Origin: Paludisphaera rhizosphaerae
GTDB taxonomy: Bacteria > Planctomycetota > Planctomycetia > Isosphaerales > Isosphaeraceae
Assembly: GCF_011065895.1 (NCBI RefSeq)
Contig: NZ_JAALCR010000034.1
Coordinates: 1-56,201, forward strand
Direction: 5' to 3'
Length of the DNA stretch: 56,201 nt
Positions within the stretch are counted from its first letter, which is position 1. The number at the start of each line of letters is the position of its first letter. The position numbers and the translations under genes were made by a program. The notes beneath the pieces are model-generated. The model saw only the letters and a list, made by a program, of their open reading frames with translations, was not told the DNA's origin and did not search any database. Below, one piece after another: positions 1 through 56,201 of the stretch.

Positions 1-210
1 CTTGGCCGGAGCCTGAGGAGCCGGGGCGATCTTGGCCGGAGCCTGAGGAGCCGGGGCGATCTTGGCCGGAGCCTGGGGAGCCGGGGCGATCTTGGCCGGA
101 GCCTGAGGAGCCGGGGCGATCTTGGCCGGGGCCTGAGGAGCCGGGGCAATCTTGGCAGGAGCCTGAGGAGCCGGGGCGATCTTGGCAGGGGCCTGCGGGG
201 CGGGGGCGAC
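1..210. repeat. 30-bp tandem repeat, seven copies, coding
   Basis: Seven head-to-tail copies of a 30-bp unit (start CTTGGCCGGA on the plus strand), differing at only a few positions. A diverged eighth copy lies at 211-240. The period is exactly ten codons and most differences are silent in the minus-strand frame, so this is a coding minisatellite within the exported protein. Copy number is likely to vary between strains. Confidence 0.95.
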
Positions 211-279
211 CTTACCAGGCGCCTGCGGCGACACCTGGCCCGAGACGCTCAGGGCAATAACTAGAACCGCGCTGGTCAT
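1..279 (-). CDS. Exported decapeptide-repeat protein, 5' part only (gene runs off the left edge)
   Basis: An open minus-strand frame starts at an ATG (277-279) preceded by AGAGGA at a good distance and runs without a stop to base 1, giving 93 codons. The product begins with a short hydrophobic, signal-like segment (MTSAVLVIALSVSG) and then consists of tandem IAPAPQAPAK units: seven near-perfect copies and one diverged copy next to the signal. The protein is Pro/Ala rich with one Lys per unit, so it is probably an extended, exported and perhaps cell-wall-associated stalk. The C-terminus lies outside the window, so a domain there could define its job. I do not recognise a family and the function is unknown. 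Confidence 0.7.
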   Translation of the reverse strand, partial: MTSAVLVIALSVSGQVSPQAPGKVAPAPQAPAKIAPAPQAPAKIAPAPQAPAKIAPAPQAPAKIAPAPQAPAKIAPAPQAPAKIAPAPQAPAK

Positions 280-854
280 CGCGATGTCCTCTGTGATGAG
301 AATTGTCGGTCGACGTCTCGATCGACTGTGTGAACTGACAGTCCCCTGCTGGTCTGGGCTCGGTCGATGATGCTCATAGTCCGAACTCCAACACCACCAC
401 CCTGTCGTTCCCTTCGGAACGACTCGAGGAGTCGTTCGTCGGGGTCTGCTTCCCCTTCCGTTTTAGAGGAAACAGCCTAGGAGGCCTGGGATGGTGGCGG
501 AAGCTGCGGCGCGGTCGTCATGGCCGACGTCCGCCGCTCCACTGCCGGGGTGGCCAGAGGTGGTTATCGGCAACACCTTCGAGAGCGTTCACTCAACTTG
601 TGAAAATCGAGAGCATGCCGCCTTGGGGAGATTTGGGGGCTTTGACGAGTTTCAATAGCATGGGGGTCAAGGTATGACGAATTGAGATCGTCCCCTGGCG
701 GATGTGATGCCGAACCTTGAGAGGTCTAGCAAGGAGGCGCCGTCCTTCGAGGGCGGTGGAGTATGAGTTCTCGGGCGAAGACAAGGTGGTCTTCGACGAG
801 GGCGCCCCATTAGGATGCAGCATCCTCTAATCTACACCGGTATCGGGAGGCAGC
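280..854. other. Intergenic region between divergent genes, with overlapping hairpins
   Basis: No convincing gene lies in these 575 bases. Two inverted repeats share a strand: GTCGTTCC (404-411) pairs with GGAACGAC (416-423) around a 4-base loop, and GAACGACTC (417-425) pairs with GAGTCGTTC (429-437) around a 3-base loop. The middle arm can pair with either side, so the two hairpins are mutually exclusive. The region must hold the promoters of the two flanking divergent genes, but I see no clear -35/-10 pair. Confidence 0.6.
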
Positions 855-2405
855 ATGCGTATCGGCAACCGGCTCGGCGGCGCGGTGCTTGGGATGGCCG
901 TCGCCCTCTGTGGGGCGACGACCGTTCGGGCCGAGTCTGCGGAGCAAGTCGTCGCCGTCCCCCTGGGGGGCTCGCTCGAGGCCAGGGAAGGCGAGCATTA
1001 CTACGGTGTGTACGTCCCTACTCGTTTCGGGGGCGAACTGACCGTTAAGACGAGCGAAGGGACCGTCGAGGACATCAAGGGTCCTAACGGTGCGGGGCGG
1101 ACCAATGGTCAGGAGGTTGGGGTGGACCAGCAGGGCTGGTACACCTTCAAGGTGATCGGGGCGAAGAAGCCGTACCGGGTGGAGACGAAGTTCATTCAGA
1201 AGGCCCAGAGCGTTAAGAAGCCCTGGAACTTCTACTACTGGCCGACGAAGGCCGACTCGTTGCATGAGCCCTGGGCGGGCGGCAATGCGCGAGTCGACAC
1301 GTACGATCTGAAGGGGGACGACGTTCGAGTCTACTCCCCTGGCGGCTACGTTGAGCCGGGGAAGGACATCATCCTGGCGGGCCGCAACGGCCTCCTGGAA
1401 ACGGTCCCCGCCTCCGGCGACGACGCGACGTGGTTCCCGAACCTCTATGACGACCTCTATTGGGCGGGCCCGAACAACACCCTGTTCCAGACCCCTTCCC
1501 CGCTCCTGAAGTACGACCAACTCTTCGGAACGTCGGCGCGGATTTGGGAAGCGGTCAACACGCAGAACAACGACATCACCCGGTGGCCCGGCCACTGCCT
1601 GGGTGGAGCGGTCGCGTCGATCTTCTTCAACGATCCCGTCCCGGCTCCCGGAACGGGCATGACGAAGGACGAGCTTAAGGCCCTTTACGCCGAGCTGGGC
1701 GAGAATCATCTCAACCACCGGATCGGCGACTACGCGACCGACATTCCCGCCGGTCCGCCCCGTCCGGGTTCAGATCCCACCGACTGGAAGGCCCCTCGCG
1801 TCCATGCGATGTACGAGGCCCACATCCGCGGCGAGCGGAAGGCTCTGCTCTCGAACATGCGGGCCTTCCCTCCCCGGGGAACCGAGGCCGAGGTTTGGAA
1901 TCAGGCCGTCCACATGTACGTCGCGGAGTACAAGGCGATCCCCGGCCGCGGCCCTCGCGCTGTGAACATCAACATTGAGGTGCACGCGAACTCCGGCTCG
2001 TCGTTGAACGGTCAGGACGATAAGGATCGCGTCGTCAACTACCAGTACAACCTGGTGTACGGCCTCGACGGTCGAGTTGATGAATCGAATCCTGGCGCGG
2101 CTGACTGGATCTCTGTGAGCGGTGAGGCGCTCTACGCTCCTCTCAACGTTCTGCAGGTCATCGACTCCGCCTGGCAGGGCCACAACCCGTACGTGACGAT
2201 CGACAAGGTTCGGTCGCTCGACATGGCCAACGGCGGTGCGGCCAACAACCGGTTCGCCGGGAAGGCGCCCGAGTTCCTGCCAGTCGCTCAGTATGAGGCG
2301 GGTCGGCCCCTTCCGAGCGTCGGAACGATGTTCGCTGGAGCCACCGGCGACAACAGCTCGTCCCCACGACGCAGCGGCTTCCTCGGATTCTTCCGCGGAC
2401 GCTGA
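855..2405 (+). CDS. Secreted transglutaminase-like (elicitor-type) cysteine enzyme, putative
   Basis: 516 residues, with GGGAGG just ahead of the ATG. A signal peptide (residues 1-26, cleavage after VRA) predicts export. The mid-part carries RWPGHCLGGA with Cys248 after a helix-like segment, then a VHANS segment (His377) followed by a YQYNLVYGLDG...ADWI stretch. A nucleophilic Cys in a GHCxG context, then His, then a Tyr-rich strand before a Trp-containing segment, resembles transglutaminase-fold proteins of the oomycete-elicitor type. That assignment is by motif only. The C-terminus is Ser/Arg rich without an anchor. A strong terminator follows at once, so it is probably monocistronic. It may crosslink or cleave envelope protein; the substrate is unknown. 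Confidence 0.55.
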   Translation: MRIGNRLGGAVLGMAVALCGATTVRAESAEQVVAVPLGGSLEAREGEHYYGVYVPTRFGGELTVKTSEGTVEDIKGPNGAGRTNGQEVGVDQQGWYTFKVIGAKKPYRVETKFIQKAQSVKKPWNFYYWPTKADSLHEPWAGGNARVDTYDLKGDDVRVYSPGGYVEPGKDIILAGRNGLLETVPASGDDATWFPNLYDDLYWAGPNNTLFQTPSPLLKYDQLFGTSARIWEAVNTQNNDITRWPGHCLGGAVASIFFNDPVPAPGTGMTKDELKALYAELGENHLNHRIGDYATDIPAGPPRPGSDPTDWKAPRVHAMYEAHIRGERKALLSNMRAFPPRGTEAEVWNQAVHMYVAEYKAIPGRGPRAVNINIEVHANSGSSLNGQDDKDRVVNYQYNLVYGLDGRVDESNPGAADWISVSGEALYAPLNVLQVIDSAWQGHNPYVTIDKVRSLDMANGGAANNRFAGKAPEFLPVAQYEAGRPLPSVGTMFAGATGDNSSSPRRSGFLGFFRGR

Positions 2406-2436
2406 CGAGTTCCAGAGCGAATTTGGACGATCGCAT

Positions 2437-2480
2437 CGCCCGACCGGACCCTGCTCAGCGAGGTCCGGTCGGGCGTTTTT
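2437..2480 (+). terminator. Rho-independent terminator after the transglutaminase-like gene
   Basis: A perfect GC-rich stem pairs 2437-2450 with 2462-2475 (14 bp, 11-base loop) and is followed at once by TTTTT (2476-2480). It starts 31 bases after the stop codon, a textbook intrinsic terminator. Confidence 0.92.
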
Positions 2481-2743
2481 CGTTACCCACGACCGACCGA
2501 TTCGCCCGGGTGATCCGGACGATCGTTGTATCCGGTTGAGCGGAAGCGTTTGCCGAGCCGGACGTCTTTTCCAGTTCGGTATTTTCGTCACGGCTGTTCA
2601 AGTTTCCCGCCGTGGAGGTCGATGGATAAAGCATCGCGAGAGACATCAGCGCTGAGGGTAGGCAGACGATCCCGTGGCGCGATTTCCAACCTCTCCGCCC
2701 GAACACACGCATTCCACGGCAGCCTGACACAGGGGCGACAGCC
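2481..2743. other. Intergenic region, no gene seen
   Basis: Sequence between the terminator and the next operon. Short open frames here lack ribosome-binding sites and family resemblance. It presumably holds the promoter of the 2744-4794 operon, but no clear sigma-70-type hexamer pair was found. Confidence 0.4.
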
Positions 2744-3211
2744 ATGACTTCGATCCTCGCACCCATAGACGACGCGACCGCCCGGTTCGACGACGACGGG
2801 TTCGAGTGGGGAATGGCTCTGATTCAGGTGCCGGACGTCCGCTCGGTCCTATCACAGCCCACGCGAATCGACGCCTGGGAGCGGTCGTGGTCGGAGCGGA
2901 CGCGCCCGAGAACGAGAGTTGGCCGTCCGCGTCGTCGGCTGCGTCGTGAGTTTCGCACGGCCGCCTGCGTCTGCCTGGTCTTCGCGCCGATCGCCACGGC
3001 GATTGGGGCCTGGGGACTGCCTCCGGTCCGGTCGGCTGCCGCCGCGCTGGTCGCTGATGCGACGAACGCCGAGGAGAACGCCGACGCTGGCTCGATGAAG
3101 ATTCGCCTCTCGATCAAGCCGGTCGAGGCCGAGCCCGAAATCCCCGTCGTCTTCCCGGGCTACCTTCTTCCCGACGAGCATCCCCAGGAGTCGTCCCATG
3201 AGGGAAGTTGA
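2744..3211 (+). CDS. Small single-pass membrane protein heading a CpsD/ExeA-like operon
   Basis: 155 residues with a GGGGCG ribosome-binding site. Residues 1-70 are charged and Arg-rich toward the end, one hydrophobic segment follows at about 73-97, and the rest (acidic, then Pro-rich, ending near PGYLLPDEH) would lie outside the cytoplasm. No recognisable domain. The stop lies 14 bases inside the next gene, which implies translational coupling. Its place before a CpsD-like and an ExeA-like ATPase suggests a membrane anchor or a reduced chain-length (Wzz-like) partner, but no Wzz motif is visible, so this is a guess from position. Confidence 0.6.
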   Translation: MTSILAPIDDATARFDDDGFEWGMALIQVPDVRSVLSQPTRIDAWERSWSERTRPRTRVGRPRRRLRREFRTAACVCLVFAPIATAIGAWGLPPVRSAAAALVADATNAEENADAGSMKIRLSIKPVEAEPEIPVVFPGYLLPDEHPQESSHEGS

Positions 3212-3959
3212 CGAGGCCCTAAGCCGAGCCTACGCCCAGCGGACCGAGGCGTCCGTCACGCCCCACTCACCGGCGCGGAGATCGCCGCCGGCTCGGCCGT
3301 CGCGGATCTTCATGCCACAGGCCCCCGCCGGAGCCGCTCTGGAGTGGCCGGAGGTTGTGGGGGTTCTGGAGCAGACCTGGGGCGATCGCTTTCGTCAGAT
3401 GGCCGACCGCATCCTGCAGGCGCGCGAACGCCTGGGCGTTCGTGTGCTGCTCTTCACAAGTTGCCACCGCGCCGAGGGCCGAACAACGCTCGTTCTGACC
3501 CTCGCCCGGACCCTCGCCCGCCGCCCGCTCAGGACGGTGATCGTCGACGCCGACCTCTCCGGCCCAATGCTGGCCCGGTCGTTGGGGCTTCGCACGACCG
3601 TCGGCCTGGACGACGTGATCGAGGACGGCAGGGACGTTGAGGATGCTCTGATCGAGGCTCCCGGCGAGAACCTCTGGGTTCTGCCGATGCGCGCGGCGGT
3701 CTCCCATCCGAAGGAGTTCCTGGCGAGCGCGGGCTGGGCCTGCGCGATGGCCAAACTTCGGCGCGATTTCGATCTGGTCCTGGTCGACGGCAGTCCCCTG
3801 TTCACGGGCCTCTCGGCGGCCGTGATGCACCGCTCGGTTGATGCGGCGGTGCTGGTCCACAGCCGTGACGCCACGGGCCAGCGTTCGATTTTGCGGGCTC
3901 GCGAGGTCCTCGAAGCCGGAGGCGTGCCCCTGCTGGGGCTCGCAGAAACCTTCGCCTGA
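3198..3959 (+). CDS. CpsD/BY-kinase-like P-loop ATPase with a degenerate Walker A motif
   Basis: 253 residues, soluble. After a Pro/Arg-rich N-terminus (1-45) a MinD/CpsD-type fold begins near residue 80: Walker A region SCHRAEGRTTL (88-98), Walker A' VIVDADLSG (114-122) and Walker B LVLVDGSP (192-200). In active bacterial tyrosine kinases the Walker A ends in GKS/T; here the lysine is Arg95 (CGA codon). There is no tyrosine cluster at the C-terminus, which ends LGLAETFA. It may therefore be a regulatory pseudokinase. It overlaps the upstream small membrane protein gene and is followed 31 bases later by an ExeA-like ATPase. In PEP-CTERM/exopolysaccharide loci the same two families occur together, which suggests a role in polysaccharide export. 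Confidence 0.75.
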   Translation: MREVDEALSRAYAQRTEASVTPHSPARRSPPARPSRIFMPQAPAGAALEWPEVVGVLEQTWGDRFRQMADRILQARERLGVRVLLFTSCHRAEGRTTLVLTLARTLARRPLRTVIVDADLSGPMLARSLGLRTTVGLDDVIEDGRDVEDALIEAPGENLWVLPMRAAVSHPKEFLASAGWACAMAKLRRDFDLVLVDGSPLFTGLSAAVMHRSVDAAVLVHSRDATGQRSILRAREVLEAGGVPLLGLAETFA

Positions 3960-3990
3960 GCGGACGGAACGGCGTCAGGAGGACGCGGGC

Positions 3991-4794
3991 GTGTACGAGG
4001 CGCATTTCGGGTTGGAGCGACGACCCTTCGGCGAAACCGCCTGCGCCTCGGCCTTTGTCGCGCTTCCCAGCCGCGCGGCCGCCCTGAGACGAATCCGGTA
4101 TGGCCTGGAACAGGGATTGGGGCCCGCCCTGCTCTACGGCGGCGTGGGAGTCGGCAAGACGCTGGCCGCGAATCGATTGGCCGCCGACATGGGCTCGCCG
4201 ACCGTCCACCTGACCTTTCCCTCGATGCCGGCCGTTGATTTGCTCGCCCATCTCGCCCATGAACTCGGCGGATCGCCTCTTGAGGTTTTCACAATGGCCG
4301 TCGCCCTGCGAAGGCTGCGTGAGGCTCTGGCGGAGCACGTCGCGAGAGGACGTCGGCCGCTCTTGATCGTCGACGAGGCCCAACTCGTCCAGGACGCCTC
4401 GGTTTTCGAGTCCCTTCGACTCCTGCTCAACTTTCAGTCTGCGGGAACGCCCGACCTGGCCCTGCTGCTCGTGGGGACGGGCGAAGTGGTCTTCCAGCTC
4501 CCCGGCGGCTTACAGGATCGGCTCGCGGCTCGCAGCCTGCTCCCGCCGCTGTCGCAGTCTGAAACGGCCGATTACATCGTCGGCCGGCTCGCGTCGGCCG
4601 GCGTGCATGAGTCGCTTTTCACCTCTGAGGCGATTCTCGACCTTCACCAGGCGGCCCTGGGTGTGCCGAGGCGATTGAACCACATCGCCGACCTCGCCCT
4701 CCTGATCGCCTACGCTGAAGGGATGCCGCAGGTCGATCCCCGGATCGTCGCCGTCGCCTCCCGCGAGTTCTCTTCAGAGCCCCTGGCTGCCTGA
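3991..4794 (+). CDS. ExeA/GspA-like AAA ATPase (PEP-CTERM locus type)
   Basis: 267 residues starting at GTG 3991, chosen because AGGAGG lies seven bases upstream and the product then begins VYEAHFGLERRPF, the usual N-terminus of this family. An upstream in-frame ATG would add unrelated residues encoded inside the previous gene. Walker A is GGVGVGKT (50-57), Walker B LLIVDEAQ (124-131), and a sensor region lies near LLLVGTGE. The C-terminal part has the PRRLNHIADLALL segment typical of ExeA-like proteins. There is no transmembrane segment and no peptidoglycan-binding domain, unlike full-length ExeA. Known relatives energise secretion or exopolysaccharide machinery; the partner here is probably the CpsD-like protein encoded just upstream. 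Confidence 0.85.
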   Translation: MYEAHFGLERRPFGETACASAFVALPSRAAALRRIRYGLEQGLGPALLYGGVGVGKTLAANRLAADMGSPTVHLTFPSMPAVDLLAHLAHELGGSPLEVFTMAVALRRLREALAEHVARGRRPLLIVDEAQLVQDASVFESLRLLLNFQSAGTPDLALLLVGTGEVVFQLPGGLQDRLAARSLLPPLSQSETADYIVGRLASAGVHESLFTSEAILDLHQAALGVPRRLNHIADLALLIAYAEGMPQVDPRIVAVASREFSSEPLAA

Positions 4795-4990
4795 CCTCCT
4801 CGGAATTGCCCGGGACCGATGCGACGGATTCTGGTAGAAATCCCCCCGCGCGGCACGGCAGCCGCGTATTCCTTCATAGACGGATCAGACGGGGGTGGTC
4901 GGGACGCAATCGTTGCATGCGTCCGCCGATTCCCGCTGTGATCCGGCGCCGGGGGACGCAGGGATGTTTCACACAACCGGGCGATGCACC

Positions 4991-6844
4991 ATGTATCGAG
5001 GTTCGCGGACGGTCGTCGGAGTGTGGCTGGTCGGGCTGTCGACCATCTACGTCGCGGCGAGGGCCCAAACGCCGGGAGCCGGGGATCAGGCAGGGGTGGA
5101 GGTTCTCACCCGAGGGCCCGTCCACGAGGCCTTCGCGGTCCCCGTCGTCAACGACCCGAAACCAGGGCTGGTGGTTCGCAAGACGCCGCCGAAGCCCATC
5201 GAGGAGATGCCACCCGACCAGAAGCCGGCCGGCGATCAGGTCCAGTGGATGCCGGGATACTGGAGCTGGGATCAGGGCCGGGAGGACTTCGTCTGGGTGA
5301 GCGGGATCTGGCGCGAACCGCCGCCGGGACGGCAGTGGGTCCCCGGTTACTGGAACCCGATCGCGGACGGCGTCCAGTGGGTGCCGGGAGCCTGGATCCC
5401 AATCGCGAACACGGCGCCGGGGAATCTCGACGCGAGCGTGGTCGCCGCTCAGGGCGAGGCCGCCTATCTCCCGGAGCCTCCCGCCAGCCTGGAGGTCGGT
5501 CCCAACATTCCCCAGCCGGCCGGCGAGGTTTTCTGGAGTCCCGGGTGCTGGATGTGGCGACAGACGCGATACGTCTGGCGGCCGGGTTTCTGGGCTGCGG
5601 TGCAGCCGGCGTGGGTCTGGGTCCCGGCGCACTATGTCTGGACGCCCGGCGGATTTCTGTTCGTCGACGGTTTCTGGGATCTGCCGGTCATCGATCGCGG
5701 CATCCTCTTCGCCCCGGTCTATTACGCACAGCCGGTCTACCTTCAGCCTGCCTACGTCTACACGCCGACGATCACCATCGCCGCGCCGGGGCTGGTCGCG
5801 AACCTGTTCGTTCAGCCGACTTACAACCACTACTGCTTCGGCGACTACTACGACCCCTCCTTCCTGGCGGTCGGCGTCTTCCCGTCCTTCTCGTTCGCGT
5901 ATGTCTCCGGCCCTCGGCCGCCGGCGTTCTATGATCCGCTTTTCACCTTCTACGCCTCGGTCAACGTACGGAGCAATCCCGGCTGGATGGCCCAGTGCCG
6001 CCAGGATTACGTCCAACGCCGCGACCACATGGACATGCGGCCGCCCCGGACGTACATCGAGCAAACCCGGATCGTCCAGACCAACATCAACATCACGCGC
6101 AATACGACGATCATCCGTGAAGGCGGCGGTCGGCCGGGTCCCGGACCCCAACCCGGCCAGTTGATCGGCCGACCGATCGAGCAGGTCGCCATGCGACGCG
6201 CCGAGACGAACGGGCCCAGGATGGAGCGCGTGGACATGGCCGCCCGCCAGCAGTGGCGGAGTCGCTCTCAGGAACTGGCCGATTTCCGAGTCCAGCGCGC
6301 TGATCGGGAGATTGCGGCCGGTCCCCGACCGGGAGGCGGCGGTCCTCGACTCCCGCAGGCCCAGCCATTAGCGCAGACCCGTCCGAGACCTTTTGCGATG
6401 CCCGCTTCGCCGGTCGCCGCCCCCCTGCCCGATCGCACGACGATCGGCCCGATGCGCCGTCCCGAGCATGTCGAACCTTCTGTCACAGAGAAGGCTCGTC
6501 AGCCCATGGCTCCCCGGCACCCTGTAAACCGACCCGAGCCCATGAATCGCCCGGCGCACACGGAAGCTCCCGTGATCGCCAACCCAACGACTCCCCTCCC
6601 CGCGCATCGGCCTCAGCCAGACTCCGGCCGACCTGCCGTCGCTCACAGGGATGGCCAGGATGACGCAGCGACCGGTCGGCCGTTGACGCCTCGCCATCTC
6701 CGCCCGGGCGTCGCGTCCAGGCCGGCCGAAGCGGGCGATGGACCGCGTTCGAACGTTCGTCGGCCTCCTCCGACGCCTCGGCCGGCTGGGGCTGGCCCGC
6801 GGCGTCCCGCCGGCGTGGGAGCCCGCCCCGGCCCGGATTCCTGA
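4991..6844 (+). CDS. Secreted YXWGXW-type repeat protein with Pro/Arg-rich tail
   Basis: About 617 residues from ATG 4991. An alternative start at 4964 has a better spaced GGGGGA and only lengthens the n-region. Signal peptide MYRGSRTVVGVWLVGLS... ends near ARAQ. Residues of roughly 70-260 hold repeated W/Y-rich units (GYWSW, GIWREPP, WVPGYWNP, WVPGAW, WRPGFWA, WVPAHYVWTPGG), matching the planctomycete YXWGXW repeat family. A Tyr/Phe-rich middle follows, then a low-complexity Pro/Arg/Met-rich C-terminal half. Such proteins are exported and presumably structural at the cell surface; no enzyme motif is seen. The next gene starts 97 bases downstream on the same strand. Confidence 0.75.
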   Translation: MYRGSRTVVGVWLVGLSTIYVAARAQTPGAGDQAGVEVLTRGPVHEAFAVPVVNDPKPGLVVRKTPPKPIEEMPPDQKPAGDQVQWMPGYWSWDQGREDFVWVSGIWREPPPGRQWVPGYWNPIADGVQWVPGAWIPIANTAPGNLDASVVAAQGEAAYLPEPPASLEVGPNIPQPAGEVFWSPGCWMWRQTRYVWRPGFWAAVQPAWVWVPAHYVWTPGGFLFVDGFWDLPVIDRGILFAPVYYAQPVYLQPAYVYTPTITIAAPGLVANLFVQPTYNHYCFGDYYDPSFLAVGVFPSFSFAYVSGPRPPAFYDPLFTFYASVNVRSNPGWMAQCRQDYVQRRDHMDMRPPRTYIEQTRIVQTNINITRNTTIIREGGGRPGPGPQPGQLIGRPIEQVAMRRAETNGPRMERVDMAARQQWRSRSQELADFRVQRADREIAAGPRPGGGGPRLPQAQPLAQTRPRPFAMPASPVAAPLPDRTTIGPMRRPEHVEPSVTEKARQPMAPRHPVNRPEPMNRPAHTEAPVIANPTTPLPAHRPQPDSGRPAVAHRDGQDDAATGRPLTPRHLRPGVASRPAEAGDGPRSNVRRPPPTPRPAGAGPRRPAGVGARPGPDS

Positions 6845-6941
6845 TTCAATCGCTGCGACCTGTTCCCTGGAAATCGTCGGTCGGGTATCATCTGGACACG
6901 TGCACGGAAGTCGATCGCCGTACTCGTCTCCAGGATGTCCC

Positions 6942-9563
6942 ATGACCGACGCCAGGGATGATGCGCTCGGAATGCTGTGCGATCCGGTGCGGGAGTGGTT
7001 CGCCGGGGCTTTCCCGGGCGGGCCGACTCCTGCTCAGCGTTTGGCGTGGCCGGTGATCAGCGCGGGCGAAAACGCTCTGCTGATCTCGCCGACCGGAACG
7101 GGGAAGACACTCGCGGGATTCCTCGCGATCGTCGACCGTCTCATGCGCGAACATGCGGCTGATACGCTTGCTCCCGGCCTGCGATGCGTTTACGTCTCGC
7201 CGTTGCGAAGTCTGGGATACGACCTCGAGAAGAACCTGTCGATCCCGCTCCGTGAGCTTCAGGAACGACTGGGGCTGAAGACGTGTCCCATCCGCGTGGG
7301 AGTGCGGACCGGCGATACGTCGGCCCACGAGCGGCGGAAGCTTCGCGAAACGCCGCCACATATCCTCATCACCACACCTGAGAGCCTCTCTCTCCTTCTG
7401 AGCCAACCCGGCTGGGGCGACCACTGGAGGGGCGTGTCGCATGTGCTCGTCGACGAGGTCCACGCCCTGGCGGCGACCAAGCGCGGGGCCGATCTGGCGA
7501 TCTCCCTGGAGCGGCTCGCCGATGCCGCGGACGGCGATCCGTCGCGCGTCGGTCTGTCTGCAACCTGCCGGCCTCCTGACCCGGTCGCACGCTTTCTGGT
7601 GGGGCCTTCGCGGCCCTGCAGCATCGTCGAGGCTCCCAGGCCCGAGGGGTCTCAGTCGTTGGCGATCAAGGTCGAGTCGCTGATAAGGCCCGGCGAGGCC
7701 TCTCACCGCAGCCTCACCTACAGCCGACTCCTGCGCCGGGTTCGTCGAGCCGTGGCCGATCACCGCACGACGGTCGTCTTTGCCAACAGCCGGCCGATGA
7801 CGGAGAAGGTGGCGCACGACCTCCGCAATGCGCCGCCGGGTCGAGGCGAGAGGCTCGCCGCATTCGACGGAGAAACCGAGGTCGCCGTTCACCACTCCGC
7901 GCTCGATGCGACAAAGCGGCGAGACGTGGAGGAGCGGTTGAAGACGGGCTCGCTGCGAGCCGTCGTCACCAGCACCAGTCTGGAACTGGGCGTGGACATC
8001 GGAACGGCGGACCTGACGATCCAGATCGGGCTGCCCGGCGGCGTCGCGCGTTGCGTCCAGAGAATCGGTCGATCGGGGCACCGCGTGGGAGGTCGGGCGC
8101 GGGGGCTGATCCTGGCCGCGACGGCCGCGGAGGTCGCCGCAGGAGCGGTGACGGCTCGCGCCGCCCGCGCGGGTGAGATCGAGCCGCTCAAACCCGTCGC
8201 GTCGCCGCTCGACGTCGTCTGCCAGCAATTGATCGGCATGGCCTGCGCGGGCGAGACCTCTGTCGACGCCGCCTATGAGTTGTTCCGCACGGCTGGGCCG
8301 ACCGCCGACCTGACACGCGACGATTTCGACGCATGTATCAACTTCCTCTCCGGTGAGTTATCCTCTCCGGCCGGCGCCTACGAGCCCGAACCGGGGGCCG
8401 CTCCGCGCTGGACGTCGCCCCGGATCTGGAAGCGCAACGGCTGGTTCGGGATCCGCTCCGGTCGGGTCCGACGCTGGTTCTGGAGCAACGTCGGCACGAT
8501 CAACGCCGAGGAATCCGCGGCCGTCGTCGCCGACGGCGTCGCGGTGGGGAGCGTGGAGAGCGCTTATGCGGATCGGCTCTCTCCCGGGGATCGGTTCGTG
8601 CTCGACGGCCGGACGTTGGAGTTCCGTCGGCTCGACGGGCTGGTTCTTCAGGCGAAGTCCGTCGGCGGCGAGGCCGGCGCTTTGCCAGTCTGGCACAGCG
8701 ACCGCCAGGCCCTCTCCACCGAGCTCGCCGAGGAACTGGCCGCGTTCCGTTGTGAGGCGTCAAAACGGGCCGCGTGCGACGGGCCGGAGTCGGTTCGAGC
8801 ATGGCTATCGGAAACGCTTCGCATCGACCTCCGCGCCGCCGAGGTGGTCGCCGAACTGATCGAGGCCCAGGATCGCTGGAGCGAGACTCCGGGCCTCGAC
8901 GTTCTGCTCGTCGAGGAGTTTCCAACGCCCCTCGAACCAGGCTGGACGTATGCCTTCCATGTCCCGTTGAACCGCTCCGCCAGCGAGGCCCTGGGGCGGG
9001 CCGTCTCGGCGCGGCTGGCTCGTCGCCACGGTCGCAACGCCGTATTCCAGCCGGCCGACCTCGGCTGGACGATCCGGTTTCCCGACGAGGTGCGGCTCGA
9101 TGAGGCCGAACTGGCCGGGATCGGCTCGGTCGAGAGTCTTGAGGACGATGTTCTGGAAGGCGTCGACCGGGGCGAACTGGCGGCGCGGAGGTTTCGGCAC
9201 GTCGCCTCAACGGCCCTGATGGTTTTGCGTAACCCGGAGCCGGGCCGGCGAGTGCGAGTCGGCGGGATGAACTGGGTCTCGACGCGCCTGTTTCCCCTGG
9301 TGAAGGCGGCGTGTCCCGACCATCCCCTGCTCCGGGAGACTCGCCGCGAGATTCTGAACGACGTCCTCGACCTCCCCGCCGCAGCCCGCTGGCTGGGCAC
9401 GTCTCCGACGATCCGGCTGCGGCGTCTTTCGACGCCCTCGCCGTTCGCCTCGGCCTGGCTGGCGCCCGGCGAAGGTGAGTCGTTGCAGTATGAGTCGCCG
9501 GGCGACGCCCTGCGCCGGCTTCACGCTCGAATGACGGCTGTGGCGGGAGGGGCGTCCTCGTGA
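6942..9563 (+). CDS. Lhr-type DEXH-box helicase (ligase-associated class)
   Basis: 873 residues from ATG 6942; the open frame extends upstream, but those residues overlap the end of the preceding gene. Superfamily 2 motifs are in order: I PTGTGKT (50-56), Ia SPLRSLGYD, TTPES, II DEVH (171-174), III SAT (206-208), V STSLELGVD, VI QRIGRSGH (373-380). The remaining 490 residues fit the winged-helix and beta-sheet core of Lhr proteins. It lacks the extra C-terminal half of E. coli Lhr and matches the roughly 850-residue Lhr-core class that elsewhere sits with DNA ligase, a nuclease and PdeM in a repair cassette. It couples by a GTGA overlap to the downstream phosphoesterase, so the two products probably act together in DNA repair. 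Confidence 0.88.
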   Translation: MTDARDDALGMLCDPVREWFAGAFPGGPTPAQRLAWPVISAGENALLISPTGTGKTLAGFLAIVDRLMREHAADTLAPGLRCVYVSPLRSLGYDLEKNLSIPLRELQERLGLKTCPIRVGVRTGDTSAHERRKLRETPPHILITTPESLSLLLSQPGWGDHWRGVSHVLVDEVHALAATKRGADLAISLERLADAADGDPSRVGLSATCRPPDPVARFLVGPSRPCSIVEAPRPEGSQSLAIKVESLIRPGEASHRSLTYSRLLRRVRRAVADHRTTVVFANSRPMTEKVAHDLRNAPPGRGERLAAFDGETEVAVHHSALDATKRRDVEERLKTGSLRAVVTSTSLELGVDIGTADLTIQIGLPGGVARCVQRIGRSGHRVGGRARGLILAATAAEVAAGAVTARAARAGEIEPLKPVASPLDVVCQQLIGMACAGETSVDAAYELFRTAGPTADLTRDDFDACINFLSGELSSPAGAYEPEPGAAPRWTSPRIWKRNGWFGIRSGRVRRWFWSNVGTINAEESAAVVADGVAVGSVESAYADRLSPGDRFVLDGRTLEFRRLDGLVLQAKSVGGEAGALPVWHSDRQALSTELAEELAAFRCEASKRAACDGPESVRAWLSETLRIDLRAAEVVAELIEAQDRWSETPGLDVLLVEEFPTPLEPGWTYAFHVPLNRSASEALGRAVSARLARRHGRNAVFQPADLGWTIRFPDEVRLDEAELAGIGSVESLEDDVLEGVDRGELAARRFRHVASTALMVLRNPEPGRRVRVGGMNWVSTRLFPLVKAACPDHPLLRETRREILNDVLDLPAAARWLGTSPTIRLRRLSTPSPFASAWLAPGEGESLQYESPGDALRRLHARMTAVAGGASS

Positions 9564-10246
9564 TCGATCACGAGGGCTGGCTCCTGACCCCCGAGGGGGC
9601 GGCGATCCGCCCCGAGGAGGCGACGGCCGTTGTGGCGGACGTCCACCTGGGCTACGAGTGGGCTCGCGGAGCCGCCGGCGACTGCGTCCCATCCCACTCG
9701 CTGGCCGAGACCTGCGAGGGGCTCGCGCGAGTTCTGAGCCGCGCGAACGTGCGCCGACTGGTCGTCGCCGGCGATCTCGTGGAGTCTCACCGCCCTTGCG
9801 CTCGAACGGCCGCCGACGTCGGCCGGCTGGGAGCCTGGCTGGCTGCGAGAGAGGTGGAACTGGTTCTCGCGATCGGCAACCACGATCGCGGCCTGTCGAG
9901 TTGGGAGCACGCGCCGAGGACCGTGGCCTCATTCGTCGTCGCAGGCTGGACGATCCAGCACGGCGACCGAGCCGTCGAGGGCGATCTCGCGGTGATCGGC
10001 CATTTTCACCCGGCCTTGCGAGCAGGAGGCTTGTCGACGCGCTGTTTCGTGGCGGGCCCGAGGCTTCTCGTCCTCCCCGCGTTCTCCCGCGATGCGGCGG
10101 GCCTCGACGTGGTATCGGCGGCGCGGCCGAAGGCCTGGAAGGGCGTCGATCTTCGATGTCTAGCTGCGGTTGACGACTCCTTGCTCGACTTCGGCCCTCT
10201 GGACACGCTGACGGAGCGACTCACGGCTGCTGTCCGCTCTCATTAA
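9560..10246 (+). CDS. PdeM-like calcineurin-type metallophosphoesterase
   Basis: 228 residues from GTG 9560, which overlaps the helicase stop (GTGA) and has GGGAGGGG upstream. All metal-binding motifs of the calcineurin-type superfamily are visible: VADVHLGYE (D-x-H), VAGDLVESH (GD), IGNHDRG (GNHD), IQHGD and IGHFHP (GHxH). Length and order fit the ligase-associated endonuclease/phosphoesterase PdeM, which in other bacteria is encoded beside an Lhr-like helicase, a DNA ligase and an exonuclease. Ligase and exonuclease are absent here. Likely role: nucleic-acid phosphodiesterase acting with the helicase on damaged DNA. The C-terminal 40 residues carry no motif I recognise. Confidence 0.85.
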   Translation: MIDHEGWLLTPEGAAIRPEEATAVVADVHLGYEWARGAAGDCVPSHSLAETCEGLARVLSRANVRRLVVAGDLVESHRPCARTAADVGRLGAWLAAREVELVLAIGNHDRGLSSWEHAPRTVASFVVAGWTIQHGDRAVEGDLAVIGHFHPALRAGGLSTRCFVAGPRLLVLPAFSRDAAGLDVVSAARPKAWKGVDLRCLAAVDDSLLDFGPLDTLTERLTAAVRSH

Positions 10247-10324
10247 TTGATCGCGTCCGACCGACCTATTACGATGAGGGGAGCAAGTCGCCCGAGGCCG
10301 TCGATTGAACAAGGTCGCTCGTTC

Positions 10325-10774
10325 ATGATTATGCCATGCTGGTTCTCGACCGCTCGGCTTCGTCGCGCAGCGGTCTCGTTCGGGTCAGCCGCTCTAATCG
10401 TCCTGTCCGTCGGCTGCGAAGCGAGAGATCCGGAAGCCCACGTCTGGGGCCGGGTGACTTGCAAGGGGAAGCCGTTGACCGATGGCGTGGTGATCCTCAT
10501 GCCCCTTTCGGAGAAGGCGAATAGCGCGGGGGCAGGGCCTCTCGATTCTCGGGGCCGCTTCGTGATTCAGTCGTCTCGATCCGACATCGACTTGATCCCT
10601 GGGCGCTACGCCATTTCCATTCGACCGCCTCAGTCCGCTGTTTCCTCCCGAGAGTCGGGCCAATCAACCTCGGGCTATCCCGTCCCTGAGAAGTATCTCA
10701 ATCCTGAGAAACCCGTTCTCTTCGTCGATCTGAAGGCCGAGCCCTTGAAACTCGACCTGAGTCTCAACGACTGA
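10325..10774 (+). CDS. Lipoprotein with carboxypeptidase-regulatory-like fold
   Basis: 149 residues from ATG 10325, with AAGGT about ten bases upstream; a longer frame starting at 10247 would bury the signal peptide. Hydrophobic segment SFGSAALIVLSVGC with Cys31 is a plausible lipobox. The mature part begins VWGRVTCKGKPLTDGVVILMP, the G-x-V-x-x-x-GKPL-x-x-G-x-V pattern of the small beta-sandwich (transthyretin/carboxypeptidase-regulatory-like) lipoproteins that are abundant in planctomycetes. It then has DSRGRFVI and a PGRYAISI strand. Role unknown; presumably periplasmic. It faces the YTV-repeat gene, with hairpins between them. Confidence 0.75.
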   Translation: MIMPCWFSTARLRRAAVSFGSAALIVLSVGCEARDPEAHVWGRVTCKGKPLTDGVVILMPLSEKANSAGAGPLDSRGRFVIQSSRSDIDLIPGRYAISIRPPQSAVSSRESGQSTSGYPVPEKYLNPEKPVLFVDLKAEPLKLDLSLND

Positions 10775-10796
10775 GCCGATCGACTTCGAAATGATC

Positions 10797-10880
10797 AGGG
10801 GCGACGGCGTTCTCGAAAGAAGCGCCGCCGCCCCTGGGTCCTGAGGCCGGCCGATCGGTTCGGCGAATCGACCGGCCTCG
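10797..10880. terminator. Two hairpins between convergent genes (possible bidirectional termination)
   Basis: Hairpin one pairs 10797-10809 with 10823-10835 (13 bp, one mismatch). Hairpin two pairs GAGGCCGG (about 10843) with CCGGCCTC (about 10880), with inner CGAT/ATCG pairing. They lie between the stops of the lipoprotein and YTV-repeat genes. Neither has a clear T-tract on either strand, so their role as terminators is inferred from position. Confidence 0.5.
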
Positions 10881-10886
10881 GTGGGC

Positions 10887-12458
10887 TCAGTTGCAGCCCA
10901 TGCAGGTCGGAACAACCACGGGGACGGTCGTGCACTGCTGCACGGCGATCGTCCGGGGCACATACCGGGCGACGACGCGGTTGGTCGTTACCGGCACCTG
11001 CTCGGCCACGCACACGGGGACCTGGCGGCTGGCGGTCTCGGCCACCATCCGGGTTTGCGTCACCGGGACGTTCTCAACGCGTTCCTCAGCCACATAGCTG
11101 CAGGTCGTGACGGGGATCGACTCGGATCGCTCCTCGGCGACGTAGCGGCAGGTCTGGACCTCGTAGGGCTCGACCCGCTCCTCGGCGACGTAGTTGCAGG
11201 TGGTGACAGGGATCGTCTCCGACCGCTCTTCGGCCACCATTTCGCAGGTGCGGACCTCGTAAGGTTCGACCCGCTCCTCGTTGACGTAGCTGCAGGTCTG
11301 GACCTCGTAAGGCTCAACCCGTTCCTCGGCGACGTATCGGCAGGTCTGGACCTCGTAGGGTTCAACCCGCTCTTCGGCGACATATCGGCAGGTCGTGACG
11401 GGGACCGACTCAACGCGTTCCTCGGCGATGGTCCGGCAGCGGGTGACGGGGACCTGGCGGACCATCGTCTCGCGGACGTACCGAGTCTCGGTCACGTCGC
11501 GGGTGACGGGCCGAGAGACGAAGACCCGCTGGCTGACGGTTCGGGGCGGGCACTGCACGGCGACGGTCGCAGTGACCTTCCGCTTGTGCAGGCAGCCGAA
11601 CAGGCCGCGAGGGCGTTCTTCGTAGCCGCATTCGTTGCATTCGCTGACCGGGACTCGAACCTGACGCTCGACGACCGGGCCGGGAATCGTCGTGTACTGG
11701 CGTTCGTAATAGCCGGTTTCCACGACCTCCTGACGAACCGTCGTGACCGGGCGGCAGACCGTATAGGGCTGCTCGACCATCACGGTTTCGCTCACCGGCT
11801 TCATCACCGTGTATCGCCGTTCCTGGTTGACGGTCTGATAGACGGGCTTCGTCACCGTGTAACGGCGCTCGCGACGCTCGGTCTGATAGACCGGCTTCAT
11901 CACCGAGTATCGCCGCTCCATCTGCTTCGTCTGGTAGACGGGCTTGGCGACGGTGTACCGCCGCTCCATCTGCTGGGTGCGCACCACCGGCTTCATGACC
12001 GTGTACTTGCGCTCTTGATTGACGGTCTGATAGACGGGCTTCGTGACCGTGTAGCGGCGCTCGCGACGCTCGGTCTGATAGACCGGCTTCATGACCGTGT
12101 ACTTGCGCTCTTGATTGACGGTCTGATAGACGGGCTTCGTAACCGTGTACTTGCGCTGGACGTACGAGGTCTCGACGACCGGCCGCATGACGGTGTAGTT
12201 CTCCGTCTGGTAGGCCGTGCGATACCGCGTCTCCATGACGGTGACGGGTTCGTTCTCGTAGACCGTTTCGTAAACGGTCTGGTAGACGGTCTGCACCTGG
12301 GGGGCCAGGGCGACGACGCTTGTGGCGACGACGGGGGTCGGGGCGCACGAATGGCAGGCCCCGCCGCCGTAGGTGGCCCAGGCCGGCGAGGCGGACCCCG
12401 TCAGCAGGGCGACGGCTGCGCCGACTCCCAGGCCGGCGGCTCTCAAGGACTTGAACAT
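10887..12458 (-). CDS. Secreted YTV-repeat protein, Cys-rich second half
   Basis: 523 residues. Signal peptide 1-28 (ends SPAWA). Two blocks of 16-residue repeats follow. The first has about ten units of the type KYTVTKPVYQTVNQER, which is the YTV repeat described in planctomycetes. A CxxC-containing linker (ECNECGYEE) separates it from the second block of about eight units like CRYVAEERVEPYEVQT, most with one Cys. The protein ends VPTCMGCN. Regular spacing and paired cysteines suggest an elongated, disulfide-stabilised wall or surface protein. No enzyme motif. The gene is convergent with the lipoprotein gene and has about 200 bases of leader up to a probable extended -10 element. Confidence 0.85.
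   Translation of the reverse strand: MFKSLRAAGLGVGAAVALLTGSASPAWATYGGGACHSCAPTPVVATSVVALAPQVQTVYQTVYETVYENEPVTVMETRYRTAYQTENYTVMRPVVETSYVQRKYTVTKPVYQTVNQERKYTVMKPVYQTERRERRYTVTKPVYQTVNQERKYTVMKPVVRTQQMERRYTVAKPVYQTKQMERRYSVMKPVYQTERRERRYTVTKPVYQTVNQERRYTVMKPVSETVMVEQPYTVCRPVTTVRQEVVETGYYERQYTTIPGPVVERQVRVPVSECNECGYEERPRGLFGCLHKRKVTATVAVQCPPRTVSQRVFVSRPVTRDVTETRYVRETMVRQVPVTRCRTIAEERVESVPVTTCRYVAEERVEPYEVQTCRYVAEERVEPYEVQTCSYVNEERVEPYEVRTCEMVAEERSETIPVTTCNYVAEERVEPYEVQTCRYVAEERSESIPVTTCSYVAEERVENVPVTQTRMVAETASRQVPVCVAEQVPVTTNRVVARYVPRTIAVQQCTTVPVVVPTCMGCN
10990..12200. repeat. Two blocks of 48-bp tandem coding repeats
   Basis: Coding repeats of the YTV protein, read on the minus strand. The lower-coordinate block (about 10990-11430) encodes the YVAEERVEPYEVQT units and the higher-coordinate block (about 11760-12200) the YTV-KPVYQT units. 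Both have a 16-codon period. Several units are nearly identical at DNA level, which points to recent duplication or gene conversion. Confidence 0.85.
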
Positions 12459-12667
12459 GCGGAACTCCTGGGCGAAACCTCGGGCTTCCCCTCGCCGCTG
12501 ATGACCCTTAAGGCCCCGCGGCGAGTCCCGAAGGAGTGCGCTGTCTCTTCCCTGAGAAAGCCCTCCCCTGCAAAATTCTTCCGGCTCCTCGAAAACTCCC
12601 TCAAGGAGCCGACCCGTTCATGCCGAAATCAATACGTTCCCAGCCCCATGAGGGCCTTACGTAAAGG

Positions 12668-12676
12668 AGTATATCA
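12668..12676 (-). promoter_or_regulatory. Candidate extended -10 element for the YTV-repeat gene
   Basis: On the minus strand this reads TGATATACT, a TGn extension followed by TATACT (5 of 6 to TATAAT). It lies about 210 bases upstream of the start codon. No good -35 hexamer is present at 16-18 bases, as is common for extended -10 promoters. Confidence 0.35.
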
Positions 12677-12904
12677 CCGGCCTTTTTCGCGACTTTAGGA
12701 ATTGGCCGGAATTCCCGGAGGCTGGGTTCTTCCTCTAGCGATCGCAACGGATGCGTCGAAAGGAAGGCGTGTGTCCATCAGGTGATTTGAAGCAAGCAGC
12801 GCGCCGGCGTTTCGCAACGCCTCAGATCGCTACTACCTTCAATGTACGCAAAACCCGCGCGTCTCGTGCGATGGAACCATTGGAAAATCGAGGTTGCGCG
12901 TTGG

Positions 12905-12955
12905 TTTGTAATAATTGCAAGACGATCGCGCCTTTCGGCTTTGTAATTATTGCAA
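12905..12955. promoter_or_regulatory. Pair of palindromic operator-like sites
   Basis: TTTGTAATAATTGCAA (12905-12920) and TTTGTAATTATTGCAA (12940-12955) are direct repeats 35 bp apart differing at one base. Each is an imperfect palindrome (TTG-x-AAT-x-ATT-x-CAA). AT-rich palindromes in very GC-rich DNA, on roughly the same face of the helix (35 bp is about 3.3 turns) and just upstream of a promoter, look like tandem binding sites of a dimeric regulator. The regulator is not known. Confidence 0.5.
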
Positions 12956-12990
12956 TGTCCGGCTTCGGACGATCGGGGGAAAAACCGATC

Positions 12991-13019
12991 TTGACGGCTG
13001 GGCCGGTCCGGGCTTTAAT
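12991..13019 (+). promoter_or_regulatory. Candidate sigma-70-type promoter for the PEP-CTERM gene
   Basis: TTGACG (12991-12996), 17-base spacer, TTTAAT (13014-13019). It points toward the PEP-CTERM gene at 13269, leaving a leader of about 240 bases, and lies 36 bases after the second operator-like palindrome. Confidence 0.45.
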
Positions 13020-13268
13020 CCCAGCCGCCGGGAGTCGTCCGGACGTCCTTCCCCTACAGGACGGCTCGAACGCCCTGGCCGGCGGAAAGCCCAGCCCCGC
13101 ACCATACGACCTGACGACCTCGCCGTTCCCCTGGGCCCCCGCCGACGCTCTTCGGCTCGCGCGCCGTCGCGATTCGCTCCGCCGCGCGTCCGCAGGGATC
13201 AGCATGATGCCGATCACCAGGAGGTCAGGTCGCGCCCGCGGGACGCGGGCGTACGAAGGAACGACGCC

Positions 13269-14117
13269 ATGCACCGGATGCGCAACCAGTTCCGTCGACG
13301 GCTCTTCCCCTTGTTCCTGCTCGCGCTGGGAAGCTTTGGTGTTCCCCTCCGCGCCGAGCTGATCCGCCCCCACGGCTTCCGCGCTTACCCCAACATCGCC
13401 GGAGAGCTTGCCGGCGAGCAGACGTACCGCTACGACGAGCGTCTGCAACGAGGGGTGTTCCGGGTCACGAACGCCCCCCACGTCATCGCCCTGGGACCCA
13501 GCCAGGGGGCGATGGTCGACGTCCTCCCCGACGTGGACGGGACGCTCAACGAGACCTTGCAGATCACACTGGACAGCCGGGGGAGGCTGATCCATCAGCC
13601 GGGAGACGGCTTCGAACTTTGGGGGTCGGTGACGATCGGCGGCAAGATCTACAAGGGTCTATTGCTCACTGCCCGACCGACAGCCTTCGGCGCCCAGGCG
13701 AGAGGTGGGGCGGCCGGCGTCTTCGACCTGAGCCTGAAGGTCACTGGCGGCGAGTTGGAAGGGGTCTTCGGCCCCGAAGCCTATTTCCGAATCACCCCCC
13801 AGGGCGATAGCACCTTTCAGGGGGACTTCGGCGAGAGCTTCGCCGGGGGGCGGCCGCAGACGAGCCTGCGGGCCACCCGGGGCGAGGCCAATCCGGTCCC
13901 CGTCCCCGAGCCCACGTTCCTCGTCTTTCTGGGGACCTGCGGGGGAGGCCTGCTCATCCGTCGCGGGATTCGCCGGAGGCGGGCCCGGAGGCGGCAGGCG
14001 GCGCTCGCGGCGTCGGTCAGTCGGCCTGGAGCGACGCCGACAACTTGCCAAGCGCCTCGTTCTCGATCTGCCGGACGCGCTCCCTCGTCAGCCCGAGCGA
14101 CTCGCCGATTTCCTTGA
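13269..14117 (+). CDS. PEP-CTERM sorting-signal protein with an unusual tail
   Basis: 282 residues from ATG 13269 (AAGGA upstream; a longer frame reaching 12915 lacks a signal). Signal peptide MHRMRNQFRRRLFPLFLLALGS. The body is beta-rich without an enzyme motif. VPVPEP (213-215 is PEP) is followed by a hydrophobic segment FLVFLGTCGGGLLI and a basic cluster RRGIRRRRARRR: a complete PEP-CTERM signal for export and sorting by an exosortase. The protein normally ends there, but this frame continues about 38 residues to 14117. That tail overlaps the 3' end of the convergent sigma factor gene by 101 bases. Either the tail is real or an original stop was lost. Confidence 0.75.
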   Translation: MHRMRNQFRRRLFPLFLLALGSFGVPLRAELIRPHGFRAYPNIAGELAGEQTYRYDERLQRGVFRVTNAPHVIALGPSQGAMVDVLPDVDGTLNETLQITLDSRGRLIHQPGDGFELWGSVTIGGKIYKGLLLTARPTAFGAQARGGAAGVFDLSLKVTGGELEGVFGPEAYFRITPQGDSTFQGDFGESFAGGRPQTSLRATRGEANPVPVPEPTFLVFLGTCGGGLLIRRGIRRRRARRRQAALAASVSRPGATPTTCQAPRSRSAGRAPSSARATRRFP

Positions 14118-14853
14118 GCGTCTTCGGCGGACAGTCGTTGAGGCCGAACCGCATCCGGAGCACCGTGGCCTCGCGCTTGTCCATCTCGTCCAGTCGGTTC
14201 ATGACCAGACGGAGGTTGTCGGCTTCGACCATCTCCACGTCTGGGGCGCGGGTACGTTCGTCCATCAGCATTTCGCCCAGGCTCCAGCCGTTCTCCGGTT
14301 GGTCGGTCTGGGGGACGAGGTTGTAAACCTTGATGGCCTTCTTGACGATCGCCAGCTTCTTCTTCGGGAGCTTCAACGTCTTGGCGATCTCGTCGACCGT
14401 CGGCGTTCGGCCCAGCGTCTCTTGCAGCTCGGCCGAAGTCCGACGCCACTTGAAGAGCAGCTCCACCATATAGGCAGGTATGCGGATCGGCTTGGCCGTG
14501 TTCACGAGGGCCCGCTTAATCGATTGCTTGATCCAGTAGCTGGCATACGTGCTGAACCGCGTCCCTACCGCCGGATCGAAACCCTCGACGGCTCGCAAGA
14601 GACCCAGGTTCCCTTCCTCGATAAGATCCTGGAGCGCCAGCCCCTTGCCGACGTACCCTCGGGCGATGTTCACCACGAGGCGGAGATTCGCCCGCACCAT
14701 GTGCTCGCGCGCCTTGTCGTCGCCGGCGGCGATCCGATGGGCGAGGTCTTTTTCCTGGTCCGCGTTGAGCAGGCCGACCTCGTTGATCTCCCGGAGATAA
14801 GTCTCCAGGGGGCTCTGCACCGTGTCGCGGCGATGTCGTCGAATCCGGGCCAT
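14017..14853 (-). CDS. Group 2-type sigma-70 family RNA polymerase sigma factor
   Basis: 278 residues; AGGA lies six bases before the ATG. Region 1.2 covers 12-45 (SPLETYLREINEVGLL). Region 2 (51-121) carries DLIEEGNLGLLRAVEGFD and the -10-recognising FSTYASYWIKQSIKRAL. Region 3 is about 125-205, and region 4 (213-275) ends with the helix-turn-helix TLKEIGESLGLTRERVRQIE. Region 1.1 and the non-conserved insertion of the housekeeping RpoD are absent, so it is an alternative (RpoS/SigB-like group 2) factor. Target promoters cannot be read from sequence. No anti-sigma gene is adjacent. Its 3' end overlaps the convergent PEP-CTERM gene. Confidence 0.9.
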   Translation of the reverse strand: MARIRRHRRDTVQSPLETYLREINEVGLLNADQEKDLAHRIAAGDDKAREHMVRANLRLVVNIARGYVGKGLALQDLIEEGNLGLLRAVEGFDPAVGTRFSTYASYWIKQSIKRALVNTAKPIRIPAYMVELLFKWRRTSAELQETLGRTPTVDEIAKTLKLPKKKLAIVKKAIKVYNLVPQTDQPENGWSLGEMLMDERTRAPDVEMVEADNLRLVMNRLDEMDKREATVLRMRFGLNDCPPKTLKEIGESLGLTRERVRQIENEALGKLSASLQAD

Positions 14854-15363
14854 GAAGATCCTCGTTGTATCGGACGTAACAAGGTCTGCTCACGTCCCCG
14901 AATCGGTAGACGAGAACCAAGGCCGAGCGGCCGGCGACTCCGACGAAACGTCCGAGCGGTCGGTCCGACTCAGCCACGCGACAAATCCCAAAGCCACGGC
15001 GCCGTCGGGCGGACCGATCGTTCACCGATCCGCCTTGCATCAGGCGATCAGCGTCTCAAAGCAACGTCGACGGGAACCGGCCTGAACGGCCTTTCCCACG
15101 ATCCGTCGCCTCCGGCGCTTCCCACCTACCGGCCTCCCTACTTCGCTCCGCCGCTTGACAATCGAAATATCGGACGCCTTCCCTGCGCGTGATAAGCTGA
15201 GAGGGAGCCGGAAATCTGGGACGTATTGTGAATACATGGAACGTGGGGATTCGGGGTGGATTGACGGTCGGTAAAGGAGTGCTGGGCGTCGGGGTCGTGC
15301 GGATCGTGTCGTCCGTCTGGCGTGTGGCTGAGTTGGAGGGATCCGAGGGAGGGTTGGTCAGAC
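14854..15363. other. Intergenic region between divergent sigma factor and methyltransferase genes
   Basis: 510 bases without a supported gene. TTGACA occurs at 15155-15160 but no -10 hexamer follows at 16-18 bases; TGATAA at 15190 is 29 bases away. A short palindrome GTATT-GTG-AATAC lies at about 15223-15235. An in-frame GTG at 15322 was considered as a start for the methyltransferase and set aside for lack of a ribosome-binding site. Confidence 0.5.
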
Positions 15364-16563
15364 GTGACGACAGACGCGACGCGCGATACGTCGGGATGGC
15401 GTCTTCATCTGGGCGACAGTCTGGAACGATTGCGCGAGATGGAGGCCGGGACGGTCGACCTGGCGTATTTGGACCCCCCTTTCGGAACGGGACGGGTCCA
15501 TCGCCTGAGCCCTCGCGATCGGTCGCAGGCCTTTGAATTCGAGGACGTTTGGGAGTCGCCCTCGGCTTACTCGGCCTTCCTGCTCGAACGGCTGGTCGAA
15601 GTCCGTCGGGTCCTGGCCGAGACGGGCTCGATCTTCGTTCATTGCGGTCGAGACGCCGGCCACATCGCGCGCGGCCTTCTCGATCAGGTCTTCGGGCCCG
15701 ACCGGTTTCGCTCCGAGATCGTCTGGCACTATCGGCGGTGGTCGAGCGGCAGCGGGGCGCTGTTGCCGGCCCATCAGACGATCCACTACTACACGAAGTC
15801 GGAGGACTTCGTTTTCAACACGATCTGGGGCGAATACTCGCCGGCGACGAACGTGGACCAGTTGCTTCAGCGGCGTCGACGCGATGCGTTTGCGAAGTCG
15901 GTCTATGAGCGTGATGAGAACGGCCGTCCCGTGCCGGCGGGCGCCAAACGCGGGGTGCCTTTGAGCGACGTGTGGGACCTTCCCCACCTCAATCCCAAGG
16001 CCCGCGAGCGAACGGGATACCCCACCCAGAAGCCGCTCGTCCTTCTGGAGCGAATCATCGCGCTGGCGAGCAGGCCGGGCGACCTGGTGCTCGACCCCTT
16101 CTGCGGCAGCGGTACCACGCTGGTGGCTGCTGTGTCGCTAGGCCGCCGAGCGGTCGGGATCGACGTCTCGGAGCGTGCTGTTGAACTGACCCGTTCACGC
16201 CTCAAAGAACCCGTGCGCAGCCGCTCGAAGCTCGTGGAACGAGGCCGGGAATCCTATCGCACGGCCGACGCCGAGTGCCTCGCTCTTCTCGCAGGCCTCG
16301 ATTACGCTCCGGTTCATCGCAATGCGGGGGTCGATGCGATTCTGACGGAGCGGAGCCCCAGTGGACCGATTCTGGTGCGCGTCCAGCGCGTGGGGGAAAG
16401 CCCAGCCGACGCCGCGGCCAAACTACATCGTGCGGGGGCGTCGAAAGCCGCTGGTCGGCTCCTTCTCATCGTCCGCGAGCCCATCGTCGATCGTTCCAAC
16501 TGGCCTGCCGACGTGGAAGCGATCGAATCCCCCGGGGTGCAGATCAAGCTGCTTCTGGGCTAG
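15364..16563 (+). CDS. Beta-class DNA adenine-type methyltransferase with C-terminal extension
   Basis: 399 residues from GTG 15364, which has GGGAGGG nine bases upstream. Motif IV DPPF (37-40) precedes motif X/I (PTQKP, then LDPFCGSGTT at 243-252), the order of beta-class amino-methyltransferases. DPPF favours N6-adenine, though N4-cytosine is possible. The target-recognition region lies between (about 130-215). After the catalytic domain, about 108 residues (from about 290) form an extra domain with GVDAI...ILVRVQR, loosely like the core of a restriction-endonuclease-like fold but without a clear catalytic lysine. No restriction gene is adjacent, so it is an orphan modifying enzyme or a fused, degenerate restriction-modification protein. 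Confidence 0.85.
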   Translation: MTTDATRDTSGWRLHLGDSLERLREMEAGTVDLAYLDPPFGTGRVHRLSPRDRSQAFEFEDVWESPSAYSAFLLERLVEVRRVLAETGSIFVHCGRDAGHIARGLLDQVFGPDRFRSEIVWHYRRWSSGSGALLPAHQTIHYYTKSEDFVFNTIWGEYSPATNVDQLLQRRRRDAFAKSVYERDENGRPVPAGAKRGVPLSDVWDLPHLNPKARERTGYPTQKPLVLLERIIALASRPGDLVLDPFCGSGTTLVAAVSLGRRAVGIDVSERAVELTRSRLKEPVRSRSKLVERGRESYRTADAECLALLAGLDYAPVHRNAGVDAILTERSPSGPILVRVQRVGESPADAAAKLHRAGASKAAGRLLLIVREPIVDRSNWPADVEAIESPGVQIKLLLG

Positions 16564-16860
16564 GAACGCCCGACCCTGATAGAGGACGCTGCACTCCAGC
16601 GGAGAGGTCCGGGAGTTCGTCCTCGAGGCCCCCGCCTGCCCGTCAAGATAGTTCGCCCTGGCCGACTCGTGAGAAGACGTTGCCGCGTTGTAGCGAGAGC
16701 GGGCTCTCCGAAACCTGGCGGGCGGCGATGTTGAAACGGAGGCCCCCCTCGTCCCCATCGATCGCGACGCCGCGTTAGGTCCGCGAAGGAAGAACCGATC
16801 CTGGTTCTTCAAAGGCGTGGATTTCGCGGGCGCTTCATCGACATCACACCGGGAGGGGGA
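16564..16860. other. Intergenic region, nothing recognisable
   Basis: 297 bases before the second PEP-CTERM gene. No gene, clear hairpin terminator or promoter hexamers were found. A strong ribosome-binding site (GGGAGGGGG) lies at its right end. Confidence 0.4.
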
Positions 16861-17511
16861 ATGCTCAAGCACAGGGTTTTGTTGTTCGGCATCGCGTTTA
16901 TGACGACCGTCGCCTCCACGCAGGCGGCCTCGACGATCTATACGACGTCGTCGAGTTTCACGGCGGCCGCACCGGGAACGACGCTGCAGAATTTCGACAG
17001 CAGCCCGAACGACTTCAGTCCTCCGATCAGCGTCACGGGTTTCACGGTCAGCCAGTACGGCTCCAATCAGGGGCTGTATCTCGGCAACACGTCCTATGGA
17101 ACGAACCAGGCCCTGGAGATCACGACGAACACCGGCGGTGGGATCACGTTCACCTTCGCGTCGGCGATCACGGCCTTCGCGTTCAACGTCTACGATCTCG
17201 GAACCCTGACCGGAACGACGTCGCTGACCTACAGCCTGAGCAATGGCTCATCCTTTGATTCGGGGAGCTTCATCACGGGCTACCATAGCAATTCACATGG
17301 GGTCGAACAGTTCTTCGGTTTGACGAGCACGATCGGCTTCACGTCGATCAGCATCGCGAATTCGCAGGACGGGGACGTGGTGGACTTTGACAACGTCCGG
17401 TACGGTTTCGCGACCACCGCGGTTCCTGAGCCGTCCAGCATCGCGCTGCTGGGGGCCGGCCTGGGATTCGTCGGCGTCCGCCTGGTGCGGGGCCGTAGGA
17501 CTCGCTCCTGA
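16861..17511 (+). CDS. PEP-CTERM sorting-signal protein, Ser/Thr/Gly-rich
   Basis: 216 residues, preceded by GGGAGGGGGA. Signal peptide 1-22 (ends TQA). The body is rich in Ser, Thr, Gly and Asn with regular beta-like strands (ITFTFASAITAFAFNVYDLG, FTSISIANSQDGDVVDFDNV), resembling the beta-sandwich ectodomains common among PEP-CTERM proteins. The C-terminus is a canonical sorting signal: VPEPSS, hydrophobic IALLGAGLGFVGVRLV, then RGRRTRS. Predicted to be exported and processed by an exosortase; none is encoded in this window. Its lower GC, Ser/Thr-rich composition differs from its neighbours, as usual for this class. Confidence 0.9.
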   Translation: MLKHRVLLFGIAFMTTVASTQAASTIYTTSSSFTAAAPGTTLQNFDSSPNDFSPPISVTGFTVSQYGSNQGLYLGNTSYGTNQALEITTNTGGGITFTFASAITAFAFNVYDLGTLTGTTSLTYSLSNGSSFDSGSFITGYHSNSHGVEQFFGLTSTIGFTSISIANSQDGDVVDFDNVRYGFATTAVPEPSSIALLGAGLGFVGVRLVRGRRTRS

Positions 17512-17549
17512 TCGAGCGGGCCGAGGTGGGGGTCGAGAGGTCGAGGCGC

Positions 17550-17588
17550 AAAAACGACGCCGCCCCGGAATTCACCGGGGCGGCGTCG
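17550..17588 (-). terminator. Intrinsic terminator of rpsA
   Basis: Perfect 14-bp stem 17555-17568 / 17575-17588 with a 6-base loop, followed on the minus strand by a T-tract (AAAAA at about 17550-17554 on the plus strand). It sits 33 bases past the rpsA stop. The same hairpin could also slow plus-strand transcription from the PEP-CTERM gene. Confidence 0.9.
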
Positions 17589-17620
17589 TGGTTGTCGTTG
17601 GAGCGGATCAAGCCAGAGGC

Positions 17621-19408
<1,788 letters not shown>

Positions 19409-19525
19409 AAATCCCGATTCGTGATGTCTTCCGCCCCCACGCCTCACATGGACGCCGAGACGGACTCGCTGGTTCCGGGACGCGTCGGAACGGGTTATCG
19501 AGAGACCTCGACGACTCGTCGCGGG

Positions 19526-19556
19526 AACAAAAGCGAAAGCCGAAAAAGAAAAAACC
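19526..19556 (-). promoter_or_regulatory. U-rich stretch in the rpsA leader
   Basis: The plus strand is A-rich here, so the rpsA transcript carries a pyrimidine/U-rich run about 120-150 bases before the start codon. S1 prefers U-rich single-stranded RNA and is known to repress its own mRNA in E. coli, so this is a candidate autoregulatory site. Functional assignment is inference. Confidence 0.35.
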
Positions 19557-19590
19557 ACCTCGTTACGCGCGAGATGGATGGACTCTATCA

Positions 19591-19620
19591 ATAGTAGCGT
19601 GGGACGACCGACCTTGACAA
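19591..19620 (-). promoter_or_regulatory. Candidate promoter of rpsA
   Basis: On the minus strand: TTGTCA (19620-19615), 18-base spacer, TACTAT (19596-19591). The two hexamers match consensus at 5/6 and 4/6. The predicted start leaves a leader of about 175 bases. Confidence 0.5.
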
Positions 19621-19667
19621 CGGGACTTGTCCGACGACGCGTCCGGTCGACCGCTTCGAGGACGACC

Positions 19668-19696
19668 TTGACCTGTTCCGGAGCCCGCGATAGCGT
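19668..19696 (+). promoter_or_regulatory. Candidate promoter for the DUF3568-like lipoprotein
   Basis: TTGACC (19668-19673), 17-base spacer, TAGCGT (19691-19696). It lies 80 bases upstream of the lipoprotein start codon, divergent from the rpsA promoter. Confidence 0.45.
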
Positions 19697-19775
19697 CCCC
19701 CCGCAGGTCGATCGTCGACGCACGCCTTATGGAGAGGCCGTGTGATCAGGAGACGAGCACCAAGGGGGATGCAGG

Positions 19776-20312
19776 ATGATACGTCGAGTGGTGGGGCGAT
19801 GTTCACTGGCGGGCCTGCTGCTGGCCACGGCCGGATGCGCCGTCACCTCTCCGCGAGTCGTCCCCGCGTCGACCCCCGAGGAACCCGGGTTCTCGTTCTC
19901 GGCCGGTCAGGGCTCTCAGTCCTTCTCAGCCTCGCAGGTCGCGGTCGCGACGGCCGCCGGCGAGGCCCTCGGCGACCTGGGACTGCACGACGTCAACGTC
20001 CGACGCGACGGGACCGTCGTCCGTTGCGAGGCCGTGACCAGCGACAACCGATCGGCCTCGGTCACGATCCGCTCCCTGGGTGGTTCCTCGGCGGCCTCCG
20101 CGCGTGTCGGGTGGTTCGGCGACGAGGCCCTCTCTCGCGCGATCTTGGAGAGGATCGCCGTCCGACTTGGGGAACTTCCTCCTCAGCCAGTCTCCCAATC
20201 CCCACCGAGCACGCCCGGTTCCAACCCCTTCTTCTCACGCAGCGCCGTCCCCGATGCCGTCATGCTCCGCGACCAGGCCGACGCACCTTACACCGACCGC
20301 GTCATTCCCTGA
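19776..20312 (+). CDS. DUF3568-like lipoprotein
   Basis: 178 residues with a clear lipobox: LLLATAGC, Cys21. The mature part has the pattern of small DUF3568-type lipoproteins: an Ala-rich helix (VAVATAAGEALGDLGL), two strands, then ARVGWFGDEALSRAILERI, whose FGDEALS core is typical. A Pro/Ser-rich tail of about 50 residues follows. Location would be periplasmic, membrane-anchored; function unknown. It has its own promoter and a hairpin terminator downstream, so it is probably monocistronic. Confidence 0.75.
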   Translation: MIRRVVGRCSLAGLLLATAGCAVTSPRVVPASTPEEPGFSFSAGQGSQSFSASQVAVATAAGEALGDLGLHDVNVRRDGTVVRCEAVTSDNRSASVTIRSLGGSSAASARVGWFGDEALSRAILERIAVRLGELPPQPVSQSPPSTPGSNPFFSRSAVPDAVMLRDQADAPYTDRVIP

Positions 20313-20349
20313 AGCCTCCCGTTTTCACGACGTTCGACGCGCGTGAAAA

Positions 20350-20378
20350 CGGGCCCTTTGCGGGCCCGGTGTTGTTTC
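20350..20378 (+). terminator. Terminator-like hairpin after the lipoprotein gene
   Basis: CGGGCCC (20350-20356), loop TTTGC, GGGCCCG (20362-20368), followed by the T-rich GTGTTGTTT. It begins 38 bases after the stop codon. Confidence 0.6.
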
Positions 20379-20416
20379 GTCGGTATGTTTATCTTGGCGG
20401 ATTCGTTGGCCAACCG

Positions 20417-20463
20417 CGGTCCGGTCCGATCTTCACATCCATGTGAAATCGGGGTCCGGACCG
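20417..20463. repeat. Long imperfect inverted repeat (possible structured RNA or regulator site)
   Basis: The 47 bases fold into one hairpin of about 20 pairs with a small bulge: CGGTCCGG pairs with CCGGACCG, CGAT with ATCG, and TTCACAT with ATGTGAA. There is no T-tract after it, so it is not a simple terminator. It lies isolated between the lipoprotein terminator and the copA promoter. Confidence 0.55.
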
Positions 20464-20992
20464 TGTGGCCGAACGGGAACGGAACCACCGGCGCAACCGG
20501 AGGGATCCGCTCGAAAAAAGGCCGAACTCGACGCGCGCTTCCTTGCCGCCGGGAATCGGACCTTGAGTTTCAGGTGGGGAGCCGCAACGCCTGGAATCGG
20601 CAAGCGGCGAAACCGGATGAAGGGATGTCGATGTTAGGATGAAATCGCACTGCGGTACGACGTTGTTTGTCGTTTTTTTCGCTGTCGTGCCGCGAACGAA
20701 CGACAAATTACGATCAATCCGCCCCTGCGTCAACCCTCCTTCCTTTTTTCTAGGAGAGGTCCGCAAAATCGGCGGGGCCGGCCTGGCCCTCGCAATGAGC
20801 GGACATTCTCCGGCTTGTCGCCTTGCGAGAGGCGCGTCGAGAACCCCGAAGTCGATCGTGAGAGCCCGCGCGGTCGCCGAGGGCCCGAACGGTCGCGAGC
20901 ATCCTTGTTTGGCCAAAGTAGACCTGGCGAATCCGGACTGGTTTGATTGTGTAGACGTTCTCATAGGTTCTCGGCGAATTCGGCGACGGGTC

Positions 20993-21018
20993 TTGTCCTC
21001 GTTCGTTTTCTCTATAAT
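20993..21018 (+). promoter_or_regulatory. Promoter of the copper ATPase gene (perfect -10)
   Basis: TATAAT at 21013-21018 is a perfect -10. TTGTCC (20993-20998) lies upstream with a short 14-base spacer, so the -35 is doubtful or a regulator (MerR-type promoters have odd spacing) may help. It implies that translation starts downstream of about 21025. Confidence 0.5.
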
Positions 21019-21063
21019 GACGGCCGGGGCCGCTCGACGGCCGAGGGCTTCTCAAGTGCTCCC

Positions 21064-23613
21064 ATGCGGATTCGAGCGATGTCGATCGCAACCGAGATGT
21101 GGGAATTGCCTGTCCGAGGGATGACCTGCGGCCGTTGCGTTCGCGCCGTGACGCAGGCCCTGGAGGCGACTCCTGGGGTTGAGTCGGCGAACGTCGACCT
21201 GGAATCCGGCCGGGCCGCCGTGTCGGTCGATCCGGCCGTCGCGAGTCGCGAGGCCGTCGAACAGGCTGTGCGCGACGCCGGCTATGAGGTCGGCTCCTCG
21301 AAGCCGGCTCCCCCTGCTCCGCCGACGCTCGTGACGATCGGCGGGCTGGTAGCAAAGCCACTGCCGGCTGAACCGGCTCCGACTCCACCCGCCGCATCCA
21401 ATCCCGAGCGTGAAGAGTGGAACCTGGCGATCGGCGGCATGCACTGCGCGAGTTGCGTCGGACGGGTTGAAAACGCCCTGAAAGGTGTAGCCGGGGTGGA
21501 AGACGCCCGGGTCAACCTGGCGACCGAACGAGGGACAGTGGTGGTCGATCCCGCTCGGGTCGACCCCGCGGACCTGGCAAAGGCCGTGGCTGACGCCGGG
21601 TACTCGGCGCGTCGCGAGGAGGCTGCGTTCGGGGCGGCGGCCGCGGCGAGGCTTCGTGAGGAGCGGGCGGCGGCCGTCGACTTCTGGCGCAAACGTCTTC
21701 TGGTCGGCGTTGCGGCCACGGTCCCCTTGTTGCTGCTTGGGTTCGGGTCGATGTTCGTTCCCGCCTGGGGTCATGCAGCCTGGGTTGGCTGGACGATGTT
21801 CGGCCTGGCGGCGTTGCTGCAGGTCGTGCTGGGGGGGCCTTACATCCAGGGGGCGTGGAATCGGCTGCGACAAGGGGCGGCCAACATGGACACCCTGATC
21901 GCGCTGGGGACTTCCACAGCGTTCATTTACAGCCTTGTCCATCTCCTCAGGGGGGACCTGCACCAATCCCACTATTTCATGGACGCGGGCATCATCCTGA
22001 CGCTCATCACGCTCGGGAAATTCCTGGAGGTTCGGGCCAAGGGAGACGCCGGCGCGGCGGTTGAGCGGCTGCTGGACCTTTCGCCGAAGACCGCCCGAAG
22101 GCTGGATTCGGCGGGAGGGGCGATCGAGGTTCCTCTGGCCGAGTTGAAGCGGGGCGACCGCGTGCGGGTTCAGCCGGGCGAGACGATCCCCGTCGACGGC
22201 GATGTGGTCGAGGGCGAGTCCGAAGTCGACGAGTCGATGCTCACCGGCGAGTCGGCGCCTGTCGCCAAACGGCCCGGCGACCGCGTCACCGGGGCGACGC
22301 TCAACGGCGACGGCGCCCTGGTGATCGAGGCCAAGCGACTGGGGAAGGAAAGCGCACTGGAGCAGATCGTCCGCCTGGTTCTGGCAGCGCAGGGGTCCAA
22401 GTCGGGCGTGCAGCGGCTGGCCGACCGGATCTCGTCGGTCTTCGTGCCGGTCGTGTTGGGGATCGCCCTGGCGACCTTCCTGGGCTGGGGGCTGTTGGGG
22501 GGCGACTGGAGCCGAGCGGCGTTGAACGCGGCGGCGGTGCTCATCATCGCCTGCCCCTGCGCTCTGGGCCTGGCGACGCCGATGGCCGTCGCGGTCGCCA
22601 GCGGCCGAGGTGCCCGCGCGGGGCTGTTCATCCGGGAGACCTCCGCCCTGGAGAAGATGGACCGCATCGATACGATCGTCTTCGACAAAACCGGGACGCT
22701 GACCGAGGGCCGTCCCAGCCTCGTCGAGGCCCGCGCCCTGCCCGGTATGACCGACGCCGAATTGATCGCCCTGATCGCCGCCGCCGAGGGCCCCAGCGAG
22801 CATCCCCTGGCCCGCGCCTTCGCCGGCAAGGGGGACGGCCGAAGCGTTGCCGACTTCCGGGCGATTCGAGGCCGAGGCGTCTCGGCGACCGTCGACGGCT
22901 GCAAGGTGCTCGTCGGCTCGCGGGCTCTGCTCGCCGAGCAGGGAGTCGACGTTGGGCCGCTCGACGAGATCGTCGACGCCTGGGAGGCTGGGGCGAACAC
23001 CGTCCTGTGCGCCGCGGTCGACGGCCGGGCGGTCGGCGCTGCCGGCCTTGCCGATCGGTTGAAGCCCCATGCGCGGGAGGTTGTCGAGAAACTCCAGGCC
23101 GAGGGCTCCACGGTCGTCCTGCTGACCGGCGACAATCCGACCACTGCGCGGGCCGTCGGCGGCGAGTTGGGGCTCCCAGCCGGCCGCGTGATCGCCGGCG
23201 TGCTCCCCGACGCCAAGGCGGCGACGATCGAGGCGCTGCGGAACGATCCGGGGACGAAGGGGGTGGCGATGGTCGGCGACGGCCTGAACGACGCCCCTGC
23301 CCTGGCGGCGGCGGATGTGGGGGTCGCTCTCGGCAGCGGAGCGGATCTGGCGAAGGCGTCGGCCGACGTGGTGGTTTCCTCCGGAGACCTCCGCGCCGTT
23401 CCGCATGCGTTCAAACTGGGCCGAGAGACCCTCCACGCCATCCGTCAGAACCTGTTCTGGGCCTTCGCCTATAACACGCTGGGCATCCCCCTGGCGGCGC
23501 TCGGCCTGTTCGGTCGATACGGCCCGATGATCGCGGCCCTGGCGATGTCGCTCAGCTCGGTGACGGTTGTCGCCCGATCGAGCCTGCTCTCGAAAATCGA
23601 TCTGGAGGATTGA
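21064..23613 (+). CDS. copA: Copper-translocating P1B-type ATPase
   Basis: 849 residues from ATG 21064; ATG 21079 is also possible, while in-frame codons before 21025 precede the promoter. Two heavy-metal-binding domains: GMTCGRC (19-25) and GMHCASC (125-131), joined by a Pro-rich linker. Eight membrane helices are expected. Phosphatase-domain motif TGES sits near 395, the ion-path CPC is at 497-499 (IIACPCALG), the phosphorylated Asp is in DKTGT (541-545), SEHPL (His580) is the nucleotide-binding HP motif, and GDGLND lies at 738-743. The CPC motif plus two HMA domains indicate Cu(I) export from the cytoplasm. No copper chaperone or regulator gene is adjacent. Confidence 0.93.
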
Positions 23614-23997
23614 ATCGGATTTTCGGCCGGCCCGACTCTCCTCCTCGAGGGGCTCTGCGCATCCGTCTCGGTCGCCCGTTGACTCCTCGCCGATTGGGTT
23701 GGTTTCTCTTGGCCGACGACCGAACCCGTTGGCCGCAAACTCAACGCCCATATTGGTTTGGCGTCGGATTTCGGCCTCCGGTAATTGGGTTTGTTCGGCC
23801 ATTTCGCGTGCTTCCTGAGACGGCCTCACGGAATTTAAAACGGTAGTTGAGATAACTTGCCCGACACGCGGCTGGTGTCCGATGCGAAGCCGTCGCACAC
23901 CGCTTACCTAAAGATATTCTGTTCCCTAGGGGCCAATTCTGGTCGCGGTCCGACGCGGAATCCTCTCCCACGGAATCCATGCTTGGAGAAGTCGTAT
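23614..23997. other. Intergenic region after copA
   Basis: 384 bases without a supported gene. No clear terminator follows copA. Short open frames on both strands lack ribosome-binding sites. An AT-richer patch (about 23825-23860) could carry a promoter for the small downstream gene, but no convincing hexamer pair is seen. Confidence 0.4.
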
Positions 23998-24285
23998 ATG
24001 CAGCTCGAGGAGTTCGCGCGTATGACGCGGCGGGTCATCTCCAACCAGGGTTTTGACGACTATCTTCCGACTGCGATCTTTCCCGGTCGACAAATGATCA
24101 TGGTGCTGGAAGGCATCCCCGTGGACGTGGATGTCGAAAAGGCCGCACTGGCTTGGGCTTCGCGCAAGGCCCAAGCGGACGAGGAATTTCTCGTGGCGTA
24201 CAAGTCGTCGGATGATCATTTCAAGGTCGCGCGTCGAGCAGACGGCAAGTTCGAAGTGGCCGTCTACTCGATCGCGGAAGACTGA
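23998..24285 (+). CDS. Small protein of unknown function
   Basis: 95 residues from ATG 23998, which has GGAGAAG at eight bases; the longer in-frame extension upstream has no ribosome-binding site. Sequence MQLEEFARMTRRVISN... is soluble with mixed helices and a C-terminal two-strand pattern (FKVARRADGKFEVAVYSI). No signal peptide, membrane segment or family I recognise. It stands alone between copA and a convergent epimerase gene, ending 30 bases before that gene's stop. Confidence 0.65.
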   Translation: MQLEEFARMTRRVISNQGFDDYLPTAIFPGRQMIMVLEGIPVDVDVEKAALAWASRKAQADEEFLVAYKSSDDHFKVARRADGKFEVAVYSIAED

Positions 24286-24315
24286 TCAGACCGGTCAGCA
24301 ACGATTCGGCTCAGC

Positions 24316-25290
24316 TCAACCCAGATCGGACAGGTCGAGCCTTGCCTCGCGACGGAGGGCGGCGAAGCGCTCGTAGGTCTCGGCGATCCCCTGTCGCAGC
24401 GAGGTGCGCGGGATGGGGCCGAGGGAGGCCTGGAGGCGGGAGTCGTCGAGGCTGGGGGCGATGGGGAGTTGCCGGTCGCCGTGGCTGACGAGCTTGGCGG
24501 CAGCGGGGACGACCTGGACGAGGGTCTCGACGAACGCCTCGATCGGTTCGACGGCCCCGCGAAGGTTGAAGGCCTCGGCACCCTCGAAGGGGGCTTCCAG
24601 GCCGCGGATGAACGTATCGGCGACGTCTCCCACGTACTGGAGGTCCTGATAGCCGCCGTAGCTGATTTGATAGGGGCGATCGGCGGCGACGGCCTTGATG
24701 GCCTTCGTCGGTTCGCTGGTCATGCCGAAATCCCGGCCAACGCCGTAGACCGTCCACGGCCGCAGGCCGACGCTCGTCACGCCCCGGTCGAGCCAGTAGA
24801 CCCGCGCGTTCAGCTCGTTGCAGACCTTGAACGCGCCGTAGTGCGTCAGCGGGGCGAGTCGGATGCGGTCCGCGAGCGGCCCCGTCGCCCCTTCCTCCGG
24901 CGGCCCGTGGACGGCCGCCGAGCTGGCGTAGACAACGCGTGAAACCTGCTCGCGAAGGTCGGCCGCCGCCTCGAAGACCGCCAGCGTGCCGACCACGTTG
25001 ACCATCGCCCCCTTGATCGGGTTCGCCCGACAGGTCGGCGCCTGGAGCCCCGCCAGGTGAAGGATATGCGTCGCCGCCGTCTCCTCAACGGCCTTCCGCA
25101 CCGCCGCCGCGTCCGAGACGTCTCCCGCGATGAACCGCACCGCCGCGCGACGGTCAGCGTCGAGGACCAGATCGAGCCGGTGTGTATCTTCGACCAGATC
25201 CAGCACCCAGACGTCGTGCCCGCCTTCAACCAGCTTCTTCACGACCCACGACCCAATGCAGCCGTAGCCGCCCGTCATCAAAACCCGCAC
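24316..25290 (-). CDS. NAD-dependent epimerase/dehydratase (extended SDR)
   Basis: 324 residues. The N-terminal Rossmann motif GGYGCIGSW (7-15) binds NAD. VSDAAAV marks the adenine-side acid region and YASSAAV contains the catalytic Ser (123/124). Tyr151 and Lys155 are the YxxxK pair. These define an extended short-chain dehydrogenase of the sugar-nucleotide epimerase/dehydratase class; the substrate cannot be told from sequence. It lies 23 bases downstream of the large carboxypeptidase-regulatory/thioredoxin gene on the same strand, so the two may be cotranscribed, but no functional tie is evident. Confidence 0.88.
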   Translation of the reverse strand: MRVLMTGGYGCIGSWVVKKLVEGGHDVWVLDLVEDTHRLDLVLDADRRAAVRFIAGDVSDAAAVRKAVEETAATHILHLAGLQAPTCRANPIKGAMVNVVGTLAVFEAAADLREQVSRVVYASSAAVHGPPEEGATGPLADRIRLAPLTHYGAFKVCNELNARVYWLDRGVTSVGLRPWTVYGVGRDFGMTSEPTKAIKAVAADRPYQISYGGYQDLQYVGDVADTFIRGLEAPFEGAEAFNLRGAVEPIEAFVETLVQVVPAAAKLVSHGDRQLPIAPSLDDSRLQASLGPIPRTSLRQGIAETYERFAALRREARLDLSDLG

Positions 25291-25313
25291 CGGCGTTCTC
25301 CCTTCCAGTCCCG

Positions 25314-28307
25314 TCAGGGCTTCTTCTCAAGCTGCTGCCGCAGCCCGGCGAGCGTCTCGTCGGACATCCTCGGCGCGGTCTGCTTGAACATCGTCATGAA
25401 GTGGTTGATCCCGGACTTCGACGAGGGGGAGGGGAACCCGATGTTCCTTGCTTCGACGTACTCGTCGAGATCATGGACGTTGGAGGTGATCAGTGTCTTA
25501 CCCTCGGCGTCGAGGATCGCGAAGGTGGGGACGCCGAATCGGTCGGTCCCCCAGCATTGGATTGCGACCGCCATGGCGTGCACGTCACGGCTTGCGTCGA
25601 GCCGGATCAGAACGTAGTGTCGCTCCAACTCGGCCTTGTTAGCCTCGAGAAACCGCCCGAGACTCCGGCAGGGACCGCACCAGGAACCCCCGATTTCCAC
25701 GAAGAGGCGTTTGTCCTCGGCTTTCGCTCTCCTCAAGCCCGCGGACAGCATGGCCTCGGCATCGCGCGTGGGAAGCTTGTGGGCCAGCAAAAATGTACCA
25801 AGCGCCGAGACGTCCAGCTTCCTGTCAGGCTCGAGCGTGAGCGAATGCGAGGCGACCGGCTTGCCTTCACCGGAAAGCACGACGAGGACCGGCGGCTTTC
25901 CTTCTCTCGCCGCGACTCCGAGGTCACTCGCGAACGCCTGCACGTCGGCCTGGGAGTCGTCCAGAGAAGCCAGTTCAAATTCCCATCGAAGCCTGTAGAA
26001 GGCCTGCCTTTGGCTCGGATTGTCGGACGTCATATCGTCCTGCTCCGACCGTTCGTTAAAGAGACGGAAGAGTTCGAGGCAGGCAGGATCCTCGGCTCTC
26101 CCGAAGAGGAGAAGGGGCCGAGTGTATTCGAGTTCGGCCCCCTCAAGAACGGCCTTCAGCTTCTCGGATGGGGTCTTATCCTTGCTTTGGGTGAATGAAG
26201 CGGTGGTGATCTGCTCCTCCGTGAGCGGGGAGTAGGGCTTGCTCGGACTCATATCGACGGACACCTGCCCCAGATCTAGCAGCCCTGGACGATCGGCGAT
26301 CACCTCCGTCCGCACCGTATAACTCCTCCGATTCCCTCGGTCCTCCGCATGGATCCCGTACAACTCGCCGACGACCAGTCCCGTGAGTTGGAAACGTCCC
26401 TCGTGGTCCGTCCTGGTCACCCCGCCGAAGTACTCGCCCGCCGACCCGTGGCGATCGAAGCCACGGACGACCCGAACCGCGTATGTCAACTCGCGGTCGA
26501 CGACGAACTTTCCCTCGGGGTCGACGAGGCGGCCGGAAGCGGTCGCCGTCGGTTTGAGGACGATCCGCGCCTCGGTCGCCGTGGGGTTCAGCCGCACGAC
26601 GCCTCCCTGGGTACGGTCGGGCGTCGCCGCCCCCAACACCAGCGGATCGAGCCACCGGCGGATCCGGGCGACTCCTCCCTCCTTGGTTCGGAGAGGGGTG
26701 ACCTGGCCTCTCGCCGCGTGGTATCCCCCCTCGACGAGAGCGCCGACGACGGGTTTGCCGTCACCGTCGACCACCGTGAGCTTCAGTTGGCCGAACTCAG
26801 GCCGAGGCATTGCGAAGTTCTGGACGATCTCTAAAGGTGGATTTTCGGCCGGGATCACTATTTGGACGGGCTCGACTCGGGCAGGCCCCTCAACCCGGTA
26901 TTCGCCGGGGCCAAGCAGAAACTCGTAACGGCCATCTACGTCAACCGGCGCGTCGAACGACATCGAAAGCGTGCGCGCTCGGACCCCGGGAGGCAGGATG
27001 TCGGCCGGAACGTCCCCCTTCTTGATGATGGCTCTGATATAGGTGGACTCGGTCGGCGGTTGCTCCTCGCCGACCGTTACCCGGCCTTTCACTCGAGTCC
27101 CTCGACCGAGCACCAAGTCGATGCCCTCGGCCGGCTTCCCGGCTCGTACGATCACGTCCGGGCGGAGTGGGGCGGCCATGCCGTCCTTCGAGGCCTTAAG
27201 GATATAGGCGTATTCACCGTAGACCTTGATTTCGTATCGGCCGTCGCCATCGGCTTCGACCTGACCGCGGAAGGTCTCAATTCCGGCCCCATGGCCTTCG
27301 ATATTGACCTTTGCGTTCGACGCCCCCCGACCATCGGGTGTTAAAACGCGACCGGAGAGGCGGACGTACGGATACAAGGTGATCGTGACCTGATCGACGG
27401 GCTTGTCAGCGAGGACCCTCGTGACTCCGTTCTGCCGGTAGTAGTCGGGAGAACGGTCCAAAACGTAATAGTGGTCGACCAATCGCTCCGGCAGCCAGTC
27501 GAAGATCGCATAGCCGTCCGCGTCTGTCGGTCGAAGGACGTCCGCCATCGACGCCAGTAACGTGCTTTCACGACCAGGCTTCTGGAAGTTCGTCGGCATG
27601 AGCATGACACCAGGGATCGGCTTTCCGTCCGGTGCCACAATTCGAACCCGCAGCGGGGGACGCGCGCCGTCGAGAGTGAGCGTCATCCTCTCCGGCAATG
27701 GTATTAGGGGCTCGGCCGAATTCCGGGCCCGCTCGGCCTGCTGGTAGTCGAGTCCGACCTTCGATTTGAGGGCGTAGACTCCCCAAGGAGCTACGTCGGT
27801 TGGAACGTTCGCCGTCCATCGCCCTAAGGCGTCGGTACGGCCGCCGACGAACGGTAACCCATCTACGAGGAACCGGACCTCTGCATCCTGGACTGGCCGA
27901 GTTTGACCGTCGACCACCTGAACCTCGAGTCTTCGCGCCGGCTTGAGAACGACGCGGACAGGAATCCCCGGAGGATCTCCAAATCCGAGCCTGAGCGTAC
28001 CAAGCCTCCCCGCACCGTCGCGTGCGCTGACGAGGGCGATCGGTCGGCCCTGCAGATCCCTGGCGACCTTGACGCGAAAAACCCCGCTCGCGTCTGTCTT
28101 CGTCGAGTTGGACGCGATCAGGCCTTCGGCGCCGACCTCCACGTCGACGGCTGGCTTTCCCGATTCGTCGACCACGACTCCCGTCAGGATGGTCTCGTCT
28201 GGGGCCTTTCCGAAGGCCTCGGTGCGGGGCGAACCCAGAAGATGAATCACCGACAGGAAAAGCCCGAGAATCCACCATTTTTGAGCGGACTTGGCAGACC
28301 TTCGCAT
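25314..28307 (-). CDS. Exported multidomain protein: carboxypeptidase-regulatory-like repeats fused to thioredoxin
   Basis: 997 residues from ATG 28307, with GGAG eight bases upstream; the frame extends to a TTG at 28376 that would bury the signal. Signal peptide 1-32. Several beta-sandwich carboxypeptidase-regulatory-like domains follow, recognisable by GVVVDESGKPAVDVEV, GRVLTPDGRGASNAKV, LTVVDGDGKPVVGALV and GRLVDPEGKFVVDR. The last 170 residues are a thioredoxin-like domain with SWCGPC (Trp876, Cys877, Cys880) and a cis-Pro region FGVPTFAILD. A preceding degenerate thioredoxin-like segment lacks the cysteines. Likely a periplasmic or surface redox protein; planctomycetes have many such fusions. 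Partner unknown. Confidence 0.85.
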   Translation of the reverse strand: MRRSAKSAQKWWILGLFLSVIHLLGSPRTEAFGKAPDETILTGVVVDESGKPAVDVEVGAEGLIASNSTKTDASGVFRVKVARDLQGRPIALVSARDGAGRLGTLRLGFGDPPGIPVRVVLKPARRLEVQVVDGQTRPVQDAEVRFLVDGLPFVGGRTDALGRWTANVPTDVAPWGVYALKSKVGLDYQQAERARNSAEPLIPLPERMTLTLDGARPPLRVRIVAPDGKPIPGVMLMPTNFQKPGRESTLLASMADVLRPTDADGYAIFDWLPERLVDHYYVLDRSPDYYRQNGVTRVLADKPVDQVTITLYPYVRLSGRVLTPDGRGASNAKVNIEGHGAGIETFRGQVEADGDGRYEIKVYGEYAYILKASKDGMAAPLRPDVIVRAGKPAEGIDLVLGRGTRVKGRVTVGEEQPPTESTYIRAIIKKGDVPADILPPGVRARTLSMSFDAPVDVDGRYEFLLGPGEYRVEGPARVEPVQIVIPAENPPLEIVQNFAMPRPEFGQLKLTVVDGDGKPVVGALVEGGYHAARGQVTPLRTKEGGVARIRRWLDPLVLGAATPDRTQGGVVRLNPTATEARIVLKPTATASGRLVDPEGKFVVDRELTYAVRVVRGFDRHGSAGEYFGGVTRTDHEGRFQLTGLVVGELYGIHAEDRGNRRSYTVRTEVIADRPGLLDLGQVSVDMSPSKPYSPLTEEQITTASFTQSKDKTPSEKLKAVLEGAELEYTRPLLLFGRAEDPACLELFRLFNERSEQDDMTSDNPSQRQAFYRLRWEFELASLDDSQADVQAFASDLGVAAREGKPPVLVVLSGEGKPVASHSLTLEPDRKLDVSALGTFLLAHKLPTRDAEAMLSAGLRRAKAEDKRLFVEIGGSWCGPCRSLGRFLEANKAELERHYVLIRLDASRDVHAMAVAIQCWGTDRFGVPTFAILDAEGKTLITSNVHDLDEYVEARNIGFPSPSSKSGINHFMTMFKQTAPRMSDETLAGLRQQLEKKP

Positions 28308-28424
28308 GGAAGTCGCTCCAGTGAAGCCGGGATGGTCGCGTCGCCACATGTCAACAGCGCCCACGGGCCAAGTCAATCATTGGAAGTGTGGAGGAAAAAT
28401 GAAGAGCACGGCGAGCGGTCGACC

Positions 28425-28453
28425 TTGACAATCCCCCGCTCGAGCCGTAATGG
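28425..28453 (+). promoter_or_regulatory. Promoter of the infC operon
   Basis: TTGACA (28425-28430), 17-base spacer, TAATGG (28448-28453). The -35 is perfect. The predicted start near 28460 gives a leader of about 138 bases before infC, long enough for autoregulatory structure. Confidence 0.6.
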
Positions 28454-28597
28454 TTAAGGTTGCCTTGCAACGATCGGTCGAACGGCTGTGGTTGGCCGTT
28501 TCGGGGTCGTTTTCGGGGGAGCCGAGGCCGCTGGAGCGACCCGCGTCATACCTTTCCTGCAAGGCTTCCAGAGTAACCCGTCCCCGAGGAGGACGTC

Positions 28598-29110
28598 ATC
28601 GGACCGATCGAGCGAGGACTGAGGGTCAACGAGCAGATCCGCATCTCCCCCGTGCGGGTCATCAACGCGGAAGGCGCCATGCTGGGCGTCATGCCGACCA
28701 ACAAGGCGCTCGAGGCCGCACGCGAGGCGGGGATGGACCTGGTCGAGGTGGCGCCGAACGAACGGCCGCCGGTCTGCAAGATCATCGACTACGGCAAGTT
28801 CAAGTACACCCAGAAGAAGCGTCTGACCAAGCAGAAGCAGCACCAGGTCCAGATCAAGGAGATCCGCGTCCGCCCCAAGACCGGCGATCATGACATCGAG
28901 GTCAAGGTGAAGCGGGCGAAGGAGTTCCTGGAAGCCAAGGACAAGGTGCTGGTCAACGTCCTCTTCCGGGGCCGCGAGCTGGCGCACATCGATGAAGGCC
29001 GCAGGGTGATGGACGAAGTTCTCCAGGCCCTCGAAGAAGTGGGCAAACTGGAGAAGACGCCCTCCATGGAAGGCCGAAGGATGACCGCCATCCTGGCCCC
29101 TCGGGCGTAA
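28598..29110 (+). CDS. infC: Translation initiation factor IF-3, start codon ATC
   Basis: 170 residues, the normal IF-3 length, if translation starts at ATC 28598. AGGAGG (28587-28592) lies five bases ahead. An in-frame TAA at 28574-28576 closes the frame, and between it and GTG 28652 there is no ATG, GTG or TTG. The GTG would delete the conserved RVNEQIRI segment. IF-3 genes of many bacteria use rare start codons (AUU in E. coli) because IF-3 itself rejects them, giving feedback control; AUC here fits that. The N-domain runs to about residue 80, a Lys-rich linker [11 protein letters not shown] follows, and the C-domain ends [13 protein letters not shown]. First gene of the infC-rpmI-rplT-pheS-pheT operon. 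Confidence 0.93.
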
Positions 29111-29384
29111 CGCCCGGTCCGACGTCGACCCTGATTTTCGCCCGCCGGCGCGGATTTTCGTGCGCGTGCCGGCCGGGCAGTCTGGACGACGACGGCCTCG
29201 CTTTGCTACGATGTTCCGCTCGGCTCACGATCGGCGTCCCCCCGGACGAGCCGAATGCTTCACGGGCGTCGGGCCGCATCGAGCATGGCGGCCCGCCCAC
29301 CCGAACCCGCGACGACGCTCCGCCCCCCTTCTGGGCGACCGCCCCGCGGCCGACACTTACTGGACTGAACAGGACGGTAGCGCA

Positions 29385-29684
29385 ATGCCCAAGATGAAGA
29401 CCCACAAGGGGATGAAGAAGCGGTTCAAGGTGTCGGCCACCGGCAAGGTCTCGCACAAGCGTTGCGGATCCTCGCACTTGAACAGCCACAAGAGCGGCAA
29501 GAAGATCCGTCGGCTCCGCAAGAAGAGCTGGCTGAGCGTCTCCGCCGAGACCAAGCGCGTGCGGAAGGCCGTCCGTCGCCGGATCTCGACCAATCCCCAC
29601 GCCGTCGAGGCCGCCCGGCTCGCCGCCCAGGCCGAAGACAAGGCCCTGGAAGCCCAGGCCGCCGCCGCCCCCGCCGCCGAGTGA
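29385..29684 (+). CDS. rpmI: 50S ribosomal protein L35 with an extra Ala-rich tail
   Basis: 99 residues from ATG 29385 (AGGACGG upstream). The first 66 residues (MPKMKTHKGMKKRFKVSATG... to RKAVRRR) are a normal bL35, which is usually 64-66 residues long. About 33 further residues, rich in Ala and Glu and predicted helical, form a tail absent from most L35 proteins. A 274-base gap separates it from infC, unusually long for this operon and possibly the site of L20-type control. The frame is open further upstream but lacks L35 similarity there. Confidence 0.93.
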   Translation: MPKMKTHKGMKKRFKVSATGKVSHKRCGSSHLNSHKSGKKIRRLRKKSWLSVSAETKRVRKAVRRRISTNPHAVEAARLAAQAEDKALEAQAAAAPAAE

Positions 29685-29761
29685 CCGACTGATCCCGAAT
29701 CCTCGAATCTCCTAGCGAAACGGGCCCCCGGACTCCGGCGAGCCCCACGAGAGTCTGAACC

Positions 29762-30163
29762 ATGCGTGCAAGAAAAGGTGCGGCCCGCCGCCAGGCCAAG
29801 AATCGGCTGTTCAAGGCCGTCAAGGGGTTCGTCGGCGGCCGCGGGCGGCTGCTGAAGTCGGCCAAGGAGACCCTCCTCCGCGCCGGCATGTTCTCGTTCC
29901 GCGACCGCCGAGCCAAGAAGCGCGAATTCCGCCGCCTCTGGATCGTCCGCCTCAGCGCGGCCGCCGAGATGCGCGGGATCAAGTACAGCCGCTTCATCCA
30001 CGGCCTGAAGCTCGCCAAGGTCGGCCTCGACCGCAAGAGCCTCTCCGACCTGGCCATCTACGACTCCGAGACCTTCGACGCCATCGTCGCCAAGGTTCGG
30101 GCCGAGCTGGACAAGTTCGACGAGGCCCTCAAGGCCCGTCAGCAGAAGGCTAAGACCGCCTGA
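29762..30163 (+). CDS. rplT: 50S ribosomal protein L20
   Basis: 133 residues; family proteins are about 117-120. The N-terminal basic extension (KGAARRQAKNRLFKAVKGF) threads into 23S rRNA, and the C-domain includes MRGIKYSRFIHGLKLAKVGLD. The last dozen residues are a Lys/Ala/Gln-rich extension. L20 is an early assembly protein and the known repressor of this operon in several bacteria, by binding the leader or the rpmI region. Order infC-rpmI-rplT is the standard arrangement. No strong ribosome-binding site is visible, suggesting coupling to rpmI translation. Confidence 0.95.
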   Translation: MRARKGAARRQAKNRLFKAVKGFVGGRGRLLKSAKETLLRAGMFSFRDRRAKKREFRRLWIVRLSAAAEMRGIKYSRFIHGLKLAKVGLDRKSLSDLAIYDSETFDAIVAKVRAELDKFDEALKARQQKAKTA

Positions 30164-30197
30164 TTTTGACGCCCGACCCGAGCCGGATCGAGCCGAG

Positions 30198-31205
30198 ATG
30201 ACCCCCACCGGATCGCTTCAAGACGCCCTCCTGGAGCTGGAAGAGCTCCAGGCGAGGGCGCTGCACGCCTTCACGTCGGCCGCCTCTCCGGACGACGTCG
30301 AGGCCGCGCGCATCGAATACCTGGGCCTGAAGCAGGGACGGCTCAAGGCCGCCCAGGAACGGCTCAAGTCGCTGCCGTCGGACGGCAAGAAGGAATACGG
30401 GCGGCAGTTCAACGGCGTCAAGCAGGCCCTTGAGGCCGCATTCGACGCCGCCCGCGGCCGCGTCGAACGGAAGAAAGTGGCCGACGACGCGGTGGACGTC
30501 ACCCTTCCGGGGATCGCTCCCCGCCTGGGCCGTCGCCACCCCCTGACGCAGACGGCCGAGGAACTCATCGACATCTTCGGCCGGCTCGGCTTCGCCGTGG
30601 CCCGCGGCCCCGAGGTCGAGGACGTTCACCACAACTTCGACGCTCTCAACATCCCCCCGGTCCATCCGGCCCGCGACCCTCTGGACAACTTCTACCTGTC
30701 CGAAGGGAGCATGCTCCGGAGCCAGACCAGCACCATCCAGATCCGGGTGATGGAGTCCCAGCCGCCCCCCGTCCGGGTGGTGGCCATCGGCCGGGTCTAC
30801 CGGCCCGACACCGTCGATGCGACCCACTCGTTCATGTTCCATCAGATCGAAGGTTTGATGGTCGATGACGGCGTGACGATGGGCGACCTCAAGTCGATCC
30901 TCCGGTTGTTCGCCAAGAGTTATCTGGGCGAGGACGTCCAGATCCGCTTCCGGCCCTCGTTCTTCCCCTTCACGGAACCGAGCGTGGAAGTCGATATGCT
31001 CTGGCACGGCGGTCGCAGATGGGTTGAAATGGGTGGAGCGGGGATGGTCGACCCCAACGTGTTCAAGGCGGTTGGCTACGACCCCGAGCGGGTGACCGGC
31101 TTCGCCTTCGGCCTGGGGATTGAGCGGCTTTGCATGCGTCGGCACGGCATCGACGACATCCGCCTCCTCTACCAGAACGACGTCCGTTTCCTCGACCAGT
31201 TCTGA
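30198..31205 (+). CDS. pheS: Phenylalanine-tRNA ligase alpha subunit
   Basis: 335 residues, full length. A coiled-coil N-terminus (1-90) precedes the class II catalytic core. Motif 2 region FHQIEGLMVDDG and motif 3 GFAFGLGIERL are plain, along with HPLTQTAEELIDIFGRLGF and GPEVEDVHHNFDALN. Forms an alpha2-beta2 enzyme with PheT to charge tRNA-Phe. The usual WxExxGCGMVHP loop reads WVEMGGAGMVDP here, with Ala in place of Cys. It is separated from pheT by two other genes, an uncommon layout. Confidence 0.95.
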   Translation: MTPTGSLQDALLELEELQARALHAFTSAASPDDVEAARIEYLGLKQGRLKAAQERLKSLPSDGKKEYGRQFNGVKQALEAAFDAARGRVERKKVADDAVDVTLPGIAPRLGRRHPLTQTAEELIDIFGRLGFAVARGPEVEDVHHNFDALNIPPVHPARDPLDNFYLSEGSMLRSQTSTIQIRVMESQPPPVRVVAIGRVYRPDTVDATHSFMFHQIEGLMVDDGVTMGDLKSILRLFAKSYLGEDVQIRFRPSFFPFTEPSVEVDMLWHGGRRWVEMGGAGMVDPNVFKAVGYDPERVTGFAFGLGIERLCMRRHGIDDIRLLYQNDVRFLDQF

Positions 31206-31280
31206 CCCGAGCCGGCCGCCCGCAGCACCCACTTCGAGGCGAACAGCGATCGAACGCTCGTACCGAGCAGGGGGCCTCCG

Positions 31281-31517
31281 ATGAACGAAGTCCAGGACAG
31301 CGTGATCGTGACCGCCGGGGCGACCGCCCACGGCGTCTGCGTACATCACCACGATTTTCCCGAGGTTCGCGCCGAGGGGCAATCGACCAAGGAGGCCGCG
31401 GCGCTGCTGGCGAACAAGCTGGCAGCCGCGATGGACACCGCCTTGACCGACTGGCGCCGGCAATCGCTGACCAAGGCGATCACCGACGTCTCTGAATACG
31501 TCAAGCGGGAAGGCTGA
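31281..31517 (+). CDS. Small protein, possibly HicB-like fold, between pheS and the permease
   Basis: 78 residues with GGGGG six bases before the ATG. The segment VHHHDFPEVRAEGQSTKEAAALLANKL resembles the core of HicB-type partial RNase H folds (strand, FPE/FPG, G-x-S/T-x-x-EA helix), but there is no DNA-binding domain and no HicA neighbour. It ends three bases before the permease GTG, so the two are cotranscribed and probably coupled. Function unknown; the HicB resemblance is weak. Confidence 0.6.
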   Translation: MNEVQDSVIVTAGATAHGVCVHHHDFPEVRAEGQSTKEAAALLANKLAAAMDTALTDWRRQSLTKAITDVSEYVKREG

Positions 31518-31520
31518 GCG

Positions 31521-33089
31521 GTGGCGACCGAGGAAGCCGAACCGGCGAAGACCGCCAAGGCCCGAAGGGCGCCAGCCCTGTCACGGGATCTCGGCGTCCT
31601 CGACGCCTCAATGCTCGTGATGGGAGCCATGATCGGCTCGGGCGTGTTCATCACGTCGGCCGAGTCGTCCCGGCAGGTCGGATCGCCCGGCTGGCTGCTG
31701 GTCGCCTGGGTTCTCGCCGGGCTGATGACCATCGCGGGCGCCCTCTCCGTGGGTGAACTGGCCGCCATGATGCCCAAAGCGGGCGGTCAGTACTACTTCC
31801 TGCGCACCGCCTACGGTTCTCTGGCGGGCTTCCTTTTCGGCTGGTCGATGTTCCTGGTCGTTCAGACCGGCACCATCGCGGCCGTGGCGGTGGCCTTCGC
31901 CAAGTTCCTCGGCGTCTTCATCCCTGGAGTTTCGGCCGAGAACGCGCTGGCCGAACTCCATCTGGGCCGTTATGCGCTTCGAATCACAACCCAGCAACTG
32001 ACCGCCGTGGTCGTGATCGTCTTGCTGACGATCGCCAACACCCGCGGGCTGAAGCTCGGGGCGTTGATCCAGAATTCATTCACGTTCGCCAAGACGGCCG
32101 CCCTGATCGGCCTGATCCTGGTCTGCTTCGCGCTGGGGATCGACAAGCAGGCCGCCGCCTGGACGTCCAACTGGTGGAATCCCTGGGCGAACGGCTGGAC
32201 TCCGCAGGCGGCCTACAACGGCTGGATCGGCCTCGACGGCGGACTCGGCCTGGTGCTCCTGGTGGGGCTGGCGATGGTCGGCCCGATCTTCTCGTCGTCG
32301 GCCTGGAACAACGTCACGTTCGTGGGCGAGGAAGCACGCGACCCCGCCCAGACGCTCCCCAAGGCGCTCTTGCGGGGAACCGTCGCCGTGATCGCCCTCT
32401 ACTGGCTGGCGAACGTCGCCTATCTGGTGACGCTGCCGTTCGACGGCATCCAGCACGCCCCGCAGGACCGCGTCGGCACGGCGGCGATGGAAGCGGCCGT
32501 CGGGGCGAGCGGTCGCTACCTGATGGCGGGCGCGATCCTGATCTCGACCTTCGGCTGCGTCAACGGCCTGATCCTGGCCGGCGCGCGGGTCTACTACGCG
32601 ATGGCCCGCGACCGTCTCTTCTTCCAGGCCGTGGCCAAGACCAACGAGCACCACGTTCCGGCCGTCGCGCTTTACGCCCAGGGCGTTTGGGCCAGCTTGC
32701 TGACCCTGCCGGCGACCGTCGGCGTCCATCCGGAGACGGGCGCGCCGACGTTTGGGAACCTCTACAGCGAACTCCTCGAATACATCATCCCCGTCGACCT
32801 GCTCTTTTGCATCCTGATGGTCGCGGCGGTGATCCTGATGCGGCGGAAGGCCCCGTTCCTGAACCGGCCGTACAAGACGCTGGCCTATCCACTGCCTCCC
32901 GCTTTGTACATCGGCCTGGCCTCGCTGCTGGTGGCCGACTTCCTGCTTCTCAAGCCCCTGACCTCGGGCGCTGGGTTCCTGATCGTGCTGACGGGCCTCC
33001 CCGTCTACTTCCTGTGGACCCGCGCCCAGTCGAAAGCAGCGGCCCGTCCCCGAACGGCGTCGCCGAGCCCCGAGCCCGCGAGCGAATAG
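31521..33089 (+). CDS. APC-family amino-acid permease
   Basis: 522 residues from GTG 31521, three bases after the preceding stop. The first helix carries the family's unwound motif GAMIGSGVFI (glycine-rich substrate site), and about 12 transmembrane segments follow to residue 500. The second hallmark, a conserved FVGEEARDPAQTLPKALLRG loop (E-x-x-x-P) after helix 6, is present. Closest in look to the LAT/AAT-like amino acid exchangers; the substrate is not readable. Located between pheS and pheT, so a link to phenylalanine or other amino-acid supply is tempting but unproven. A Pro/Ser-rich cytosolic tail ends the protein five bases before pheT. Confidence 0.88.
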   Translation: MATEEAEPAKTAKARRAPALSRDLGVLDASMLVMGAMIGSGVFITSAESSRQVGSPGWLLVAWVLAGLMTIAGALSVGELAAMMPKAGGQYYFLRTAYGSLAGFLFGWSMFLVVQTGTIAAVAVAFAKFLGVFIPGVSAENALAELHLGRYALRITTQQLTAVVVIVLLTIANTRGLKLGALIQNSFTFAKTAALIGLILVCFALGIDKQAAAWTSNWWNPWANGWTPQAAYNGWIGLDGGLGLVLLVGLAMVGPIFSSSAWNNVTFVGEEARDPAQTLPKALLRGTVAVIALYWLANVAYLVTLPFDGIQHAPQDRVGTAAMEAAVGASGRYLMAGAILISTFGCVNGLILAGARVYYAMARDRLFFQAVAKTNEHHVPAVALYAQGVWASLLTLPATVGVHPETGAPTFGNLYSELLEYIIPVDLLFCILMVAAVILMRRKAPFLNRPYKTLAYPLPPALYIGLASLLVADFLLLKPLTSGAGFLIVLTGLPVYFLWTRAQSKAAARPRTASPSPEPASE

Positions 33090-33093
33090 CCCG

Positions 33094-35115
33094 ATGATCG
33101 TCAGCTGGAACCAGCTTCTCGACTACGTGCGCCTCGACATGCCCGTGGAGGCCCTCACCGAACGCCTGGCCCTGACCGGCCTGAACCACGAGTCCACCGA
33201 GGACGTCGGCGGCGACCTGGCGATCGACCTGGAGGTCACCAGCAACCGCTCCGACTGCCTGGGCCAGATCGGCGTGGCCCGGGAAATCTCGGTCCTCTTC
33301 GATCGGCCCTTAAGCGTGCCGGCCGCTGCGCCGAGGACGTCGGGAGATCCGGTCGAGAAGTTCGCCGCCGTCGCCGTCGAGGAGCCAGGCCTCTGCCCGC
33401 GGTTCACAACACGGGTGATGACCGGCGTGAAGGTCGGCGAGAGCCCCTGGTGGATGAAGCGTCGGCTGGAGACGCTGGGCGTCCGGCCGGTCAGCAACAT
33501 CGTCGACGTGACGAACTACGTCATGTTCGAATGCGGCCAGCCGCTGCACGCCTACGACCTCGACAAACTGGAAGGCCGCCGGCTCATCGTGCGCAAGGCT
33601 CGCGCGGGTGAGAAGCTCAAGGCGATCAACGGCAAGGATTACGCCCTGGAGCCGGAGATGCTCGTCATCGCCGACGCCGCCCGACCCGTCGGCCTGGCCG
33701 GCGTCATGGGGGGGCTGGAGACCGAGATCGGCCCGGGGACGACCAGCATCCTGATCGAGGCCGCCCGGTTCGACGCGATGTCGGTCCGCAAGACCTCGCG
33801 GGCTTTGGGCCTGTTCAGCCCGTCGAGCTTCCGGTTCGAGCGGCCTCTCGACCCCGAAGTCGCCGACTGGGCCAGCCGCCGCACGGCCGAGTTGATCCTG
33901 GAACTCTGCCCGGGGAGCGTCCTGCATCCGGGCGTCATCGACGTCGCCGCGCCGGCCTCGCCCCGCAAGCCGATCATTCTCCGGCTGGCGCAGATCCCCC
34001 GGGTGCTGGGGATCGCCATCGACCCCGTGGAAGTCCGGCGCATTCTGGAAGCCCTCGGTCTTGTGGTTCTGGATGAGACTGCGGCCACGATCAAGGCCGT
34101 TCCCCCGTCCTGGCGGACCGACCTGGAGCGGGAGATCGACCTGATCGAGGAGGTCGCCCGGATCCACGGCTACGAGAAGATCGTCGAGAACCGCCCGATC
34201 CCCGTCACGACGGCTCCGCGCGGGCGTCGCGAGCGGGTCGAGGACGCGATCCGCGAATCGCTGACGGCCATGCGGATCGACGAGGCCGTGACGTTCAGCC
34301 TGGTAGAAGACTCGCTGGCAGTCCCCGTCACGATGGAAGGCGCTGAAGCCCAGCCGCTACGGGTCTCGCACTCCAGCCGCAAGCGCGAGAACGCCCTGCG
34401 GCGGAGCATCATCCCCAGCCTGCTGGCCGTCCGCCGCCACAACGAGGCTCACGGCGTGGCCGACGCCCGCGTTTTCGAGATCGCCGACGTCTACATCCCC
34501 CGCGAGGAAGGCGGCACGCCCGACCAACCACCTCGGCTGGCGATCGCCGCCGGCCTGGACTTCCGCGGGCTGAAGGGAGTCGTCGAGACCTTGCTGCGAA
34601 GCCTGCTGATCGCCGAGCCCCTCTCGGCCGAGCCGGCCTCGCTGCCCTTGTTCTCCGAAGGCCGCGCCGCGACGCTCGCGCTGGGCGACGTCCGCCTGGG
34701 ATGGATCGGCGAGGTCGACGCCGCCAAGCTGGAGGCGTTTGAGCTACGGAACACCTGCTCGGCCTGCGAGTTGGACCTTGGGCTCCTGCTGGAGAAGGCC
34801 CGGACGGTCGCCCAGTACAAACCCCTGCCGTCGTACCCGGCCGTCGTCCGCGACCTGTCGCTGGTCCTCGACCGGAACGTCGCCTGGGCCGAACTCTCGG
34901 CCGTGGTCCGCGAAGCAGCCGGCCCGACGTTCCGTCAGGCCGACTATCTGGACACCTTCCGAGGCGGCAATCTCCCCAACGACAAGCAGAGCGTCCACTT
35001 CGCCCTGACCTTCCGCGACGACGACCGCACGCTGACCGGCGAGGAAGTCGAGAAGGCCGTCCAGGACGTCGTTGCGTCCTGCTCGCGGAAGCTGGGGGCC
35101 TCGCTTCGAGCCTGA
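33094..35115 (+). CDS. pheT: Phenylalanine-tRNA ligase beta subunit, short form without EMAP-like domain
   Basis: 673 residues against about 790-800 for the usual bacterial form. After the first 40 residues (MIVSWNQLLDYVRLD... LALTGLNHESTEDV) the sequence goes directly to DLEVTSNRSDCLGQIGVAREI, so the roughly 110-residue EMAP/OB-fold tRNA-binding domain normally inserted there is missing. B3/B4 (editing) follows at about 90-260 with NIVDVTNYVMFECGQPLHAYD, then B5 (about 285-365), the catalytic-like core and a C-terminal FDX-ACB anticodon-binding domain (about 580-673, SYPAVVRDLSLVLD). Last gene of the operon; repeat-rich DNA follows. Confidence 0.95.
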   Translation: MIVSWNQLLDYVRLDMPVEALTERLALTGLNHESTEDVGGDLAIDLEVTSNRSDCLGQIGVAREISVLFDRPLSVPAAAPRTSGDPVEKFAAVAVEEPGLCPRFTTRVMTGVKVGESPWWMKRRLETLGVRPVSNIVDVTNYVMFECGQPLHAYDLDKLEGRRLIVRKARAGEKLKAINGKDYALEPEMLVIADAARPVGLAGVMGGLETEIGPGTTSILIEAARFDAMSVRKTSRALGLFSPSSFRFERPLDPEVADWASRRTAELILELCPGSVLHPGVIDVAAPASPRKPIILRLAQIPRVLGIAIDPVEVRRILEALGLVVLDETAATIKAVPPSWRTDLEREIDLIEEVARIHGYEKIVENRPIPVTTAPRGRRERVEDAIRESLTAMRIDEAVTFSLVEDSLAVPVTMEGAEAQPLRVSHSSRKRENALRRSIIPSLLAVRRHNEAHGVADARVFEIADVYIPREEGGTPDQPPRLAIAAGLDFRGLKGVVETLLRSLLIAEPLSAEPASLPLFSEGRAATLALGDVRLGWIGEVDAAKLEAFELRNTCSACELDLGLLLEKARTVAQYKPLPSYPAVVRDLSLVLDRNVAWAELSAVVREAAGPTFRQADYLDTFRGGNLPNDKQSVHFALTFRDDDRTLTGEEVEKAVQDVVASCSRKLGASLRA

Positions 35116-35183
35116 CGGCGCGGGATTTGTAGCGAGTAAGGTTGGAACAAGCGTCCGTTTTCTGTAATCCGGAACCATAACGG

Positions 35184-35234
35184 CCTTCCCCCCTCGCGGG
35201 GGAAGGTGGCCGCGCAGCGGCCGGATGAGGGGGG
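35184..35234. repeat. REP-like palindromic repeat, family A copy 1
   Basis: Stem CCTTCCCCC/GGGGGAAGG (35184-35192 with 35198-35206), then GGCCGC-GCA-GCGGCC (35208-35222), then GGATGAGGGG. The inverted partner lies at 35288-35338. Confidence 0.75.
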
Positions 35235-35287
35235 ATCGGCGTGGGGTTGATCGTCCGACCATCGACCGTGCATCCCACGGCGGCCGT

Positions 35288-35338
35288 CCCCCTCATCTGA
35301 CCGCTTTGCGGTCTGTCTTCCCCCGCGAGGGAGGAAGA
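35288..35338. repeat. REP-like palindromic repeat, family A copy 2 (inverted)
   Basis: CCCCTCATCTGACCGC-TTT-GCGGTCTGTC followed by TTCCCCCGCGAGGGAGGAAG. It is the reverse-orientation relative of the copy at 35184-35234, about 54 bases away, so together they form a REPIN-like pair. Confidence 0.7.
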
Positions 35339-35381
35339 CCGTCCTCGGCTTCGACCACCCATTCGATCCGAAGTCCGACGA

Positions 35382-35428
35382 CCCTCACCCGGCCCTTCGG
35401 GCCGCCCTCTCCCGGGGGGAGAGGGGAC
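35382..35428. repeat. REP-like palindromic repeat, family B
   Basis: CCCTCACCCGGCCC-TTC-GGGCCG followed by CCCTCTCCCGGGGGGAGAGGGG. The same family appears twice near 46.2 kb (46152-46200 and 46270-46316), so this is a dispersed repeat. Confidence 0.75.
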
Positions 35429-35477
35429 ATGAGACGCGGCGTGGCGTTGAATTACGCCGAAACCCCTGGACCCGACC

Positions 35478-37079
35478 GTGCGAGAAACCCTGGCCCGCTG
35501 GCGGACGAATCTGGGACTGCTCCTCCAGGAGTGGCGGACGGGGGTCCTCTTGCTCCTGTTTTTCGGCCCGTTCCTGGCCTACATCGGGTTCGGGACGATC
35601 TGGCTGTATGAGCAGGGCTGGATCATTCCAGCAGTGCTGGCCTGGATCATTGCCGGCGGCCTGTTCGCGTTCCTGGCGGCGCGCTGGACGACCAGCACCC
35701 GGACCGTCCTGCCGCCGCTCGATTGGGACTCGCCCCGCACCTTCGCTCCGATGGATCGCGAGGCCTGGAAGATTGTCGAGGACGAGGCCCACGAGGCCGA
35801 AGCCCTGGCGATGGAAGCCCTCATCGACGGCGACCGCTACATCGCCACCGGCCGCGCGCTGATGGAACGGCTCGCCGTTCACTATCACCCGGACTCGAAG
35901 CATCCACTCGACGAGGTGCCCGTCGTCGAGCTTCTCAGCGCGTTGGAACTGGCCGCGGAAGACCTCGCGAAGCTGACCCGCCAGATCCCCGGCGGCGACA
36001 TGATCACGCTGTCGCACTGGCGGAGGGCGATGCAGCTTTCCAATTACATCTCCAAGGCCAACGACCTTTATGCGTTGGTCTCGCCGTTCCTCAACCCGCT
36101 CAGCGGCCTGACGCGGATCGGGACCCGCGAACTCGTGGTCAAGCCGGCATGGAAGAACATGCAGCAGAACGTCCTGCGCTGGTTCTTCCAGGCCTACGTC
36201 AACCGACTGGGCGTCCACCTGATCGAGCTGTTCAGCGGCCGGCTGGCGATCGGGGTCGACGAATACCGCCGATTGACTCGCCGACGGCCGATGTCCTCGA
36301 TCAAGGCCGACCTCGACGAGCCCCTCTCCATCGCCGTGGTGGGCTCGCGGGAGTCGGGCAAGACGCGACTGATCGAGGCGGCTCGCGAGGTCTTCCAGGG
36401 GGATGACCGTCCTGTCCGCGCCCGGATGGAGGGCATGGGCCTGGACCCGGGCCTCGTCGACCGTCTGAAGCATGTGAAGTACGTCGAGGCCGTCGGCTAC
36501 ACGTCCAATGGGGACGCGGATCGCGAGTCTCGTGGCGATCGTTCCTCGCGTGACGCGGCCGTGGCGGCGACGGTCGACGCCGACATGCTCGTGCTGGTGA
36601 TCGACGGCCGAAAGGGGCTGCAGGCGGCCGATGTCGCCTTCGCCAAAGCGTGGGATGCATATTTCCTTCAGCATCCCGACCGCGAGCCCCCCCCCACCCT
36701 GGTCGTGGTGACGGGCGTCGACCGCGAGGAGTTCGGACAGGTCTGGCAGCCTCCCTACGATTGGTCCGTCGGCCAGGGCATGCGTGAGACGGCCGTCCGC
36801 AGCCTCTTTGACACGCTCCGCGCCGCCCTGCCGCCGACGTTCACCCAATTCGCCGCCGCCGGCCTTCCCGAGGGGACGCCCTTCGGGATGATCGAACACG
36901 TCCTCCCCGCCCTCGCCGAGCAGCTCCACCGCGCCGAGCGGGCCGCCCTGCTCCGCCGCCTCCACGCCGCGGCCAACCGGTCGAAGTTCGGCCGAGTCGC
37001 CAGTCAACTCGGCCAGCAGGGAAAGAACGTCTGGGCCCACCTCAAGAACCGGCGGGGGAAGTCGGCCAAGCCTTCGTGA
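35478..37079 (+). CDS. Membrane-anchored P-loop GTPase-like protein
   Basis: 533 residues from GTG 35478; the ribosome-binding site is poor, but the next ATG would lose the membrane part. Two hydrophobic helices at about 20-70 anchor it. A helical region follows to about 280. Then AVVGSRESGKTRLI (Walker A at about 289-296), LVLVIDGRKG (Walker B-like), and LVVVTGVDREEF in the place of NKxD. These mark a divergent TRAFAC-type GTPase, somewhat like YcjX/YcjF-style or DUF697-associated proteins; GTP specificity is uncertain because NKxD is altered. Ends three bases from the convergent adaptor gene. Confidence 0.7.
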   Translation: MRETLARWRTNLGLLLQEWRTGVLLLLFFGPFLAYIGFGTIWLYEQGWIIPAVLAWIIAGGLFAFLAARWTTSTRTVLPPLDWDSPRTFAPMDREAWKIVEDEAHEAEALAMEALIDGDRYIATGRALMERLAVHYHPDSKHPLDEVPVVELLSALELAAEDLAKLTRQIPGGDMITLSHWRRAMQLSNYISKANDLYALVSPFLNPLSGLTRIGTRELVVKPAWKNMQQNVLRWFFQAYVNRLGVHLIELFSGRLAIGVDEYRRLTRRRPMSSIKADLDEPLSIAVVGSRESGKTRLIEAAREVFQGDDRPVRARMEGMGLDPGLVDRLKHVKYVEAVGYTSNGDADRESRGDRSSRDAAVAATVDADMLVLVIDGRKGLQAADVAFAKAWDAYFLQHPDREPPPTLVVVTGVDREEFGQVWQPPYDWSVGQGMRETAVRSLFDTLRAALPPTFTQFAAAGLPEGTPFGMIEHVLPALAEQLHRAERAALLRRLHAAANRSKFGRVASQLGQQGKNVWAHLKNRRGKSAKPS

Positions 37080-37082
37080 CCC

Positions 37083-38225
37083 TCAGAAGGGCGTGGCTCC
37101 CGCCGCGTTCCCGGCTGGCGGCGTCGGACGTCGTCCCGAGTTGCTCGCGGGGCGGGAGGCTGGAACGCCCGCGGTGGGAGCGACCGAGGCCGGCATTCCC
37201 GGCTGGTTGCGGTCGGGAGGAGCCCCTTCGACCTTCCCTTCGCCGCCGAAGCGGACGAACGTGCCGGGCAGGAGCGGCACGGACGTTGAGACGATCACCG
37301 AATCGCTCCCTCGGAATGCGCCGGCGACCTGAATGCGCTCGGGGCCGAGGTTGCCCAGGGGCTTGATGCGGACGTCGACGACATGCTCGGCGCGGATGAC
37401 CTGGACCGTGGAGTCGGGCACTCCGGCGGCCGGGGGCTTGATGGCCGACCGCGGCACGACGGCCACCGGCGACACGGGGAGGCTGGCGCTCCGGACTCGC
37501 AGGCCCGGCTCAAGATCCCCCTTGGTGTTGGGGACCTGGATCCAGGCCGCGGCGAAGGGTGCCGCCAGCTCACGGACGGGCTTGAAGTCGTCGTCCGTCG
37601 GCAAGGGGACGATGTTCTGAACCTTGGCGGACTGCTCCTGATCCTCGATGTAGACGGACGTCTCGCCCCCCGCCTTCACCGCCCGACGGTCCACCGGCGC
37701 GAGGGCTTTCAGGATGGTCACGTCGGCCAGCTCGGCGATCACGGTTCCCTTCAGGACGTACTGGCCGGAGGCCACGGGTGTGGCGACGATCCGTCCGGCG
37801 AAGGGGGCTCGCAGCGTCAGGCGGTCCAGGGCCAGCCGAGCCATCTCGACGCGAGCGTCGGCGGCGTCGAGTTGGGCCTTGCCGGCGGCGGAAGGCGCCT
37901 GGCTCGCGGCGGCCTGCTTCTCGCGCTGCTCGGCCTCGGCGATCTTCAGCCGGGCGGCGGCCTCGGCGCGGTCCAGCTCGGCTAGCTGCTGGGTTTCGCG
38001 GACCGTCGAGCCGACCGTCGCGTCGACGCTCCTGACCAGTCCATCAGCCGGTGCAACGATCGTCACCCGTCGAATCGGCTCAAGTGTGGAGACGACCTGG
38101 AAGCGTTCGGGCGGGGTGAGTGAGATCGGCTCCGCGTCGATCGTCGCCGAGGTCGGGAGAGTCTGGCCCTGGGCGGAGGCCGAGATCGCCAGGATCATCC
38201 CAGCGGCGAGCGTTCGGGTCTTCAT
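37083..38225 (-). CDS. Periplasmic adaptor (HlyD/RND membrane-fusion protein type), solitary
   Basis: 380 residues with signal peptide MKTRTLAAGMILAISASAQG. The order is typical of membrane-fusion proteins: beta-barrel/lipoyl half (TIVAPADGLVRSVDATVGSTV), an alpha-hairpin coiled coil of about 50 residues, the second lipoyl half (LRAPFAGRIVATPVASGQYV), then a beta-barrel and a membrane-proximal domain. A Pro/Gly/Ala-rich tail of about 50 residues is odd. No RND pump or outer-membrane gene lies beside it on this strand; it is divergent from the EmrB-EmrA-TolC type operon. Confidence 0.85.
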   Translation of the reverse strand: MKTRTLAAGMILAISASAQGQTLPTSATIDAEPISLTPPERFQVVSTLEPIRRVTIVAPADGLVRSVDATVGSTVRETQQLAELDRAEAAARLKIAEAEQREKQAAASQAPSAAGKAQLDAADARVEMARLALDRLTLRAPFAGRIVATPVASGQYVLKGTVIAELADVTILKALAPVDRRAVKAGGETSVYIEDQEQSAKVQNIVPLPTDDDFKPVRELAAPFAAAWIQVPNTKGDLEPGLRVRSASLPVSPVAVVPRSAIKPPAAGVPDSTVQVIRAEHVVDVRIKPLGNLGPERIQVAGAFRGSDSVIVSTSVPLLPGTFVRFGGEGKVEGAPPDRNQPGMPASVAPTAGVPASRPASNSGRRPTPPAGNAAGATPF

Positions 38226-38340
38226 CGGCTTGGCCCTCGGGTGGGGGAGGATGTGGTCCGTGGAGGTGTAGGACGGAAGCGACCTCGGCCGAAGCCGTCC
38301 CGAGGTCCATCTTACGACGAATGCGTCCGACGGCGAAACC

Positions 38341-38368
38341 TTGACGCGGGAATGGTGGACGGCATAAT
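38341..38368 (+). promoter_or_regulatory. Promoter of the tripartite efflux operon
   Basis: TTGACG (38341-38346), 16-base spacer, CATAAT (38363-38368). Both hexamers match consensus at 5/6. The transcript start near 38375 supports translation of the transporter from 38483 rather than from an upstream codon. Confidence 0.6.
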
Positions 38369-38482
38369 GGCGTGCTGAGACGACCTTTGCACCTTCGGGT
38401 CATCCTCAAGGTGGGCCGATCCGGCCCCGGGTTCGTCGAGGATCATCGCCTCCAATCAACGAATAAGCATTTTTTGATCGTG

Positions 38483-40099
38483 ATGGAGACGGAGGGCGGT
38501 CGGCCCGTTGTAATGGACGAGAATGCTGGTCACGTCAATCCCTGGCTGATTGCGACGGCGGTCACGATCGCGACGTTCATGGAGGTGCTCGACACGAGCA
38601 TCGCCAACGTGGCCCTGCGCTACATCGCTGGCGGGCTTTCCGCCGCGGCCGACGACAGCGAGTGGGTCATCACCGCCTACCTGGCCGCCAACGCCTCTGT
38701 GCTCCTCCTTTCGGGATGGCTCGGCGCGTACCTGGGCCGCCGGAACTACTACCTGCTCTCTCTGGCCGTCTTCACCGCCAGTTCGGCGGCGTGCGGGTTC
38801 GCCACGTCGCTTGAGGAGTTGATCTTCTTCCGCGTCCTCCAGGGACTCGGGGGAGGCGGGCTCCAGCCGGTCACTCAGGCCGTGCTCCTTGACTCGTTCC
38901 CCCCTGAAAAACAGGGCCAGGCGCAGGCGATGTTCGTGATGTCCGCGCTCGTCGCCCCGGTGCTAGGGCCGACCGTCGGGGGCTACATCGCCGACAACTA
39001 CGGCTGGGAGTGGATCTTCCTGATCAACATCCCACCCGGCCTGCTAGCCCTCTGGATGAACCAACGATTCCTGCACGACCCGCCGTATCTCGTCGAGGAG
39101 CGCCGGCGGCTTCGGAGCCAGCCGCTGAATTTCGACTGGCTCGGGCTGGGATTGATCGTGCTGTCGATGATCTGCATGGAAGTCCTGCTCAGCAAGGGGC
39201 AGGAATGGGACTGGTTCGACGACCCCTTCGGCCGCGTCCAGGTGATGACCTTCGGCTTCGTCGGCGGCTTCGTCGCCCTGATCGCCTGGGAGAAGCGACA
39301 CCCCTCGCCGGTCCTGAACCTGGCTCCGTTTCTCGACCGCAATTTCGCCGGGTGCTGCATCATCGGCTATGTGACCATGGCAATCACCTACGCCTCGATG
39401 ATTCTTCTTCCGGGGATGGTGCAAACCCTCTTCGGCTACAATGCCGTGTGGTCGGGGCTGATCATGTCGCCGGCCGGGTTGTTCTCGATTCCGGCGGTGA
39501 TTCTTTCGGGCTATCTCGTCGGCCGAGGAGTCAACATCCGCGCGATCATCGTGGTCGGGGCCCTGCTCATGGCGGCGGGCGCCCTCTGGTTCACCAGGCT
39601 GAACCTGGAGGTGAGCCCGGGGCATTTCGTCTGGCCGCGCGTGGTGCAGCAGATCGGCACGGCGAGCATGTTCGCCCCTCTGAGCGTGGCCGCGTTCCTT
39701 TACCTGCCCCCGCATTTGAGAGGGCCGGCCGCCGGGATCTTCGCGGCCGTGCGAAATGAGGGTGGAAGCCTGGGAACGACCCTGGGAAAGACGATCGTCA
39801 CACGCCGGTTCCCGTTCCATACCGATCGGCTCGCTGAATACTTCTCGTCATACAGTCACGCCTACAATGAGGTCTACGCGAACCTGCGGGCGTACTTCTA
39901 TCAACTGACGGGCGACCCGGAAACGGCCGGCCGCATGGCGCTGGACGGCCTGGACACGCTTCGGAGCCAGCAGGCGATGGCCATGGCCTACCTTGACGCC
40001 TTCTGGGTCCTTGGGCTGCTCGCACTCACTCTGATCCCATTGGCGTTCCTGCTCAAACCGTCGCAGGCCGCCGAGGGGACGCCTGTCGGGGCTCATTGA
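38483..40099 (+). CDS. EmrB/QacA-type MFS drug:H+ antiporter (DHA2, 14 TM)
   Basis: 538 residues from ATG 38483, which lies about 108 bases after the predicted transcription start. Motif D1-like LDTSIANVALRYIAGGL in helix 1 and motif C-like region MSALVAPVLGPTVGGYIADNYGWEWIFLINIPPG are hallmarks of the DHA2 family. About 14 membrane segments can be counted. Exports hydrophobic compounds in exchange for protons. It heads an operon with an EmrA-type adaptor (48-base gap) and a TolC-type channel, forming a complete trans-envelope pump. Substrate unknown. Confidence 0.9.
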   Translation: METEGGRPVVMDENAGHVNPWLIATAVTIATFMEVLDTSIANVALRYIAGGLSAAADDSEWVITAYLAANASVLLLSGWLGAYLGRRNYYLLSLAVFTASSAACGFATSLEELIFFRVLQGLGGGGLQPVTQAVLLDSFPPEKQGQAQAMFVMSALVAPVLGPTVGGYIADNYGWEWIFLINIPPGLLALWMNQRFLHDPPYLVEERRRLRSQPLNFDWLGLGLIVLSMICMEVLLSKGQEWDWFDDPFGRVQVMTFGFVGGFVALIAWEKRHPSPVLNLAPFLDRNFAGCCIIGYVTMAITYASMILLPGMVQTLFGYNAVWSGLIMSPAGLFSIPAVILSGYLVGRGVNIRAIIVVGALLMAAGALWFTRLNLEVSPGHFVWPRVVQQIGTASMFAPLSVAAFLYLPPHLRGPAAGIFAAVRNEGGSLGTTLGKTIVTRRFPFHTDRLAEYFSSYSHAYNEVYANLRAYFYQLTGDPETAGRMALDGLDTLRSQQAMAMAYLDAFWVLGLLALTLIPLAFLLKPSQAAEGTPVGAH

Positions 40100-40147
40100 C
40101 CCCGATCGTGCGCCGCGACGCGACCGTTTTCCCACGAGCCCCAGTCG

Positions 40148-41716
40148 ATGAGCCCCAACGACTCAACTCCCGCAGCCAAACCGACGCCGTCGACCGCTCC
40201 CGTCGCCGAGGCCCCCGCGCCGCCGGAGGCGCGGGTTGCGGCCCCCGCACCGCCTCCGCCCTCGCGGCCGAGCTTTCTGAGTCGGATGGTCCGGTTCGTC
40301 GTGGTCGCGGGGCTTTTGATTGGGGCCGGCGTCTATTTCTATCCTGGCATCCACCGATCGTTGACCACGGTCTCGACCGACGACGCCTTCGTCAACGGAC
40401 ACGTGACGCACGTTGCGCCTCGGATCCCTGAGACGGTGAAGGAGGTGCTTGTCGACGACAACGACTTCGTTCGTTCCGGCGACATGCTGGCGCGTCTGGA
40501 TCCAGCCATGTGGGACATCCGGGTTCAGCAGGCGAAGTCGAACCTCACGGCCGAGGAGAGGGCCCGCGACCAAGCGGTGGCCAAGGCGTGGTCGGGCGCC
40601 GCGGCCGTTCGCGCGGGGCGGTTCGAGTTGGCTTCGGCGATTTCGGCGGTCCGAAACCAGGCCGCAACCCTTCGCGTGGCCGTGGCCCGGCTCAACGAGG
40701 CGAAGGCGGCCGAGGCTCTCGCCTCCAAGGAAGCGGCCCGTTACGCCGAGCTCGCCGAACGCAAGTCCGTCACCCAGGAGATGGCCGACGTTCGACGGAC
40801 CGACTTCGAGCAGGCCCAAGCCCGCGTCCGCCAGGCGTTGGGCGAAGTTCACAGCGCGCGGGTGGGCCTGGAGATTCCCGACGAGCCCGCCCCCGGGCAC
40901 CCCCTCGACGAAGTCCCGGCCGACGTCGATCAAAAGCACTCCAGCGTCCTCGACGCCCTGGGCAAGTTCGCTTTGAACCTCGCCGATCTGGGGGTGCCAA
41001 CCCCCGCCTACTACGAATCCCCCGACCAGTTCATCGCCGAGTTGAAGAGCCGAGCCCCCGACGGGGACATCGACGCCCTGATCGGGAAGATCGTCCACGA
41101 GGCCCCTGTCGTGACCTCGGCCGCGGCGCAGGTCCAGATCGCGCGCGACCGACTCGCCGAAGCCGAGTTGAACCGGAGCTACTGCGAGATTCGCGCGGCC
41201 GTGGACGGCTTCGTCTCCAACCGCAACGTCAACCCGGGCGATCATGTGGCCGTCGGCCAGCGACTGATGGCGATCCGCTCCTTTCAGGAAGTCTGGATCG
41301 ACTGCAACTTCAAAGAGACGCAGCTCGAGTCGATCCGCGTCGGCCAGCCGGTCGAGCTTGAGGTCGACGCCTATCCCCACAAAGTTTTCCACGGCCGAGT
41401 CACAGGCTTCAGCCCTGGAACGGGCTCTTCCATGTCACTGCTCCCTGCGCAGAACGCGACGGGAAACTTCGTGAAGATCGTTCAGCGTCTGCCCGTGAAG
41501 GTCGAACTCATCGGCGGCAATCCGCCCGTTACGCCGCTGTTCATCGGCCTTTCGGCGCGTCCACACGTCCTGATCCACGCTCAGCCGGAGGGCCCCAACG
41601 CCGGCCAGCGTCTGCGGGGGAGTTTCCCGAACGTCCCCGTCGAGCCGTCGTGGCCGAGTCTCAACGCCCCTTCCTCACCGCGAGAATCCTCCGAGGCCGC
41701 GCCACCGGCCCGGTGA
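40148..41716 (+). CDS. EmrA/HlyD-type membrane-fusion protein
   Basis: 522 residues. A Pro/Ala-rich cytosolic N-terminus (1-42) precedes one membrane anchor (VRFVVVAGLLIGAGVYFYP). Then come the first lipoyl half (TDDAFVNGHVTHVAPRIPETVKEVLVDDNDFVRSGDMLARLD), a long coiled-coil region (about 120-330, longer than usual) and the second half (IRAAVDGFVSNRNVNPGDHVAVGQ) with a beta-barrel ending before a Pro/Ser-rich tail. The TDDAFV start is typical of EmrA. It links the inner-membrane transporter encoded upstream to the TolC-like protein encoded downstream. Confidence 0.9.
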   Translation: MSPNDSTPAAKPTPSTAPVAEAPAPPEARVAAPAPPPPSRPSFLSRMVRFVVVAGLLIGAGVYFYPGIHRSLTTVSTDDAFVNGHVTHVAPRIPETVKEVLVDDNDFVRSGDMLARLDPAMWDIRVQQAKSNLTAEERARDQAVAKAWSGAAAVRAGRFELASAISAVRNQAATLRVAVARLNEAKAAEALASKEAARYAELAERKSVTQEMADVRRTDFEQAQARVRQALGEVHSARVGLEIPDEPAPGHPLDEVPADVDQKHSSVLDALGKFALNLADLGVPTPAYYESPDQFIAELKSRAPDGDIDALIGKIVHEAPVVTSAAAQVQIARDRLAEAELNRSYCEIRAAVDGFVSNRNVNPGDHVAVGQRLMAIRSFQEVWIDCNFKETQLESIRVGQPVELEVDAYPHKVFHGRVTGFSPGTGSSMSLLPAQNATGNFVKIVQRLPVKVELIGGNPPVTPLFIGLSARPHVLIHAQPEGPNAGQRLRGSFPNVPVEPSWPSLNAPSSPRESSEAAPPAR

Positions 41717-41887
41717 ACTCTGCGGCCTGCGCGTCTGGGCGAGTCCCTTTGTTCGTTTACGCCTGGCTTCGAGTGCCCACGCGCCGACTGGTCGACCGAT
41801 AAAAGGCGCGTCCGAGATAGGCGACCCGCCAGGATGGCCGACTCGCCTCGCAAGTGCCTAACTCTCCGTGGAATGGGGGTGAACAGG

Positions 41888-43270
41888 ATGCTCACCAGCC
41901 GTAGGCCTTTGCTGGTCGGTCTCGCGCTTCTCGGAGCCACGGCGTTCGCCGCCGCTCCGTCAACCCGAGCAGAGGATCTCAACGACGCCTGGGCTTCGGC
42001 TCTGGGGGTCAATCAGAAGCTCCGCGCCGAGCAGACCAACTCCATGGCCGCCGGCGTATCGGTGGCGGCCGAGCGGGCGGCAAGGTTCCCCACGATCCAC
42101 AGTACGACCGGCGCGGCTTACTTCGGTCAGTCGCCCCGGTTCACCACGACGCTTGCCACGCCTGCCTCGGCGACTCCCACGCCTATCTCCTCGCCCCTCC
42201 TCGGCGCCAACCAGAGTTGGCTGCCGATCAGCTTCACGATGGCCACCCATCCGCTCTATACGTCCGGGCGGATCCAGGGCGCCATCGACGCGGCGAGCAG
42301 CCAGGCGGGCGCCCAACACGCCGTTGAGTTCCGCACGGCTCTCGACCTCAAGCTGGCTGTCGCGGAAGCCTACGTCGACGTCCTCCGTGGTCAGCGACGC
42401 CTTCAGGTGGCTCGCAGCAACGTCGCCCAGCTCGGATCGTTCGATCGCGATGTGAACAACCGGGTCGAACAGGGCGTCGCCACCCGCAACGACCAGCTCG
42501 CCGCCGACGTCGCCCTCAGCAACGCCCGGCTGCGCGAAGTCCAGGCGGTGACAGCCCTGGACATCTCCTGGGCCGTCTACAACCGCTATCTCTGCCGACC
42601 GGCGTACGTCAACGTCGAGCTGGTCGAGCTGTCGACGGATCCGACATATCCGGTAGAGGGGGATCCCGTCGCCGTCGCCATGTCGCGGGGAGCCCGCGGG
42701 CCCTCGCCCGAGGTCGACGCCCTGGTGCATCAGGCTCTTCGCAGCCGCCCCGAATTGGCCGAGCTAGCCCACCAAGGCCAGTCCCTGGAGGCCAAGGCTC
42801 GGGTCGCCAGTTCGGCCAACAAGCCGCAAGTGTCCGTCGGCGCGGGGCTGCTCTACGCCGGGTCGTCCTCGCTCAACCCGCAGACCAACTTTCTGGGGAC
42901 GGCCTTCGTCGACTGGAACATCTTCGACGGCGGCGCTGCGCGGAGAAGATCGACGGCCTATGAGCTGCAGCACGCCGCTGTCTCCCGCCAGCGGGCCGAC
43001 GCCGCCGACGACATCGCCCTTCAGGTCCACGTCCAGTGGAGCAGGCTTCAGGAAGCGAAGGTCAGCCTCGGCGTCGCGCAACATTCGGTCAGGCAGGCGG
43101 AGGAGAACATCCGGGTCGTCCTCAACCGCTATAAGGAGCAGGTCAGCACCTACACGGAGGTCCTCGACGCCGAGACCCGCCGCCTGGAGAGTCTCACCCG
43201 ATACTACGACGCCTTCTACGACAAGTCCCTCGCCGAGTTCCGTCTTCACCGCGCCGTTGGGGACCTCTGA
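41888..43270 (+). CDS. TolC-family outer-membrane efflux protein
   Basis: 460 residues from ATG 41888, with GGGGGTGA six bases upstream; in-frame ATGs at 41834 and 41873 give a longer n-region. Signal peptide ends STRAEDL. The protein has the duplicated layout of TolC: two helical-hairpin repeats rich in Ala, Gln and Asn (RTALDLKLAVAEAYVDVLRGQRR and, in the second half, DDIALQVHVQWSRLQEAKV) with beta segments between. The C-terminal repeat contains EVLDAETRRLES. Third gene of the efflux operon; it would form the outer-membrane channel. Confidence 0.88.
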   Translation: MLTSRRPLLVGLALLGATAFAAAPSTRAEDLNDAWASALGVNQKLRAEQTNSMAAGVSVAAERAARFPTIHSTTGAAYFGQSPRFTTTLATPASATPTPISSPLLGANQSWLPISFTMATHPLYTSGRIQGAIDAASSQAGAQHAVEFRTALDLKLAVAEAYVDVLRGQRRLQVARSNVAQLGSFDRDVNNRVEQGVATRNDQLAADVALSNARLREVQAVTALDISWAVYNRYLCRPAYVNVELVELSTDPTYPVEGDPVAVAMSRGARGPSPEVDALVHQALRSRPELAELAHQGQSLEAKARVASSANKPQVSVGAGLLYAGSSSLNPQTNFLGTAFVDWNIFDGGAARRRSTAYELQHAAVSRQRADAADDIALQVHVQWSRLQEAKVSLGVAQHSVRQAEENIRVVLNRYKEQVSTYTEVLDAETRRLESLTRYYDAFYDKSLAEFRLHRAVGDL

Positions 43271-43387
43271 TCCGGCCTCACGGAAGTACCGAATTCGAGG
43301 ACATCATTCCGAATGCGGCCTAAGCTGGAGGTGTCAGGCCCGCATGCGCGGAGTATTCCATCATTATTCGATTCGGGAATGCCGCCG

Positions 43388-44374
43388 ATGTTCAGATTCT
43401 CGATCGCGATGGGGACGTTCAACGGTGGTCGCTATCTGCAGGAGCAGCTCGACTCGATCCTCTCGCAGACGCGCCTGCCCGACGAGTTCGTCGTCTGCGA
43501 CGACGGCTCGCAGGACGACACGTTGGAGATTCTGCGTCGATTCCAGAAGTCCGCGCCGTTCCCCGTCGAGGTCCACGAGAATCCCCGTCGCCTGGGCTGG
43601 GCCAAGAACTTCGAACGCACGATCGATTTCTGTACCGGCGACGTCGTCGCACCCTGCGACCAGGACGACGTCTGGCGTGAGGACAAACTGCAACGCCACG
43701 AAGAGATCTACGCCTCGGAACCGGACGTGCTGTTGATCTTCAACAACGCACGATATATCGACGCATCTTCACGACTCATCTCAGACAGGAACGTCTTTCA
43801 GACGACCTTCGACCGGGATCCAGGGCTTCGCGATGCGATGGCTGGGGACAAGGCCTTCACTGTCCTGGCCCGCACGCCGCGCGTCTCCGGCTGTATGATG
43901 TCGTTCCGAGCGAATTGGTGGCGTCGCATCGCCCCGGTCCCGGACGGAATCGGCCATGACGACTGGGTGGCCCTCTGCCTCTCCCTGGTCGGTCGGATCC
44001 AGATCGTCGAGGAACCGCTCAACCAGTATCGGGACCACGCAGCCCAGGTGACGAAGGGGGACGGATCGACGCCGCCGTCGGCCGTCTTCAACACCTTGAT
44101 GAAGCAGCGAGCCGATCAGTTGGAGCACTGCCGCGACCGGATCTGCGAGTTCGCATCGGCGAATGGGCCGGTGCGGTTTCCGGCGTATCAATCCCATCTC
44201 GATGGTTTGATCCGCCATCTCCGCCGTCGTTCCACGCTGTCTCGGTTTCGCGCCCTGCGGGCCCCGGTCGTCCTGAAAGAGCTGGCGCTCGGCCGCTACG
44301 CGAAGTTCAACGACAACCTCCGCGACTGTTTGAGTCAGGACGGCCGACAGGGACGCTTCCTCGGATTGGACTGA
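43388..44374 (+). CDS. Family 2 glycosyltransferase
   Basis: 328 residues from ATG 43388 (GGGA about ten bases upstream); in-frame ATGs at 43313 and 43379 are alternatives. GT-A fold signs: FSIAMGTFNGGRYLQEQLDS at the N-terminus, CDDGSQDDT (38-45), the metal-binding CDQDDVW (90-96) in place of DxD, and GHDDWV (189-194) as the catalytic-base region. The C-terminal 100 residues are helical and basic. Typical of rhamnosyl- or similar transferases acting on surface polysaccharide; donor and acceptor unknown. Follows the efflux operon by about 120 bases and is convergent with the C69 peptidase gene. Confidence 0.85.
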   Translation: MFRFSIAMGTFNGGRYLQEQLDSILSQTRLPDEFVVCDDGSQDDTLEILRRFQKSAPFPVEVHENPRRLGWAKNFERTIDFCTGDVVAPCDQDDVWREDKLQRHEEIYASEPDVLLIFNNARYIDASSRLISDRNVFQTTFDRDPGLRDAMAGDKAFTVLARTPRVSGCMMSFRANWWRRIAPVPDGIGHDDWVALCLSLVGRIQIVEEPLNQYRDHAAQVTKGDGSTPPSAVFNTLMKQRADQLEHCRDRICEFASANGPVRFPAYQSHLDGLIRHLRRRSTLSRFRALRAPVVLKELALGRYAKFNDNLRDCLSQDGRQGRFLGLD

Positions 44375-44418
44375 GCCCCCCGAGGCAACGCCCCCGTCTT
44401 CGGAGAGACGACCGCGAT

Positions 44419-46047
44419 TCAATAGTCGGTCAGCCCGATCTTAGCGGGGACGGTGAACTGGCCGGGGCGGGATTTGACGATGTGCCGGAGCCATTCCTCG
44501 GGATACCCGGTGGCGTGAGCGTCGCCGTCGGCGTCCTTGACGTAACCGTCGATGTGGCGGGTCAGGATGGTCTCCGCCAGTGTCTGCCAGCCTCGGAAGA
44601 CGCTTTCAGCGGTTGACGTGCTGTACGAGGTCAGGAACGACCGCGCCAGGGCTGGGTCGGTTGCAACGAGCTTCGCGGCGGCCTCCTCGATCACCGGCTG
44701 CATCTTGAGGATCGCCTCCTCCTGCTTCGCCTGAGCGGCCTGAACGTCCGGGAAGACGTGCGACCAGCGGTCGTAGGTCAGGTTCGAGACCAGGTTCATG
44801 ATCCAGAACGCAGACTGCCACGAGAACTTCTGGTAGTCCCCCGCCACGTACGACGCCGGCAGAGCGTCGATCGAGCAATACAGCGGGGTGAAGCACGACG
44901 TGGAGGCGTCGTCCGGGGTGAACCAGGTCACGCCGCCGACCGCGTCCGGCAGGCTCGCCCGGCTCTGGTGGAGGACCGTGAAACCGGCATGCGGGGCCGC
45001 GATTGGGCGTTCCCACATGTATTCCTTGCCGTCGGCGTGGAAGACCAGCGGTCGGAGTCGGAACGGGCTGTTGAACGGGCCGGCGTCCGGGCCCTGGGTC
45101 ATGTCGTAGGGCGTCCCCTCGAAGTGGTCGCGCATCAGGCCCATCACGTCGTGGACCGCCAGCGGCTTGTCCGGCTTCACGAAGAGCGGGTAATCCTCGA
45201 CGCCCTCCACGCCGCGGAACCAGGCGTCGGAGAAGTTCGCCGAGGGGGCGGAGCGGCGGTAGATGCTCCAGACGCGACCCGCGCAGGCGCGTCGGGCGGA
45301 GGGGCCGTGGTCGGGGTGGTAGGCGTCGCGATAGCTGAACGGCTTGCCGGACTTCGGGTCGTAATACCCCTTCTCAACGGCGAACGAGACCACGTCCGGG
45401 GCGTATTGCCAGTTCTCGGGGTCGTCGAGCGGGAAGGTGGTGATCCGGCTCATGTTCGCATGGGCCGTGACGCAATCATCGGGGACGCGAGCGGCGACCC
45501 AGACGATCCCCTTCTGACCGGGGCCCTTGTTGATCAACTCCATGATCCAGGCTTCGTTCTTGTCGGCGATCGAGAAGGTCTCGGCCGAACTGCCGTAGCC
45601 GTGCTCGCGACAGAGCGAGTCCACCAGCGAGATCGCCTCGCGGGCGGTTTTGGCCCGCTGGAGGACCAGGAGCATGAGGGCGTCGTAGTCGAGCAGTCCC
45701 TTGCGGTCGCGCAGTTCGCGACGGCCGCCGGTGGTGGTCTCGCCCATCGACACCTGATGCTCATTGATCAGGCCGACGACCGAGTACGTTCGCGACGCCT
45801 GCGGAATACGGCCCCGGACGTCGTCCGTCTCCCAGCCCTTGACCTCGACCGTCTCCCCCGCCTTGTGCTCGCCGCCTGCGACGCGCAGAAGCCGGGGCAT
45901 GATCGTGATGTCGGAGGTGTATGTGATCATGACCGAGCCGTCCCGCGACGCCTTTCGGCCCACCACGATGTTCGTGCAGGCCGAAGCCCCACCCACCGCC
46001 GCCGTCGCGACGACCACCCACAAGACGACCTTCCGAACGCCCGTCAT
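44419..46047 (-). CDS. Secreted C69-family dipeptidase/peptidase (N-terminal nucleophile)
   Basis: 542 residues from ATG 46047 (AAAGGTG six bases upstream). Signal peptide 1-23, after which Cys24 begins CTNIVVGRKASRDGSV. In C69 enzymes (PepD-type dipeptidases, Ntn-hydrolase fold) this Cys becomes the N-terminal nucleophile, so signal removal would also activate the enzyme. Other family features: GLINEHQVSMGETT, the acidic YGSSAETFSIADKNEAWIMEL and AARVPDDCVTAHANMSRI. Function: exported dipeptide or acyl-peptide hydrolysis. Not in an operon. Confidence 0.88.
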   Translation of the reverse strand: MTGVRKVVLWVVVATAAVGGASACTNIVVGRKASRDGSVMITYTSDITIMPRLLRVAGGEHKAGETVEVKGWETDDVRGRIPQASRTYSVVGLINEHQVSMGETTTGGRRELRDRKGLLDYDALMLLVLQRAKTAREAISLVDSLCREHGYGSSAETFSIADKNEAWIMELINKGPGQKGIVWVAARVPDDCVTAHANMSRITTFPLDDPENWQYAPDVVSFAVEKGYYDPKSGKPFSYRDAYHPDHGPSARRACAGRVWSIYRRSAPSANFSDAWFRGVEGVEDYPLFVKPDKPLAVHDVMGLMRDHFEGTPYDMTQGPDAGPFNSPFRLRPLVFHADGKEYMWERPIAAPHAGFTVLHQSRASLPDAVGGVTWFTPDDASTSCFTPLYCSIDALPASYVAGDYQKFSWQSAFWIMNLVSNLTYDRWSHVFPDVQAAQAKQEEAILKMQPVIEEAAAKLVATDPALARSFLTSYSTSTAESVFRGWQTLAETILTRHIDGYVKDADGDAHATGYPEEWLRHIVKSRPGQFTVPAKIGLTDY

Positions 46048-46151
46048 GAACGCACCTTTCTTGCTGGTCGAATCTACTGCGCCAATACCAGTGACCTGAG
46101 GATACAGCGGCTTGCTGCACCATGACATAGCTCGCAGGAGGCCGCGATCTA

Positions 46152-46200
46152 GTCCCCTCTCCCACCGGGAGAGGGTGGCCCGGAGGGCCGGGTGAGGGTC
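46152..46200. repeat. REP-like palindromic repeat, family B
   Basis: CCCCTCTCCCACCGGGAGAGGGTGGCCC-GGA-GGGCCGGGTGAGGG: two nested hairpins. Same family as the element at 35382-35428, in the other orientation. Confidence 0.75.
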
Positions 46201-46269
46201 GTCGGACTGCAGGCATGACGACGGGAGCTTCGTTCGCCTGCGTCCAACATGCTCTCCGAAATCCGATGT

Positions 46270-46316
46270 CCCTCACCCGCTGCTGCGCGGCTGCCCTCTC
46301 CCGGCGGGAGTGGGGA
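46270..46316. repeat. REP-like palindromic repeat, family B (inverted partner)
   Basis: CCCTCACCCGCTGCTGCGCGGCTGCCCTCTCCCGGCGGGAGTGGGG. It lies about 70 bases from the 46152-46200 copy in opposite orientation, a REPIN-like pair between the divergent C69 peptidase and the end of the BNR-protein gene. Confidence 0.7.
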
Positions 46317-46364
46317 TATCAATGCCGGCCTGAGAGCCGCTTGCCGGCGATCAACCGGCCCGAC

Positions 46365-47729
46365 TTACTCCACATCCTCTGGCACCTGTGCATCCCCCGT
46401 CATTTTGATCGGCAGGCGTCGGACCTTCGTGCCGAGGCGGTCGGTGAAATACAGGCTCGACTCGGACTTCTTGCGGGCGTCGCCGTCGGCCCAGAAGGCG
46501 TAGAAGTCGGGGTGGGCGTTGACGGGGCGTTTGGCGTAGGTGTGGTTGCGGGTCTTGTCGTGAGTGAGCTGTTTGACGCGGGTCCAGGTCGCGCCCTGGT
46601 CGGCGCTCGTCCAGAGCACCATGTCGCCGCCGGTGCCGAAGGGTTGCGGACCGGGCTCGGTGGGGGCGATGACTCGCCAAATCCCGTCTTTCTCGATGTA
46701 GAGCGGGCCGTGGTCGTAGTTGTGGTCGGACGTCGTGAACGGCCGGTCGATCCATTCGCGGCCGTCCCAGCGCGTCGTTCGCCACTGGTGGGGGCCGTTC
46801 TTGGGGCCGGGCTCGTAGCCCTGGCTCGTCAGATACAGGATCACCGGCCGGCCCTCGGCGTCGAAGTTCAGGTCCTTCAGGTAGACCAACTTCCCCTCCG
46901 ACTTGTACTCGCGGATCAGGGCCGGGTTGTCGGGCTGGGTCAGCGGCAGCGAGACGGGCTGGCCGTCGGCGCGGGTCCAGGTCGCGCCGAAGTCGCGAGT
47001 CTGGAGGTAGTACATGTTCGTCCGCTCGTCCAGGCCGAGGGGCTTGGGGTGGTAGTCGAAGATCGTGGCGACGGTCCCCTCGCGTGCCCCAGTCACCTGG
47101 TAGTCCCCCTGGTCGATGTGCGCGAGCGGCGTGGCTTCGGGCCAGGTGCGGCCGTCGGGGCTCGTCATGTAGCGGAGCCCGCGCCCAGACTTGTACTTGG
47201 TATGAAGGAACAGGAAGCCCTTGCCTGGTACGTACCAGGGGTGGCCGTAGGAGAAGTTCGTCTCGACGACCTGTTCGAAAGCGTCGATCGATCGAGGCTT
47301 GACGCTGCGGTGGATGAACGACGGCCGCGCCGTGCCGTGGGCGTTGGAGAAGATCCAGAGATAGCCCTCGGCGTCGGTGGCGAGGCACGGGTTGTCGTGG
47401 GCGTCGTTCGTCTTCTTGTCCAGAAGGATCCGAGGCCGGGGAACCGTCCCCGTCGCATGATCGAAGTACGAGACCATATGCAGGATCGACTTCCGCTCCG
47501 GGTCGGCCCCGCCGTAGACGAAATACGTCCGGTTCGACGGCTCGTCGTAGATCGCCATCGGCGACTGCTGCTGCGGGTACGTCCCCAGCCCGCCGCTGTA
47601 CTTGAACTTGTATTCATCTTTCGTCGTGCCGACCGAATACCAGCAACCGACGTAGCCGTCGGCTTGTTCGAGCGGTCGGGGATCGTCGGCGGCGAGAGTC
47701 GCGACGAGCAGCAGGGCCAGGACGTTCAT
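46365..47729 (-). CDS. Secreted BNR-repeat (sialidase-like beta-propeller) protein
   Basis: 454 residues from ATG 47729, with GGAG eight bases upstream. Short signal peptide MNVLALLLVATLAA. Asp-box/BNR-like motifs occur (MTSPDGRTW, TRDFGATWTR, WTSADQGATWTR), each of the S-x-D-x-G-x-T-W type that marks beta-propeller blades. Planctomycete proteins of this type are annotated as BNR-4 repeat or exo-sialidase-like. The catalytic Arg triad and Tyr of true sialidases cannot be confirmed by eye, so the enzymatic call is open. Probably acts on external polysaccharide. Confidence 0.8.
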   Translation of the reverse strand: MNVLALLLVATLAADDPRPLEQADGYVGCWYSVGTTKDEYKFKYSGGLGTYPQQQSPMAIYDEPSNRTYFVYGGADPERKSILHMVSYFDHATGTVPRPRILLDKKTNDAHDNPCLATDAEGYLWIFSNAHGTARPSFIHRSVKPRSIDAFEQVVETNFSYGHPWYVPGKGFLFLHTKYKSGRGLRYMTSPDGRTWPEATPLAHIDQGDYQVTGAREGTVATIFDYHPKPLGLDERTNMYYLQTRDFGATWTRADGQPVSLPLTQPDNPALIREYKSEGKLVYLKDLNFDAEGRPVILYLTSQGYEPGPKNGPHQWRTTRWDGREWIDRPFTTSDHNYDHGPLYIEKDGIWRVIAPTEPGPQPFGTGGDMVLWTSADQGATWTRVKQLTHDKTRNHTYAKRPVNAHPDFYAFWADGDARKKSESSLYFTDRLGTKVRRLPIKMTGDAQVPEDVE

Positions 47730-47763
47730 GGACGATTCTCCGGAGACTCGCGAGAGATCCTGC

Positions 47764-47863
47764 CAGGTGCCATGCCCACTCTCGTCGTGGGCATGCGATC
47801 GGCGTCGGTCACTGAGTTGACCCAAGCCGGTTCATGGCCACGCAAGCGTGGCCATGGCACCCG
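47764..47863. repeat. Composite inverted-repeat element (REPIN/MITE-like)
   Basis: Terminal inverted repeats of 16 bp match at 14 positions: 47764-47779 (CAGGTGCCATGCCCAC) against the reverse complement of 47848-47863. Inside each end is a perfect hairpin: CATGCCCAC/GTGGGCATG (47771-47779 with 47787-47795) and CATGGCCACGC-AA-GCGTGGCCATG (47833-47856). Total about 100 bp in the gap between two minus-strand genes, with no coding capacity. Confidence 0.75.
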
Positions 47864-47917
47864 AGATCTTGGACTTCCTGGTAAGCGGAATTTCTCAAAC
47901 CAAGTTTCGCGTCGCAC

Positions 47918-48871
47918 TCAGGCGCTGGCGTCGTCCAGCAGCTTGATCGCGGCGGGGTCGAGCTTGATTTCGACAGCCTTGATCAGGTCGTCGAGCTGTT
48001 CCACGCTGGTCGCGCTGGCGATCGGCGCGGTGACGCTGGGGCGGGCGATCAGCCAGGCCAGCGCGACGCTCGCCGGCTTGACCTTCAGAGCCGAGGCGAT
48101 CTCATCAAGATGATGGACGATTTTCAATCCTTTGGAATTAAGATACTTCTTCACATTGCCGCTTCGAGCAGGACTCTTAGCGAGATCGGCCTCGCCATGA
48201 TATTTGCCCGTCAGGAAGCCGCTCGCCAGTGAGTAGTATGGGATGACAGCAATATCCTCCTTCAAGCAGAGTGGCTCCAGCTCCTTCTCGAAGCCTGCAC
48301 GCTCCACTAAATTGTAGTGGGGCTGCAGGCATTCGTAGCGAGCCAGTCGCTTCTCCGCGCTGATCTTCAGGGCTTCCGTCAATCGCGCGGCCGTGAAGTT
48401 GGAAGCGCCGATCGCGCGGACCTTCCCCTGCTTTACAAGTTGATCGTAGGCCTCCAGCGTCTCCTCCTGGGGCGTGTCTGGGTCCTGGTCCTTGTGGGTC
48501 TGGTAGAGGTCGATGCGGTCGGTCTTCAGCCGCTTCAGCGAGTCCTCCACTGCTCGGAGGATGTAGGACTTCTTCAGCCCCACCTTCCCCTCCCCCATGT
48601 CCATGCCGACCTTGGTGGCGAGCACCACCTTGTCGCGCTTGCCGGACGCCTTGAACCAGTTGCCGATGATCGTCTCCGACTCGCCCCCCTGGTTGCCGGG
48701 GGCCCATCGCGAGTAGACGTCGGCTGTGTCGATGAAGTCGAGCCCGGCGGCGACGAAGGCGTCGAGGATCCTGAACGACGTCGGCTCGTCGATCGTCCAG
48801 CCGAACACGTTGCCTCCCAGGCACAGCGGGACCACCTCCAGGCCCGATCGACCGACTTTCCGCTTCTGCAT
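47918..48871 (-). CDS. Aldo/keto reductase
   Basis: 317 residues from ATG 48871, preferred because GGAGG lies eight bases upstream; an in-frame ATG at 48886 adds five residues. The catalytic tetrad of the family is complete: Asp48, Tyr53 (DTADVYS), Lys87 (ATKVG) and His126 (QTHKDQD). NADPH-site features follow (GASNF, SVTAPIASATSVEQL, here with the usual GA/S-x-N strand). TIM-barrel enzyme reducing aldehydes or ketones with NADPH; substrate unknown. Gene stands alone upstream of the composite repeat. Confidence 0.9.
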   Translation of the reverse strand: MQKRKVGRSGLEVVPLCLGGNVFGWTIDEPTSFRILDAFVAAGLDFIDTADVYSRWAPGNQGGESETIIGNWFKASGKRDKVVLATKVGMDMGEGKVGLKKSYILRAVEDSLKRLKTDRIDLYQTHKDQDPDTPQEETLEAYDQLVKQGKVRAIGASNFTAARLTEALKISAEKRLARYECLQPHYNLVERAGFEKELEPLCLKEDIAVIPYYSLASGFLTGKYHGEADLAKSPARSGNVKKYLNSKGLKIVHHLDEIASALKVKPASVALAWLIARPSVTAPIASATSVEQLDDLIKAVEIKLDPAAIKLLDDASA

Positions 48872-49058
48872 CTCTCGATCCTCCATCAGGTTGCGCGTTG
48901 ATCCAGCCGACGCTCCGGCTGCGGGCCTCGGGGAATTCTAACCGAGGGGCAATACCGTCGCCGCAGGGCGCGGATGCGGAGAGCATCGATTGCGGGTAAG
49001 CTCGGCTTTATCGGGAAGGGATCGGAAAGCCAGTGGCGTGAAGGGAATCGACGAGGCG

Positions 49059-49715
49059 ATGCAAGCGACGATCGAGGCGGTGGCGTTCGACCTGGACGGA
49101 CTGATGTTCGACACGGAAGCCCTGTTCTTCCGCGTTGCCTGCGAGACGCTGGAGGCGCGCGGGAGTCGGTTCACCCACGAGATGATGGCCGCCATGATCG
49201 GCCGACGGGCCGTCGAGGCCGGTCACGTCCTCCAGACGATGAGCGGCGTGAAGGCCGAGCCCGAAGAGTTGCTGGCCGACGTCCGAGGGCGGTATCTCGC
49301 CGTCCTGGACACCGACGCCGCGCCGACGGCCGGGCTGTTGACATTGCTGGACCATCTCGAAGATTTGGACGTGCCCAAGGCCGTCGCAACCTCCTCACGC
49401 CGAGCCCATGCCGAACGCCTGTTGGGCGGGCATGGGATCCTGGACCGGTTTACGTTCATCCTCGGGTCGGAAGACGTTAAACAGGGGAAGCCCGAGCCGG
49501 AAATCTACCGGAAAGCGGCTGAAGGGTTCGGCGTTCGTCCCGAATGCCTTATGGTGCTGGAGGACAGCCGGGCCGGAGTGGCCGCCGCGCGCGCCGCGGG
49601 GGCGTTCGTCGTCGCCGTGCCGCATGAGCACAGCGTCGCCCAAGGTCTGGGCCTGGCCGACCTGATCGTCCCCCGCCTCGACGCCCCCACGCTGCTGGCG
49701 CGGCTGGGCCGCTGA
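49059..49715 (+). CDS. HAD-superfamily hydrolase (beta-phosphoglucomutase-like subclass)
   Basis: 218 residues from ATG 49059; GTG 49038 with GGAAAG upstream is a possible earlier start. Motif I FDLDGLMFDTE gives nucleophile Asp11 and Asp13. A helical cap follows (subclass IA), then motif II VATSS, motif III Lys in GSEDVKQGKPEPEIY, and motif IV VLEDSRAG. Typical of phosphoglycolate phosphatase or beta-phosphoglucomutase-like enzymes; the substrate is open. The CPBP protease gene begins 15 bases downstream. Confidence 0.88.
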   Translation: MQATIEAVAFDLDGLMFDTEALFFRVACETLEARGSRFTHEMMAAMIGRRAVEAGHVLQTMSGVKAEPEELLADVRGRYLAVLDTDAAPTAGLLTLLDHLEDLDVPKAVATSSRRAHAERLLGGHGILDRFTFILGSEDVKQGKPEPEIYRKAAEGFGVRPECLMVLEDSRAGVAAARAAGAFVVAVPHEHSVAQGLGLADLIVPRLDAPTLLARLGR

Positions 49716-49729
49716 CAAGGAGACCGCCG

Positions 49730-50440
49730 ATGTCCTCGCCTATCGAGACGCTCGAATCCAGCCCCGACGCCGTCCAGGCGAAGGATCACGACTTCATCCC
49801 TTACGTCGCCCCGATGTTCGCCTACGTCGCTCTGTCGAGCCTGGAGGGCTACCTCCCCTCGACGAGCTGGTACCCGGCGGCCTACGCGGTGAAAGCGGCG
49901 ATCGTCGCGGCGATCATGTGGCATTATCGGTTGACCTGGAAAGACCTCCGGCCGATGCCGGGCCTGCTGGATATCGTCCTGGCCGTGGCTCTCGGGTTCC
50001 TGGTGATCGGGCTCTGGATCGGGCTCGACGGCCGATATCCCAACCTGCCGTTCATGGGAGGCCCGCGCCAGGCGTTCGACCCCAACACGCTGGGAACGGG
50101 TGGGAAGTGGGCGTTCATCGCCGTGCGGATGCTCGGCCTAGTGCTGCTGGTGCCGGTCTTCGAGGAGCTTTTCTGGCGGTCGTTCCTCAACCGCTGGATC
50201 ATCGATCAGGACTTCGGGAAGGTCCCCGTCGGCAAGGTGACGTGGATCTCGGCCGGCGCGACCGCCGCCCTCTTCGCGATGGCCCATCCCGAATGGCTCC
50301 CCGCACTCCTCACTGGCCTGATCTGGGCGGGGCTGCTGGCCTATACGAAGTCGCTTTCCGCCTGCGTGATCAGCCACCTGGTCGCGAACCTGGTCCTGGG
50401 CGTCTACGTGATCGCCGCCCAGGCGTGGAAGTTCTGGTGA
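49730..50440 (+). CDS. CPBP-family (CAAX-type) intramembrane metalloprotease
   Basis: 236 residues, about six to seven membrane segments. The three family motifs are present: VFEELFWRSF (Glu145, Glu146, Arg150), MAHPEW (His186) and SHLVANLVLG (His216, Asn220), forming the metal site of Rce1-like proteases. The N-terminal FIPYVAPMFAYVALSSLEGYLP segment resembles the CAAX-protease-related proteins found in PEP-CTERM/exosortase organisms; that link is inference from appearance. ACAAGGAG precedes the start. It sits 19 bases ahead of a rhomboid protease gene, so two unrelated intramembrane proteases are cotranscribed. Confidence 0.85.
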   Translation: MSSPIETLESSPDAVQAKDHDFIPYVAPMFAYVALSSLEGYLPSTSWYPAAYAVKAAIVAAIMWHYRLTWKDLRPMPGLLDIVLAVALGFLVIGLWIGLDGRYPNLPFMGGPRQAFDPNTLGTGGKWAFIAVRMLGLVLLVPVFEELFWRSFLNRWIIDQDFGKVPVGKVTWISAGATAALFAMAHPEWLPALLTGLIWAGLLAYTKSLSACVISHLVANLVLGVYVIAAQAWKFW

Positions 50441-50459
50441 GAATCGCTCGGGGACGCTC

Positions 50460-51656
50460 ATGATCATCCCGTGGGGGACAGACGCCCCGATCTACCACCG
50501 GCCCATCGCCACCATCGGCGTGATGGTCGCCTGCGTTCTGGCGTTTCTCGTCGACCCGACCCACGAACACCGCGAGTTCCTGCTGGACCTCGGCGACGGC
50601 GTCCATCCGTTGCAGTGGGTGACGAACATCTTCCTGCACGCCGACATCCTCCACCTGGCCGGCAACCTGCTCTTCCTCTGGGCGTTCGGGATCATCGTCG
50701 AGGGGAAGCTGGGGGCGATCGGCTTCCTGGCGGTCTACCTGGCGATGGGCGTCTTTCAGAGCGCGACGATCCAGATCCTCATCGACCCCGGCGAGGCCCG
50801 GTACATGCTGGGGGCGTCGGGCGCGATCTACGGGCTGATGGCCCTCTGCATGATCTGGGCGCCCCGGAACGATCTGTACTGCATCGTGCTCCTCTCCGGC
50901 TTCATGCGGCTGCTGGTCTTCCAGCCGGAGATCCCGATCCTCTGGTTCTCGACCTTCTACATCCTGTGGGAGCTTATGCTCTCGGCGCTGAATGGGTTCT
51001 CGGCGTCCTCGGCGATGGCCCACGCGACGGGCGCTGTCGGGGGCCTGATCCTCGGGCTGGTGCTGCTGAAGCTGGACCTCGTCGACTGTGAAGGCTGGGA
51101 CCTCCTCTCGCGAATGAAGCACGGTCGGACGGGGACCATGCACCGGCCGACCAAACGCAAGACGCACCGTTCGTTCACGGAGAAGGTTCAGAAGAAGGTG
51201 TCGAAGGCACGCAAGGCGCGGGCGGCCGGCGAGGATCCGGACGCCGCCGCGCTGAGGACCTTGCGCGAGCACCTTGACGCCGGCGAGACCGAGGCCGCGA
51301 TGGGCTTCTATCGGGCGATGCGTCGCAAGCGGCCGTCGTGGCGGCCCCCCGACCCCGAACGCCTCGACCTGATCAAAGCCCTGGCCGCGGCCCAGCAGTG
51401 GGAAGACGCCGCGGGGGTCATGCAGGCCTATCTCGACGAGTCGATGCTCCCCTCCCCCAAGATCCGCCTCAAGCTGGCCGAGTTGCTGATCCGCCGCATG
51501 GACCGCCCCGTTGCCGGTTTGAAGACTCTGGAAAGCGTCCCCGAGTCGGACCTCCCCGCGCCGCTCGCCGAGGGTCGCCGCAAGCTGATCGCGATCGCTG
51601 AGCACCTCCGCGAAGAGGGCACCCTGGAACTGGACGACGCCGTGCACGCCATCTGA
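50460..51656 (+). CDS. Rhomboid intramembrane serine protease with C-terminal helical repeat domain
   Basis: 398 residues. Rhomboid core 1-210: the early HADILHLAGNLLFLW segment (residues 60-74), active-site GASGAIYG (Ser120) and catalytic His188 in MAHATGAVGG. The C-terminal 190 residues are soluble and helical: a basic segment, then TPR-like pairs (EAAMGFYRAMRRKRP, EDAAGVMQAYLDES, KIRLKLAELLI). Rhomboids with such tails occur in planctomycetes and may dock substrates. The start overlaps no gene; GGGGA precedes the ATG. Likely in one transcript with the HAD and CPBP genes. Confidence 0.88.
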   Translation: MIIPWGTDAPIYHRPIATIGVMVACVLAFLVDPTHEHREFLLDLGDGVHPLQWVTNIFLHADILHLAGNLLFLWAFGIIVEGKLGAIGFLAVYLAMGVFQSATIQILIDPGEARYMLGASGAIYGLMALCMIWAPRNDLYCIVLLSGFMRLLVFQPEIPILWFSTFYILWELMLSALNGFSASSAMAHATGAVGGLILGLVLLKLDLVDCEGWDLLSRMKHGRTGTMHRPTKRKTHRSFTEKVQKKVSKARKARAAGEDPDAAALRTLREHLDAGETEAAMGFYRAMRRKRPSWRPPDPERLDLIKALAAAQQWEDAAGVMQAYLDESMLPSPKIRLKLAELLIRRMDRPVAGLKTLESVPESDLPAPLAEGRRKLIAIAEHLREEGTLELDDAVHAI

Positions 51657-51691
51657 GAGTCAACCGCCCTCGAACCGTCGACGGAGCCGCC

Positions 51692-52783
51692 ATGATTCGT
51701 CACCTTGCGTTCGCGTTCCTGCTGGCCGCCTCGCCCGCGTTCGCCCAGGCCCCGGTTTATCCGAAGGCGGAACGCGTCGACGCCCTCGCCCAGGCGGAGT
51801 TCGCCGCACAGGAGGCGGTCGGCCTGGCGGTGGTCGTGATCGACGGCGGCGAGATCGCCTGGTCGCGAGGCTACGGCCATGCCGATCGCGAGGCCGACGT
51901 GCCGGTAGATCCCGCGAAAACACAGTTCCGCTGGGCCTCCATCTCCAAGCCGGTGACGGCCGTCGCGGCGCTGCAACTGGCGGAGAAGAAGAAGCTCGAC
52001 CTCGACGCCGACGTCCGATCGTACGTCCCAGAGTTTCCCGACAAGGGCGTGAAGATCACGCCCCGCGAGTTGCTCTGCCACCAGGGGGGGATCGTCCACT
52101 ACACGAACGGCCCCGTCGTTCGAACGTTCCAGACCTACACCGATCCGCACCCCTTCGCCGACGTGGTGAAGGCCCTGGACGAGTTCAAGGAATCGCCGCT
52201 GATCTGCCCGCCCGGCACGAAATACTCGTATACGACTCACGGCTTCATGCTGCTGGCGGCCGTCGTCGAGCGTGCGGGAGGGGAGCGCTACGCCGACCAG
52301 GTTCACAAACGGATCGCGGAGCCGCTCGGCATGAAGGACTTCCGCCCCGACTACCAGTGGGAAGCCATCCCCAACCGGGCGGCCGGTTACCACAAAAACG
52401 AGGGCAAGATCGTCCGTCGCGATCCGGAGCACGACGTCAGTTGGAAGCTGGGAGGCGGCGGCTTCACCTCGCCGGCCGTCGACCTGGCGCGATTCGGCGT
52501 CGGGCTGATCCAGCACAAAGTCGTGGACCAGGAGACCGAGCGGGCGATGTGGACGCCCAACAAGCCGTCCGACCCCACCGGCGCGAAGCCCTACGGCTAT
52601 GGGTTCTTCATCCACGAACTCGATGACGGCCGGAAACTCGTCGGCCACGACGGCAGCCAGGAGAAGAGCCGCACCGGCCTGCTCCTCAACCCTCAGACCG
52701 GCAAGGGGGTTGCGGTCATGTCGAACTCAGAGTGGTTCAATCCAATGAAGCTGGCGCGGAAGGCTCTCGACGCCATCGAATGA
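51692..52783 (+). CDS. Secreted serine hydrolase, beta-lactamase/LACTB-like
   Basis: 363 residues with signal peptide ending AFAQA. Catalytic SxxK is Ser83-Ile-Ser-Lys86. The second motif reads YSYTTHG, Tyr180 with Thr-Thr in place of YSN, as in LACTB-like proteins. HDG (GHDGSQEKS) stands for KTG. This is the serine beta-lactamase/penicillin-binding fold, here more likely a peptidase or esterase than a resistance enzyme. It starts 35 bases after the rhomboid gene and may share its transcript. Confidence 0.88.
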   Translation: MIRHLAFAFLLAASPAFAQAPVYPKAERVDALAQAEFAAQEAVGLAVVVIDGGEIAWSRGYGHADREADVPVDPAKTQFRWASISKPVTAVAALQLAEKKKLDLDADVRSYVPEFPDKGVKITPRELLCHQGGIVHYTNGPVVRTFQTYTDPHPFADVVKALDEFKESPLICPPGTKYSYTTHGFMLLAAVVERAGGERYADQVHKRIAEPLGMKDFRPDYQWEAIPNRAAGYHKNEGKIVRRDPEHDVSWKLGGGGFTSPAVDLARFGVGLIQHKVVDQETERAMWTPNKPSDPTGAKPYGYGFFIHELDDGRKLVGHDGSQEKSRTGLLLNPQTGKGVAVMSNSEWFNPMKLARKALDAIE

Positions 52784-53083
52784 GCGAGCGTCAGCGGCTC
52801 CAGCGAACCCTTCATCCGCTGCAATCGTAAACCCCGTCAGAGTGGGCGGCGGCGGGCGTCCGCGCGCCGATTGCCGAGGTTGCAAAAACCGAATGCGTTA
52901 GGCAGGATGGACGGGTCGCACGTCCTGGAGAAGGCCGGGCGGTCTCGTCGACGGGACGCCCTCTCCCCGGCGGCGCCCCCGCTTCATTCCCACCCTTTTG
53001 ACGCGGTCGTCGACGTGCGCTCCCTTCGTCATCCCGTTGAGCGACATCCCAGGGCATCACATCCACGGTTCCAGGAGGGCTTC
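52784..53083. other. Intergenic region before the metalloprotease gene
   Basis: 300 bases, no gene. Contains TTGCC/TTGCAA hexamer-like sequences (52871-52886) without a matching -10. The open frame from 52871 into the protease gene lacks a signal peptide and ribosome-binding site. Confidence 0.45.
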
Positions 53084-56000
53084 ATGAGTCGCATCGGTCG
53101 TTTCGGGGTTTTGGCCTCGCTGGCGCTGGGGACGATCCCGGCCGCGAGCGCGCAGCAGGCGCAGCCGCCGGCGCAACAGCAGCAGGACGGCGCGAAGATC
53201 GACATCGGCGAGGCCATCGCCGCGGCGAGGGCCGCTCAGGGCGGAGGCCCGGGCGGCCCCCGGTTCGGCGGGTCGAGCAACTTCCGCGACTTCAACGACG
53301 TCACCAAGGACGCGGAGAAGATCGAGGGCCTGTTCACCCTGTACAAGACCGGCGACCACCTCTACGCCGAGATCCGTCCCGACCAGTACAACCAGCCGCT
53401 GCTGGTCCCCGTCACGATCGCCCGCGGCATGGCCAACACCGGCATGCCGGCCGGCGACGACGACCTGGTGATCGTCCTGAAGCGCGTCGGCGACCGGGTC
53501 CAGATCATCCGCCGCAACATCCACTTCAAGGCTCCGTCGGGGACGCCCATCGAGAAGGCGGTCAAGCAGAACTACACCGACTCGATCATCCAGGCCCTGC
53601 CGATCGTCACCCTCAACCCGATGCGCGGCGGCGCGGCGTTGATCGACCTGTCGGACGTCTTCATGAGCGACTTCGCCCAGCTCGGCCTGGGACCGATCGA
53701 CCGCTCGCGGACGACCTGGCAGAAGATCAAGGGCTTCCCGAACAACATGGAGCTGCAGCTTGAGACGACCTACGCCGCCGGCCGAGGAGGTCGCGGCGAG
53801 GGCGCCGTGGCCGACCCCCGCGGGCTGACGATCGTCGTCCACTACAGCATCATGAAGGCCCCCGACATGGGATACCGTCCGCGCGTGGCGGACGACCGCG
53901 TCGGCTACTTCCTCTCGGCCGCCAAGGACTTCGGCAGCAGCAGCCAGGACGGGAATTTCGTCCGCTACATCGACCGCTGGCGGCTGGAGAAGTCCGACCC
54001 CCGGGCCAAGCTTTCGCCCCCCAAGAAGCAGATCGTTTGGTACGTGGAAGACACCGTCCCGCAGGAGTACCGCCCCTACGTCGAGGACGGCATTCTGGAG
54101 TGGAACAAGGCGTTCGAGAAGATCGGCTTCCGCAACGCGCTGGCCGTCCGCTGGCAAGAGGCCGGGCGCGACGACTTCGATCCCGAGGACGCGAACTACT
54201 GCACGTTCCGCTGGGTGGCCAGCGAGTCGGGCGCGGCCCGCTCCTGCTTCCGCGCCAGCCCGATCACCGGCGAAATCATCGACGGCGACGTGATCTTCGA
54301 CTCAAGCTTCATCCGCCACTGGCGGCAGGAATACGCCCTGCTCGTCGGCAACACGACGGCCGCCGACGGCTCGACCCAGTCCACGCCGCTGGCCCTGGGC
54401 GAGGTCGTCAGCCCGATCCTGGCCTCGAAGCTCGGCTACGGCGACCCCACGCCCCCCTCGCTCCTCGGCCTCGAAGCGCTCCAGCAGACCCCCGGCCGGA
54501 TGATCCCCGAGTTCATCCCCGCCGATCAGGGCCCGCTCCAGTGGCAGCTTGCTCGGAACCTGGCCCGCAACTCGCAGGCTCGCGGCTTCTGCCAGCGTCT
54601 GCAGGGCTTCACCCAGGACCTCAGCCTGGCCGCCGTCAGCTTCGCCGCCGAACAGGCCCCGCCCGCCGGCGAGAAGAAGGAAGAGGAGAAAAAGGACGGC
54701 GAGAAGAAGGACGACGAGAAGAAAGATCCTCGGATCGAGATGCTGCGTCGTCGCGCTGAGACCAAGGATGAGCTTCCCGAGGAGTTCGTCAGCCAGGCGA
54801 TCAAGTCGATCGTGATGCACGAGGTCGGCCACTCGCTGGGCCTCCGCCACAACTTCAAGTCGAGCACGATGCTCCCCGCCGACAAGCTCAACGACACGGC
54901 CGTCACGCATGAGAAGGGCCTTGTCGGCAGCGTCATGGACTACGCTCCGGTGAACCTCGCCCCCAAGGGAGCGAAGCAGGGCGACTACTACACGACGACC
55001 CTGGGGCCCTACGACTACTGGGCCATCGAGTACGGCTACAAGCAGGTCGACGGCGACGAGGCGGCCGAGCTGAAGAAGATCGCCTCGCGGGCCGCGGAGA
55101 AGGACCTGGCCTACGCGACCGACGAGGACGTGGTCCTGAACGACGACCCCTACGTCAACCGCTGGGACCTCGGCGCCGACCCCTGCGAGTTCTCCAAGAG
55201 CCGCATCGCGCTGGCGAGCGAGCTGATGAAGGATCTGGACGGCCGCGTCGTCAAGGACGGTGAGCCCTGGGCCCGGATGCGTCGGGCGTTCAGCGTCCTG
55301 CTCAACCAGTGGGGCAACGCCGCGACCCTGGCCTCGCAGTACGTCGCCGGCCAGTCGGTCTCGCGCGACCACAAGGCCGACAAGGACGCCCGCGACCCGA
55401 TCCAGCCGGTCCCCGGCGACAAGCAGCGCGAGTGCCTGAAGTTCCTCTCCGAGCACGTCCTGACCGACAAGGATTTCACGTTCTCCCCGGCCGTGATGCG
55501 GCGCCTCGGCAACGAGCGCTGGATGCACTGGGGGAACGAGGGGGTCTTCAGCGGTCCGAACGCGGACATCTCGGTTTATGAGCGGATCCTGGGCATCCAG
55601 CGGATCGTCCTGGGCCACTGCCTCAGCGGCGCCACCCTGTCGCGGCTCCAGAACCAGGAGCTTCAGGCCGACCCCGGCGCGACCCCGCTCCGGATGGACG
55701 AACTCTTCCGCGCCCTGACCGACGGCGTCTGGAGCGACCTGGACAACCTGCCGGCCAAGGACGAGAAGAACCCCAAGCCGGCCCTCTCCACCATCCGTCG
55801 CAACCTCCAGCGCGAGCACCTGCGTCGCCTGGGGACGATGGTCGTCGGCACCGGCAACTCCGGCCTCGGCGACGGCGCCAGCTTCGTCGTCGTCCTCGGC
55901 CGCGGCGGCGGTGGAAACACCGTCCCCGCCGACGCCCGCGCCCTGGCGCGACTCCACCTCAAGGACGTCGCCGCCCGCATCACCAAGACCCTCGAAACCA

Positions 56001-56101
56001 AGGGTGCCCAGCTCGACGACCTGTCCCGGGCCCACCTGGAAGAGAGCAAGGAAAAGATCGCCAAGATCCTCGACGCCCGCATCGACGCGCGCGACCTGTG
56101 A
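53084..56101 (+). CDS. Large secreted zincin metalloprotease (DUF5117/DUF4953 type)
   Basis: 1005 residues from ATG 53084, with AGGAGG six bases upstream. Signal peptide ends ASAQQ. The zinc-binding motif HEVGHSLGLRH (His579, Glu580, His583, His589) is of the HExxHxxGxxH metzincin type. A Lys/Glu-rich insertion (about 529-548) precedes it. The N-terminal 330 residues fit the DUF5117 domain and the part around and after the zinc site the DUF4953-type zinc-dependent metalloprotease. Such proteins are exported and cleave extracellular or cell-surface protein. Monocistronic by position; a hairpin follows the stop. Confidence 0.88.
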   Translation: MSRIGRFGVLASLALGTIPAASAQQAQPPAQQQQDGAKIDIGEAIAAARAAQGGGPGGPRFGGSSNFRDFNDVTKDAEKIEGLFTLYKTGDHLYAEIRPDQYNQPLLVPVTIARGMANTGMPAGDDDLVIVLKRVGDRVQIIRRNIHFKAPSGTPIEKAVKQNYTDSIIQALPIVTLNPMRGGAALIDLSDVFMSDFAQLGLGPIDRSRTTWQKIKGFPNNMELQLETTYAAGRGGRGEGAVADPRGLTIVVHYSIMKAPDMGYRPRVADDRVGYFLSAAKDFGSSSQDGNFVRYIDRWRLEKSDPRAKLSPPKKQIVWYVEDTVPQEYRPYVEDGILEWNKAFEKIGFRNALAVRWQEAGRDDFDPEDANYCTFRWVASESGAARSCFRASPITGEIIDGDVIFDSSFIRHWRQEYALLVGNTTAADGSTQSTPLALGEVVSPILASKLGYGDPTPPSLLGLEALQQTPGRMIPEFIPADQGPLQWQLARNLARNSQARGFCQRLQGFTQDLSLAAVSFAAEQAPPAGEKKEEEKKDGEKKDDEKKDPRIEMLRRRAETKDELPEEFVSQAIKSIVMHEVGHSLGLRHNFKSSTMLPADKLNDTAVTHEKGLVGSVMDYAPVNLAPKGAKQGDYYTTTLGPYDYWAIEYGYKQVDGDEAAELKKIASRAAEKDLAYATDEDVVLNDDPYVNRWDLGADPCEFSKSRIALASELMKDLDGRVVKDGEPWARMRRAFSVLLNQWGNAATLASQYVAGQSVSRDHKADKDARDPIQPVPGDKQRECLKFLSEHVLTDKDFTFSPAVMRRLGNERWMHWGNEGVFSGPNADISVYERILGIQRIVLGHCLSGATLSRLQNQELQADPGATPLRMDELFRALTDGVWSDLDNLPAKDEKNPKPALSTIRRNLQREHLRRLGTMVVGTGNSGLGDGASFVVVLGRGGGGNTVPADARALARLHLKDVAARITKTLETKGAQLDDLSRAHLEESKEKIAKILDARIDARDL

Positions 56102-56111
56102 TCCAGCAATC

Positions 56112-56145
56112 CCCCGCCCCGCTCCAACGAGCCGGGCGGGGTGTC
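56112..56145 (+). terminator. Terminator-like hairpin after the metalloprotease gene
   Basis: CCCCGCCC (56112-56119) pairs with GGGCGGGG (56134-56141), with an inner GCTC/GAGC after one mismatch. Only a short, T-poor stretch follows, so termination strength is uncertain. Confidence 0.55.
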
Positions 56146-56201
56146 CGCTCAGGAACGCGGGACAGGCTTCCGGCCACCGTCAGCCCGGTCTTCGTAGGGG
56201 C

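Follow-up and report, generated by a model that had tools for sequence, protein, structure and literature searches.

A BY-kinase-like protein without the P-loop lysine in a conserved three-gene block of planctomycetes: a candidate adaptor of an ATP-driven cell-envelope machine

In the window, i.e. the whole analysed stretch of 56,201 nucleotides of Paludisphaera rhizosphaerae DNA, three genes follow one another on the forward strand: the first reading frame encodes a small protein of 155 amino acids with a single transmembrane segment (2744..3211), the second a protein of 253 amino acids that resembles CpsD and other BY-kinases (3198..3959), and the third, which starts with GTG, an ExeA-like AAA ATPase of 267 amino acids (3991..4794). 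The 3' end of the first gene overlaps the second gene by 14 nt, and the stop codon of the latter is 31 nt away from the GTG at position 3991. The preliminary description had located the operon at 2744-4794 and had placed the CpsD-like protein between a small membrane protein and an ExeA-like ATPase with an intact Walker A motif, and our analysis bears this out; the P-loop of the ATPase reads GVGVGKT. Its statement that no gene for a polymerase, a transferase or a flippase is adjacent also appears to hold, as judged from the reading frames and from the neighbours shared between loci, with a Pfam search of the 516-amino-acid upstream neighbour only. The P-loop region of the CpsD-like protein reads TSCHRAEGRTT: the codons GCC GAG GGC CGA ACA ACG (3474..3491, forward strand; sequence and alignment) encode the degenerate P-loop AEGRTT, and as described before, EGRTT is found where kinases have GKS/T, with Arg95 encoded by CGA. 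We refer to this protein as the pseudokinase. A defence system was considered and rejected, as the three proteins had no match in PADLOC.

Judged by its profile scores, the pseudokinase is a distant BY-kinase. The NCBIfam models TIGR01007 and TIGR03018 match it with 87.7 and 82 bits, respectively (cut-offs 108.05 and 230.65), the Pfam family AAA_31 reaches 24.1 bits (cut-off 27), and the model NF047398 for ATPases with the KGGVGR variant stays at 28.5 bits, below its cut-off of 90. An AlphaFold model based on 25 family sequences has a pLDDT of 86 and a pTM of 0.78; the residues up to position 40 to 50 are poorly ordered, with the exception of an N-terminal helix. The top Foldseek match of this model is the kinase domain of Wzc (3la6, E 1.7e-14, TM 0.70), followed by VpsO, CapAB and BceF. 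A profile search against the PDB sequences resolves no further than the BY-kinase/MinD superfamily because the profile used (A4) includes three ordinary kinases.

The arginine in the P-loop is a property of the whole family Isosphaeraceae. A strong ortholog of the pseudokinase was found by profile search in 38 of the 45 genomes; of the remaining seven (G012, G019, G025, G033-G036), four are less than 80% complete. G025 was counted as block-free since its match is only at the level of ordinary kinases. Culturable carriers of the block are Singulisphaera acidiphila DSM 18658 (L015) and Paludisphaera soli JC670 (L008). EGR[TS] is present in all 55 loci read, among which many genomes are represented twice, by two records, and all 38 distinct sequences have arginine at the lysine position, encoded by CGA (5), CGC (10), CGG (21) or CGT (2). 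No ortholog with a normal GKT was encountered, and this conservation by way of four different codons rules out a single-strain mutation or a decaying gene. Likewise, the invariant columns in an alignment of 27 family sequences (A1) include T87, S88 and H90-R95. The protein of the window retains Walker A' in the form VDAD and Walker B in the form LVLVD, and in the family the second aspartate of Walker A' and the aspartate of Walker B are present in 38 of 38 sequences each, the first A' position being D in 36 and E in two. The C-terminal tyrosine cluster had been noted as missing, and indeed all 38 sequences are free of tyrosine in their 30 C-terminal residues. The EX2RX2R oligomerisation motif is found in two of the 38, a DTPP-type Walker B in none.

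Relatives of the pseudokinase are also present elsewhere in the class. When 297 genomes of the class were searched with the Isosphaeraceae profile, the family members (E up to 2e-94) were separated by a gap from the remaining matches, which include stand-alone relatives. With a broader profile (A5), a stand-alone group (near-full model, E up to 1.6e-39) was set apart from the Wzc-type frames, which are long (mostly 750-1100 amino acids). Among the matches listed, such a stand-alone relative occurs in 54 of the 252 sampled genomes outside the family. The resulting outside set comprises one locus per genome, stand-alone with a full or near-full model at E up to 1e-38, taken among the matches listed in two profile searches (down to E of about 1e-25 and about 2e-32); two fragments with an E-value of about 2e-37 (G160:C284 and G290:C785) were excluded. 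Beyond the class, a profile search of 343 genomes of the phylum gave five matches at E up to 1e-38, a strict cut-off at which weak members would be missed; two of the five belong to another family (f63) and were found by profile match only.

In the outside set, the position of the P-loop lysine is occupied by arginine in 25 sequences, cysteine in 11, alanine in six, valine and threonine in four each, serine in two and lysine in two (L093 and L143), and the first search profile, which was built from arginine-bearing sequences, could slightly favour arginine. Thus, 52 of the 54 outside relatives have another residue in place of the lysine, as compared to two of 23 control Wzc-type kinases (K in 21, A and R in one each), the controls being three kinases of the own genome and 20 that were picked by hand and not at random. 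The two exceptional controls, L174 (EGATT) and L184 (EGRTT), are independent lysine losses among the Wzc-type kinases. In addition, a frame of 927 amino acids in the own genome (C20:90906-94454), which is similar to a co-polymerase and a kinase and was left out of the controls, has the lysine-less P-loop DPGESSC and is possibly a fused pseudokinase. Loss of the P-loop lysine is therefore not restricted to the stand-alone pseudokinase family, as L174, L184 and this frame demonstrate. The second Walker A' aspartate is kept in 37 and lost in 17 of the 54 outside sequences, and the Walker B aspartate is kept in 53, with a gap in the remaining one. Among the last 30 residues there is no tyrosine in 40 outside sequences, one in 12 and two in two; the mean for the 23 controls is 2.65, with six of these also having none. 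EX2RX2R is found in three of 54 outside relatives versus 12 of 23 controls, and a DTPP-type Walker B in two of 54 versus 16 of 23.

An unrooted tree was calculated with a "quick" method from 14 of the 38 family sequences, the 54 outside sequences and the 23 controls. The branch that parts the controls from the 68 other sequences has an SH-aLRT support of 100, and the outside group itself has a support of only 24. The presence or absence of lysine needs at least five changes on this tree. Given this split and this number of changes, the alignment and the unrooted tree are most simply read as an old loss of the lysine in the pseudokinase family, with L093 and L143 having kept or regained it.

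The ATPase matches PF13401 (AAA_22) with an E-value of 2.7e-17 and has, in addition to its intact Walker A motif, the Walker B sequence LLIVDEAQ. With TIGR03015 it scores 116 bits, below the cut-off of 324.5, and it is the only near-full-length TIGR03015-like gene of its genome, which has two further partial matches. The AlphaFold model has a pLDDT of 91, and its Foldseek matches are TnsC, Cdc6/ORC, MuB and RuvB. The ATPase adjoins the pseudokinase in 36 of the 38 family sequences, the exceptions being L018, where the contig ends, and L122, where none was seen. Its P-loop lysine is present in 35 of the 36 family ATPases; a single genome (L016/L050) has glutamine. Outside the family, an ATPase on the same strand adjoins the pseudokinase in 38 of the 54 loci and is absent from the fetched stretch in 16, and all 37 readable proteins have the P-loop lysine. 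Three loci of one family (L091, L100 and L105; f4) that have no adjoining ATPase may represent a separate branch.

The small protein has an N-terminal LI-x-VP motif, an arginine-rich stretch ahead of the transmembrane segment and a C-terminal FPGYLLPDE...HEG sequence. In 18 aligned family proteins, L26, I27, P30, R64, R65, G139, Y140, L142, P143 and G154 are invariant, and LI-x-[VI]-P and GY-x-LP are common to all. Of 14 wide family loci, all but L112 have a match to the protein. Neither a Pfam nor an NCBIfam family matches the protein of the window above the cut-off; Rv2743c (18.6 vs 27.7 bits) and MIGRI (11.9 vs 28 bits) were considered and rejected. Four transmembrane proteins from outside loci also had no Pfam match above the cut-off. 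A frame with one transmembrane segment lies upstream on the same strand in 45 of the 54 outside loci and is missing from nine, in a search that accepted any reading frame of at least 90 amino acids with a hydrophobic stretch. Two motifs recur in these 45 frames: a VLxRLP-type motif ahead of the transmembrane segment in 23 (1.8 expected from shuffling) and ARLxGxI near the end in 14 (0.2 expected), both patterns having been defined post hoc from the sequences themselves. The VLxRLP-type matches in L085, L101 and L132 resemble chance. The VLxRLP and ARLxGxI motifs parallel the LIxVP and GYLLP motifs of the family.

The genes shared around the block differ between the family and the outside loci. 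In the family, a secreted-looking protein of 516 amino acids (855-2405 in the window), for which Pfam gave no match, is encoded upstream in 20 of 22 loci; 19 of the 22 have a repetitive gene of the PAPQAP type. In many draft genomes of the family (L009, L011, L012, L016, L018, L019 and L021 among them), as in the window (1 to about 800), the contig stops upstream of the pseudokinase gene, at a distance of about 2.7-3.7 kb; probably the repetitive gene breaks the assemblies there, and an rRNA operon was rejected as the cause since Rfam found none in four loci. The outside loci share a divergent MetH-like gene upstream (34 of 54; L085-L156), named by reading its sequence, and in 11 of the 22 family loci a MerR regulator with a B12-binding domain (L118:3458-4678) is encoded a few kb upstream. 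With MetH being of the cobalamin type, a B12 theme around the block is possible.

Our observations support, with about even chances, the idea that the three genes encode a single module of the envelope in which the pseudokinase, as an adaptor, links a membrane anchor to an AAA engine. The single-pass protein would be the anchor, with a short docking motif in the cytoplasm and its tail on the far side of the membrane. The CpsD-like protein would have kept the BY-kinase fold but would no longer be a tyrosine kinase, as the P-loop lysine and the tyrosine tail are gone; as a cytoplasmic adaptor it would dock on the anchor, perhaps through its MREVDEALxRAY motif, and hold or gate the ExeA-like ATPase. 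The latter would provide the ATP-driven step and would act, by way of the anchor, on some target in the envelope. Our data show the gene order, the overlap, the conservation, the replacement of the lysine in comparison to the control kinases, the preserved fold and the lysine of the ATPase; that kinase activity is lost, that the three proteins touch each other and that the task is envelope assembly, we infer. The preliminary description had proposed a detached module of a kinase-like subunit, which might sense, and an AAA ATPase, and the lysine-less subunit, the lysine-keeping ATPase and their conservation across genera and families agree with such a module, whereas its link to exosortases was not supported. 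More tentatively, and somewhat on the doubtful side, one might think of a class-wide three-part envelope machine that works apart from any polysaccharide or exosortase locus. In it, a BY-kinase fold whose P-loop lysine was lost close to the origin of its family would couple a single-pass protein to an AAA ATPase.

It is also conceivable, if rather unlikely, that the pseudokinase is a nucleotide switch, i.e. an NTPase of the MinD/BY-kinase type with arginine for lysine that binds ATP, perhaps with slow hydrolysis, and whose nucleotide state regulates the ATPase. Since the aspartates of Walker A' and Walker B have been retained, the pseudokinase may still bind nucleotides; moreover, the rest of the P-loop is conserved in the family and the arginine invariant, arginine is also the most common residue outside the family (25 of 54), and a model for ATPases with the KGGVGR variant exists in NCBIfam, even if the match is weak (28.5 vs 90 bits). 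However, the C, A, V, T or S found in 27 of the 54 outside relatives are unable to replace the charge, and 17 of the 54 lack the second Walker A' aspartate.

Less probable still is that the pseudokinase is of the EcpK/HfsB type and scaffolds a kinase-less PCP-2 co-polymerase for exopolysaccharide that is encoded elsewhere. Polysaccharide export requires EcpK and HfsB, both of them BY pseudokinases that stand alone (PMC12004946), and a membrane glycosyltransferase of the PMT_2 type (cluster c3, representative 7e-11) follows the module in eight of the 54 outside loci; a second cluster in four loci is weakly PMT_2-like (19.5 bits, cut-off 26.1). On the other hand, the shared outside neighbour is the MetH-like gene rather than exopolysaccharide genes, and EcpK has none of the three Walker motifs, two of which are kept here. 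Moreover, PF02706 and TIGR03007 match two frames each in the own genome, three in all (on C4, C60 and C20), and each of them also bears a BY-kinase-like stretch; thus, a free-standing co-polymerase for the pseudokinase was not seen with these two models, which could miss a divergent partner. For this reason, the adaptor model assigns the role of membrane partner to the single-transmembrane protein and that of the engine to the ATPase.

In the GspA/GspB system, an ExeA-type AAA ATPase is found next to the single-transmembrane protein GspB. The ExeA-type AAA fold (PF13401; similar to TnsC, MuB and Cdc6 by Foldseek) beside a single-transmembrane protein could thus be a GspA/GspB (ExeA/ExeB)-like pair that aids the assembly of a secretin or another envelope pore; the pseudokinase would then be an additional subunit. 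We regard this as quite unlikely: the ATPase of 267 amino acids has no Pfam match to a C-terminal peptidoglycan-binding domain, and the five transmembrane proteins scanned (that of the window and four from outside loci) do not match T2SSB.

Exosortases (PF09721) are present in 223 of the 297 genomes of the class, including all 45 of the Isosphaeraceae. The own genome has three matches, two of which are placed at C4:145504 and C60:14449, i.e. not on C34, and share their contigs with Wzc-type kinases that have the P-loop lysine (C4:148073 and C60:8855; GEGKTS and GDGKST). Seven of the 45 Isosphaeraceae have an exosortase and no block. Outside the family, as read by hand among the matches listed, 46 of the 54 block-bearing genomes have an exosortase compared to 132 of 198 block-free ones, a mild excess (Fisher p 0.007, uncorrected for kinship), and eight have the block and no exosortase match (G047, G048, G071, G074, G187, G221, G271 and G277). 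The functional tie to exosortases and PEP-CTERM proteins that had been proposed earlier thus finds its counter-examples in exosortase-positive relatives without the block, and any tie of the block to exosortases or exopolysaccharide is weak. The preliminary description mentions two PEP-CTERM proteins in the window, in which a simple and non-exhaustive tail pattern retrieved one clear case (frame 16735-17508, tail VPEPSSIALLGAGLGFVGVRLVRGRRTRS) and two doubtful ones. That the block is a relocated part of an exosortase/PEP-CTERM export system with an XrtA-type kinase and ATPase is the least probable reading, for although TIGR03018 (82 bits) and TIGR03015 (116 bits) are among the best NCBIfam matches and exosortases are more frequent in block-bearing genomes, the scores are far below the cut-offs (230.65 and 324.5), the exosortases on C4 and C60 adjoin other kinases, and block and exosortase also occur separately.

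To our knowledge, few BY pseudokinases have been described, each of them tied to a polysaccharide co-polymerase, and we found no planctomycete module of this kind in the open-access papers searched. In the block, lysine loss is the rule across many families of one class, and the adjoining AAA ATPase retains its P-loop. The natural series of R, C, A, V, T, S and two K offers a test of what the BY-kinase fold can do without catalysis, and the block is a candidate envelope machine in bacteria whose cell biology is poorly understood. If the proposed model is true, the BY-kinase fold has here a use other than the phosphorylation of tyrosine or the control of a co-polymerase. The closest described proteins are EcpK of Myxococcus xanthus and HfsB of Caulobacter, BY pseudokinases that act as scaffolds for a kinase-less co-polymerase in the exopolysaccharide and holdfast pathways (PMC12004946). 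They share with the pseudokinase the stand-alone BY-kinase fold, the absence of the tyrosine tail, the loss of one or more catalytic residues and a presumed action by protein contact; however, EcpK lacks all three Walker motifs and the pseudokinase of the block consistently only the P-loop lysine, and they are paired with a kinase-less PCP-2 rather than with a single-transmembrane protein and an AAA ATPase. The kinase and the ATPase of the XrtA/PEP-CTERM systems (TIGR03018 and TIGR03015) are the same two types of protein, TIGR03015 being the closest NCBIfam model of the ATPase and TIGR03018 the second for the pseudokinase, but the block scores far below their cut-offs, has no exosortase nearby, and its kinase-like partner is devoid of the lysine. 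With Wzc, CpsD and CapB, the pseudokinase shares the fold and the Walker A' and B aspartates, whereas the P-loop lysine and the tyrosine tail are missing, EX2RX2R is rare, and the protein is neither fused to nor encoded beside Wzz. Finally, the ATPase of the block resembles ExeA/GspA in its AAA_22 domain, its intact P-loop and the gene for a single-transmembrane partner and differs from them in that it has no peptidoglycan-binding domain and is coupled to a pseudokinase. Taken together, the recurrence of the three genes across the class, the near-universal loss of the lysine in the kinase-like protein and its retention in the ATPase suggest that a kinase fold has been turned into the adaptor of an ATP-driven machine of the cell envelope.
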